From: a virus
Length of the DNA: 36,781 nucleotides
Direction: 5' to 3' (one strand)
IMG/VR virus record: IMGVR_UViG_3300037468_000341
Location: 1 to 36,781 of that record
The position numbers were made by a program, and so were the translations under genes. The notes beneath the pieces were generated by a model that saw only the letters and a list, made by a program, of their open reading frames with translations, did not search any database and had not been told where the DNA came from. This document shows, in pieces, positions 1 to 36,781 of the stretch. The stretch's first letter is position 1. Each line of letters begins with the position of its first letter.

Positions 1-28
1 ACCCACAGACCACGCACCGCGCTCTCAT
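1..28 (-). CDS. 5' end of a CxxC-containing gene, cut by the left edge
   Basis: An ATG at 28 overlaps the TGA of the upstream methyltransferase gene by four bases (ATGA), the coupling used throughout this phage. A GAGG ribosome binding site lies just upstream. The nine visible codons read MRARCVVCG, so the protein may begin with a CxxC zinc-ribbon knuckle. The rest lies outside the window and no function can be given. Confidence 0.5.
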
Positions 29-630
29 CTTTTCCTCGCCACGATGTGCGCCTCACCACCGTGGAAGTCGCAGCGCCGCGCGCCGATCACCTCAAACCCT
101 CCCTCGGCCCAAGCCTTCGCCCACCACTCGACGCCGTGTCTGTTCAGGTGGGACGGTTCGCCGTCCTCACCCAAGTCAGGCGTTGCATGTGCCGACCATC
201 CTCCAGGCACGAGGACGCGGTGCACCTCGCTAATCGCCCGCTCGACGTCTCCCACGTGCTCCATCACGTGTCGGGAGCAGACGAGGTCGAAAGTCGAGTC
301 CTCGTAGGGCAGGCACTCTGCGAAGCCGAGGCGTATTGACAGTCCTCGCTGTCGGGCCGCTCTGACGTTGGGCTCGTACAGGTCGACGCCGCGAATCCTG
401 CCTGTTCTCAGCAGCCGTCTCAGCAACGGCCACTGCCCGCCGGCCGAGCTGCCGAGTTCGAGCACCAGCACAGGAGGCGGTATCCCCATCAGCAGCTCCC
501 GATAGGACAGATCGTCCACCGCCGCGCTCGCGTCCTGCGTCCCGTCCGCGACCTTCTGCGCGTGCAGCTCGCCCATGCGCCGATGGTGGTCATAGTTGAG
601 GCGCATCACCTCCCAAAGCGGAACGCTCAT
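25..630 (-). CDS. Class I SAM-dependent methyltransferase (Methyltransf_11 type)
   Basis: A 201-residue protein with a class I methyltransferase core. The glycine-rich SAM-binding loop VLELGSSAGG is at about residues 55-64, the acidic VDLYEP end of the second strand follows, and the later motifs FDLVCSRHVMEHV and EVHRVLVPGG fit Methyltransf_11. The start is set at 630 because ATGA overlaps the stop of the preceding gene and GGAGGAGGG lies just upstream; a longer reading to 714 would run back through the previous gene. The substrate is unknown. Family members methylate small molecules, lipids, sugars or nucleic acids. The last position in the replication operon makes a role in DNA or nucleotide modification possible, but nothing in the sequence shows it. 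Confidence 0.8.
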   Translation of the reverse strand: MSVPLWEVMRLNYDHHRRMGELHAQKVADGTQDASAAVDDLSYRELLMGIPPPVLVLELGSSAGGQWPLLRRLLRTGRIRGVDLYEPNVRAARQRGLSIRLGFAECLPYEDSTFDLVCSRHVMEHVGDVERAISEVHRVLVPGGWSAHATPDLGEDGEPSHLNRHGVEWWAKAWAEGGFEVIGARRCDFHGGEAHIVARKR

Positions 631-1115
631 CGCACCCTCCTCCTCGGCAGCACTATCTGCGCCGCCGTCCACGCCGTCGTCCACACTGCCAGCAACAGGA
701 TCAGCACCAGGCACCCTGCCACGATCAAATGCTCGCTCCTCCGTTCTATCGGGACAACCGACACGGGCAGAACTTTCACCATCGTCGTCGTCTGGCGCGC
801 CTCGAGGACAGCCGCTTGCAGTTCATCGTACTCTGCCTGCGACACCTCTCGCGGGAGCACCGTCACCTCACGCTTACCTGTCATGGCCGGCGCTTCTCCG
901 CACGTCCCGACGAACACGTCCAGCGTTCGCCCTCGAATCGCTCTGCCTGTGTCCTCGACCACGCGCGGCCCGATGCCATGAATCAGCACGGGCGTCCCTC
1001 TTGGCAGCACGCTCCAATCGGCAGCGACTGTGCGCCCCGCCTGCGGGACCGTCTCGGCGCGCGTTAGGCCGCTGGCGCCACAGCCGGGAGCGTAGGCGAA
1101 GACCTTGAAGATCAT
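627..1115 (-). CDS. 3D-domain (Asp-Asp-Asp) protein with C-terminal membrane anchor
   Basis: A 162-residue protein. Residues about 5-75 match the 3D domain, the double-psi beta-barrel found in MltA-like lytic transglycosylases and Rpf/YabE-type wall proteins. The three conserved aspartates are all present: AADWSVLPRGTPV, VVEDTGRAIRG and RTLDVFV. Residues about 128-152 form one strongly hydrophobic helix followed by RRR, a tail-anchor layout. No signal peptide is visible at the N-terminus. Family knowledge suggests peptidoglycan binding or cleavage. The tail anchor would leave the barrel in the cytoplasm unless the protein inserts the other way, which is odd for a wall enzyme. The gene is ATGA-coupled on both sides. 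A lysis role is possible, but its neighbours are replication genes. Confidence 0.7.
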   Translation of the reverse strand: MIFKVFAYAPGCGASGLTRAETVPQAGRTVAADWSVLPRGTPVLIHGIGPRVVEDTGRAIRGRTLDVFVGTCGEAPAMTGKREVTVLPREVSQAEYDELQAAVLEARQTTTMVKVLPVSVVPIERRSEHLIVAGCLVLILLLAVWTTAWTAAQIVLPRRRVR

Positions 1116-1876
1116 TTCGTCGGGAACCTGCCCTCGAGGGCATCCCGAAACACCTTCTTAGTGGCCTCCGCAAAGTCTGACCGCACTACCCACTCCATGA
1201 ATCCTCGGTCCAGATCGCGCAGCTTGGTGCCAGCCTTTTGCCCGAAGGCCAGGGTCGCTTCGCCGTACCGCCAGACCACCTTGCCAGCCGGGTCGACGCA
1301 CCCTTCGGGCACAGTGTTCAGCATCGCGTCCAGCCCCTCTACGTCGCGAGGCAGGTCATGGGCGGCCAGCTGGGCCTCGAGGACGGCCAGGGTCGCCTGG
1401 GCATCGGTCAGCGCACGGTGCGCTCCCCCGTGTTCGCGACCCAGGTAGCGCCTCACAGCCGCGGACAGGTCGCGCGGCTCGGCACGGTGGAAGATCGTGC
1501 AAGCGTCGATCCGCCTACCGTCCAGCAGATCCGGGCGTACAATCCTACAACGCTTGAACTCCTCGAAGAGGAAGGCCACGTCGAAGCGGACGTTGTAGCC
1601 TGCGATGTCGCACCCCGTCAGGCCGACGGTCAGCGCCTTAGCCCAGTGGGAGAACGGCTGAGCCTCGGCCACCTCGGCGTCGCTGATGCCGTGCACGGCA
1701 GTGGCCTCGGGTGGGATCGGAATGCCGGGATTAAACAGCGACGACCACGCTGTGCGTCGCCCGTCCGGGTACAGCTTCACCAGGCCGAGCTCGACCACGC
1801 GATCTACGCGTGGATTAACGCCTGTGGTCTCCACGTCGAGACATACCAGCGGTCGGTCTAACGTAAAAAGGCTCAC
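1112..1876 (-). CDS. DEDDh 3'-5' exonuclease (DnaQ-like) with ExoX-type C-terminal domain
   Basis: A 254-residue DnaQ-fold exonuclease. ExoI is CLDVETTG (Asp14 and Glu16), ExoII is NVRFDVAFL, and ExoIII is HRALTDA, the His-x4-Asp form that defines DEDDh enzymes. After the nuclease (about residues 1-175) comes a module with LAFGQKAGTKLRDL and a WVVRSDF segment. This resembles the small C-terminal domain of exodeoxyribonuclease X-like proteins. The polymerase in this operon already has its own proofreading domain, so this separate nuclease probably acts in repair, recombination or primer removal. The chosen GTG at 1876 overlaps the previous stop as GTGA; a GTG at 1885 would add three residues. 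Confidence 0.85.
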   Translation of the reverse strand: MSLFTLDRPLVCLDVETTGVNPRVDRVVELGLVKLYPDGRRTAWSSLFNPGIPIPPEATAVHGISDAEVAEAQPFSHWAKALTVGLTGCDIAGYNVRFDVAFLFEEFKRCRIVRPDLLDGRRIDACTIFHRAEPRDLSAAVRRYLGREHGGAHRALTDAQATLAVLEAQLAAHDLPRDVEGLDAMLNTVPEGCVDPAGKVVWRYGEATLAFGQKAGTKLRDLDRGFMEWVVRSDFAEATKKVFRDALEGRFPTK

Positions 1877-2346
1877 GGCCTCCACCCGGATTTTTTTAAT
1901 ATCTTAGCAATCTCAGGCGGTTTCCAGCCGTGAGGCTTCACTACGTCGAACGTGCTGTTTCGCTTGGAGTCCTGGGCCTGCGCAGCGCGGCACTTTGTCA
2001 TGTTCGCACGCTGTACCTCGGCGAACAGCGCAGACCACGGAAGAGCGTGAAGTTGAGCAGTGCCAAGAGCGACGTAAACTAGGTCAATCAGCGCATCTGC
2101 CACTTCGGGCAATTTCGTTTCGGCGTACTTCCTACGGAAGAACATGAACTTGGGCTGAGCGCCGGACGCCCACTCGATCGTTAAAGCGTACCCGTACCCA
2201 CTTGCTAACTCGAGGAGCTCCTCGAGCAAGAAGTTTAGCCGAAACTCGATCAGCTTCCGGGGAATATCGTGAGGAGGTCCGTCATCGATCGTCGGGAGTT
2301 CAAACTTCTGGTGAAAGTCGCCTACTAGTTCAAAGTCGGTCTTCAT
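1873..2346 (-). CDS. MazG-like / all-alpha NTP pyrophosphohydrolase
   Basis: A 157-residue, mostly helical protein. It has the metal-binding pattern of the all-alpha NTP pyrophosphatases: an acidic LLEELLELASG helix at about residues 39-49 and EVADALIDLVYVALG at about 80-94 (Glu and Asp on one face). HALPWSALFAEVQRANMTK follows and is typical of phage MazG/HisE relatives. The family converts dNTPs to dNMP and pyrophosphate. In phages with modified cytosine a pyrophosphatase of this kind, such as T4 gp56, removes dCTP and supplies dCMP. That role is attractive here because a dCMP hydroxymethylase-like gene lies nearby, but specificity cannot be read from the sequence. The gene overlaps the upstream stop by 17 bases and has a GAGG ribosome binding site. 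Confidence 0.75.
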   Translation of the reverse strand: MKTDFELVGDFHQKFELPTIDDGPPHDIPRKLIEFRLNFLLEELLELASGYGYALTIEWASGAQPKFMFFRRKYAETKLPEVADALIDLVYVALGTAQLHALPWSALFAEVQRANMTKCRAAQAQDSKRNSTFDVVKPHGWKPPEIAKILKKSGWRP

Positions 2347-3508
2347 CGCTGTGTCCTCGAATAGGGGGGAGAGAACTCACGCCCCAATGTCTACGGTTGT
2401 AGCGAAAATCGGCGATATGGTTGGCCTCGACGACTAGCTCGTAGCTCGACCCGGGCTTACAGCCGTGGCATGTGCAGTCTGTAGCATGTGAAACTCCGAG
2501 GTTGGTGAAAATCTGCCCGAGCACCCACGTAGCGACGGCGGGGATGACACCCTTTGAGAGAAACACGCGCATGCTTCTACGGCTCGAACCTGGAAAAATG
2601 TAGTCGTGCGGAAAACCCATGATTCGCTTGTATGCCGCTTCACTCAAATTGCGTCCGTTCATATAGAACCAGGAGCCGCCCATCACGCAAGGAGCAAGTC
2701 CGCTCGGCTCGAGATAGCACAGCTGTCCGCTGCCGAAGTTGCCCAATACTTCTTTAGTCATCATTAAATCGTGATCGTCGGCATATATTCGGCGTTGAAA
2801 TGCGCGCATGATGCTCTGCGTTTTCTGTGGGTGATTGCCGGCATCGAAAAAAAATGACATGTCGTCGTCCGTACAGCCGGCCTCTAACAGCTTTTCTTTC
2901 AGTCTGCCTAGCAATACTCCCGTATTGCCACACTCCGGACCGTCTTCGTGAGGCCCAACAGCTTGTGCGACGGTTTGAAAGGTAGGGGCCAATCGAAGCT
3001 TGAGTTCTCTGTTAGACACTGCACCTCGACGCATCCACACCGCCCAGAAACGTTCACGCCACTGTGGCGCGAACATCGAACCGCTCTGCAAAATCCGAAA
3101 TAAGTCGTAATCGCGGCGGTCTGCATAAGCTTGGTGCACCTCCCACGCTCCGGACAACGCGCCCGTCACTGACTCGACAGCGACAGCTAGTACGCGATTG
3201 CTCATCGTATAATCTAGCACTCGCTTAGTGCAAGCGAAGGCTTCACTGTTGGTCCCCCGCGCCGTCTCTGAGTTGTTCTGTACGCTAAACGCGCTACACG
3301 GGGGGTGCGCGAGCACTACGGTCTCTGAAAGGTCTTGCTGAGGCCAGTCTTTTAGCCGCGCGATAGTCTCGATCTCTGGGAAGTTAGCCCGCTGGATCGG
3401 TGTGCCGAAGCCAGCGTCCTCATAGGAACCGGTGATCTCAGCGATGCCGAGCGCTCTCGTCCCGAGCAGCAATGAACCGCCGTATGTGTTGATGATCAGC
3501 GTTTTCAC
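2330..3508 (-). CDS. Divergent DNA cytosine-C5 methyltransferase homologue
   Basis: A 392-residue protein with the order of C5-cytosine methyltransferase motifs. The catalytic loop is PPCSAFS at residues 69-75 (nucleophile Cys71). Motif VI is ESV at 112-114 instead of the usual ENV. Motif VIII is QWRERFW at about 149-155. The end carries RIMGFPHDYIFPG and SKGVIPAVATWV, matching motifs IX-X. Motif I is poor: NTYGGSLLLG replaces the usual FxGxGG. The Cys and Glu needed for attack at cytosine C5 are kept. It may be a methyltransferase protecting the genome or a relative that places another C5 group. A C-terminal cluster DCTCHGC may bind zinc. The start is GTG, overlapping the upstream TGA (GTGA), with an AGAGAGG ribosome binding site. 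Confidence 0.75.
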   Translation of the reverse strand: MKTLIINTYGGSLLLGTRALGIAEITGSYEDAGFGTPIQRANFPEIETIARLKDWPQQDLSETVVLAHPPCSAFSVQNNSETARGTNSEAFACTKRVLDYTMSNRVLAVAVESVTGALSGAWEVHQAYADRRDYDLFRILQSGSMFAPQWRERFWAVWMRRGAVSNRELKLRLAPTFQTVAQAVGPHEDGPECGNTGVLLGRLKEKLLEAGCTDDDMSFFFDAGNHPQKTQSIMRAFQRRIYADDHDLMMTKEVLGNFGSGQLCYLEPSGLAPCVMGGSWFYMNGRNLSEAAYKRIMGFPHDYIFPGSSRRSMRVFLSKGVIPAVATWVLGQIFTNLGVSHATDCTCHGCKPGSSYELVVEANHIADFRYNRRHWGVSSLPPIRGHSDEDRL

Positions 3509-3669
3509 TGATGCCTCTCTGTATCGGGCATGCCGAGCACCTTCAGTACCAGTGAGTAAACGAAGGCAGAGACAGAAACATTTTTCTCTTCGGCCTCCTG
3601 GCGTAAACGTTCTCTCACCTCTCGAGTTACGTGAAACCCGATGAATTGGTTTCGCGTGGTGGTGATCAA
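3505..3669 (-). CDS. Ribbon-helix-helix (CopG/Arc-like) DNA-binding protein, 54 aa
   Basis: A 54-residue protein that fills the gap between the nuclease and methyltransferase genes. It starts at a TTG that overlaps the upstream TGA as TTGA, with AGGAG six bases before it, and its own TGA overlaps the next GTG. The sequence FIGFHVTREVRERLRQEAEE followed by SVSAFVYSLVLKVLG has the strand-helix-helix pattern of CopG/Arc repressors: one beta strand, an amphipathic helix, then a Ser-capped second helix. Such proteins dimerise and bind operators. It could regulate its own operon or the divergent control region. No partner toxin is adjacent, so a toxin-antitoxin role is not supported. Confidence 0.75.
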   Translation of the reverse strand: MITTTRNQFIGFHVTREVRERLRQEAEEKNVSVSAFVYSLVLKVLGMPDTERHQ

Positions 3670-4004
3670 GACTGACTCCTAATCCAGGCTACTACTGTTT
3701 CGTGGCCTGTGCCGTTGACCACTACGTTACCTAACGGATCGACAATTGTTACAACGCTCTTACCGCTATAAACTACGTACCAACATCGCCCAGCTAATGC
3801 GAGACGCTGAATCGTGAGCGCCTGCACTCCGCGGCCAACGATGCGGCCTACCTTCACCTCGAGCCAAGTTGTTCGGCCGTTCCACGTCACGCTGATGTCG
3901 GGAATCCCGGCCGTCAACGCGTCGGCGTGCTTAAACACCACGGACCCAGGCAAGCGTGAGCGAAGCATCTTTACGAGGCCGTTTGAGTAGACCGACTCTT
4001 TCAC
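3666..4004 (-). CDS. VRR-NUC domain nuclease
   Basis: A 112-residue single-domain protein of the VRR-NUC branch of the PD-(D/E)xK nucleases. Visible core elements are an N-terminal KESVYSNGLVKML helix, the GIPD motif that carries the metal-binding Asp, WLEVKVG with the Glu-x-Lys pair, and a VQALTIQRLALAG helix that supplies the conserved Gln. Stand-alone VRR-NUC proteins are common beside phage DNA polymerases and helicases and are thought to act as structure-specific or Holliday-junction nucleases. The GTG start at 4004 overlaps the polymerase TGA (GTGA), with GGAGG before it; a TTG at 4019 is less likely. Confidence 0.85.
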   Translation of the reverse strand: MKESVYSNGLVKMLRSRLPGSVVFKHADALTAGIPDISVTWNGRTTWLEVKVGRIVGRGVQALTIQRLALAGRCWYVVYSGKSVVTIVDPLGNVVVNGTGHETVVAWIRSQS

Positions 4005-5773
4005 TCTGCCTCCGCCCAATTAGCACCCGTCTTAGCATCCCAGAGGATCGGCACGCGCAAATCGAACGACTGACGATTTAAGATCTCGGTCACTCGAGCC
4101 GCGGCCTCGATGTCAGGCACGTCGCCGCAGACCTCGTCGTGCACAGTCATGCGCATCACGAAGCCGGTGTTCTTTCGCGCGTGGTGAAGCTCGACTAGTT
4201 TACGCTTCATGATGTCGGCCGCGCCGCCTTGGATCACGCCGTTCAGTGCCTTGTGAAGTCTCTCACGCTGTGGAAAGCGAGTACGTCGACCGAGGAGCGT
4301 CTTGACGTAACCACGCGTTTCGGCCGCGTGGGACGCGCGCTCAAGGAGAGCGTCCACCCCGGGGATGATCTGCCGGTATAGCGCGTTGAGCTTAAATGCG
4401 GCATCCTCGGTGATGCCCGCTGTGAGTGCGATCTTACGTACCCCGCCCCCGTAGATTTTGCAAAAGTTCGTATTTTTGACAACCTTGTAGAGGATGCTCG
4501 GGTTGAACTGTGCAATGAACTCGTGAATCAGCTTATGAAAGCTGGCACGCGGGTTTTTGCGGTACTCCTCAAGCACCTTCTCATCGTTAAGGTAGTGAGC
4601 GAAGATCCTGTACTCAATCTGCGCGGCGTCAGCCTTGTAGAAGAGGCCACTCGCGGGCACGAACAATTCACGCACGATAAAGCGATCACCGAAGGCCGCG
4701 CGTTGCTTTTCAACCGCCATCACTTGCTGAATGTTGCGATCGCTTGCGCTAAAGCGCCCACTGATTGTTCCGCCCTCGTCGGTGCGTAACTGATGTAAGT
4801 TGTAGGTCAGTCGGCCGTCAGGTAGCACTTCAGCAAGGTACGGCACTAAGTACTTGCTGCGTAGGCTGCTGAGCTTACGTGCGCGCCGTACTTGGGCTAC
4901 TGCCTCATCTTCGACGCTCGCTAAGACTTCATCGGTGAAGCTAAACTTGCCAGTCTCGGTGAAGTGTGTGAGCGGCAAGTCGCGCGACCTAAACAGTCGT
5001 ACTAAGTCATCGTTCGACTCAGGACTAACACTCACTCCTGATAGTTCGTGGATCTGCCACAAAGCTCGGATCAGTGACTGTTCAGACTCAAGGTTCCAGC
5101 GACGCAACTTAGTGATGTCTAATGGCGCAGCGTTACGCTCCATCTCGCACACAGCGAAGATTAGTTCGTCTTCGAGATCACACACATGGCGTAAGTCTTG
5201 CGCCTCGAGTTGCGGATTCATCGCATCGAGAAGTTCGATCACCAGCGTCGCGTCGCGTCGTGCGTAGTCGGCCACCTCACCGGCGTGATAGTAACGCATC
5301 TTCGAGGGGTCTACGCCCTTCACCTTGCCACGTCCGAGAAAGTCCTGCGAGACCTGTTCGAGGTTGAACTTGCGACGGTGGTCATCGAGCAAGGCGGCAT
5401 AGTGTTGTACGTCGCCGAGTGTACAACTCAAGTCCTCGAGGTCCTCACCCCACGCGTGCGCCATGTGCGCATCGAACTTGGTGTTAGCGCCCACAAGACG
5501 CTTGCCGCGTAGTTCTGTGCGGAACCAGCGCCGCACCACGTCTTCAGCGAGGTTGCCACCATTGTGACCGAAGGGTAGATAGCGCGACTCGACCTTCTCG
5601 CCTTCTCGCCACGCGACCGCCACGCCTAGCGGCTTATCACCGTCCCGCCAGCGCAACCCGGTCGTTTCGAAGTCGAGGGCCACCTCTCGTACGCCGCTCA
5701 AGGTGGGAGGACTATCAGGTCTCCAACCTGGCATCGTTCGTGTTTCTACACCTTCGAACAGATCTCGCTGCAC
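4001..5773 (-). CDS. Family A DNA polymerase with 3'-5' exonuclease domain
   Basis: A 590-residue replicative polymerase of the Pol I family. The N-terminal third is a proofreading exonuclease with LDFETTG (ExoI), GANTKFDAHM (ExoII) and YARRDA (ExoIII). The polymerase domain has motif A as DAAQIEYR (usually DYSQIELR, so Tyr-Ser is replaced by Ala-Ala), motif B ending in NFCKIYGGG, and motif C VHDE with the catalytic Asp. There is no 5'-nuclease domain, as usual for phage enzymes. The GTG at 5773 is chosen over a TTG at 5791 because a consensus -10 box lies between them; the mRNA probably begins at this GTG. The gene heads the leftward replication operon and is GTGA-coupled to the VRR-NUC gene. 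Confidence 0.93.
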   Translation of the reverse strand: MQRDLFEGVETRTMPGWRPDSPPTLSGVREVALDFETTGLRWRDGDKPLGVAVAWREGEKVESRYLPFGHNGGNLAEDVVRRWFRTELRGKRLVGANTKFDAHMAHAWGEDLEDLSCTLGDVQHYAALLDDHRRKFNLEQVSQDFLGRGKVKGVDPSKMRYYHAGEVADYARRDATLVIELLDAMNPQLEAQDLRHVCDLEDELIFAVCEMERNAAPLDITKLRRWNLESEQSLIRALWQIHELSGVSVSPESNDDLVRLFRSRDLPLTHFTETGKFSFTDEVLASVEDEAVAQVRRARKLSSLRSKYLVPYLAEVLPDGRLTYNLHQLRTDEGGTISGRFSASDRNIQQVMAVEKQRAAFGDRFIVRELFVPASGLFYKADAAQIEYRIFAHYLNDEKVLEEYRKNPRASFHKLIHEFIAQFNPSILYKVVKNTNFCKIYGGGVRKIALTAGITEDAAFKLNALYRQIIPGVDALLERASHAAETRGYVKTLLGRRTRFPQRERLHKALNGVIQGGAADIMKRKLVELHHARKNTGFVMRMTVHDEVCGDVPDIEAAARVTEILNRQSFDLRVPILWDAKTGANWAEAE

Positions 5774-5779
5774 GTTGTT

Positions 5780-5808
5780 ATTATACCACAAGTTTTAAAC
5801 AGTTGCAA
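5780..5808 (-). promoter_or_regulatory. Sigma70 promoter of the DNA polymerase operon (leaderless start)
   Basis: On the minus strand TTGCAA (5808-5803) and a perfect TATAAT (5785-5780) are separated by 17 bases. The spacer contains GTTTAAAACTT, which recurs in the promoter near 14.88 kb and, with one change, in the ligase promoter. Only six bases (AACAAC) lie between the -10 box and the GTG of the polymerase. The expected +1 is therefore the start codon itself, and there is no ribosome binding site. The -35 box lies inside the end of the deaminase gene. Confidence 0.8.
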
Positions 5809-6232
5809 TAGTAAGTTGAATACCACTTCGGGCGAGCAACTCTACACCTACGACATCGGCGTACGGCTCAGTACACACAATCTTACGAATGGGGGTATTA
5901 CACAGCACGAGAGCGCATGCTCGGCAAGGAGCACACGTAACGTAGAGCTTGTGCGCGAGATCGAGCCGGTGACACTGCAACAACGCGTTAATCTCAGCAT
6001 GCACTGCCTCGCACCGCCTCGTATCGCCTGGCGGGTCATTAGCGCCTGGGCAAGGCGAGGCTGTACAGTGTGTAAAGCCAGAGGGCGGTCCATTATACCC
6101 GGTCGCTAACACACGGTTGCGCCTATCTATGAGGATCGCTCCGACAGCCCGACGCGCGCACGTACTACGTTGGGCTACGAGCCTCAACCAGGCCGTAAAG
6201 TAGGCATCGTGTTCTAAGCGTCCAGACGGCAT
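5795..6232 (-). CDS. dCMP/cytidine-type deaminase (ComEB-like)
   Basis: A 145-residue zinc-dependent deaminase. HAEINALLQC supplies the zinc His and the catalytic Glu, and TCAPCRACALVL supplies the PCxxC zinc cysteines. The N-terminal half has CARRAVGAILID and ATGYNGPPSG, typical of dCMP deaminases and late competence protein ComEB relatives. A PCPGANDPPGD segment lies between. In phages the reaction dCMP to dUMP feeds dTMP synthesis, and in T4 it works together with dCMP hydroxymethylase. No allosteric site can be judged. The ATG at 6232 follows a 53-base gap after the glycosyltransferase stop, with only a weak ribosome binding site. Confidence 0.88.
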   Translation of the reverse strand: MPSGRLEHDAYFTAWLRLVAQRSTCARRAVGAILIDRRNRVLATGYNGPPSGFTHCTASPCPGANDPPGDTRRCEAVHAEINALLQCHRLDLAHKLYVTCAPCRACALVLCNTPIRKIVCTEPYADVVGVELLARSGIQLTIATV

Positions 6233-6279
6233 TAGTTCAAACTCAGACGATAGACTCTAGCCAGATTCCGATACAAATG

Positions 6280-6299
6280 CCTCTACTAGCTGGTAGAGG
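6280..6299. other. Small hairpin overlapping the glycosyltransferase stop codon
   Basis: CCTCTAC (6280-6286) and GTAGAGG (6293-6299) can form a 7-bp stem with a 6-base loop around the TAG stop at 6286-6288. No T-run follows on either strand. It may slow decay or partly terminate the long sugar-cassette transcript before the deaminase gene, but it does not meet intrinsic terminator criteria. Confidence 0.4.
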
Positions 6300-7485
6300 A
6301 GGTCTCAATAGCGGCCAGAACGGCCCCGGCGCCATCGGCCAGCCTTTTGCGGCTAGCGAGCAGGTACTCCCACTGCATCACAGCATATCGTTGCCACGTA
6401 GCGTCGTCGAGCGCGGCCAGTCTCTCTCGTAGTCGTTCAGGCGACCACAGCGTGAGGTAATTCCTTAGCTCTTCAGGCATCGGGCCGTAGATGTGGTTCT
6501 GATCATCGTACTTCGAAGCCCTGAAGCACAGTGTCCCTGCGGCGAAGCATTCCCATGGCTTTGCCGTTGCCCACCCAGTATTAAACGCCGGGAAGGTGAT
6601 TGTAGTCTTCCACCGAGTTAGCACCGCATTGACAGTCGTTAGCGGCACGGGATAGACCTCCCGGCCTAGCACTGCTTGACTCTTAGGGGTCCACGTGCCA
6701 AAGATCTCCCACTCAAATGGCAAAGGCTTGAGCCACTTTAGTGTCAGCTCGAGTCGCGAGTTGGGATGGTCGGTTCGTCCCTCGTTCACCATGATCCCAA
6801 AGAGTCGCCGCGGCGTCTCGAGGTTCAGTGAGTCGCACGGCGGTACCGCCAGCAGTTCGATCCCAGCATACTGATACCCGTACGAGCCAGTCTTGAGGCG
6901 ACCGTCTCGCTCGTCGTAAAAAGTAGCGCTCTTACTGCACCGATACTGTGCCAGCACAGGTCTCTGTTTAGTGTTCCACACGTCTCTAAACTTTACCGTG
7001 TTGCGCGGGTCTGGGCACAGCCAGATCGGAGTTGCGTCGTGTGCGTTGATCGCGTGCACTACGGGATAGCCGTAACTCACTAGCGAAATCAGCGGTGATG
7101 TGGTGCCGTCCTTAGCCTTACAGCCCTGAACGGCAGGAATGGGGTGTAAGCTTGAACCGTGCTGGCCAAGCCACACAACCCAGGCATCGAACCGTGGCAG
7201 CTTAGTCACCGCCTCGTCGAGAAACGCCTTGAACGCGAGATACTGCGGATCGGTCGACTCACGCCCGGCGGGCGGGCACTCGAAGTATGCCCCGCCCTCC
7301 GCCCAGTGGTTCACCACGTTAGAGAGGGTCGCGTCGCATTGGTTGCGGCCTACGAGGTGAACTTCGTAGCGTTCGCGCAAAGCGTGCAGCAACCTGATGA
7401 CCTCAGAGTCGCCTCCGACGTTCGACGCGTTCTCTAACATTAGAGGAAAGGACCGGCCTAGCTTTGCGTACGCTATTCGTTTCAT
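6286..7485 (-). CDS. GT-B fold glycosyltransferase of the sugar/nucleotide cassette
   Basis: A 399-residue protein with a GT-B layout. The N-terminal half has VGGDSEVIRLLHALRE and EVHLVGRNQ, a GT4-like opening. The C-terminal half has TAKPWECFAAGTLCF, in the place where GT-B enzymes bind the nucleotide diphosphate and carry the conserved Glu. A long insertion fills the middle (about residues 120-230). It is the last gene of the sugar cassette and its ATG overlaps the nucleotidyltransferase stop by four bases, so the two are made together. The simplest reading is that it transfers the group activated by the preceding enzymes. Hydroxymethylcytosine in phage DNA is the favoured acceptor because of the dCMP hydroxymethylase-like gene in the same operon. 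A cell-surface or virion acceptor cannot be excluded. Confidence 0.75.
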   Translation of the reverse strand: MKRIAYAKLGRSFPLMLENASNVGGDSEVIRLLHALRERYEVHLVGRNQCDATLSNVVNHWAEGGAYFECPPAGRESTDPQYLAFKAFLDEAVTKLPRFDAWVVWLGQHGSSLHPIPAVQGCKAKDGTTSPLISLVSYGYPVVHAINAHDATPIWLCPDPRNTVKFRDVWNTKQRPVLAQYRCSKSATFYDERDGRLKTGSYGYQYAGIELLAVPPCDSLNLETPRRLFGIMVNEGRTDHPNSRLELTLKWLKPLPFEWEIFGTWTPKSQAVLGREVYPVPLTTVNAVLTRWKTTITFPAFNTGWATAKPWECFAAGTLCFRASKYDDQNHIYGPMPEELRNYLTLWSPERLRERLAALDDATWQRYAVMQWEYLLASRKRLADGAGAVLAAIETSSTS

Positions 7486-8147
7486 AGTGCCTCTGGTATG
7501 CCGAAGTCCTCACAGTGCATTGGCAGCGCGACTAACGGCCCGCCTGGGTGTGCCGCTTCGATTAACTGAGCAACGCTTCTTATTCCCCTGGTATACAAGG
7601 CCGTTCGTAAGTGATTCGTGGGCAATAGCAGAGGCCCGATCCAGCACGAGTCTCCCGGCTCTGGGTCGTTAGTGTCGATAACTTTCAGCACCGCCCCGTA
7701 GTCATCAACAATAAGTCTCGTGAAGCGTTGACGATCCTCGAGTTGACGAGACGCGATAAATGCAGAGTGAGCCTCGAGAACGGGAGGTACTATCTCATTC
7801 GGCGAGAATGTGTTGTCAGCACAGAGGATCAGCGTGTGCTGGCTGTTAAAGAGTCCCCGGTCAATGGCGTCTATCACGCCGAACGGTTTGGGCTGTATGA
7901 CATACCTAAATCCGTTGTCACACACATCACAGATCGGCTTAACGTTGTCGGGACTCGCGACGACAGTGACCCCGTTGACGTGCCACCAGTCGAGTGCGTG
8001 TCGAATCGCGTGCTGGATCAACGGACGACCGTTGACGAGCATTAACGGTTTTAGCGAGGTCGGAACGATTGACTTCAGTCGATCGTTAGCCCCGGCTGCA
8101 AGGATGATTGCGTGAAGAGGAAGTCCTCGGGGCTCATTACTTTCCAC
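7482..8147 (-). CDS. Sugar-1-phosphate nucleotidyltransferase-like protein (NTP_transferase fold)
   Basis: A 221-residue protein of the NTP_transferase/MobA-like group. HAIILAAGANDRLKSI at residues 12-27 is the nucleotide-binding signature, although the second Gly of the usual LAAGxGxR is Asn. Next come SLKPLMLVNGRPLIQHAI, QPKPFGVIDAI (residues 85-95), and a metal-binding Asp at about 111 in LILCADNTF. The family joins a sugar-1-phosphate, or phosphocholine in LicC, to an NTP to give an activated donor and pyrophosphate. The GTG at 8147 overlaps the HAD gene by 73 bases, and the signature motif itself lies partly inside the overlap, so the overlap is real. Its pairing with an APH-fold kinase recalls AmgK/MurU and LicA/LicC. 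The substrate is unknown. Confidence 0.8.
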   Translation of the reverse strand: MESNEPRGLPLHAIILAAGANDRLKSIVPTSLKPLMLVNGRPLIQHAIRHALDWWHVNGVTVVASPDNVKPICDVCDNGFRYVIQPKPFGVIDAIDRGLFNSQHTLILCADNTFSPNEIVPPVLEAHSAFIASRQLEDRQRFTRLIVDDYGAVLKVIDTNDPEPGDSCWIGPLLLPTNHLRTALYTRGIRSVAQLIEAAHPGGPLVALPMHCEDFGIPEAL

Positions 8148-8557
8148 GGTGTTCTCTTTGCAATGACAACCCGTGCGGCGTCATTATCATCAACATAAAT
8201 TCCTTCTCCTCGTTGGCACAGCCACGTGATCTTTTCTTCAAGAGTCGCGCTCACGAAAGCCACGTTGAGCCGACACCGAAATAACTCTTCGATGGCGTCT
8301 ACTGCTTGCTGAGATGCGCTCGTCAGAATGTAACACTGGCGCAGGACGGCATAGTCGAACAAAGCCGTTTTCTTAGCATAGAGACGTAACGTGGTTGGGT
8401 ATGCCGCTACCTTCCGCTGGTGTGCCCCGCGCGCGCACCACTCGTGCCAGGGTCGCCCCCACTGACTGTCGGTCAGCACCACTCCGGCTAGCGCGTAGGC
8501 CTCCTCGACAGCGCGGCGCGTGTCGACTAGCGTACCGTCTAGATCAAAGACCAACAC
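8075..8557 (-). CDS. HAD-superfamily hydrolase (probable phosphatase)
   Basis: A 160-residue HAD protein with all four motifs. Motif I is VFDLDGTLVDT (nucleophile Asp5, acid/base Asp7), motif II is YILTSAS (Thr79/Ser80), the motif III Lys is in LEEKI (about 109), and motif IV is IYVDDNDAA (Asp123-124 and Asp126). There is a small cap of about 50 residues. The second Asp of motif I marks phosphatases. Because it lies between a kinase and a nucleotidyltransferase, it may remove a phosphate from a sugar bisphosphate, as GmhB does in NDP-heptose synthesis. Removal of an unwanted nucleotide is the alternative. The GTG start has GGGAGAG upstream and overlaps the kinase stop by 14 bases. Confidence 0.82.
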   Translation of the reverse strand: MLVFDLDGTLVDTRRAVEEAYALAGVVLTDSQWGRPWHEWCARGAHQRKVAAYPTTLRLYAKKTALFDYAVLRQCYILTSASQQAVDAIEELFRCRLNVAFVSATLEEKITWLCQRGEGIYVDDNDAARVVIAKRTPWKVMSPEDFLFTQSSLQPGLTID

Positions 8558-9230
8558 GGCTCAACACTCTCCCAAACTTAACGGCCACTTCGGACTCCTG
8601 ATAGCGTAGCAAGCGCACGATGTGAACGTAACACCACGTTGTCGCCTCCTCGAGGTCGACGCCAGCTAAGCTAGTTAGCTTAGCTGCTAGAGACTCGTCG
8701 AACTCAGGTTCACAGCCGTCCATCAGCACACGCTCATAACCCCAACACGATTGTAGCACCTTGCCGAGGTCGACGCGGCAGTCGTTCGGTATGTAGGATC
8801 GCTCAAGGGGATCGCACCAGACCCAACCTCGTCTAACGTCGTGCAGCAGGTTTGCGAGCGTCGCGTCACCATGAATGCAGCACGAACGCTCCGCGTCAGG
8901 AAGTGCGTCTACCAGCTTAGACGCGCTAGGCCGGAGCGTCCTGAGGTGAAGAAACAAGGACGCGCGCCAGTCCTTATGAGGAGCAGCTCGAAGCCACAAG
9001 CTTTGTAGTTTTTCAATCCCCGAGGTCAAGGCGACTTCGATCTCTGTAGGGTCCGCTGGCCGCAGCCGAGGCATCACCAACAGCCCAGTGTCGTACCAAC
9101 AGACTTCAACAAAGACGTCTGGGTGCGCTGACATAAAGCGCGCCTGAACTTCGGCATCCTCACACCGCTTGTGAGCGAAGGCTCTCGTCAGCGTTACCTC
9201 ACTGTGGCCGCGACTCCACAGAGGTTTCAC
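8544..9230 (-). CDS. APH/choline-kinase-fold small-molecule kinase
   Basis: A 228-residue protein of the aminoglycoside phosphotransferase fold. The catalytic loop CCIHGDATLANLL has the HGDxxxxN signature (His120, Asp122, Asn127 from this start), and WVWCDPLE carries the metal-binding Asp of the DFG-like position (Asp140). The N-terminal lobe is short. Relatives phosphorylate aminoglycosides, choline (LicA), homoserine or free sugars (AmgK). With a nucleotidyltransferase two genes downstream, sugar or amino-alcohol phosphorylation is more likely than drug resistance. The GTG at 9230 overlaps the synthase TGA as GTGA and follows a GAGAG ribosome binding site. An ATG at 9290 would add 20 residues but has no clear site. 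Confidence 0.78.
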   Translation of the reverse strand: MKPLWSRGHSEVTLTRAFAHKRCEDAEVQARFMSAHPDVFVEVCWYDTGLLVMPRLRPADPTEIEVALTSGIEKLQSLWLRAAPHKDWRASLFLHLRTLRPSASKLVDALPDAERSCCIHGDATLANLLHDVRRGWVWCDPLERSYIPNDCRVDLGKVLQSCWGYERVLMDGCEPEFDESLAAKLTSLAGVDLEEATTWCYVHIVRLLRYQESEVAVKFGRVLSRVGL

Positions 9231-10054
9231 AGTGCTCTCAACAGCGTTAGCGGCATAGGGTCTGTCAAAGCTCGGCTGTAAGTCGTCCACGTGAACGGAG
9301 CACTAATCGGTATCTCATCTTCACCAGTTAGCACTTTTTCGAGCCACGTCGGTGGCGGTTCGGTCAATCGCGGAGACTCCACGATCTCAAGGGAATCCGG
9401 CGCTTTCAACACCGCCCGTGCATCCTCGAGGTTGATGTCGTAGAGGTGACTCGAGCCGAGGTTAAACGATACCCAGCCTACCTGCGCGCTCAGTTGCGCG
9501 GCTAAGATGTTTGTGAACATTGAGAAGTTGAAAAAATCGTAGGGTAGCCCGAGCCAGATGTCAGAACTGCGCATCGTCACGACAGCGTTGAGTCGGCTGT
9601 CGCGCAGCAGGAACTGCACTGAGATCGTGCACGGCACGTCCTTCGTCGGACCTGTAGGCGGACGATAAATGGCTATCACCGCCTGCCGGGTGTCAGGGTC
9701 CGTCTTCAGCGCCTCGAGGACTCGAGGCCACTGCACCGTCACGGGTGTGCCGTACGCACCGTTGAACGTAATGCCGTCATCGCTGAAGTCAGCGATGCGC
9801 CGGTTGTACCGCGCGATCGTTGCTACGTCAGCGCGACCGTACCAGATCCACAGCCACTCTGCGACGGCGAACTTATAGCTGAGACGGCGAGCAGGGTGAA
9901 CGAGAAGGTTGCGCAGTCCGTTCTGAACGGTTAGCCTAACGTTCATCAGTTCGCGGTTCGTTAGTCCTCGAGGAGATCGAACGTCGCCGAACTCTGTTAA
10001 GCTCCTAAGAAGGTAGAACCAGGCCGTGCCAAAGTCGTCTCTATGAAACTCCAC
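9227..10054 (-). CDS. Thymidylate-synthase-family enzyme, probable dCMP (hydroxymethyl)transferase
   Basis: A 275-residue thymidylate synthase superfamily member. The nucleophile is Cys142 in KDVPCTISVQF. The phosphate/base motif is MRSSDIWLGLPYDFFNF at 161-177, and SSHLYDIN (about 201-208) is the HxY loop. The key point is Asp173 in LPYD. Thymidylate synthases have Asn here (E. coli Asn177, L. casei Asn229) to read uracil, while dCMP hydroxymethylases have Asp. PCT instead of PCH is also seen in hydroxymethylases. I therefore infer hydroxymethylation of dCMP, giving 5-hydroxymethyl-dCMP. The GTG start has a strong AAGGAGG site and overlaps the upstream kinase by 14 bases. dUMP as substrate is the alternative. 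Confidence 0.82.
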   Translation of the reverse strand: MEFHRDDFGTAWFYLLRSLTEFGDVRSPRGLTNRELMNVRLTVQNGLRNLLVHPARRLSYKFAVAEWLWIWYGRADVATIARYNRRIADFSDDGITFNGAYGTPVTVQWPRVLEALKTDPDTRQAVIAIYRPPTGPTKDVPCTISVQFLLRDSRLNAVVTMRSSDIWLGLPYDFFNFSMFTNILAAQLSAQVGWVSFNLGSSHLYDINLEDARAVLKAPDSLEIVESPRLTEPPPTWLEKVLTGEDEIPISAPFTWTTYSRALTDPMPLTLLRAL

Positions 10055-10937
10055 AGGCCTCCTTCAAGAGCGCCGCGTATCCATCCAGATCGTGGCGGTG
10101 AAAGCGCTTCCAATATTGCGGGTGCGGAACGCGCTGGACACGCTCGAAGCGCTGGTGCTCGCAGACTCGTGCGGCGCGCTCGCCCAGTGCAACGATCCGC
10201 AGCGACTGACCGCGCGCGTTGAGACGCGGGAGCCGATTCTCAGTCTCGTCTGCTCGCCGTGAGTTGAGCCACAACACGTCGCTCTCAAGTACGCCAGCTA
10301 GGTCGAGCGCGTCGGTCAGATAGCGGCTACACCCGCCGTTATTAAAGAACGGTAGGTCCAGACCCGTGGTGTTGCTGACAATGTCTCCGACTAACGAGAC
10401 TAGCGCGTGAGGGTCCCCTATGACGCCGGGCGCTTCGATCAGTGGGCGTGGTTGGACCAACTCGTACTTTAACGTATCATACGACACTCTCACGTGGTCA
10501 TACACCAGCTGGTCCGCGTTGCTCGCGATGTAATAGCCGTAGGCCGCGTAAGTGCGATAGAACGTCGCAGGATCACGAAACAGCTCGGGCTTTTCGTGAG
10601 CTCGCCAGCGCTCGAAGCACAGGTCTAAGGGTGGCAGACAAATCACCTGGCGTGCCCCCGTTGCGATGAGCAACCGCCGAAAGACGCGCCACCCGTCGTC
10701 ACCTAGACGGTCCCGTCCCCGGATCGGCGGGCCGTACACGCGTTCACCGAGAGCAAGCCGGTCTAACACCACATTGCGTCCTCGCCAGCCCTCAAGGACG
10801 CGCCCGTAGTGAACGAGCGGAGGTACCTCGGCGGGTGGAACTCCCTCGTGGTGATACTCGAGGGTGAGATCCTCGCACAGCCGGCGTGCGAGAGTGGTCT
10901 TGCCTGAACCGTCAGGGCCCTCGAGGATGATTATCAG
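10041..10937 (-). CDS. Deoxynucleotide kinase fused to a uracil-DNA-glycosylase-like domain
   Basis: A protein of about 298 residues with two domains. Residues 1-160 are a thymidylate-kinase-like P-loop kinase: ILEGPDGSGKTTLARRL, then VVLDRLALGERVYG and a lid region RWRAHEKPELF. Residues about 178-298 resemble the UDG superfamily: SLVGDIVSN, LPFFNNGGCSRYL, a hydrophobic VLWLN strand, IVALGERAARVC and VPHPQYWKRF. The catalytic GQDPYH-type loop is replaced by GDIVSN, so glycosylase activity is doubtful. The kinase probably makes the diphosphate of the modified nucleotide, as T4 gp1 does. The start is uncertain. CTG at 10937 follows GGAGGAG, overlaps the upstream stop as CTGA and gives the classic MIIILEGPDG opening; a GTG at 10958 would add seven residues but lacks a ribosome binding site. 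Confidence 0.8.
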   Translation of the reverse strand: MIIILEGPDGSGKTTLARRLCEDLTLEYHHEGVPPAEVPPLVHYGRVLEGWRGRNVVLDRLALGERVYGPPIRGRDRLGDDGWRVFRRLLIATGARQVICLPPLDLCFERWRAHEKPELFRDPATFYRTYAAYGYYIASNADQLVYDHVRVSYDTLKYELVQPRPLIEAPGVIGDPHALVSLVGDIVSNTTGLDLPFFNNGGCSRYLTDALDLAGVLESDVLWLNSRRADETENRLPRLNARGQSLRIVALGERAARVCEHQRFERVQRVPHPQYWKRFHRHDLDGYAALLKEACGVS

Positions 10938-11227
10938 AACTCCTCCGGTCCGGCCCACGTTGGCGCGGGAGGTGTGAATGGGAATAGCTCAGGGTGCTTC
11001 GGTGCATAGTAGTCCTGCAGTGCGATGACATGTGAACAAGCTGAGCCACGATGCACCGCCCAGTCACACCCACACCGTGCGGAACCAATTACACCACTGA
11101 TGCCTAATGTCACTGTGTAGGTCTTGCCGCTGCCGGCGGAGCGCACAAGGAAGATGTCCAGATCCTCGGTCCTCGACACGTCATGCTTGGCCGCGATGGC
11201 CAGAACGCGGGCGGAGGGTGCGCTCAT
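10934..11227 (-). CDS. SWIM-type zinc-finger protein, 97 aa
   Basis: A 97-residue protein whose centre reads ARCGCDWAVHRGSACSHVIAL, the CxCx(n)CxH arrangement of SWIM zinc fingers. Two short strands before the finger (IFLVRSAGSG, YTVTLGISG) and a helix after it (HVIALQDYY) complete the fold. SWIM domains bind DNA or proteins and occur with recombination and chromatin factors. Alone in a phage the protein may bind DNA or one of the cassette enzymes. The ATG overlaps the preceding stop (ATGA) and GAGGGAAC lies upstream. Confidence 0.75.
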   Translation of the reverse strand: MSAPSARVLAIAAKHDVSRTEDLDIFLVRSAGSGKTYTVTLGISGVIGSARCGCDWAVHRGSACSHVIALQDYYAPKHPELFPFTPPAPTWAGPEEF

Positions 11228-11442
11228 GGTTCCCTCATGAGCTCAAGCTCGAGCTGGTCCGTGCGCGTCCTGTTCCTTTCTGCAGCGACGGCATGGGCCT
11301 GAGCGCTCGTCTCGAAGATCGGCGCTCCGCGCTCCCTCATGAGCTCGGCCTGCCATTGCTCCAGCTGGATGACCTGCCAGTGGAGCGAAGGGAAACCCTG
11401 CCGGACGAAGTAGGCGTGGCCGGGAGTCCGAGTGGAAGTCAC
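11224..11442 (-). CDS. Small hypothetical protein, 72 aa
   Basis: Function not recognised. The reading starts at a GTG at 11442 with AAAGGAG six bases upstream and overlaps the stop of the small membrane protein as GTGA. A longer frame to 11598 would run through two other small genes and is rejected. The protein opens with GHAYFVRQGFP, continues with a helical QVIQLEQWQAELMRERGAP and ends in a charged helix rich in Arg, Gln and Leu. It may be a small helical binding protein. Confidence 0.65.
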   Translation of the reverse strand: MTSTRTPGHAYFVRQGFPSLHWQVIQLEQWQAELMRERGAPIFETSAQAHAVAAERNRTRTDQLELELMREP

Positions 11443-11543
11443 GGAAGTCTCCTTTCCAACCACCAATACCACTTCTCGAGGAGAGGAATCCCGAGGATGA
11501 CGAGCACCACGATCCCAACCAATACCCAACAGCAAGTGCTCAT
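11439..11543 (-). CDS. Single-pass membrane mini-protein, 34 aa
   Basis: Found from its ribosome binding site, AAGGAGG five bases before an ATG, and NTGA overlaps at both ends. After MSTCC comes one hydrophobic helix (WVLVGIVVLVILGIPLL, residues about 6-22) and then a charged, Trp-rich tail (EKWYWWLERRLP). The layout fits a single-pass inner-membrane peptide. Phage peptides like this can act as holin-like, superinfection or sensor proteins; none of these is shown here. Confidence 0.65.
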   Translation of the reverse strand: MSTCCWVLVGIVVLVILGIPLLEKWYWWLERRLP

Positions 11544-11659
11544 GCGAACCTCCTTCTGCATCTCTTACACCAGATGTCTGGACCAGGCCCAATGTCATGT
11601 CGGCCCAACAGCCAACAGAACAAGCGGCCCATCCACCACCTGCTGGGAATATGGCTCAT
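11540..11659 (-). CDS. Cys-containing mini-protein, 39 aa
   Basis: A 39-residue reading from an ATG that overlaps the previous stop (ATGA) and whose own stop overlaps the next ATG. Two tryptophan-rich stretches (RWWMGRLFCWLLG) precede IWCKRC, a CxxC pair followed by RRRFA. The single CxxC plus an upstream Cys/His pair could hold one zinc ion. The ribosome binding site is weak, so translation probably depends on coupling. Function unknown. Confidence 0.55.
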   Translation of the reverse strand: MSHIPSRWWMGRLFCWLLGRHDIGPGPDIWCKRCRRRFA

Positions 11660-11739
11660 CGAAACGACATCCAGAGCAGGGCAAGGACGACAAACGCCAG
11701 CCCGATGCAGCCGACGGTCCGCAACGCGCGGTCCTTCAT
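11656..11739 (-). CDS. Single-pass membrane mini-protein, 27 aa
   Basis: Only 27 codons, supported by GGAGGAG before the ATG and ATGA overlaps at both ends. A short basic N-terminus (MKDRALR) precedes a hydrophobic helix (VGCIGLAFVVLALLWM) and a tiny SFR tail. By the positive-inside rule the N-terminus should stay in the cytoplasm. Together with the 34-residue protein 110 bases downstream it makes a pair of tiny membrane peptides. Function unknown. Confidence 0.6.
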   Translation of the reverse strand: MKDRALRTVGCIGLAFVVLALLWMSFR

Positions 11740-12119
11740 GGCTTCTCCTCCGACGGACCGGCCACGTCATTGAGATCTGTGGCGACCTCGTAGGTCTTCG
11801 GCCGTGTGGCGTCCGCCTCTAGCTCGCTCAGGATGCCCGCGAGGAGCTCGCGCTTCGCCTCCACTCGCGCGTTGATCAGCTTGACCTTGAGGTCGTGGAT
11901 CTCCTCGTCCGCAGCCTTCAGCGCCTCGCCGAGCTGCTTGTTGGTCTCCTCGAGCTGCTTGTTGGTCTCCTCGAGTTGACTCAAGGCGACGTCGAGCATC
12001 TCCTGCAAGTTGCGCACATCCCCGTCCCTCGCGGCGACGCACTCTCCGAGCTGCCTCAGCCTCTCTCCGAGCTCGGCGTTGCTCCGGTTGAGCTCGTCGG
12101 CCCGCACCTGCTCCTTCAT
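11736..12119 (-). CDS. Coiled-coil protein, 127 aa
   Basis: A 127-residue protein that is nearly all coiled coil from about residue 5 to 105, with leucines at heptad spacing (LRQLGECV, LQEMLDVAL, LKVKLINARV). A seven-residue unit EETNKQL is repeated exactly in tandem and encoded by a 21-base direct repeat near 11930-11975. The acidic tail ends in PSEEKP. AAGGAGGG precedes the ATG. It could be a structural or bridging factor, but no family is recognised. Confidence 0.75.
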   Translation of the reverse strand: MKEQVRADELNRSNAELGERLRQLGECVAARDGDVRNLQEMLDVALSQLEETNKQLEETNKQLGEALKAADEEIHDLKVKLINARVEAKRELLAGILSELEADATRPKTYEVATDLNDVAGPSEEKP

Positions 12120-12131
12120 CGCGTCCCTCCT

Positions 12132-12305
12132 TCAGTTCAGACACAGCGAAGTGCTACGCACCTTCACCACTCCTTCGGCGTTGGGCCTCTGGACCAACAG
12201 CCGTTTCACGGCTATGTCAGAGGCGCAATTGGAACAGTCGGCAATCACCACCGTCATCCAGTGTTCGCCGCCCTGAAGGGTGGCGACCACGTCCCAGAAC
12301 TTCAT
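12132..12305 (-). CDS. Small hypothetical protein, 57 aa
   Basis: The ATG at 12305 overlaps the upstream TGA (ATGA) and follows GGAGGAGG. The 57 residues start with MKFWDVVATLQGGEHWMTVV and continue with a CSNC pair and VKRLLVQRPN. The pattern suggests a small beta fold with one CxxC. A longer frame to 12449 overlaps the previous gene entirely and is not used. Function unknown. Confidence 0.65.
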   Translation of the reverse strand: MKFWDVVATLQGGEHWMTVVIADCSNCASDIAVKRLLVQRPNAEGVVKVRSTSLCLN

Positions 12306-12490
12306 CCGACCTCCTCCTGCGGCGCGTGCATGACACAGTAGTCGGCGCCGTCCTCGTCCGAGTTCTCGCTCCACTCGCACCGACAGTTGACGATATGCTG
12401 GCAGCACGGGCAGGGTGCAGGAGATTGCGCCGGGAAGCAACGCCGACACTCGGGATCACCACACAGGCACGGTCCGAAGGAGCGTGTCAT
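12302..12490 (-). CDS. Cys-rich zinc-ribbon-like protein, 62 aa
   Basis: A 62-residue protein with ten cysteines: CLCGDPECRRC, then CPCCQHIVNCRCEW and a late Cys/His pair (YCVMHAP). Such spacing can hold two zinc ions. The ATG at 12490 overlaps the previous TGA (ATGA), and the stop overlaps the next ATG in the same way. Probably a small nucleic-acid- or protein-binding module; no specific family is recognised. Confidence 0.68.
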   Translation of the reverse strand: MTRSFGPCLCGDPECRRCFPAQSPAPCPCCQHIVNCRCEWSENSDEDGADYCVMHAPQEEVG

Positions 12491-12687
12491 CGAACCACCA
12501 CCGCCTTGAGCAGGACGCCCGTTGGAAGGACCCCCTCCCAGAACTGGGAGGCGCAGATGTAGGTCACGCCGCCATCCTGGACCGCTGCCAGGCCGACGTA
12601 ACTGGAGGTGATAACCTCGCCCGTCTCGCGGATGACGAGCTCCGGGCATCCCGTATCCTGATTGATGCGCGCGATCGGGGAGTCCAT
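12487..12687 (-). CDS. Small hypothetical protein, 66 aa
   Basis: A 66-residue protein predicted to be mostly beta: ELVIRETGEVITSSYVGLA, GGVTYICASQFW and LLKAVVVR look like successive strands. The ATG at 12687 shares a base with the upstream TAA (TAATG). An in-frame ATG at 12708 would add seven residues. GGAAGAGA lies about nine bases before the shorter start. It looks like a small barrel, but no family is recognised. Confidence 0.62.
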   Translation of the reverse strand: MDSPIARINQDTGCPELVIRETGEVITSSYVGLAAVQDGGVTYICASQFWEGVLPTGVLLKAVVVR

Positions 12688-12779
12688 TATTCTGTCTCTT
12701 CCAGCCATTCCCCCATCCGTCGGTACTCTCCGGCTCGCCCGCCGTCAAACAGCTGGCCGCAGTTGTTACACTTGGTCAT
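12687..12779 (-). CDS. CxxC mini-protein, 30 aa
   Basis: Thirty residues, opening MTKCNNCGQLF with a CxxC knuckle and ending in an amphipathic RRMGEWLEETE helix. The ribosome binding site is an unusually long run of seven GGA-like units directly before the ATG, among the strongest here. It reads as half of a zinc ribbon and could dimerise around the metal. Function unknown. Confidence 0.6.
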   Translation of the reverse strand: MTKCNNCGQLFDGGRAGEYRRMGEWLEETE

Positions 12780-12933
12780 GACTCCTCCTCCTCCTCCTCC
12801 TCGTAAATGCCTTGCAGGCACACAGCAAGCACGCCTCGCGCCCGTCGTCGTGCAGATAACAGGCGTGTTCACAGGCGCACCGCGCATCGTCCGGACGTGG
12901 GGCCGACCACTCCACCGGCGGGCCGGTACGCAT
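12766..12933 (-). CDS. Cys/His-rich mini-protein, 55 aa
   Basis: A 55-residue protein starting at the ATG at 12933 behind GAGAGGGG. The centre reads CACEHACYLHDDG followed by CLLCACKAF, a Cys/His pattern seen in many small phage and actinobacterial proteins that probably bind zinc. The tail is a run of six arginines and SHDQV. It overlaps the next gene by 14 bases. It is the first gene after the ligase, with a 32-base gap. Function unknown. Confidence 0.65.
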   Translation of the reverse strand: MRTGPPVEWSAPRPDDARCACEHACYLHDDGREACLLCACKAFTRRRRRRSHDQV

Positions 12934-12965
12934 GCTGAAACCCCTCTCTGCTCGCCACTGCAAGG

Positions 12966-13847
12966 TCACTGGTCCTCCCACCTGTCCCACCTAGGGTGGC
13001 GATACCCGCCGTCCGGGGTGCGCTCCTGATATTCGATCCTCAGGCGACGCCCGAGGTATCGCTGCCAGTTGGCCTCGACGTTCGCCAAGCCCACAGTCTC
13101 ACCACCCGCGGACTTGACCGTCGTCTCGTGGCCCTCGTCATCGCGGAGCACGGCCACGCTGTGCGGCCCGAGCAGGCCTTCGCGCCAAGCGACGACGGTG
13201 AGAACCGCGGTCCGCAGGGCCTTGATCTTCATCCACGCTCGCGCCCGCTTGCCGGGAACGTAGGGTGCGTCGACCCGCTTGAGAATCAGCCCTTCACCGT
13301 CGCGGGCCATCACCTCAACTGCGATCTCCTCGGCCTCGGCTAGTGAGGAGATCGGCTGGCGCCAGGCCAACCGCACGGCCCGCAAATCAGCAAACTCGGG
13401 TCGTGCAAAGATCACCTTGAGGAACTCCCGTCGCTGCGCGTCGGGGTAACACGTCAGGTCGCGCCCGAGGAGGTCTGTCACATCGAAGATCACCAGCTCA
13501 AGAACTGCCTCGTTCTCTAAGGCCGCGGTCCCGTAGGACCGCTTCCCCGGCGCGTAGAGCTCACCGTCGTAAGTTCCCGAGGACAACCGTGCCAACTCGG
13601 TTCGCACGTGAGGCGGCAAGACCCGCTCGATTCCGTTCCGGCTCCAGGCCCGCACCGTCCCACGACCCTCAAGGCCTACGGAGGGATCGTTGACGGAAAC
13701 ACAGATGCGGTGGCCGTCGTACTTCTCTTCGGCGACCCACTGGCCCGTCGCCAGGTCGTCCGGGCGAATCGGTGAGGCCAACTGGGGAAGGACGAACCGT
13801 GCCCCCTCGCCCGCTCGCCTCAGCGCTTCGGCCTGGTGCTCGTTCAC
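12966..13847 (-). CDS. ATP-dependent DNA ligase
   Basis: A 293-residue ligase close to the minimal two-domain size. Motif I is EEKYDGHR with the adenylated Lys at about 43, motif III is TYDGELY, motif IV is DGEGLILKR, and motif V is WMKIKAL. A C-terminal OB-fold region follows (ending RIEYQERTPDGG). It seals nicks during phage replication and repair. The GTG at 13847 lies seven bases after a -10 box with no ribosome binding site, so the mRNA is probably leaderless. It is the first gene of the long operon that continues through the mini-proteins to the sugar cassette. Confidence 0.93.
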   Translation of the reverse strand: MNEHQAEALRRAGEGARFVLPQLASPIRPDDLATGQWVAEEKYDGHRICVSVNDPSVGLEGRGTVRAWSRNGIERVLPPHVRTELARLSSGTYDGELYAPGKRSYGTAALENEAVLELVIFDVTDLLGRDLTCYPDAQRREFLKVIFARPEFADLRAVRLAWRQPISSLAEAEEIAVEVMARDGEGLILKRVDAPYVPGKRARAWMKIKALRTAVLTVVAWREGLLGPHSVAVLRDDEGHETTVKSAGGETVGLANVEANWQRYLGRRLRIEYQERTPDGGYRHPRWDRWEDQ

Positions 13848-13853
13848 GAGACC

Positions 13854-13882
13854 ATTTTATCAAGAAGTTTTTAACTTGTCAA
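13854..13882 (-). promoter_or_regulatory. Sigma70 promoter of the ligase/modification operon (leaderless start)
   Basis: On the minus strand a perfect TTGACA (13882-13877) and TAAAAT (13859-13854) are 17 bases apart. The spacer contains GTTAAAAACTT, one change from the polymerase promoter. Six bases (GGTCTC) separate the -10 box from the ligase GTG, so the predicted +1 is the start codon. A T-rich stretch just upstream, which is also the U-tract of the neighbouring terminator, may act as an UP element. Confidence 0.85.
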
Positions 13883-13883
13883 C

Positions 13884-13916
13884 AAAAAAATGGGCGGGCT
13901 AAACTAAACCCGCCCA
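13884..13916 (-). terminator. Rho-independent terminator of the 122-aa gene
   Basis: Read on the minus strand, TGGGCGGG (13916-13909) pairs with CCCGCCCA (13898-13891) around a 10-base loop and is followed by seven T (13890-13884). It lies 13 bases after the stop of the upstream gene and insulates the ligase promoter, which begins two bases further on. Confidence 0.9.
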
Positions 13917-13928
13917 CCCGTTGGGTGC

Positions 13929-14297
13929 TTACTTCTTGATGTGCTTCGGAGGCGCCGGGAGGTTCGCCGCGTCGAAAGCGTCCGCGCGGGCCGCGAAGCT
14001 GCGGCCACCGCCCTTGTGCTCGGTCCAGCCCTTGGCCACGAGGCCCGCGGCCAGCTTCTTGACGGCCCCCTGGGCTCCCTCGAGCGTGGGGTACGACGCG
14101 GTGGCGCCCCGGGTGGTGATTCGCTTGCCCTCCGCGTTCTTCTTCCCGTCCCACACGGCCACGAAGGTCGTGTAGGACCCGTCCTTGCGCCGCAGCGCGG
14201 TGGCCCGCGCGACGGCTCCGCCCTCGCCGCGCAGCGAGGTAGCGAAGCTCTTGACCGGCTTGACCGACACGACCGGCACTGGATTCTCCGTCATCAT
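13929..14297 (-). CDS. Hypothetical basic protein, 122 aa
   Basis: Starts at the first of two adjacent ATGs (14297 or 14294) behind AAGGAAGGGA. The 122 residues are rich in Lys and Ala. VARATALRRKDGSYTTFVAV looks like a beta hairpin that could touch nucleic acid, then GKRITTRGATASYPTLEGAQ leads into a helix and a GWTEHKGGGRS loop. The end is PPKHIKK. It is transcribed alone, between its own promoter with a palindrome at the start point and a strong terminator. That suggests an early or abundant product. No family is recognised. Confidence 0.75.
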   Translation of the reverse strand: MMTENPVPVVSVKPVKSFATSLRGEGGAVARATALRRKDGSYTTFVAVWDGKKNAEGKRITTRGATASYPTLEGAQGAVKKLAAGLVAKGWTEHKGGGRSFAARADAFDAANLPAPPKHIKK

Positions 14298-14319
14298 TCC
14301 CTTCCTTAGACGATCGCTA

Positions 14320-14364
14320 GTGACCGTCACAGTTAAATGTATATCGGTCGATCATCTGATGCAA
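14320..14364 (-). promoter_or_regulatory. Leftward promoter with palindromic operator-like site
   Basis: On the minus strand TTGCAT (14364-14359) and TACATT (14341-14336, 4 of 6 to consensus) are 17 bases apart. The perfect 11-base palindrome GTGACCGTCAC (14320-14330) covers the expected start of transcription and is a natural place for a repressor. The -35 box is part of a 13-base sequence that is repeated inverted at 14867-14879. Confidence 0.5.
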
Positions 14365-14371
14365 TAGAAAA
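14359..14371 (+). repeat. Left copy of a 13-bp inverted repeat
   Basis: ATGCAATAGAAAA here is the exact reverse complement of 14867-14879, 495 bases away. On the minus strand it reads TTTTCTATTGCAT and supplies the -35 box of the leftward promoter. The pair may be two outward-facing promoter upstream regions, or the closing stem of the intervening region. Confidence 0.75.
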
Positions 14372-14745
14372 GGTGGCCTGAAGTATAAAATCTTTAGCAG
14401 GGTTTAGAAGGACTCGTTCAAGACGGACGACGGTTACTACGTCCGACCGTAACTACCGCATTTTGGACGAGTATGGTGATGACACTTTCTGTCAGTCACC
14501 AGAGCGTGCCAGGGGCTTAAGTTTACACGCTAGACGACGAATTCTCTGCGGTTCTCACATTAAATGCGGTCTGGTGCAGTCTGGTGCTCGTCGTTTGGCA
14601 CTCGTCTAGGGTCACTTAGAAGGAGGTCCTCCGCAATTGGACGTAGTAACCATCGTCCGTAAGCTTGTGAGCATCAGCGTACCATTCGCGGGTCCTGGCG
14701 CTAGGCTGGCCGCGTATTAGATAAGGTAGCGACTCAGCTTACGTT

Positions 14746-14769
14746 AACTCTCGGTTTTTCAACTACTTA
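14746..14769 (+). repeat. Direct repeat, copy 1 (24 bp)
   Basis: A 24-base unit beginning AACTCTCGG and ending TTCAACTACTTA. It recurs at 14819-14842 with one difference (T to C at its tenth base). The copies are 73 bases apart, about seven helical turns, so proteins on both would lie on the same DNA face. Iteron- or operator-like. Confidence 0.75.
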
Positions 14770-14818
14770 GCGGTAAATGAGCACCGATACTCGCACCGAG
14801 TGAAATTCTCACTCATAC

Positions 14819-14842
14819 AACTCTCGGCTTTTCAACTACTTA
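14819..14842 (+). repeat. Direct repeat, copy 2 (24 bp)
   Basis: Second copy of the 24-base unit at 14746-14769 with one substitution. Between the copies lie two GCACCGA words and a GAGTGA/TCACTC hairpin. No third copy is seen. Confidence 0.75.
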
Positions 14843-14866
14843 CAAGAATAATGCATACCTGTGCTT

Positions 14867-14879
14867 TTTTCTATTGCAT
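14867..14879 (-). repeat. Right copy of the 13-bp inverted repeat
   Basis: TTTTCTATTGCAT on the plus strand, the exact reverse complement of 14359-14371. It runs directly into the rightward promoter. CTATTGCA is also present upstream of the polymerase promoter near 5.8 kb, which favours a promoter role for the motif. Confidence 0.75.
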
Positions 14880-14901
14880 TAGTTTAAAACTTTGATAGAT
14901 T
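14874..14901 (+). promoter_or_regulatory. Candidate rightward promoter
   Basis: TTGCAT (14874-14879), a 16-base spacer containing GTTTAAAACTT, and TAGATT (14896-14901). The spacer word and the preceding CTATTGCA match the polymerase promoter, which supports the call although the -10 box is only 4 of 6. It would drive the 15142-17077 operon with a GC-rich leader of about 230 bases. Confidence 0.5.
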
Positions 14902-15071
14902 GATATTGTCAGACAGGGACAACAAGGAAGGCCACCCGGCCCCAGGACCCCGGGGAAGGCCAGCAGGAAAGGGAAGCCCCGGCGGTACACCGACCGGCCC
15001 CCAGACCGAAGAGGCCCAGACCGACACAGGGCCGAGTCGCGCGCTAGGATCGAGCGCGGCTAGTACATCTA

Positions 15072-15138
15072 GCAGAGGGGGCCTCGCTGAGGCGAGGCTT
15101 AATGCACGGCCCGGTCCCAAGTCCGGGCAAAGGAGGAC
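15072..15138 (+). ncRNA. Structured leader element, copy A (cis-regulatory RNA candidate)
   Basis: GCAGAGGGG leads into a 7-bp hairpin (GCCTCGC, TGAG loop, GCGAGGC at 15081-15098). The linker TTAATGCAC follows, then a 6-bp hairpin (GCCCGG/CCGGGC at 15109-15128) with loop TCCCAAGT, and directly after it the AAAGGAGG ribosome binding site of the 15142 gene. The same architecture recurs at 16043-16105 with compensating changes in both stems. It resembles a riboswitch or protein-binding leader, but I do not recognise it as a known class. Confidence 0.7.
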
Positions 15139-15141
15139 GAG

Positions 15142-15390
15142 ATGAACGAGAAGACCACAAACGTCCCAGTCAAGCACGAGTCAGTCAATCACAAGTGGAA
15201 CAGCGAGTTTTGCTCCTGCGGTTCCGATTGTTGCACCTGTCAGGGATGCGGCCGCCGCGTGTGTGGCTCCCTTGCGCAGTGGTTTGATGAGCCAGGTGTG
15301 TATCGCCCAAAGGGCAACATCGGGTTCTGTTGCTTCGGCAAGTTCGGCCTCGGACATGCGGGCACGGAAGTGACGGAAGTGGCGAAGTGA
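15142..15390 (+). CDS. Cys-rich zinc-binding-like protein, 82 aa
   Basis: First gene of the rightward operon, with AAAGGAGG before its ATG. After a polar N-terminus comes FCSCGSDCCTCQGCGRRVC, a dense cluster with seven cysteines, and later FCCFGKFGLGH. The cluster could bind two zinc ions or an iron-sulfur centre. TEVTEVAK ends the protein, and its TGA overlaps the next GTG (GTGA). The structured leader lies directly upstream. Function unknown. Confidence 0.72.
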   Translation: MNEKTTNVPVKHESVNHKWNSEFCSCGSDCCTCQGCGRRVCGSLAQWFDEPGVYRPKGNIGFCCFGKFGLGHAGTEVTEVAK

Positions 15391-15689
15391 GCACCCGAAC
15401 CGACCCGGGAACCACGTGGAAGCCCAAGCAGACGACGTGGGGTTCGCTGTTCTGCAGTGAGTGCGGCCAGTCGTACATCCGTCACGGCGGTCCCGAAGAT
15501 GACGCAAAGCGGTTCGGCGTCTCGCTCAGCCACCGCCACTTGCTGTGTCCCGCCACCCAGGAGGAGTGGGACCGGTACTGGCAACTTCGTAGGCGCGAGT
15601 CGGTCGAGGTGTTCACCGAGACGCTCAAGATCGACCTGGCGCGGTTCTCTGAAGAGGACCGCGCGAAGATCCTCGGGGGTGTCAAGTGA
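15387..15689 (+). CDS. Hypothetical protein with zinc-knuckle motif, 100 aa
   Basis: Begins at a GTG that overlaps the upstream TGA; a longer frame from 15330 would run back into the previous gene. LFCSECGQSYIRHGG and SHRHLLCPA supply CxxC and His/Cys ligands for one zinc ion. The C-terminal third is an amphipathic, charged helix region (DLARFSEEDRAKIL). It ends in a GTGA overlap with the next gene. Function unknown. Confidence 0.7.
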   Translation: MSTRTDPGTTWKPKQTTWGSLFCSECGQSYIRHGGPEDDAKRFGVSLSHRHLLCPATQEEWDRYWQLRRRESVEVFTETLKIDLARFSEEDRAKILGGVK

Positions 15690-15856
15690 GGGTCAGAGAG
15701 CTCATCGAACGGCTCGAACAACTCGAGGATCCTTTCCTTCTCATCACTATCGAGCGTGGCGACGGGCTCGAGGATGTTCGAGAAGTAATCACAGCGACGG
15801 GCGAGCCCAAGCCGGGTGATCTCAGTCAAGATCGTAAGATCGTGGTGCTTCGGTGA
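15686..15856 (+). CDS. Small acidic hypothetical protein, 56 aa
   Basis: A 56-residue reading between two GTGA overlaps. It starts with an amphipathic helix (RVRELIERLEQLEDP), then beta-like FLLITIERG, and ends with KIVVLR. The helix-then-strand pattern is seen in many small phage proteins predicted to be alpha/beta. No cysteines and no recognised motif. The tight coupling and in-phase codons support it as real. Confidence 0.65.
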   Translation: MRVRELIERLEQLEDPFLLITIERGDGLEDVREVITATGEPKPGDLSQDRKIVVLR

Positions 15857-16041
15857 AGGCCGGCGACGCCGTTCGGCCGATCCCGAGGAAAGGCCACACG
15901 CAACGCGGAGTCATCGGGCGTGTGGCTGAGTTGTACGAGTTGAACGGTAAGCTGTGGGCCCGGGTGACCGGCCGCGGTAAGAACACGACGATCACCTCGT
16001 GCTGGCCGGCCGACCGGCTCGAGGTTCACAACAAAACGTAG
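15853..16041 (+). CDS. Small SH3-like/KOW-like hypothetical protein, 62 aa
   Basis: A 62-residue protein from a GTG overlapping the upstream TGA. The opening KAGDAVRPIPRKG, followed by GVIGRVAELYELNGKLWARV and a final WPADRLEV, has the alternating short strands of a small SH3-like or KOW-like barrel. That is inferred from pattern only. Its TAG is followed one base later by the second structured leader. Function unknown; nucleic-acid or protein binding is plausible. Confidence 0.68.
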   Translation: MKAGDAVRPIPRKGHTQRGVIGRVAELYELNGKLWARVTGRGKNTTITSCWPADRLEVHNKT

Positions 16042-16042
16042 C

Positions 16043-16105
16043 GCAGAGGGGGCCCGCTTCGGCGGGCTTAATGCACACACCCGGTCCCAAGTCCGGGTGA
16101 GGAGG
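16043..16105 (+). ncRNA. Structured leader element, copy B (cis-regulatory RNA candidate)
   Basis: GCAGAGGGG, then a 6-bp hairpin closed by a UUCG tetraloop (GCCCGC/GCGGGC at 16052-16067), TTAATGCAC, and a 6-bp hairpin ACCCGG/CCGGGT (16079-16098) with loop TCCCAAGT, followed by the GAGGAGG ribosome binding site. Against copy A, the first stem changes length and sequence yet stays paired, and the closing G-C pair of the second stem is A-T here. Linker and loop are identical. Confidence 0.7.
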
Positions 16106-16108
16106 AGA

Positions 16109-17077
16109 ATGACAATGACTGCCAACATCGCAACCATCAACGGTAAGGCCGCGGTGGCCTACCAGGGAGCCACGCCGTGGCACCGACTGGGCACGCCCAT
16201 GTTCGGGTTTCCGGACGTCGAGGGGGCCCTCAAGGCCGCGTCGCTCGACTGGAACGTCACGCTCGAGCCGCTCTTCGTGAAGAAGAGCGACGGCAAGTTC
16301 CGCTCAACGAAGACCTCGCACCGCGCCGTTGTGCGCGACTGCGACAGCGAGATCCTCGCAGTGGTCACCAGCCAGTACGTTCCCATCCAAAACCACGAGG
16401 CCTTCGGTGTGCTCAACACCGCGTGCCGCGAGTTCGGGATCACCATCGAGACCGCCGGCGCCCTCGGCAAGGGCGACCGAGTGTGGGCCCTGGCCAAGTT
16501 GCCCGACTCCATTCAGCCCGTTCCGGGTGACAAGGTCGAGGGTTACTTCTTGATCACGAGCGGCCACAACGGCTGGACACCTTACACCGCGCGCCTCACC
16601 CCGATCCGAGTCGTCTGCCAGAACACACTCACGGTGGCCGAGCGCCAGTCCGACGCGATCGTCAAGCTGGTACACGTCCGCACGGCCGTGCAGGAACTCG
16701 AGGTCGTCGCGGCGATGGTCACCAACCTCGTCCAAGCGCTCAAGGTGACGGGAGAGACCTTCACTGAGCTCGCTCGCAAGAAGATCACCAACATCGACGC
16801 GTACGTGGACGGGGTCCTTGGGATCAAGGACATCACCACGCTCTCACAGCGCGCCTGGCTCCGGCGGGACGACATCCGCCGGTACTTCACCGAGGGGATC
16901 GGTGCTGACCTCGCTCCCAAATCTGCGTGGGCGGCCTACAACGCCGTTACGCAGTACATCGATCACACCCGCACCGCCACGTCCCCCCGAGTCCTTAAGC
17001 AGGCGGACCAGTCAGCCCTGTTTGGGCAGGCCTCTCGTCTCAAGCTGAAGGCCTTGCAGCTCGCCATCGCGGCCTGA
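16109..17077 (+). CDS. DUF932 / TIGR03299 phage-plasmid protein
   Basis: About 322 residues. The opening AAVAYQGATPWHRLGTPM and the middle NGWTPYTARLTPIRVVCQNTL are hallmarks of the DUF932 (phage/plasmid-like TIGR03299) family, and the C-terminal AWAAYNAVTQYIDH also fits. The family is widespread on phages and plasmids, often beside replication or early genes, but its biochemical role is not established. Two ATGs are possible, 16109 and 16115. The second is better spaced from AGGAGG. The gene has its own copy of the structured leader and ends the operon before a strong hairpin. Confidence 0.88.
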   Translation: MTMTANIATINGKAAVAYQGATPWHRLGTPMFGFPDVEGALKAASLDWNVTLEPLFVKKSDGKFRSTKTSHRAVVRDCDSEILAVVTSQYVPIQNHEAFGVLNTACREFGITIETAGALGKGDRVWALAKLPDSIQPVPGDKVEGYFLITSGHNGWTPYTARLTPIRVVCQNTLTVAERQSDAIVKLVHVRTAVQELEVVAAMVTNLVQALKVTGETFTELARKKITNIDAYVDGVLGIKDITTLSQRAWLRRDDIRRYFTEGIGADLAPKSAWAAYNAVTQYIDHTRTATSPRVLKQADQSALFGQASRLKLKALQLAIAA

Positions 17078-17087
17078 AGCGTCTGAA

Positions 17088-17118
17088 GGCGCACCGGAAA
17101 TCGACAAACCGGTGCGCC
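17088..17118 (+). terminator. Hairpin terminator after the DUF932 gene
   Basis: GGCGCACCGG (17088-17097) and CCGGTGCGCC (17109-17118) form a perfect 10-bp stem with an 11-base loop, 10 bases after the stop. No T-run follows (ATCTCCC), so it may act as a weak terminator or as a 3' stabilising hairpin between convergent operons. Confidence 0.6.
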
Positions 17119-17314
17119 ATCTCCCTCAGGCCGGCCAAATGACCTCCCGGAGTCACTTCTAAAGGACTTTTAGGACCTAATACAGGCAATCTATCGTCCG
17201 TGAAAAAAGAGTGCATCTCAGACGAGACTGCCTGTAACCTGTTGGATTTATTGAACTTGTTGCGCTTACTTGTAAGCCGTTATCGGTTTGATCTTACAAG
17301 ACTCCGCAGGCATC
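17119..17314. other. Convergent intergenic region with two inverted repeats
   Basis: No gene is visible. TACAGGCA (17181-17188) is the reverse complement of TGCCTGTA (17229-17236), and CTTGTAAG (17269-17276) of CTTACAAG (17293-17300). The second repeat lies just beyond the end of the structural operon and could fold at the end of its mRNA. TTTTTT occurs on the minus strand near 17202-17207, so the leftward transcript may end there. Confidence 0.45.
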
Positions 17315-17758
17315 CTAGCTTGCTGAGGTAATAGTAGCAACGAGCGCACCGTCTTGGAAGACCGGTGCAGGGTCGCCGTCATTGACCGTCTTGGGCGTAG
17401 TTAGTACTCCCCAGCCGACCATATTTCCACTCGCTATAGCGTCGAATACACCGAACGCTACTATGACGTTCCAGGCAGCACCGACTGGAGCCGGAAAGGT
17501 GATCGTTCCGGCATTTGACGTCGTGCCGTTTGTACCGCTCGAAGCTCCAGTCGTCCCACCCTGAGTGGCCTTCCAAGTGGTGAGCGAAGGCCCATGGAGA
17601 ACGCGCGCGTAGGCTCCGCCACTTACCTCGGTGCCTCCACCAGCATCGGTCGGCGCGACGGTGAAGAGCGCGACATAGAGATCGGCCGGCGGAGACCAGT
17701 CCTGGTCCCGCCAAATCTGATCGATGACCTTATTCTTAACGAAATTGCTAAGTCCCAC
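17315..17758 (-). CDS. Tail-fibre or tail-tip associated protein, 147 aa
   Basis: Last gene of the structural operon. Residues about 1-55 (NFVKNKVIDQIWRDQDWSPP, then LYVALFTVAPTDAGGGTEVS) match a conserved phage structural family in which a short helix precedes a beta domain with YVALFT and GGTEVSGGAYAR. The rest is Gly/Thr/Ala-rich beta structure (FPAPVGAAWNVIVAFGVFD). Relatives sit next to tail-tip and fibre genes and probably form part of the host-recognition apparatus. The start is a GTG behind GGGGGATAG, 10 bases after the hub gene. Confidence 0.72.
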   Translation of the reverse strand: MGLSNFVKNKVIDQIWRDQDWSPPADLYVALFTVAPTDAGGGTEVSGGAYARVLHGPSLTTWKATQGGTTGASSGTNGTTSNAGTITFPAPVGAAWNVIVAFGVFDAIASGNMVGWGVLTTPKTVNDGDPAPVFQDGALVATITSAS

Positions 17759-17768
17759 CTATCCCCCT

Positions 17769-20700
17769 TCAGCTCAAAGTCCCGCTGAAAATCGTCTTTT
17801 CACGTATCGTGCCAGTGAGCGCGATTTCATACAACGCTCCAGTTAGCTCTGTTTTAGTGTTGATCTGACCCAAGAGGGAAATACCAGTTGTCAACGCCCC
17901 AGTTAGTTCAGTTTCATTGTTGACCTGACCATGCATCGAGCGCGAGACGCGTACTACCAAACGTGCTGAACACTTGCCATTCAGAAGGTCTTGTCGCAGG
18001 TCAAGAATGCGCAGAGCTTCTGCGGTTCGCACGCCACCAGCAGCAAATGGATCTCGGGGCAGTGTCACACGTATCGTCTTGCCAACGCGCTGATCGAGTA
18101 GCGCCAGCGAGTGTATCTCAATTGTAGCTGGAGCGGCTCCGGCAAGTGCCTGGAGGTCTGCACGCAGCGTTGAGGCGTCCAGCGCATTTATCAGATAGGT
18201 CGAAAAAGCACGCGGGTCCGGCCGACGGAACAGAAATGGGATAGCAGTATCCTCCCCCTGCACCGTTCTGGGCTGGTCGGTAGTAGGGTCAAGATCATAC
18301 TCCACGATCACCGTTTGATATACGTCCTCGGTTGCTCTCCCGGTATCGTAGTCCATGATGTCATGCGCCGCGATCTGTTGCTCACTACCGTCAAGATTAT
18401 CCTGATAGGCATGGAAATAAACACGCCCCTCCGCGTCGATTACGATGTCGGAAAGCGTGGATACCTCGACGCCGTCGAATAACTCGAGAATACTCTGTTC
18501 GGTAGCAACGTAAATTCCTAATGGCGCTGCCGCATCAATACGTGCAGCCACGAAAGATGCATCATCGATCAGCCCAGGATCTAACAGCAAGAAGCGATCC
18601 CATACGTGGCGTATGATGTCAGGTCCTAACTCGATCAGCGCGTTAGCGGTTCCGGTATAAGTGCCAGCCGCGTCGTCCTTGAAACCCTGAGCATCAACGC
18701 GCAGGAATGCGTGGTCTCGATCCGCGTCTCGGAAAATCGACGAGTCACCTTCATAGGTAAGCGCGCCAGTCTTGTCCTCACTGTCTGTAAATCCGAGGGT
18801 TTTCCAACCGCTGCGATCCTTGTTGATCCCGGTCTTCAACAAGATATTGAAGCCTGGGCCCGAGAAGCTGTCGATCGTTGCGTAGAACTCTGCGAGCTGC
18901 GGCGGGACGCCCTCGAGATGGGAGTTGTCCGGGTAGGTCCAATCTGTCCATCGAGATATTACGCCAAACTCCATGGCATTGACATCACCTAACGTCCACG
19001 ATACGCCATCAGGCTTTGGAATGTAATAGTCCCGCTCGATCCAACCCGGCTGTGAACCATCCGCGCCACTGTTGTTCTCAATTTGGATGGTGTCAATCAG
19101 CAGCAACGGATTAGAGCCGTGAAATACGGTCCCCTGAACCCCCTTGATAGCGACTACGAACCGCATTATTGGATATCTGTTTCTATCGTCAGTGGTCGTT
19201 TGTCCGTTGTACCATCTCATGTGTAGCAACACTGAGGCCACGGGAAGCGCTGCTGATCCAGGGACCGCAACCGGGAGGAACGTCAGCGGCGGCGTGCCGC
19301 CCCATTGTCCCGTAGGAACAACTCGCGTTGCATCGTCCCCATCGGCCAGCGTGGACACGAGATCACCACTCGAAGGTTCCCAAGACATCGCGTCCCCACT
19401 GTTCAGATTGCGACTTTGAACAACGGAGCCTGGGTACACGCGGATCAGGGCTGGCGCGGGCGTCGTGCCACCTTGGCGACCCGCCGTGAACTTGTGCGTC
19501 GTGTCGCTGTACGCGCAAAGTCCTAACTCGGTATTCTCTGGTTGGTAATACCGCACGACAACGCTGAGCTTCGCCCACTCCATATTTGTATTCGCCACTT
19601 CATTAGGCAAACACGCTAATCCGAAACGAGTGACTCCAAGTTCAGCTGCCGTCCACAGCGCTCCTGTCGTGTCAGCCGGAATGGTAGTCGTGTAGTCGAC
19701 CCATTCGTCAGTGACGGTGAACGCCTCGAGGAGCGTAGCAGCTTCATCGTACGGACGATTCATGTACACGCGTGGCGCGTCGCACGCTCCCACATTTGGT
19801 GAGATCGGTGAGTAACGCAAGCGGAAAGTTAGGATCACCGAATCAATAACTGCCGCTGCCGGCAGATCAACGAGATCCAGTGTCCAGGCTAAACAGCGCG
19901 CCACTGTCGGGTCGGTACCATCCCCAGTCACGCTCATGAACGACTCGGTTGTGAATGTCCCGCCGGTTCCGCCCACGGTGACGTTGACCGGGATCGAGAA
20001 GGTGGTCGCGTTGATGTAGGTGGCCACGTGCTCGCCGTTGATGCTCGGGGTCGAGCCGGTGTGACCGGAGATCGTCACATGATCACCAGTCGACAGCCCG
20101 TGCGCCGCGGGAGTCGTGATGACGGAGGGATTCGCCACCGACGAAGACGTGATGGCGACGGCTGCACTAGTGTTGTCACTGAGATCGTCTGTCGTACCGT
20201 CCCACTCTTGCGGCACTGGATCATTGTCAAGATAATAATCAGCGTCTGGGCTCAGGAAGCTCCAGCCTGTAATGACAAGATCTTCTCCGGCCTCGCCCGA
20301 TAGCGCGCGTCCGAGAGCCTCCTGCACGAGGGTTGCCAACGCATGCGGTCCATACGTACCAGGAGTGAGCGCTGCAACAAGAGGCAATCTGCCAGTGGAA
20401 AAGTCCAGGCGGTCATTCTGACCTAGGATAATTTCTATCGCCCTTACGTCTCGCAGCACGGTCAGCGTAGCTGCTATGAGATCTACTGAGTAATCGACAC
20501 TTGCCGTCGCAGTAAACCGCCGAGTCGTGTCTAGTAAGTTGGCAGCATTTTGATCCACGTAGGAATAGAGCGTGTCGACTGCCTTTATCCCAGTAGGGAC
20601 TGACCAAGTATCGCAGATCTCATAGGTTCGGTAACCGTTGGCTGCGTACCTAATTCCAGCCAGCGTCAGATTGGTCTTGTGTCCCCATAGCAAAGGCACG

Positions 20701-23042
20701 CGTTTTCCATACACTCGGGGCTCGAGATCCTGTTGGTCAACAGCGTAGCTACGCTGAGGAATACGCCGGAACATTAGTTCTCGAGCGTCCTGAATGTCTA
20801 GTTCGAGGAGGCTCGCAGATTCGCGGGAACGAGCACCTCGAATCATACCAGTTAGGTAGTAACGATGGTCCTCGAGGGTCAGCTCCTGTCCGTCGTCGAA
20901 AGCGCCGCCAACGAGAACGGCCACTTCCTGAGCCAGTAAATCAAGCCGCGAGAGAAGGTCATCGAGTAGCCCATCGCCAATAAGAACGGTTAACTGGCCA
21001 CCACCGCCTCTTTTTCCACCGAAGAAGATATCAGAAGTGCCTGTGTAAGCGGTTGGCAGTGAGCCCTCAGCGAGTCGCGGTTCAGCCGTCTGCCACGCCC
21101 AAACGCGATGCAGCTCGAGACCAGCTACGTAGCCATTGTCAGTAGCTTCAACTCCAACGGTCCAGTTTGTTGTAATTCCTGAAGACGATACCAACGTGAT
21201 GTCGTCGTAATAACCGTGGACGTAGGTCCCGTAGTGGTAGATGGGTACGAGTCGGATCCTGATCGTCCGGGTGTCGGCGGGCGCGACGGTCTCGAACGTC
21301 GCCTCGCTCCACTCATTCGGGGTCTGCATCGTGTGTGTGAGTTCTCCGGTGTCGTCTGTGTGGAGCACTGTGCCGCCAGCATCGCGGTACTCGACCTTAA
21401 TCCGGCAATGAGCGTTGTCGGTCGGCGGGATGACCTCGATCAACGTGCCCCAGAACGCGGAGAAGTAAAACGTCTCTGTCTCTGCGTCAATCGACGTTGC
21501 GAGCGCAGACACGTCGATGTCCTGGTACAGCTCCGGCGGCGGCGATCCGATCTGACCGCCCGCTTGGAAAAAATGTGAGCCGCTCTTACCAATCGTCGGG
21601 TCGGCCAACGTGTACCACTGCCAGTGTTTGTTGTCTGGCACTCCCCACGCACCACCGTCGACCCAGCCCTGCGTTGATCCCTTGTAGTAACCCGTGAGGT
21701 TCGTGTTGATCTTCGCCATCTCGTCTGACGGGTTCACGACGAGGTTGCGTAGCCTAATCGGAGGGGTTAGCGTGATGTCGTCGAAATACGCTGGGCACCA
21801 CGCCGTCCCAACCTGTTTCGTAGAGAGCCGCACCCGAATGCTGCGAGTACCGACCGGAGCAGTCGTCTCGAAGGTACGCTCAACCCACGTGAATGGATCA
21901 CCACCCTCACCGGCCGTGTCCGTCGTTTCCCACCCAGTATCATCCGTGTGAAGAACTGTACCGTTCTGCGCGTCTCGATACTCGACCTCGATGCGCTGCT
22001 CTGCCGGATCCGACGACATGATCCACGCCGAGAACCGGAACACGGCCTCGCCAGCGTCGATCATCGGCGCGAGCCAATGAACCGTGCGTTCTTGCCACAG
22101 CTCTGCCGTTGCCCGTCCTCCAGGCGCGAACGCCGAGGAGCTGCCGTTGTGCCCGCCGTTGCTGTGGTATCCGCTGAGCGTGCTCCAACGCGTGCCGGTA
22201 GAGACGCCCCACGCCTCGTCGGACCAGAATCGCTTCCAGAGCGAGACCCCTATCGGCGGCCAGTCCTCATCCGTGGGATTGAGGATTAGGTTCCCTGGCC
22301 CTTCTGGCGTTACGAACTCAAATTCAAAGCGACGCCATTCGTCGCCCGTGGCGGCCAGCTCGCGGCCGACGTCCCCGATGTTGCGGCCGTCCCCGCTGAT
22401 GTATTCACCGCCTTGCTCAACGACGACCTTCAGTCCCGAGCCACGGTGCAGACCAGTAAACCGATATCGACCGTTGTCTACGAGAGGTACACCTTGAAGC
22501 GCTTCAGAACCACTTCCCAATAGAGCCGAGTAAGGCTGCCTCGGACCAGGAACGATGGTGCTTCGCGTAATGGAAACTTCCGCCCAGTCGCCTGCGTCAC
22601 TTGCGCTAGTCCAATCCGCCAAGTCACCATTCAATAAAAGTTCAGGCCCCATTGAGGGAACATCGCCTCCCTTAGTGGAAACCCAGAGGCCAAGCATGGC
22701 GCGTATCAGTATGGCGCTAGGATCTGAGGAATCCCATAGGCGCACATAGAGGGTAGTTTCTGCTGGATCATAATAATACTTTCCAGCAACTAGTCCCAAC
22801 AAAACATCAGCTCTAGTAAGGCCTCGCGTGTCGCTTGAGATGCGAACTCCTACGACGTCTAGTCGAGCACCGGAGAGCTGCTCGTCAAGCGTAGTAGCAT
22901 ATATCGCTCCGGAATGAACCGTCCAATCTGTCAGAAGTTTTCCGAGACGTAATTGGACTAGCGGCGTTCGAGCCGCGCCAGGTTCGCTCAGAAGATCGTA
23001 GAAGGTCCGCAGACCAGACGTTAGCCCTAGGCGACCATTCAT
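17769..23042 (-). CDS. Large tail hub / tail-tip protein with carbohydrate-binding-like modules
   Basis: A 1757-residue protein, the largest here, placed where siphoviruses encode the tail-tip hub or central fibre. Residues about 1-150 include a beta region ending in ETTLYVRLWDSSDPS. Two tandem modules of about 180 residues (about 254-424 and 435-617) share NPSDE-like starts, VEYRDA, GTVLHTDDTG, TRxIRxRL and YxDDITL, a jelly-roll carbohydrate-binding pattern. A hub-like core follows (RVYGKRVPLLWGHKTNLTLA). Near residues 875-1180 a beta domain (NDRLDFSTG, TPGTYGPHALATLVQEAL) shared with the distal tail protein appears to be interrupted. The C-terminus has two TELTGAL repeats. It probably binds a surface glycan. 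Its ATG overlaps the upstream stop (ATGA). Confidence 0.8.
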   Translation of the reverse strand: MNGRLGLTSGLRTFYDLLSEPGAARTPLVQLRLGKLLTDWTVHSGAIYATTLDEQLSGARLDVVGVRISSDTRGLTRADVLLGLVAGKYYYDPAETTLYVRLWDSSDPSAILIRAMLGLWVSTKGGDVPSMGPELLLNGDLADWTSASDAGDWAEVSITRSTIVPGPRQPYSALLGSGSEALQGVPLVDNGRYRFTGLHRGSGLKVVVEQGGEYISGDGRNIGDVGRELAATGDEWRRFEFEFVTPEGPGNLILNPTDEDWPPIGVSLWKRFWSDEAWGVSTGTRWSTLSGYHSNGGHNGSSSAFAPGGRATAELWQERTVHWLAPMIDAGEAVFRFSAWIMSSDPAEQRIEVEYRDAQNGTVLHTDDTGWETTDTAGEGGDPFTWVERTFETTAPVGTRSIRVRLSTKQVGTAWCPAYFDDITLTPPIRLRNLVVNPSDEMAKINTNLTGYYKGSTQGWVDGGAWGVPDNKHWQWYTLADPTIGKSGSHFFQAGGQIGSPPPELYQDIDVSALATSIDAETETFYFSAFWGTLIEVIPPTDNAHCRIKVEYRDAGGTVLHTDDTGELTHTMQTPNEWSEATFETVAPADTRTIRIRLVPIYHYGTYVHGYYDDITLVSSSGITTNWTVGVEATDNGYVAGLELHRVWAWQTAEPRLAEGSLPTAYTGTSDIFFGGKRGGGGQLTVLIGDGLLDDLLSRLDLLAQEVAVLVGGAFDDGQELTLEDHRYYLTGMIRGARSRESASLLELDIQDARELMFRRIPQRSYAVDQQDLEPRVYGKRVPLLWGHKTNLTLAGIRYAANGYRTYEICDTWSVPTGIKAVDTLYSYVDQNAANLLDTTRRFTATASVDYSVDLIAATLTVLRDVRAIEIILGQNDRLDFSTGRLPLVAALTPGTYGPHALATLVQEALGRALSGEAGEDLVITGWSFLSPDADYYLDNDPVPQEWDGTTDDLSDNTSAAVAITSSSVANPSVITTPAAHGLSTGDHVTISGHTGSTPSINGEHVATYINATTFSIPVNVTVGGTGGTFTTESFMSVTGDGTDPTVARCLAWTLDLVDLPAAAVIDSVILTFRLRYSPISPNVGACDAPRVYMNRPYDEAATLLEAFTVTDEWVDYTTTIPADTTGALWTAAELGVTRFGLACLPNEVANTNMEWAKLSVVVRYYQPENTELGLCAYSDTTHKFTAGRQGGTTPAPALIRVYPGSVVQSRNLNSGDAMSWEPSSGDLVSTLADGDDATRVVPTGQWGGTPPLTFLPVAVPGSAALPVASVLLHMRWYNGQTTTDDRNRYPIMRFVVAIKGVQGTVFHGSNPLLLIDTIQIENNSGADGSQPGWIERDYYIPKPDGVSWTLGDVNAMEFGVISRWTDWTYPDNSHLEGVPPQLAEFYATIDSFSGPGFNILLKTGINKDRSGWKTLGFTDSEDKTGALTYEGDSSIFRDADRDHAFLRVDAQGFKDDAAGTYTGTANALIELGPDIIRHVWDRFLLLDPGLIDDASFVAARIDAAAPLGIYVATEQSILELFDGVEVSTLSDIVIDAEGRVYFHAYQDNLDGSEQQIAAHDIMDYDTGRATEDVYQTVIVEYDLDPTTDQPRTVQGEDTAIPFLFRRPDPRAFSTYLINALDASTLRADLQALAGAAPATIEIHSLALLDQRVGKTIRVTLPRDPFAAGGVRTAEALRILDLRQDLLNGKCSARLVVRVSRSMHGQVNNETELTGALTTGISLLGQINTKTELTGALYEIALTGTIREKTIFSGTLS

Positions 23043-24127
23043 TCGGGCATTTCCTCAAGCTGTAGAGATAAGTCCCAAGTCGGACTTTCCGTTTCATTAG
23101 ACCGTGCGGACAAATCAGCTTCAGTGAATGCGTAGTAGGTTTCTCCCGGTACAGAGGATTTTGGCATCCAGAAGAAAGGTACTCCTCGACGAGTTGTGGA
23201 GAAGGCAACTTCGAGGGAATCTAGTTCTGCCTGCGAGACCACTAGATACTGCACATTCCAAACTCTACTCATCTGCAACGGCTGTGAAAAAGCGGCACCT
23301 TGACGTGCTCGTTGGAGCCCTGAAAAATCCCGCCAACCGCGTGAATTGTTTCTTAGAAGAATCCCACAGTCGATAGCCGTTGCCGTTCCTAAAAACGGTA
23401 CGGATACTTCAGTGAACCCATCAGAAACTTCAACCGCGTCAAGTAGGAATCTCCAGTACCGAAAGGACACTGATCCGAACGTTGCCACCAAAATCGCGGT
23501 ATCACCCGCAAGTTCTTGCGTCAATGTTCCAGTGGCGCCAGCCGTCGCAAGTGCCGATGCATTTCCATCAACGCGCGCGCTCGAGACATTATGATCGAGA
23601 AGTATTGCTGAAGTAATTGCCTGAGCTGAGCCCATGTCAAAGAGCAGTGCGTGTCGACTCTGATAGCTCGCAACTGCTGCAACGTGGCTCGTGGCTGAAC
23701 TGGTATCTGCTGCAACGCTATAGCCTAGGTCGCGAAGAATCGCTAGTGCTTTGTTTGTGCCAGTACTCGCGAGAAGTACGAAGGATAAATCGCTGCTAAT
23801 CGTGAACTTATGTGTCGAGGTCGAGTACGTGCAATTCCACACGGGAGTCGCATCGGCTGCTTCAAGGGCAGTGATAATAGCGGTTGCGAGAGACGCGCCA
23901 GTAACGTAGGTTCCAGCAGCGACTGTCGCAACCTTCACTCCGCCACGGTTGAAGTCGATCTTACTGTTCCATCCTGTCACGACTGTCCACCCAACCGAGG
24001 AGCGCCAACGACTTGCTCGTTGTCGTAGGCGCAGCCATGACGTAGGGTAATCTGGATCAGTGGCGGTCGCGGAGAGAACAGTCACACTGTTGATCCCCAG
24101 GTTATTCCAGAGAAAAGAAGAGCTCAT
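23039..24127 (-). CDS. Distal tail protein-like structural protein, 362 aa
   Basis: A 362-residue beta-rich protein directly after the tape measure, where siphoviruses encode the distal tail protein. Residues about 54-140 form a domain with SKIDFNRGG, AAGTYVTGASLATAIITAL and STSTHKFTIS, also found in the hub protein. The next part resembles a discoidin-like domain (HALLFDMGSAQAITSAILLD, FGSVSFRYWRFLLD). The end has PTWDLSLQLEEMPE. It probably links the tail tube to the hub. The ATG shares one base with the tape-measure TGA (TGATG). Confidence 0.72.
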   Translation of the reverse strand: MSSSFLWNNLGINSVTVLSATATDPDYPTSWLRLRQRASRWRSSVGWTVVTGWNSKIDFNRGGVKVATVAAGTYVTGASLATAIITALEAADATPVWNCTYSTSTHKFTISSDLSFVLLASTGTNKALAILRDLGYSVAADTSSATSHVAAVASYQSRHALLFDMGSAQAITSAILLDHNVSSARVDGNASALATAGATGTLTQELAGDTAILVATFGSVSFRYWRFLLDAVEVSDGFTEVSVPFLGTATAIDCGILLRNNSRGWRDFSGLQRARQGAAFSQPLQMSRVWNVQYLVVSQAELDSLEVAFSTTRRGVPFFWMPKSSVPGETYYAFTEADLSARSNETESPTWDLSLQLEEMPE

Positions 24128-27100
24128 CAGCGTCGTCCACGCACAATGGCATCCTCATGTATTCGCAAGAGACGTCCGCGAGAGGCTGAGAAAAGATGAT
24201 CGTAAAGTTTCTCCGGACCAACGTGAACCTCAACGTGAAAAGGTACTTCGCCATTAGACGAAGCTCCCGAGGAGCCTGACGGTTTCAGTAAGAAGTCAAG
24301 GCGGTCTAGGGGAATGACAGCTTCAGGGCCTTTTTCCCCAACTAATTTCCATTGTCTACGCGTGACAATGCCGCCTTCAGCTAATCCGATATCCTCTTCA
24401 TCACGTCCTCTCCAAGGAGTATTCGATCGATCTGGTTCTCCCCAAACAGGATTGATCGGGATGTTAATAGGTCCTGGTGCGGCACGACCAACTCCTAGAA
24501 GCGCGTTTACCAAATCGTTGATTTTCTCTATTAGCTTCTGGAACTGTTCAGTCATCGTTGCCGTATACGAAAGACCTGCCTCTTCAGCACTGGTATAGGC
24601 GGTGCCGTTCTCATCCAGCAGTAAGCCCTGCTCGATCATGCTGTCGATGATTGGCTGCATGGCAAGAGGAATTTGTCCGCCGCTCTGCCGTGCCAGATCA
24701 ATGTACTCCAGGAGCGCTGGCGTCATACGCGCGGTCACAAGGTTATGCTCGATGCCTGCCGCAGTTAAGAGATGATAATCTTCGAGAAGACTTGCGGCCA
24801 TTTCGTTCAACCGTTGCTCGCGGAACGTTGGCCCTAGCTCCGCGATACTGAACCCATAGCGGTCGATGGCGTCATTCAGCTTCTGCTGCGCTTCGGTCTG
24901 TATCTTCGACCACTCCTGCAACTGAGCATCGAGCTCCGCAACAGCCTTTTGATATGCCTCGACTGTGCGTGCGTTGAACAGCTTGCTGAGATTAGTTCCA
25001 GCCGCTTCCGCGCGCTTCTCGAGATCCTTAAGTCCGCCAGATGTCGCGAGAAACGCATCGCGCATCTTGTTGACCTTGCTGACTTCTTTCTCGCCAAACA
25101 GCCCGCCGAGCCACTTTCCTGCCAGAGACCCAGCAATCGCGCCGAGCGGACCGAGGAACTTTCCCATGCTCCCGAGCATGCCTCCGAGCTTTGTACCGAG
25201 CGACTGACCTATGTCGGCACCAAGCGACGCGCCGATCGCCGCGCCGACATTCCCACCACCCTGTATCGCTGACTGAATTACTCCGGGCAGCTTGGTGAGC
25301 GAATTTCCCAGCCCCTCCAGCAGTTGCTCACCAAAGCCTCTGCCCATTTTCGCATAATATTTGTCTAGCTGTTCAGCAAGGCGGTCCGTTGCTTCTTTGG
25401 CCTCACTCTTGATGCTCTTCAGCCCCTGAGCCTCTTTGCCAAGAGCCAACTCCAAAGCCATGGATGCATCGTAATTAGCGAGCGTTACTGCAAGCAAACG
25501 CTCCATCTCTGGAGTAGTATTGCTTGCTTCGTAGGCTGTCTTGTAGAGCGCCTCCGCCTCCTTCTTGAGAGCTTCGTATTTCCGCTTGATAGCGTTTGTC
25601 TGAGCCTCGATCGCAGGCAAATCAAACTTCTCTTGCAATACGTTGCGCGCCTCACTAGACTTCGCAGCTAATGCCGCAAGCTTCGTTTCAACAGCCTCCT
25701 GCTCTTTGACGAACTTGACTATCGAAGCGCGGAGTTCTTTCTCCTGTGCTAGCTCCAAAACTCGTTTCGCCAACGCGACTGTACTGCGGTACTCTGCCTC
25801 CGCCATCTTAAGCTGCTGAAAATAGTCGTCATCTGTGAGCTTTTTAATTGCTAGCTCTGTGCTGAGACGCATCTTAACCGCTTCGTGCTGACGTTCCGCC
25901 TGATACACTGAAAGCTGGTAGGCCTGCGTGATTTTGTCTGCGGCTTGGCTCGACTTGATCAACTCTTCGCCGAGGCGCGTCTCTGCCTTGTGGAGCAACT
26001 CCGACATCTTCAGTCGGTTCTCCATATGCTTGATCTGCGCTTCAGAAAGCTCACCAATGTCGAGCCCACTACCAGTCTCGGCCGTCCTACGCGCCTCGAG
26101 AATTGCGGCGTTCGAGCGGGCCACTTCACTCTCAATCTTCCTGAGAGTAGCCTCGGCCTTCGAGTCCACTATCCCAAACAGTTCGCCCCAATGCTGGATG
26201 ACAGAGCTCACGCCCCGCGATTCGGAGATCCACTCACCAAACTTCCACGCCGCCACCCACGTTGCGGCAATAGCAACGGTAGCGCCCGTCGCTACCCCAA
26301 GAGCGCTTATAGCTCCGGCCAACATCGGAATCTGGGCAAGACCAAGAGCACCGAGCCCAGCCATCGCACCTTGCAATGCGAAAAAGCCTGCCGTCGCCAG
26401 TCCAGCGGCTACAATCAGCTCACGAAGCGACTCTGGCAGCGTCTCAAACCCATTCTTGACTTCAGCCAGTATCTCAGTAACTGCCTTCAAGCCGCTCGTA
26501 AGTGTTGGAAGCAACTCGGCCGCAAAGTCTGCTTTGAATGCTTGTACAACTTTCGAGAACGATGTCTGTGCATCCCCGAAGTCGTCAGCGGCTTTGATCG
26601 TAGTCGCACTAACCACCACTCCGAGTCGATTGGCTTCTTCTGTAAGTGCTCCGAGCTGCTGAGCCACGGGCACCAATGCCGCTCCACCGCGCCCAAACAA
26701 CTCCATCGCAATAGACGTTCGTTCAGTTGCACGTGGCAACTGTGAGAGGGCGATCAGCATCGTCTCAAACTGCTTCTCCGGCTCGAGGGACTTCAAATGC
26801 GTAAGCGACAGCCCGAGCTTGTCTACTGCATTAGTCACACTTCGCTGTCCGCTCTCTACCCCGCGTGTCAGCCTAGCCATGGACATAGCAAGCTGCTCAG
26901 CCGAAGAGCCATTCTGGTCTGCGGCGTAAGCCATGCGTTGAAGAGAGTCAGTCGACTGCCCTACCCTCGCGGCGAGATCCGTCATTCGTGACCCAAACTC
27001 GGTAGTGTCTGAGATCACGGATCGTATAGCTTGAAAGCTCACCCAACCCGCGGCAAGTTGAAGAAGTTTACTCTTCATTGATTCCAGCGGGTCCAGCGTG

Positions 27101-27510
27101 CTCTCCGCACTGGCCCCCATCTCCTGAAATCGCCTATATACGTCTTGCAGGGACGGAGATACCTCTGCTCCGGCTGCTCGCAGACGATCAATCTCCTGAC
27201 CGACAGAACGTATCTGAGCAACTGTCGGCTCAATGTCACTTCCAATTGCAAACGACTGTGCGAGTCGTTTCATGTCTTCGGTGGCTTTTTCCACACCGAG
27301 ATTCTTGAATCCCTCCGACAGTCGACTAAGTGAATCTACCCACTTCTCATTACTGTTAGAGATTTCCTTCGCAATGATCTGTGCTCGTTCTCCAGTCTGC
27401 GTCAGGTGCTTTTGAAAATTGTCAAGCTCGTGATCCGCTCGGCCCAGCTTCGCAGTGAGCTCGTCCTTGATCCCGAGCGTCGCGTAGAGATCACCCACAC
27501 TCACAGACAT
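24127..27510 (-). CDS. Tape measure protein
   Basis: 1127 residues. The N-terminus (MSVSVGDLYATLGIKDELTA) and the long helical regions are typical. A hydrophobic stretch at about residues 365-430 (AGLATAGFFALQGAMAGLGA) and a Gly/Ala-rich one at about 740-800 probably insert in the host membrane during DNA entry. Coiled coil occupies about 450-700. The C-terminus carries LVGEKGPEAVIPLDRL, a signature of phage tape measures. By the usual 1.5 angstrom per residue rule the tail would be roughly 170 nm. No lysozyme or peptidase insertion is visible. Confidence 0.93.
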   Translation of the reverse strand: MSVSVGDLYATLGIKDELTAKLGRADHELDNFQKHLTQTGERAQIIAKEISNSNEKWVDSLSRLSEGFKNLGVEKATEDMKRLAQSFAIGSDIEPTVAQIRSVGQEIDRLRAAGAEVSPSLQDVYRRFQEMGASAESTLDPLESMKSKLLQLAAGWVSFQAIRSVISDTTEFGSRMTDLAARVGQSTDSLQRMAYAADQNGSSAEQLAMSMARLTRGVESGQRSVTNAVDKLGLSLTHLKSLEPEKQFETMLIALSQLPRATERTSIAMELFGRGGAALVPVAQQLGALTEEANRLGVVVSATTIKAADDFGDAQTSFSKVVQAFKADFAAELLPTLTSGLKAVTEILAEVKNGFETLPESLRELIVAAGLATAGFFALQGAMAGLGALGLAQIPMLAGAISALGVATGATVAIAATWVAAWKFGEWISESRGVSSVIQHWGELFGIVDSKAEATLRKIESEVARSNAAILEARRTAETGSGLDIGELSEAQIKHMENRLKMSELLHKAETRLGEELIKSSQAADKITQAYQLSVYQAERQHEAVKMRLSTELAIKKLTDDDYFQQLKMAEAEYRSTVALAKRVLELAQEKELRASIVKFVKEQEAVETKLAALAAKSSEARNVLQEKFDLPAIEAQTNAIKRKYEALKKEAEALYKTAYEASNTTPEMERLLAVTLANYDASMALELALGKEAQGLKSIKSEAKEATDRLAEQLDKYYAKMGRGFGEQLLEGLGNSLTKLPGVIQSAIQGGGNVGAAIGASLGADIGQSLGTKLGGMLGSMGKFLGPLGAIAGSLAGKWLGGLFGEKEVSKVNKMRDAFLATSGGLKDLEKRAEAAGTNLSKLFNARTVEAYQKAVAELDAQLQEWSKIQTEAQQKLNDAIDRYGFSIAELGPTFREQRLNEMAASLLEDYHLLTAAGIEHNLVTARMTPALLEYIDLARQSGGQIPLAMQPIIDSMIEQGLLLDENGTAYTSAEEAGLSYTATMTEQFQKLIEKINDLVNALLGVGRAAPGPINIPINPVWGEPDRSNTPWRGRDEEDIGLAEGGIVTRRQWKLVGEKGPEAVIPLDRLDFLLKPSGSSGASSNGEVPFHVEVHVGPEKLYDHLFSASRGRLLRIHEDAIVRGRR

Positions 27511-27514
27511 ATCA

Positions 27515-28206
27515 TCACCATGTAGCAGAAGCCATCATTCGACCGATCAACTGCATCTGTTGCCAAGACTGGCGTGCAGCAGGTTTCGCATTTGCCGAAC
27601 CAAGTAGATCTCCCGCACCGACTAAGCACTCCTCGAGGCGGTAAGGCTCACTCCGTTTCTCTGAATCTCGATGCACGTTCAACAGGAGTTGATAAATCAT
27701 TCCCAGTGCAGTGCGTGCGTGTTCCACCCCAAACGGCTCGAGGGCAGAAAACGCCTGCCACTCTATGAGCTGACGGGCCGTCATCTCACTCAACATCGTG
27801 TCTACATTTGGTCTACCGAGCTCCAAGGCGAGGCGATACGCGAAGCGCCGCAGGTTGCCCCGCCTCAGTCGTTTTTTGCTTCAGCTTCTCCTCCTGCGTC
27901 CAGATCGTTGAGCCGCATTGCTGCGGTTTGCAGCCGTAGCAGCACCTTGAGGTTCTTCTTCTGAAGATCCGCGAGCTGCTCACTGGTGAACAAAGTCGCA
28001 CCCTTTTCATCAATGGCACAAAGTGCCACGATCTGCAGAGCGCGATCCGCCCCTCGCTGAGACGTTGCGTCTATGATCTTGCTGATTTCCTCTCCGGTGA
28101 GCGAGCGGAGTCTTACGACTCCGCCCCACTCAGGAACCTCCACGTCCACGGTCTGCAGATCATCTGCCGCGAGAATCTCCGCAGCACTCAGAATCTTGCT
28201 GCCCAC
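27515..28206 (-). CDS. Tail assembly chaperone GT fusion made by -1 frameshift
   Basis: The shorter chaperone frame ends at TGA 27865-27867. A slippery AAAAAAC (27877-27871) lies in the correct phase just before it. A -1 shift opens the second frame, which continues RLRRGNLRRFAYRLALELG and then MTARQLIEWQAFSALEPFG before its TGA at 27515. That second part is the DUF4035-type T domain of lambda-like chaperones. The fusion is about 230 residues. As in lambda gpG/gpGT, both products should help the tape measure recruit tail tube subunits. The T frame has only a TTG at 27826 and no ribosome binding site of its own. Confidence 0.85.
27865..28206 (-). CDS. Tail assembly chaperone G (short form)
   Basis: 113 residues from a GTG at 28206 behind AAGGAGG; a longer frame to 28269 lacks a site and overlaps the tail tube gene. 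The protein begins GSKILSAAEILAADDLQTVD, then VEVPEWGGVVRLRSLTGEEI, a pattern common to phage tail chaperones, and ends with a helical AMRLNDLDAGGEAEAKND. It lies between tail tube and tape measure, the standard position. The ratio of short to fusion form is probably set by the slippery site. Confidence 0.85.
   Translation of the reverse strand: MGSKILSAAEILAADDLQTVDVEVPEWGGVVRLRSLTGEEISKIIDATSQRGADRALQIVALCAIDEKGATLFTSEQLADLQKKNLKVLLRLQTAAMRLNDLDAGGEAEAKND
27871..27877 (-). promoter_or_regulatory. Programmed -1 frameshift site (A AAA AAC)
   Basis: The heptamer fits X XXY YYZ with zero-frame codons GCA AAA AAC, followed by GAC and the TGA stop. After slipping, translation continues at CGA in the -1 frame. 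The stop codon immediately downstream and GC-rich sequence (GGCGGGGC) beyond it may stimulate pausing. Confidence 0.85.
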
Positions 28207-28261
28207 AACTTCCCTCCTTGCGCGCGATTCGCGCGGATAACCTTCGCCAAGTCGTTTCCAG

Positions 28262-28687
28262 TTACGCAAACTGCATTGTGCCAGTTGGCCGGATGGTCAC
28301 GTCCGCGACCAGCCCCTCGTCCACAGGAGCCGACACGCTGACGTTCGTGACATACCCCGAGAAGAGCCATTGCTTGCCGTCCGGGTACGTGACGCGCCAG
28401 ACGTCGCGCGTTCCCGCGTTGTACGATGAGATGAGCCCCGTGGAGTGGTCGTGCGTGGACTCGCCGGACGGCGCAAAACCAATCTGAAACTTCAGCTCAC
28501 CCTTACGCTTGATACCGACAACGAACGTCTCCTCGCTGTCATTGTGCGCGGTCATCTCGATAGGATTGCGCATCAACGGCGGAGGCGTGATGTTTCGAAG
28601 CTCGCCAATCGTGGTGAAAGTCGCCGGCGTGGCCGCCGGAGCCCTTGCGATCAACGTCCCCTGTGCGGATTGTGCCTTGTCTCCCAT
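28262..28687 (-). CDS. Major tail tube protein
   Basis: A 141-residue beta-rich protein located just before the tail chaperones. ATPATFTTIGELRNITPPPL at the N-terminus and SGYVTNVSVSAPVDEGLVAD near the end are typical of the siphovirus tail tube fold, with a long loop TAHNDSEETFVVGIKRKGEL between. It should polymerise around the tape measure. The ATG follows GGAGGGAGATATAG. Confidence 0.85.
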   Translation of the reverse strand: MGDKAQSAQGTLIARAPAATPATFTTIGELRNITPPPLMRNPIEMTAHNDSEETFVVGIKRKGELKFQIGFAPSGESTHDHSTGLISSYNAGTRDVWRVTYPDGKQWLFSGYVTNVSVSAPVDEGLVADVTIRPTGTMQFA

Positions 28688-28700
28688 CTATATCTCCCTC

Positions 28701-29105
28701 CTACGAAGAAACGTCCCTATTGACGACCGCTGCCAAGACTCCGTAGGCTGTCCTGGCTCGGCTCCTCGCGGCTGCGTATGTGGCAGCACGCGTCGTTATT
28801 TGTGCAGTTGTCTGCTCATACGCATTGACGACGTTGTGCGTGCTCCTCGGAGCCGGCCCACCCGTCTCCACGATCGTGATATATGGCCCGTCACCCGCCG
28901 GAATCGACGCCTGAGATGATCCGAAGATAGTCGTGCCGAACGTGCCGAGCCCAGCAGCCACGAGAAGGGCAACTAACTCCTCGATTAGCGTGGCGGACGG
29001 CGACTTCTCGGCAATCACATTGAACACCACCATCGCGCGTCCCTGCTCATCAATCCCTAGGTCGAACGGCGTCTGCAGAGGCTTGATACGTTGATAGCGT
29101 GTCAC
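28701..29105 (-). CDS. Tail terminator / tail completion protein
   Basis: 134 residues, between the gp10-like protein and the tail tube. The core IPAGDGPYITIVETGGPAPR is followed by TTAQITTRAATYAAARSRAR, a helix seen in tail terminator and minor capsid families that cap the tail tube at its head-proximal end. The GTG start overlaps the upstream TGA (GTGA). Identification rests on position and pattern. Confidence 0.72.
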   Translation of the reverse strand: MTRYQRIKPLQTPFDLGIDEQGRAMVVFNVIAEKSPSATLIEELVALLVAAGLGTFGTTIFGSSQASIPAGDGPYITIVETGGPAPRSTHNVVNAYEQTTAQITTRAATYAAARSRARTAYGVLAAVVNRDVSS

Positions 29106-29449
29106 ACCCCAACCTCCTCACGGATGCTTGCGGCTAAGTCTGCGGCGAGGGTCGACGCCGCAGCCATCAACGGCTTCTCGAGATACTTCGCCTCCCCTAC
29201 CGTGTGTCGATAGTCCAGCCGTTCATGTTGTGGCACAGCATACGCACCGGCTGGACCACCGAAGCCGAGCGTCACGCGCAACTCGCCATCAGCATTCAGC
29301 TCAACATACCCCGAACCACGCAAAATTCCGTCCTTCACGGGAACAAAGTGCTCTTTGCTGCGAGCCATTATGAGCTCCGCCTGCCGATAGAGCGCTCGGC
29401 GCGCAGCATCAGGATATCTCTTAGCCAGTTGTCGAAAAGTTTCAGGCAA
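29102..29449 (-). CDS. HK97 gp10-like neck / tail-completion protein
   Basis: 115 residues. ALYRQAELIMARSKEHFVPV, then DGILRGSGYVEL and LGFGGPAGAYAVPQHERLDY are the helix-strand pattern of the HK97 gp10-like family, which sits in the neck and joins head and tail. The C-terminal helix carries EKPLMAAASTLAADLAASIR. The start is TTG, overlapping the glycosyltransferase stop, with GGAG upstream. This coupling ties the glycosyltransferase into the structural transcript. Confidence 0.85.
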   Translation of the reverse strand: MPETFRQLAKRYPDAARRALYRQAELIMARSKEHFVPVKDGILRGSGYVELNADGELRVTLGFGGPAGAYAVPQHERLDYRHTVGEAKYLEKPLMAAASTLAADLAASIREEVGV

Positions 29450-30611
29450 CTTTCCGCTCCGCCATCACTAGTTCAAACTCCTCGGCATGCCGCTCCCCAA
29501 TATCGCGCCAACAAAAGCGTGGCTCTGCCGCTAACGCCAGACCAAGATCTCTGTACTGCCGTCTGACTGAATCACGTGCGTACAGTGATTGGAGCGCCAA
29601 TACAAATGCCGTCTGATCCGGCAGTCCACCAATCGCATTTATCCCAAATGGCGTAACTGATCTCGTTGGACAATGAATCATACAAGCAGCGTCCTTCGCC
29701 CATTCACCTAACGCTGACCATTCCGGAACGATCTGCGGTATTCCGCACGCCATTCCTTCCAGAGTCGTAAGGCCCCATCCTTCGCCTTGCGTAGTGGTGA
29801 CTTGCACGTCCATCGATGAGTAGACAACTCGCATGAAATTCTCTTGAAGACCCGAGCCAATGTGGGGTTCAATGAGAATCAAACGCTTGCCCTCTTCTCC
29901 GCGGAATCCATAGTAACGCATCAGCTGTTTGATGTCGTAACCAGCCTCGCCAGTCGGAGCAACGTGCAGAAGCAGATATGCGTCGTCATTGTGATAACGT
30001 CGTATCCAGTCTGCGAAATACTCGATCGTAAGGTCAAGACGCTTACGTGGTTGATTTCTATTGACATTTCCCACGATGAATGCGTCATTAATCTTCTCAG
30101 GTAATCCGAGAGCCTTCCTCGCTTCTATTCGCGGGATTGGCTTGTACATTTCCAAATCCACGCCCAACGGAATCACCGCCGCACGACCAGAGTAGCCTCC
30201 TGCACGCGCTTCGTCCATCCCGAACTGTGTCCAGAAGATCGCCAAGGTCAGACGTCCCTCGAGCTTGTCTGAACGACAGTTTTTCCCATCTACGGGCATG
30301 ATCGCCACGATAGGAACGTTCTTATCCTTGAATTCGTCCAGATACGCTGGAACATTCCATGGGTCGTTTTGAATCACCACCAGATCTGGTTCGACGCGCT
30401 CACATATGCTCTTCACACGCTTCACGCCGAACACGTCCCCTCCGGGCCAGCACGTGTAGACCTTGTATGGCCACTCGTGTGGATCTCCTAGATAATTCAA
30501 CCCCAAGACATGAACCTCCCATGTCTTGCGCAACACATCCAAGACGTGGTGTGTCACCTTTGCGAATCCGGTCGCGACGCAAGCATCGCCGACCCAGAGC
30601 AACTTTCTCAC
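29442..30611 (-). CDS. GT4-family glycosyltransferase inside the head-tail module
   Basis: 389 residues with full GT-B/GT4 features. The N-terminal WVGDACVATGFAKVTHHVLD is the acceptor-side Rossmann start. GNVNRNQPRKRLDLTIEYF is the linker, and TTQGEGWGLTTLEGMACGIP supplies the E-x7-E motif that binds the nucleotide sugar. Family members are retaining enzymes using NDP-hexoses. The gene is coupled by GTGA and NTGA overlaps to genes for connector and neck proteins, so it is made late with the virion. Possible acceptors are capsid or tail proteins, or modified bases in packaged DNA. It is distinct from the glycosyltransferase at 6286-7485. Confidence 0.88.
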   Translation of the reverse strand: MRKLLWVGDACVATGFAKVTHHVLDVLRKTWEVHVLGLNYLGDPHEWPYKVYTCWPGGDVFGVKRVKSICERVEPDLVVIQNDPWNVPAYLDEFKDKNVPIVAIMPVDGKNCRSDKLEGRLTLAIFWTQFGMDEARAGGYSGRAAVIPLGVDLEMYKPIPRIEARKALGLPEKINDAFIVGNVNRNQPRKRLDLTIEYFADWIRRYHNDDAYLLLHVAPTGEAGYDIKQLMRYYGFRGEEGKRLILIEPHIGSGLQENFMRVVYSSMDVQVTTTQGEGWGLTTLEGMACGIPQIVPEWSALGEWAKDAACMIHCPTRSVTPFGINAIGGLPDQTAFVLALQSLYARDSVRRQYRDLGLALAAEPRFCWRDIGERHAEEFELVMAERKVA

Positions 30612-30841
30612 AACATCCCTCCCTCTATGCGGCGCAGTGAACCATCGGTTTCCACTAAATACTTTCGGCCGTCGTGTGTCGCGATCTCCTCACCCGCCTT
30701 TGGTCTGAGCACTGCCTTCACGTAACGCTCGAGCTTTGCTTTCTCCGCCTCGCGTTGTCGTTGCAGAACCATCCGCGCCGCGAGACGCTGTTCGGCCTCA
30801 CGTCGACGATCGTTTTTCCTGCGGCGTCTGCTACGGGGCAT
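30608..30841 (-). CDS. Small highly basic protein, 77 aa
   Basis: 77 residues. The first half is an Arg/Lys/Glu-rich helix (RSRRRRKNDRRREAEQRLAA), and the second half has KAGEEIATHDGRKYLVETDG, a small beta hairpin. The charge suggests nucleic-acid or capsid-interior binding. It shares one base with the stopper stop codon (TGATG) and is GTGA-coupled to the glycosyltransferase. No family is recognised. Confidence 0.7.
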   Translation of the reverse strand: MPRSRRRRKNDRRREAEQRLAARMVLQRQREAEKAKLERYVKAVLRPKAGEEIATHDGRKYLVETDGSLRRIEGGML

Positions 30842-31224
30842 CAGCCAAGAAACACTTCCACGAGAAACGGCCTTCCCTGCCCCGGATTTATAAGCCCACT
30901 CACATCTACGATCGTCCCTGAGCTACCGTCGCTCAGAACAAATTTGTCGCGCGGATCAACTGGCTCGTTCCGCCCAGGCGCACCATTCGCACTGACCTCC
31001 TCGAGAAGCGTCAGCTTGGATTTCACCGGTACCAGACGCCCGTCGCTCAGCTTCCGCAGCTGAACCTTGTGTTCCACTAACGCACGTCGCGGTACGATAC
31101 GATAGGTTGCCGCACCGAGTCCATCTTGCGAGACCCATGTATGATGTTGGACAATGTCTTGTAGATCACGGGTCACACTCGCCGCAACTGCAACAGCCGA
31201 TTTGATCGTGGTATCGAGGGCCAT
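30841..31224 (-). CDS. Head-tail stopper (head closure)-like protein
   Basis: 127 residues. The C-terminal half, FVLSDGSSGTIVDVSGLINP followed by FLVEVFLG, has the small beta-barrel pattern of head closure or stopper proteins. The N-terminal half carries a helix and an RIVPRRALVEHKVQLRKLSD strand region. Its place between the adaptor and the gp10-like protein supports the assignment. The ATG directly follows the adaptor TAG. Confidence 0.7.
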   Translation of the reverse strand: MALDTTIKSAVAVAASVTRDLQDIVQHHTWVSQDGLGAATYRIVPRRALVEHKVQLRKLSDGRLVPVKSKLTLLEEVSANGAPGRNEPVDPRDKFVLSDGSSGTIVDVSGLINPGQGRPFLVEVFLG

Positions 31225-31794
31225 CTACTCGTCCACTTGCAGTCTCTCGAAGATCAACCCCGAGTATTCGTCGTCCTCGTCACGTGGATCCTTCAGCCAC
31301 GACGGCACCAGCAGAGCAATTACCGCATCTGGCACCACGGCCTCCAAGGACTCTTTTCTTGTGATGGCCAAGTATTCCGGTTCACGATCCCGAAACGACA
31401 ACGATACTGGTCCAGCCGAAAGGCTCGCGATGCCTTGCAAGACAATCGCATTGTCAGCCGTCCGATCTGCTGTGAGAAGTTGTCGCGCGAACTCCGCTGT
31501 CGCTTGTTTCAGCGCAGAAGGTAGTTCGCCCGACGCGATAGCGAATCCATTGCGATTCACTAATCCCGTGCGAGGCCACCCGAGCGCCTGTGTTTCCACA
31601 GACGCTGCGCCGAGCCACGCACGCGGCGAAGCGTCAAGGACACGAGTAGCCATCACGAGGGCAGCCTCTTTCTGCGTCTCGGATGCAGCATCCCAATCAG
31701 TTGCGTAAAGATGCGTGAGGTGATATGCGTCCGCCTCTGCGACCGACGCGTAACTGACCGCGTCGGCCGCGCCTGGAGTCGTAACGAGCGTCAT
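31225..31794 (-). CDS. Head-tail adaptor (gp6-like / DnaT-like family)
   Basis: 189 residues, first gene after the capsid protein. SYASVAEADAYHLTHLYATD at the N-terminus, KEAALVMATRVLDASPRAWL and then QALGWPRTGL and LKQATAEFARQLLTAD are the hallmarks of the family often annotated as DnaT-like or head-tail connector. It is mainly helical and should form the ring under the portal. GGAGG lies 10 bases before the ATG. Confidence 0.83.
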   Translation of the reverse strand: MTLVTTPGAADAVSYASVAEADAYHLTHLYATDWDAASETQKEAALVMATRVLDASPRAWLGAASVETQALGWPRTGLVNRNGFAIASGELPSALKQATAEFARQLLTADRTADNAIVLQGIASLSAGPVSLSFRDREPEYLAITRKESLEAVVPDAVIALLVPSWLKDPRDEDDEYSGLIFERLQVDE

Positions 31795-31871
31795 AAAGTA
31801 TCACCCTCCCTTCATCTTCATTCCGCCAACCGCCGAATGTCCGGCGCGCGCATGTCAGCAGAGAGCCGTCA

Positions 31872-31892
31872 GGCCGGAGCGACGATCCGGCC
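31872..31892. other. Hairpin downstream of the capsid gene
   Basis: GGCCGGA (31872-31878) and TCCGGCC (31886-31892) form a 7-bp GC-rich stem with a 7-base loop, 10 bases past the capsid TAG. There is no T-run. It probably protects the capsid mRNA end or causes partial termination, giving more capsid than connector protein. The 107-base gap around it has no gene. Confidence 0.55.
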
Positions 31893-31901
31893 CTAGGTCT
31901 C

Positions 31902-32927
31902 CTACAGTTGCTTGATGATGCAGACGCCACAGCGCCCAGCCACGTCGGCCCGGATCAGCGGCACCTGAATCGCGAACGCCTTGAACTTCACCACGAACCC
32001 GCCTTCGATGTCCCACTGTACCGTCTGCAGGTTCTCGCCATCCACGAGCGCCACCACGTCGCGCGTGGCCTGAACAACGACAATGTTGCCGTCAGCCAGC
32101 TGATCGGCCGTCGTCACACGCGCAATGCCGTCCACCAGAAGCAAGCGCTGCCGAATAGTCAGATCACTGTTGGCCTTGAAGTCATTCGAGAGTGTGACGT
32201 CATACGTACTCGGGATGTAGACCCAATAGGGTCCGTAGAAACGATCAGCCTTTAGCTTGGTGAGCGCCGCGAGAACGTCCGTCAGGATGCCCGCACCATC
32301 CTTGGACGCGTTGTCCCACGCCTCGTTGTTCTCGAAGTCCTGTGTGTTGATGTTTGGGTGAGTGGTGTAGCCGTAGATCGTCTTGCCGCCGAAAGTCTTG
32401 CCACCGTTGAACAGCATGTGTTCCAGCTTCTCAGCGACCTTCCGACCTGCGATCCGAGCTTGTGTAGTGTCCAAAGATTCGCCGCGCATCCGCGACGCGG
32501 TCAGCGTGCGCAGATTGAGCTTGAAATCCTTGTGCGTGATGGGCAGTGGGATACCATCCAACGCGAAGTCGACACGGTCGTCCTCGGTACCACCAACTCC
32601 TCCGAGGGACACGTCCGCGTCGTTCATGTCCGTGATGGTTTCGAACTCCACGAGCGTCTTTCCCATGGCGTTCGGAACCGGGATCGTCAGTCCTGCTGCG
32701 ATAAGATCTGCAATACCGCGGAGCCGGATGACACCCTCCTCGACCAGTGCTTCATCGAGGTGTTTCCACTCGTCCTTGCGAAGAGTGTCTAGAGTACGAA
32801 GTACCTGTGGGCTGATTGGCTGTCCAGCGTTCAGTGCCCGGAGGAACTGCTCGCCGGCCCAACGTCCAGAGGCACCCAAGCTCGAGCTCATCTCGCGGCC
32901 AGAGCTCACCTTTGCGGAGTCACTCAT
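31902..32927 (-). CDS. Major capsid protein (HK97 fold, encapsulin-like subfamily)
   Basis: 341 residues. The N-terminal helix region LRKDEWKHLDEALVEEGVIR, then ADLIAAGLTIPVPNAMGKTL and ITHKDFKLNLRTLTASRMRG, together with the C-terminal AFAIQVPLIRADVAGRCGVC, fit the linocin/encapsulin-like branch of HK97-fold capsid proteins (DUF6260-like). There is no long delta domain, consistent with a separate scaffold gene upstream. It lies in the expected order protease, scaffold, decoration, capsid. AAGGAGAG precedes the ATG. Confidence 0.88.
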   Translation of the reverse strand: MSDSAKVSSGREMSSSLGASGRWAGEQFLRALNAGQPISPQVLRTLDTLRKDEWKHLDEALVEEGVIRLRGIADLIAAGLTIPVPNAMGKTLVEFETITDMNDADVSLGGVGGTEDDRVDFALDGIPLPITHKDFKLNLRTLTASRMRGESLDTTQARIAGRKVAEKLEHMLFNGGKTFGGKTIYGYTTHPNINTQDFENNEAWDNASKDGAGILTDVLAALTKLKADRFYGPYWVYIPSTYDVTLSNDFKANSDLTIRQRLLLVDGIARVTTADQLADGNIVVVQATRDVVALVDGENLQTVQWDIEGGFVVKFKAFAIQVPLIRADVAGRCGVCIIKQL

Positions 32928-32954
32928 GTTTGCATCTCTCCTTTTCTAATCGCG

Positions 32955-33386
32955 TCAGACGATCTGAACGCGAATACGAGTTCCGGTGACCGGAGCTGAG
33001 CCTGAAGCGTCCACTGCTTCCAATGCCTGCGCCGTACGAATACCCGCTGCAACGCTGCCTGCGGTCAACAAGCCAGCCGTGTTGCCCGTGAGATACGCAC
33101 CCTTCGCTACGTTCTGCCCAGACGCGAGCAGCGCATAGACACGCATACCGGGAGCGAAGACTCCGCACTTGACGTAGTCTCCGCTGGCGTAGGCGTCGTC
33201 GATGTCCTTGCCCATCTCGTCGCGCTCCAGTGCAAACATCGGTGCGACATTGGCGGCATCGTCGGTACACTTCTGCAGACCGCCCGAGCCGTACTCGAGA
33301 AGATGTCCTGGCGTCAAGGCCTCCAGGGCCTTCTCCTCTTCGTTGATGACAGGATCGCCCTGTAGGGCGATGACTTTGCGTGCCAT
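32955..33386 (-). CDS. Capsid decoration / stabilisation protein
   Basis: 143 residues directly before the capsid gene. GDYVKCGVFAPGMRVYALLA, then GQNVAKGAYLTGNTAGLLTA and VTGTRIRVQIV form the beta-tulip-like pattern of capsid cement proteins related to the DUF2190 group. It probably binds the outside of the head at threefold axes. AAAGGAGA lies upstream of the ATG. Confidence 0.75.
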   Translation of the reverse strand: MARKVIALQGDPVINEEEKALEALTPGHLLEYGSGGLQKCTDDAANVAPMFALERDEMGKDIDDAYASGDYVKCGVFAPGMRVYALLASGQNVAKGAYLTGNTAGLLTAGSVAAGIRTAQALEAVDASGSAPVTGTRIRVQIV

Positions 33387-33403
33387 AATTGTCAGTTCTC
33401 CTT

Positions 33404-33949
33404 TCAGTTCTTACGAGCCGCGAGCACGCGCTCACGGAAATTCGGGGCGGCAGGAACTACGTTCTCGTCGTCCTTATGAGCGCCGCCGGCCGGACCGAAG
33501 TCCGCCTTGCCGCTCGCGGTGGTGATCTTCGCCAGCTTCTCCAGATGCTCCGACTCTAGGGCCGAGAGCTCAGCCTCACTATAGACGGACTGCGCCGTCT
33601 TCAGCTTGCCAACGAGCTCTGCCCGCCGCGCGGCCTGCGCCATCTTGTACGACGTCACGATCTGCTTGACGCTGTCCGGAGCGTCGGACAGATACTCCTC
33701 CTCGGTGCGCGGCTTGGCCGACGCCGTCTTGAGTGCCTCGAGCTGCTTCTGCAACGCCTCGATCTGCACCTGAGCGTCCTTGTCCTCGGACTTCTCTGGC
33801 TCGACCGACGCCTCCGGCTCCGCCGCGTGTGCCTCGAGGGACGTCAGCCTGCAGTCCTCCAGACCCTCCAGGAACACCACGTCGTCCTCTACGAACGGGC
33901 TCCGTGGGTTCTCCACGAGTGCCTTGATACGTTCACCTTTCGTCTTCAT
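33404..33949 (-). CDS. Scaffolding-like protein, 181 aa
   Basis: 181 charged residues between protease and decoration genes. Residues about 45-75 are Glu/Lys/Ala-rich and coiled (QVQIEALQKQLEALKTASAK). A helical part SDAPDSVKQIVTSYKMAQAA follows and the end is basic (NFRERVLAARKN), the usual site of capsid contact in scaffolds. The composition and position suit an internal scaffold cleaved or released during maturation. AAAAGGAGG precedes the ATG. Confidence 0.72.
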   Translation of the reverse strand: MKTKGERIKALVENPRSPFVEDDVVFLEGLEDCRLTSLEAHAAEPEASVEPEKSEDKDAQVQIEALQKQLEALKTASAKPRTEEEYLSDAPDSVKQIVTSYKMAQAARRAELVGKLKTAQSVYSEAELSALESEHLEKLAKITTASGKADFGPAGGAHKDDENVVPAAPNFRERVLAARKN

Positions 33950-33979
33950 GCACGCCTCCTTTTCAACGAATGTGCTCTC

Positions 33980-35002
33980 TCAACGTCCTGCTTGCCTCTT
34001 TCGCTCTCGCCTCCGCACCTTCTCGCCTCCTCCGCCTCCACCGCCGCCTCCGGAGTACTGGTTCCCATGGAACTCGTGCCCAGGAACGTCACCAGCCAAC
34101 CGAAACGCCTTCGCGAACGTCTTCTGCGCTGCCGTCGAATAGGTCATTATCGAATACACTCCCTTCGGTGCGCCTCGCAACTCGGGCTCTCCGCTGTCAC
34201 CAAACGTGAACCGCTGCTCATACTGTTCGCTCTTGCCGTCCAGCGAGGCCCGGTACACGACGCGCTTCTCGCCAGTGAACACCGCGACCACACCGCCGTA
34301 GGCTGGCACCGTCGAGCGGAGCTTCTCATCCAACTTTCCGCGCAGCCACGTGTCGCTGCCCGTCGGTGCCGCCATCTCCGTTGTCGGCATCGCGTACATG
34401 TCCCCGCACGCCGTCACGAGATGCGCCTGTGCCGCGCGATTCAGTCCACATCCCATCTTCACGCTGCACGCGCCGCTCATTCCGTCCGGCAGAATCGCGA
34501 GGTGATCACCACGGATGTTCGTCCACTTCGCACCGTACTGCTGGCCACGAAACGAGCCGGCGTGAGTTGGCGCTTCGACATAGGCCCCGACGCTAACCTC
34601 AAGCCTCTCGCCCGCGCGCACGCGCTCGAGGAGTCGCTTCGCCCCGAGCGACGCTACTCTTGCCGGATCGAGGACTGCGTCCATCAGCAGCTTCCTGTCC
34701 ACGATGCGCGGGTTCGCGACCTTGCCGATCTGATAGCTGGCCGAGATGCCGGGCGCCGACGCGCTGACGCGCACGCCGTCCGCGTCCACGGGATGATTCA
34801 CCAAAACCGGCACCCCGTCCCACGTCATCGGGTCCCGCGCGAGCTCCTCCGCCGTGACGAGCTCTGGCTGGTCGGCGTTGACTGGATAGATCACTCCCTC
34901 CACAAGGGCTACCACAGGCACAGTGATCAGACCTGTACCCTCGTTCGTTACAATATCGCCCGTCGCACCAAGCATGCGAAGTGAACGAAGGTTGTCAGTC
35001 AT
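33980..35002 (-). CDS. Prohead protease (DUF2213 family)
   Basis: 340 residues. PMTWDGVPVLVNHPVDADGV, RLEVSVGAYVEAP and the signature RGDHLAILPDGMSGACSVKMGC define DUF2213 phage maturation proteases related to S78-type enzymes. The C-terminus has GHEFHGNQY followed by nine glycines and a basic tail, a motif often added to phage head proteins. It is expected to cleave scaffold and perhaps capsid protein. The ATG at 35002 is preferred over an upstream start because AAGGAGCGTGAG precedes it. Confidence 0.85.
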   Translation of the reverse strand: MTDNLRSLRMLGATGDIVTNEGTGLITVPVVALVEGVIYPVNADQPELVTAEELARDPMTWDGVPVLVNHPVDADGVRVSASAPGISASYQIGKVANPRIVDRKLLMDAVLDPARVASLGAKRLLERVRAGERLEVSVGAYVEAPTHAGSFRGQQYGAKWTNIRGDHLAILPDGMSGACSVKMGCGLNRAAQAHLVTACGDMYAMPTTEMAAPTGSDTWLRGKLDEKLRSTVPAYGGVVAVFTGEKRVVYRASLDGKSEQYEQRFTFGDSGEPELRGAPKGVYSIMTYSTAAQKTFAKAFRLAGDVPGHEFHGNQYSGGGGGGGGGEKVRRRERKRQAGR

Positions 35003-35003
35003 C

Positions 35004-35393
35004 TCACGCTCCTTGTGCCACGTCAATTACAACGCGCAGCACGTCGTACCCATCGTTGGGGAAGGTGAGCCGCTCTCCCCCGCGAATCGTCTCATATTCC
35101 ATGCGATGATAACCCGCATTCGGCCGTGTCCAATCCGGGCTCACGACGAGATATCCGCTCGCGTTCGTGGTGTCCCAATCTGCTGTCTCCCAGTCGTAAC
35201 GGACAAGTCCACTCGGCGCAGCTCCGTACACATACATCTCGCGCGAGAACTTCGCACCCGTCGAAAGCCAGACATGTAGCCAGACCGCGTCCACGCCGCT
35301 GAGGTCGTGCGCATCTCCATCAGGATCTACGAGCGCAACCTCGATAATCGGCCGCGTGTCGCGAAACTTAAGTGGAAAAATCTCGCCGCTCAT
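35004..35393 (-). CDS. Ig-like / BppU N-terminal-like structural protein, 129 aa
   Basis: 129 residues of beta structure. FRDTRPIIEVALVDPDGDA, then DLSGVDAVWLHVW and TRPNAGYHRMEYETIRGGER resemble the Ig-like N-terminal domain of BppU and similar proteins that decorate phage tails or heads. It is coupled by ATGA to the upstream repeat protein. The position before the protease is unusual for a baseplate protein, so a head fibre or head decoration is the alternative. Confidence 0.65.
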   Translation of the reverse strand: MSGEIFPLKFRDTRPIIEVALVDPDGDAHDLSGVDAVWLHVWLSTGAKFSREMYVYGAAPSGLVRYDWETADWDTTNASGYLVVSPDWTRPNAGYHRMEYETIRGGERLTFPNDGYDVLRVVIDVAQGA

Positions 35394-36781
35394 ACGCTCC
35401 TCACTCTCGAGACTGTCGGTCCGCCGAGGGTGCTGTCGGTTGGATCCCAGCCAGGACGTGCCACTACAATCGAATCTACCAGTATCACACGATGAGAGCC
35501 TATCAAACCTGGAGCGATGCCCGCCGGGAGCAGTACTTGAAGCAGTTCGGCCAAGTACGGCTCAGACACGTTCTCTAGAGACTCAATGGCAACCGGCAGT
35601 AGAGTCCGAACCCCAGGAACAATGACCGGTTCCGGCGTTGCGCCCGCCAAGGCCGTTCCCTCGGGGCGCAGAACGAAGAGCGGCTGAAGTGTGGGGTCTC
35701 CTGCCGCGAACGCCGACGCCAACGCCGACGCGAGAAGTGTCACGGAGCCGCTCAGGGTCGGCTGGCTCGGCTCGGTGGCTGCGTCAAAGGCGCCAGGAAG
35801 CACTGTCCTCACTCCCGGCACGAGCAGAGGCTGGCCCGCCGCAAACGCCGTGAGAATGGATTCCGGGAGCAGATAGAACGCTCCCGACAACACTGGCTCC
35901 TCGACCACCTCTCCGGTCACAATGGCTTCGGTAAGAAGCGCTCTCACTCCCGGCACGATCGTAGGTTGTCCCGCCACCCCGGGAGCGATCGCCTGTGGCA
36001 ACAGAAGCATCATTGTCACAAGGGTCGGCTGCCCGTGAACCTCGGAGGTGACCACTGCGGCCGGAAGCACGATGTAGGACTGCGAGAGCGTCGGCTCCGG
36101 TATCGCCCCTACGGATGAGAGCGCTTGAGCGAGGAGGGTCCTAACGCCGGGCACTGCCGTGGGCTCCCCTGCCGCGAACGCAGAGATAAGCGCTTCGGGC
36201 AACAGCACCCCGGCGCGAGTCACGATCGGCTGTGAAGTGACTCCCGCAGACGAGAGCGCTTCGGCGAGGAGGGTCCTAACGTCAGGGGCGAGTGTCGGCT
36301 GTGAAGTGACTCCCGCAGACGAGAGTGCTTCGGGCAGTGTTGTGCGAAGCCCAGGCACCAGGAACGGGTCGGGCACGACATCCGCAGACGAGAGTGCCTC
36401 AGGCAACGCAGTCCGTACGCCTGGCGCAAGGACAGGTTCTGAAATGGCCCCAATGCTCGCGAGCGCTTCTGTGGTGAGTATCCGCACTCCAGGAGTTATC
36501 GTTGGCTCCGAAATAGCCCCCGCAGAAGAGAGCGCTTCCGGCAGTGTTGTTCTAGGCCCAGGCGCGAGGACCGGTTCGGGGGTGACTCCTGTAGCCGTTA
36601 GCGCCTCCGCGATGATCGTCCGCGCGCCGGGCAAAATCGTGGCGTCCGGTACGGCCCCGGCGGATGCGAGAGCCTCTGGCAACGTTACATAGGCCGAGGA
36701 GAGCGTGGGTTGACCGTAGGCGCTGATCGCAGCCAGAGCCTCCGCGAGAAGCGTCCGCACTCCGGGCTGCATCGTCGGTTG
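35390..36781 (-). CDS. 23-residue tandem-repeat protein, 5' end beyond the window
   Basis: At least 463 residues, open to the right edge, so the true start is missing; the methionine at 36772 lies inside a repeat and is probably not the start. The protein is almost wholly about twenty repeats of 23 residues (69 bases) with a consensus like PTLxPGVRTLLPEALSSAG. Each repeat has a Pro/Gly turn, a short strand and an Ala-rich stretch. This suggests a long fibrous or solenoid structure. The last 30 residues (RPGWDPTDSTLGGPTV) break the pattern. Repeats of this style occur in phage fibres; the exact role is unknown. Confidence 0.75.
   Translation of the reverse strand, partial: QPTMQPGVRTLLAEALAAISAYGQPTLSSAYVTLPEALASAGAVPDATILPGARTIIAEALTATGVTPEPVLAPGPRTTLPEALSSAGAISEPTITPGVRILTTEALASIGAISEPVLAPGVRTALPEALSSADVVPDPFLVPGLRTTLPEALSSAGVTSQPTLAPDVRTLLAEALSSAGVTSQPIVTRAGVLLPEALISAFAAGEPTAVPGVRTLLAQALSSVGAIPEPTLSQSYIVLPAAVVTSEVHGQPTLVTMMLLLPQAIAPGVAGQPTIVPGVRALLTEAIVTGEVVEEPVLSGAFYLLPESILTAFAAGQPLLVPGVRTVLPGAFDAATEPSQPTLSGSVTLLASALASAFAAGDPTLQPLFVLRPEGTALAGATPEPVIVPGVRTLLPVAIESLENVSEPYLAELLQVLLPAGIAPGLIGSHRVILVDSIVVARPGWDPTDSTLGGPTVSRVRSV

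Follow-up and report, generated by a model that had tools for sequence, protein, structure and literature searches.

Sugars attached to its cytosines shield phage DNA from restriction enzymes and CRISPR nucleases, and hosts evolve glycosylases and Type IV enzymes that recognise these sugars. In T4, 5hmC is glucosylated through gp42, gp1, gp56, and beta-GT, with host UDP-glucose as the donor and without any donor-synthesis genes. Pyle et al. (2024, Cell Rep 43:114631; cited in PMC13216743) reportedly described clusters in metagenomic phages whose glycosyltransferases place varied sugars on 5hmC and which include accessory sugar genes; these pathways are said to begin with methyltransferase (MTase) action and TET oxidation of cytosine in DNA. 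The DNA of RB69 contains arabinose (PMC6024577, PMC13390438), and a 5-hydroxy-dCMP synthase is in use in the Mosigvirus phages (PMC13390438). A kinase, a HAD enzyme, and a nucleotidyltransferase also supply the logic of AmgK/MupP/MurU peptidoglycan-sugar salvage (PMC5371407).

Analysis of the window, the 36,781-nt viral sequence IMGVR_UViG_3300037468_000341, whose source contig may be a fragment, showed a minus-strand cassette at positions 6286 to 10958 that consists of six genes with intact catalytic motifs, KIN, HMase, APH, HAD, NT, and GT (Table 1). The original prediction had counted seven genes, but the activities it named and the overlaps it described were found as stated, on one strand, with motifs intact and neighbours overlapping. 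The overlaps are 14 (KIN/HMase), 64 (HMase/APH), 14 (APH/HAD), 73 (HAD/NT), and 4 nt (NT/GT) with each gene called from its first start codon, and those of 64 and 73 nt could shrink with later starts. The full set was found again, with its genes in another order, on contig L002, and this recurrence together with the APH/NT core in 52 non-redundant loci excludes chance.

Table 1. Cassette genes and neighbouring genes in the window
Feature	Coordinates	Strand	Basis
KIN: P-loop (d)NMP-kinase-like, presumed 5-hydroxymethyl-dCMP kinase, C-terminal UDG-superfamily-like domain	10041..10958	-	phrog_761
HMase: TS-family dCMP hydroxymethylase (predicted)	9227..10054	-	PF00303, D177
APH: APH-fold sugar kinase, presumed to act on the anomeric carbon (C1)	8544..9290	-	HGD-x4-N and DP motifs
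HAD: HAD phosphatase, presumed for sugar phosphate	8075..8557	-	PF00702, family motifs
NT: sugar-1-phosphate nucleotidyltransferase (predicted)	7482..8147	-	PF12804, GlmU/RmlA-type NCBIfam
GT: GT-B-fold DNA glycosyltransferase, T4 BGT-like (predicted)	6286..7485	-	AlphaFold model, PDB match
dCMP deaminase	5795..6232	-	PF00383 2.6e-17; phrog_174 8e-36
Family A DNA polymerase with 3'-5' exonuclease domain	4001..5791	-	PF00476 1.4e-49; PF01612 2.6e-6
C5-cytosine methyltransferase-like protein accompanying GT family	2330..3508	-	PF00145 4.3e-7
MazG-like nucleotide pyrophosphatase, presumed dCTPase	1873..2346	-	PF01503 (PRA-PH) 2.2e-10; phrog_671 8.9e-23

The operon very likely serves phage DNA hypermodification, in which 5hmC is glycosylated with a phage-made NDP-sugar. 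What was observed comprises gene families, catalytic residues, the dCMP-type residue, the GT fold, linkage, and exchange of the donor block; from these we infer the enzymatic activities, whether kinase or phosphatase acts first, and the sugar. The TS-family enzyme would convert dCMP to 5-hydroxymethyl-dCMP, which the P-loop kinase and the host NDK would take to the triphosphate, while the MazG-like enzyme would clear dCTP and the dCMP deaminase would channel surplus dCMP into dTMP synthesis. The phage polymerase would incorporate the modified dCTP, giving 5hmC DNA. On the donor side, the APH-type kinase would phosphorylate a sugar, or a sugar phosphate, at its anomeric carbon, the HAD enzyme would strip off the other phosphate, and the nucleotidyltransferase would yield the NDP-sugar, from which the BGT-like GT may move the sugar onto 5hmC in DNA. 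The presumed nucleotide kinase, KIN, matched phrog_761 (thymidylate kinase; 6.7e-13) and aligned by hhalign with the kinases of RB69 (ORF045c; 94.5) and Enterococcus phage 9183 (96.2); its homologue on contig L003 matched PF03167 UDG (7.5e-8).

Several likenesses to and differences from the described systems were apparent. First, the locus has in common with T4 the dCMP hydroxymethylase residues, a nucleotide kinase, a dCTPase-like enzyme, a dCMP deaminase, and a BGT-like fold, and differs in its donor. Second, it shares with the RB69/Mosigvirus 5-ara-dC module a D177 TS-family synthase, a P-loop kinase, NT (ORF053c), APH-like (ORF052c), and HAD-type (ORF051c) genes, and a position near replication genes, whereas the RB69 module differs from the window in having the SIS isomerase ORF055c, a folate-site-altered 5-hydroxy-dCMP synthase, a HAD of EcbF type, and the Aat transferase, which is unrelated to the window GT. 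Third, AmgK/MupP/MurU salvage likewise combines an anomeric kinase of APH fold with a HAD phosphatase and a nucleotidyltransferase, but no window protein is an above-threshold member of those families and the context in the window is DNA modification; the AmgK and MupP models matched no cassette protein, and the MurU and HddC models gave NT 25 bits each, against cut-offs of 250 and 300. Finally, the precursor in the window would be made as a nucleotide, unlike in the MTase-TET pathways attributed to Pyle et al., and a Tet_JBP dioxygenase scan for an MTase-TET-TAGT pathway gave no match, with the control genomes equally silent. The precedents first proposed, T4 and AmgK/MurU, are less close than the RB69 arabinose module, which is the nearest one. 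What is new here is the pairing of an RB69-like donor pathway with base and transferase chemistry of the T4 kind.

The synthase matched PF00303 (4.6e-22), and its closest solved relative is a CMP 5-hydroxymethylase (1.9e-24). Its residue at position 177 (E. coli TS numbering) is Asp, as in dCMP-type enzymes, and it retains C146, D169, and G173. Because TS and SP8, which are of dUMP type, carry Asn at position 177, a dUMP-type synthase of hmU hypermodification was rejected. The same pattern extends to the relatives: a TS-family synthase is encoded on 27 of 28 GT-bearing contigs, each time with D177 and the folate-site residues D169/G173. By D177, C146, and D169/G173, the window synthase is predicted to be a T4 gp42-type dCMP hydroxymethylase, and D177 in the window and in the 27 GT-linked synthases, along with a GT model resembling T4 BGT, upholds cytosine as the probable target. 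It is unlikely that the enzyme instead yields 5-hydroxy-dCMP, with the sugar attached directly to the C5-OH. RB69 ORF048c, a 5-hydroxy-dCMP synthase, is homologous (hhalign 99.3) and has D177, and the Mosigvirus enzyme provides a precedent (PMC13390438), but the ORF048c folate site is altered to N169/V173, whereas D169/G173 are kept in the window and in all GT-linked synthases. An RB69-type 5-hydroxylase was therefore rejected, and the CMP hydroxymethylase relative and the BGT-like GT argue in the same direction.

The GT gave an AlphaFold model (pLDDT 86, pTM 0.87), for which T4 BGT (1nzd) ranked first among 350,542 PDB chains (E 4.6e-9, TM 0.55/0.62), a fold-level match at 12% identity. The model likewise matched a viral "DNA beta-glucosyltransferase," and in an hhalign comparison the C-terminal portion of T4 BGT scored 76%. 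Since Pfam gave no match to the window GT at E<=1, including the beta-GT family PF09198, the protein is BGT-like by fold rather than a PF09198 member. The likeness could stem from the generality of the GT-B fold, even though BGT ranks first. An Aat-type transferase, the kind represented by the RB69 arabinosyltransferase ORF003c, was rejected, with an hhalign probability of 0.2 to the window GT. Neither a GT profile search of solved-structure sequences nor a tblastn search of phage records with the window GT gave a match, and a GT profile scan of genome contigs found no confirmed relative; the window GT is linked to phage records only through Enterococcus and Pseudoalteromonas relatives. The analysis names an unannotated BGT-like transferase family.

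As single sequences, APH and HAD are weak, and both are upheld by their family alignments. For APH, the HGD-x4-N and DP motifs are invariant in the family; PF01636 matched at 0.023 in the window protein, below the Pfam cut-off, and at 4.6e-4 in the homologue on L009, and hhalign gave 95.0 to RB69 ORF052c. Its AlphaFold model was poor (pLDDT 55), so the assignment of a kinase fold rests on motifs and profiles. HAD matched PF00702 at 6.7e-5, also below the Pfam cut-off, and DLDGTL, T-x-AS, and YxDD (YVDD in the window) are invariant in its family; a profile search of solved-structure sequences found nothing. NT matched PF12804 (7.8e-11) and GlmU/RmlA-type NCBIfam models (3e-11), with an hhalign value of 94.8 to RB69 ORF053c. 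No SIS isomerase (PF01380) was found in the window record. The trio would therefore need a host sugar phosphate, and the description of the cassette as self-contained was overstated.

The search for the donor genes in other phages, which had been suggested as a check, was positive. Among 65 GT loci, 21 have the NT set in the donor slot and 36 an RGP-like set, no locus has both, and the donor block was switched at least four times on the GT tree. All GT loci with enough downstream sequence, except L066, have one of these two sugar-gene blocks beside GT. The claim that the phage synthesizes its own donor is thereby strengthened, as the kinase/HAD/nucleotidyltransferase set is linked to GT and trades places, as one unit, with a different block of sugar genes. 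Such a module would allow the sugar to change with base and polymerase unchanged. A T4-like arrangement, in which 5hmC is glucosylated from host UDP-glucose and the kinase, HAD, and NT genes are unrelated to it, would fit the BGT-like GT and the T4-like specificity residues, and three NT-slot loci (L011, L012, and L045) lack APH, so the donor set is not complete in every member. However, T4 has no donor genes, and the near-constant presence of mutually exclusive blocks that are swapped on the tree makes this arrangement very unlikely.

The APH gene itself was found in 52 non-redundant loci, with NT in 48 (counted with an NT-only profile free of fused APH domains) and HAD next to it in 29. Of the 52, 49 also have a gene for replication or nucleotide modification, and the remaining three are short contigs. 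This linkage, the dCMP-type synthases on the GT-bearing contigs, and a DNA glucosyltransferase as the closest solved fold of GT speak against a rival reading, in which the donor genes and GT modify the cell surface or virion instead of DNA and neighbour the hydroxymethylase through coincidence or co-regulation. In favour of that reading, surface-modification sugar clusters do occur in phages (cyanophage review PMC7824862), and the window has another glycosyltransferase gene, of GT4 type (29442-30611), within its structural region. Since the trio is common to other base-modification loci, surface decoration is highly improbable, and it was rejected on the linkage with synthase and replication genes.

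The choice of sugar for the predicted 5hmC glycosylation is less firm. Our best guess, a tentative one somewhat short of even, is a pentose such as arabinose, because a KpsF/GutQ-type isomerase is present in sister modules and RB69, with its arabinosylated DNA, has homologous kinase and nucleotidyltransferase genes. A donor other than a pentose comes close to an even chance; it could be of the MurNAc/GlcNAc salvage type (AmgK/MupP/MurU), an NDP-heptose, or an activated group that is not a sugar, for example CDP-choline. The Gmh/Hdd heptose pathway likewise uses kinase, HAD, and nucleotidyltransferase logic, which favours a non-pentose donor, and the Agathobaculum phage version has a PF01467 cytidylyltransferase, a fold found in HldE and TagD as well. 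The salvage logic (PMC5371407) and the far-subthreshold MurU and HddC matches of NT point the same way. On the other side, NT-APH fusions in five loci adjoin a KpsF/GutQ-type SIS gene (6.3e-22), and RB69 has a SIS isomerase, as do sister contigs of L024, L026, and L029. An isomerase that makes an aldose phosphate from a ketose phosphate suits a pentose or heptose but not MurNAc or choline, which were rejected as first choices, and the homologous genes of RB69 accompany arabinose in its DNA (PMC6024577, PMC13390438).

The APH-HAD-NT trio also adjoins other transferases, paired with dCMP-type or dUMP-type synthases. With roughly equal chances of being right or wrong, we propose that it is a portable phage sugar-activation module, which is fused, rearranged, or partly swapped for non-homologous parts and serves at least three kinds of transferase in both 5hmC and 5hmU chemistry. 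Phages would thus install sugars that they specify themselves, probably a non-host pentose, through a T4-like base and transferase and an RB69-like donor pathway. GT, HMase, and kinase-type donor genes are carried by the cultured phages Enterococcus 9183/Planchet/TJE4, Pseudoalteromonas XG4, and Agathobaculum AB434P2, which offer a place to address the question of RB69-type donor synthesis.

The neighbouring genes include a C5-cytosine methyltransferase-like family that was found on most GT loci; its presence would be surprising with full occupancy of cytosine C5 and counts against 5hmC glycosylation as the main reading. The dCMP deaminase and MazG-type gene had been correctly placed nearby, the former 53 nt past GT and the latter about 4 kb further on. 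In the GT loci, the positional counterpart of the MazG-like gene (family c7) has RB69 gp56, a dCTPase, among its profile members.

The window, a complete viral record from IMG/VR (36,781 bases) in which the tape-measure, head, and tail genes share one strand, carries a minus-strand cassette at 6286 to 10958 in which the original prediction had counted seven genes. Only six are present, encoding a P-loop kinase (KIN), a putative hydroxymethylase of the thymidylate synthase (TS) family (HMase), an APH-fold sugar kinase (APH), a HAD phosphatase (HAD), a sugar-1-phosphate-type nucleotidyltransferase (NT), and a glycosyltransferase (GT). Counted from the first start codon, successive genes overlap by 14, 64, 14, 73, and 4 nt, and the 64- and 73-nt overlaps, which depend on these start calls, may be shorter in life. 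A dCMP deaminase gene lies 53 nt past GT and is followed, in order, by genes for a family A polymerase, a small nuclease-like protein, a C5-methyltransferase-like protein, and a MazG-like protein.

Features of the window and of related viral loci (L numbers)
Source	Positions	Strand	Feature
Window	10041-10958	minus	KIN; C-terminal half a UDG-superfamily domain
Window	9227-10054	minus	HMase
Window	8544-9290	minus	APH
Window	8075-8557	minus	HAD
Window	7482-8147	minus	NT
Window	6286-7485	minus	GT
Window	2330-3508		C5-cytosine methyltransferase-like (PF00145)
Window	16097-17077	plus	DUF932 protein (1.9e-40)
Window	29442-30611		GT4-type glycosyltransferase (phrog_2170, 6.9e-26)
L003	7061-7990		Kinase fused to UDG-superfamily domain
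L004	7060-7983		Kinase fused to UDG-superfamily domain
L005	6994-7971		Kinase apparently fused to N-terminal MazG-like domain
L103 (phage AB434P2)	1314-2853		HAD-APH fusion, then PF01467 cytidylyltransferase
L107	7258-8049		TAGT-type gene directly before APH; synthase N177
L141	6722-7564		TAGT-type gene directly before APH; synthase N177
L137	4171-4962		TAGT-type gene directly before APH; synthase N177

HMase belongs to the TS family (PF00303, 4.6e-22), and its closest solved structure is a CMP 5-hydroxymethylase (1.9e-24). Residue 177 (E. coli TS numbering) sets cytosine versus uracil specificity in these enzymes. When HMase was aligned with E. coli ThyA, T4 gp42, RB69 ORF048c, and the SP8 synthase (SPO1-type, dUMP-type), this residue was Asp in HMase and T4 gp42 and Asn in ThyA and the SP8 enzyme. 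A TS-family synthase was encoded by 27 of the 28 contigs bearing the GT family, and all 27 have D177, C146, D169, and G173. RB69 ORF048c keeps D177 but has N169 and V173. Because a 5-hydroxy-dCMP synthase is reported in Mosigvirus phages (PMC13390438), this difference, an argument from the presumed folate site, makes HMase look like a true hydroxymethylase.

GT had no match in Pfam and only a weak, unhelpful one in PHROG. The top solved match of its AlphaFold model (34 sequences; pLDDT 86, pTM 0.87) was T4 DNA beta-glucosyltransferase (BGT; 1nzd, E 4.6e-9, TM 0.55/0.62), with T4 alpha-glucosyltransferase at rank 36, and comparison with viral models gave "DNA beta-glucosyltransferase" at rank 2. 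The invariant KPWE motif of GT aligns onto the RVWE motif of T4 BGT (profile alignment, hhalign 76%). No relation to RB69 ORF003c, the proposed arabinosyltransferase, was detectable (hhalign 0.2%). The GT family numbered 40 and later 62 loci when viral contigs were scanned by pattern and profile, a biased sample since the scans rely on short conserved patterns.

By hhalign, HMase, APH, NT, and KIN have RB69 homologues in ORF048c (99.3), ORF052c (95.0), ORF053c (94.8), and ORF045c (94.5), respectively, and the RB69 module also has an EcbF-type HAD protein (ORF051c) and a KpsF/GutQ isomerase (ORF055c). Arabinose is present in the DNA of RB69 and in that of its relative NP, and the authors of both papers propose that the RB69-type cluster synthesizes the arabinose donor (PMC6024577, PMC13390438). 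By analogy, the RB69 arabinose module is the best lead to the window's sugar. No SIS-type isomerase was found in the window record, so the phage would depend on a sugar phosphate from its host; arabinose 5-phosphate would be at hand if that host were one of the Gram-negative bacteria, which make it. NT and APH form a single protein in five loci (L020, L024, L026, L028, and L029), where a SIS gene adjoins, and the L029 copy is of the KpsF/GutQ type (6.3e-22).

Two kinds of donor block occur beside GT. Among 65 GT loci, several of them near-duplicates, a nucleotidyltransferase block was found in 21 (the window being additional to these) and an RGP-like protein (PF03214) block in 36, many of which also have an NAD-dependent epimerase/dehydratase (PF01370). 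None had both. The contigs compared may be fragments, and of the remaining eight, seven end within ~180 bases of GT and one (L066) has neither block. Block type switches at least four times among the 46 labelled rows of the GT tree (52 rows, duplicates removed), a minimum on an uncertain tree because some forks are weak; a quick tree likewise gave four switches. A single slot filled by either kind of sugar block next to a shared transferase is the pattern expected if both blocks feed GT. RGP-like proteins can also be transferases. Since the RGP family includes plant UDP-arabinopyranose mutases, both blocks could lead to arabinose.

An APH profile scan enlarged the set to 52 nonredundant APH loci. 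Of these, 48 have NT nearby, 29 have HAD as a direct neighbour, and 49 contain a gene for replication or nucleotide modification. Three of the four loci without NT end close to APH; the fourth, in Agathobaculum phage AB434P2, carries instead a cytidylyltransferase of family PF01467, a nonhomologous replacement of NT within the cassette. The APH-HAD-NT trio occurs in three settings. The first is beside the window-type GT family. The second (L113 type) has a different 412-aa transferase-looking protein, which gave no Pfam match, and D177 synthases. The third has TAGT transferases (PF20691; Pfam-confirmed in L107 and L141) and N177 dUMP-type synthases (L107, L141, and relatives). This third setting suggests that phage-made sugar donors serve hydroxymethyluracil as well. 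The trio is thus not tied to one base or transferase.

Cultured phages carry related cassettes. Enterococcus phage 9183 encodes, in a row, a kinase, a TS-family synthase, a dUTPase, HAD, an NT-APH fusion, and GT (hhalign 98%, E 1.6e-13); Planchet has the same gene order, and TJE4 has the same GT and NT-APH genes. Pseudoalteromonas phage XG4 has a synthase, an NT-APH fusion, GT, a C5-methyltransferase, and a dCTPase-like gene. No report of DNA modification in these four phages was found in the literature searched.

What the analysis shows directly is the gene families, their motifs, the base-specificity residue, the modelled GT fold, and the linkage and exchange of the genes. In the proposed pathway, HMase would make 5hm-dCMP, which would be phosphorylated and incorporated into DNA; the phage donor genes would synthesize an NDP-sugar, its sugar would be transferred to the DNA, and the modified DNA would be protected from nucleases. 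The phosphatase may act before the kinase, as with MupP then AmgK, or after it, as in the heptose pathway. A Tet_JBP search gave no matches, and its controls were silent too. There are known precedents for the glycosylation of hmC, for donors that a phage makes itself (RB69), and for GT pathways in metagenomes, the last reportedly described by Pyle et al. in 2024 (cited in PMC13216743). What sets this cassette apart is the apparent combination of a T4-like hydroxymethylase, a BGT-like transferase, and an RB69-like donor module in an unannotated GT family, together with the evidence for donor-block exchange and for sharing across transferases and pyrimidines.

Other genes deserve mention. The C5-methyltransferase-like protein is encoded at most GT loci (L009, L026, L049, and others), often in two pieces or copies. 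It would be an odd partner if cytosine C5 were fully occupied, and it may target host DNA or leftover cytosine or catalyze another reaction. The UDG-superfamily domain, matched in the L003 kinase by PF03167 (7.5e-8), is absent from the L002 kinase, unlike those of the window, L003, and L004. The apparent L005 fusion supports joint action of dCTPase and nucleotide kinase. The GT4-type protein, encoded among virion genes, may serve to decorate the virion or to attach a further sugar, and the DUF932 gene is oriented opposite to the window's other identified genes.
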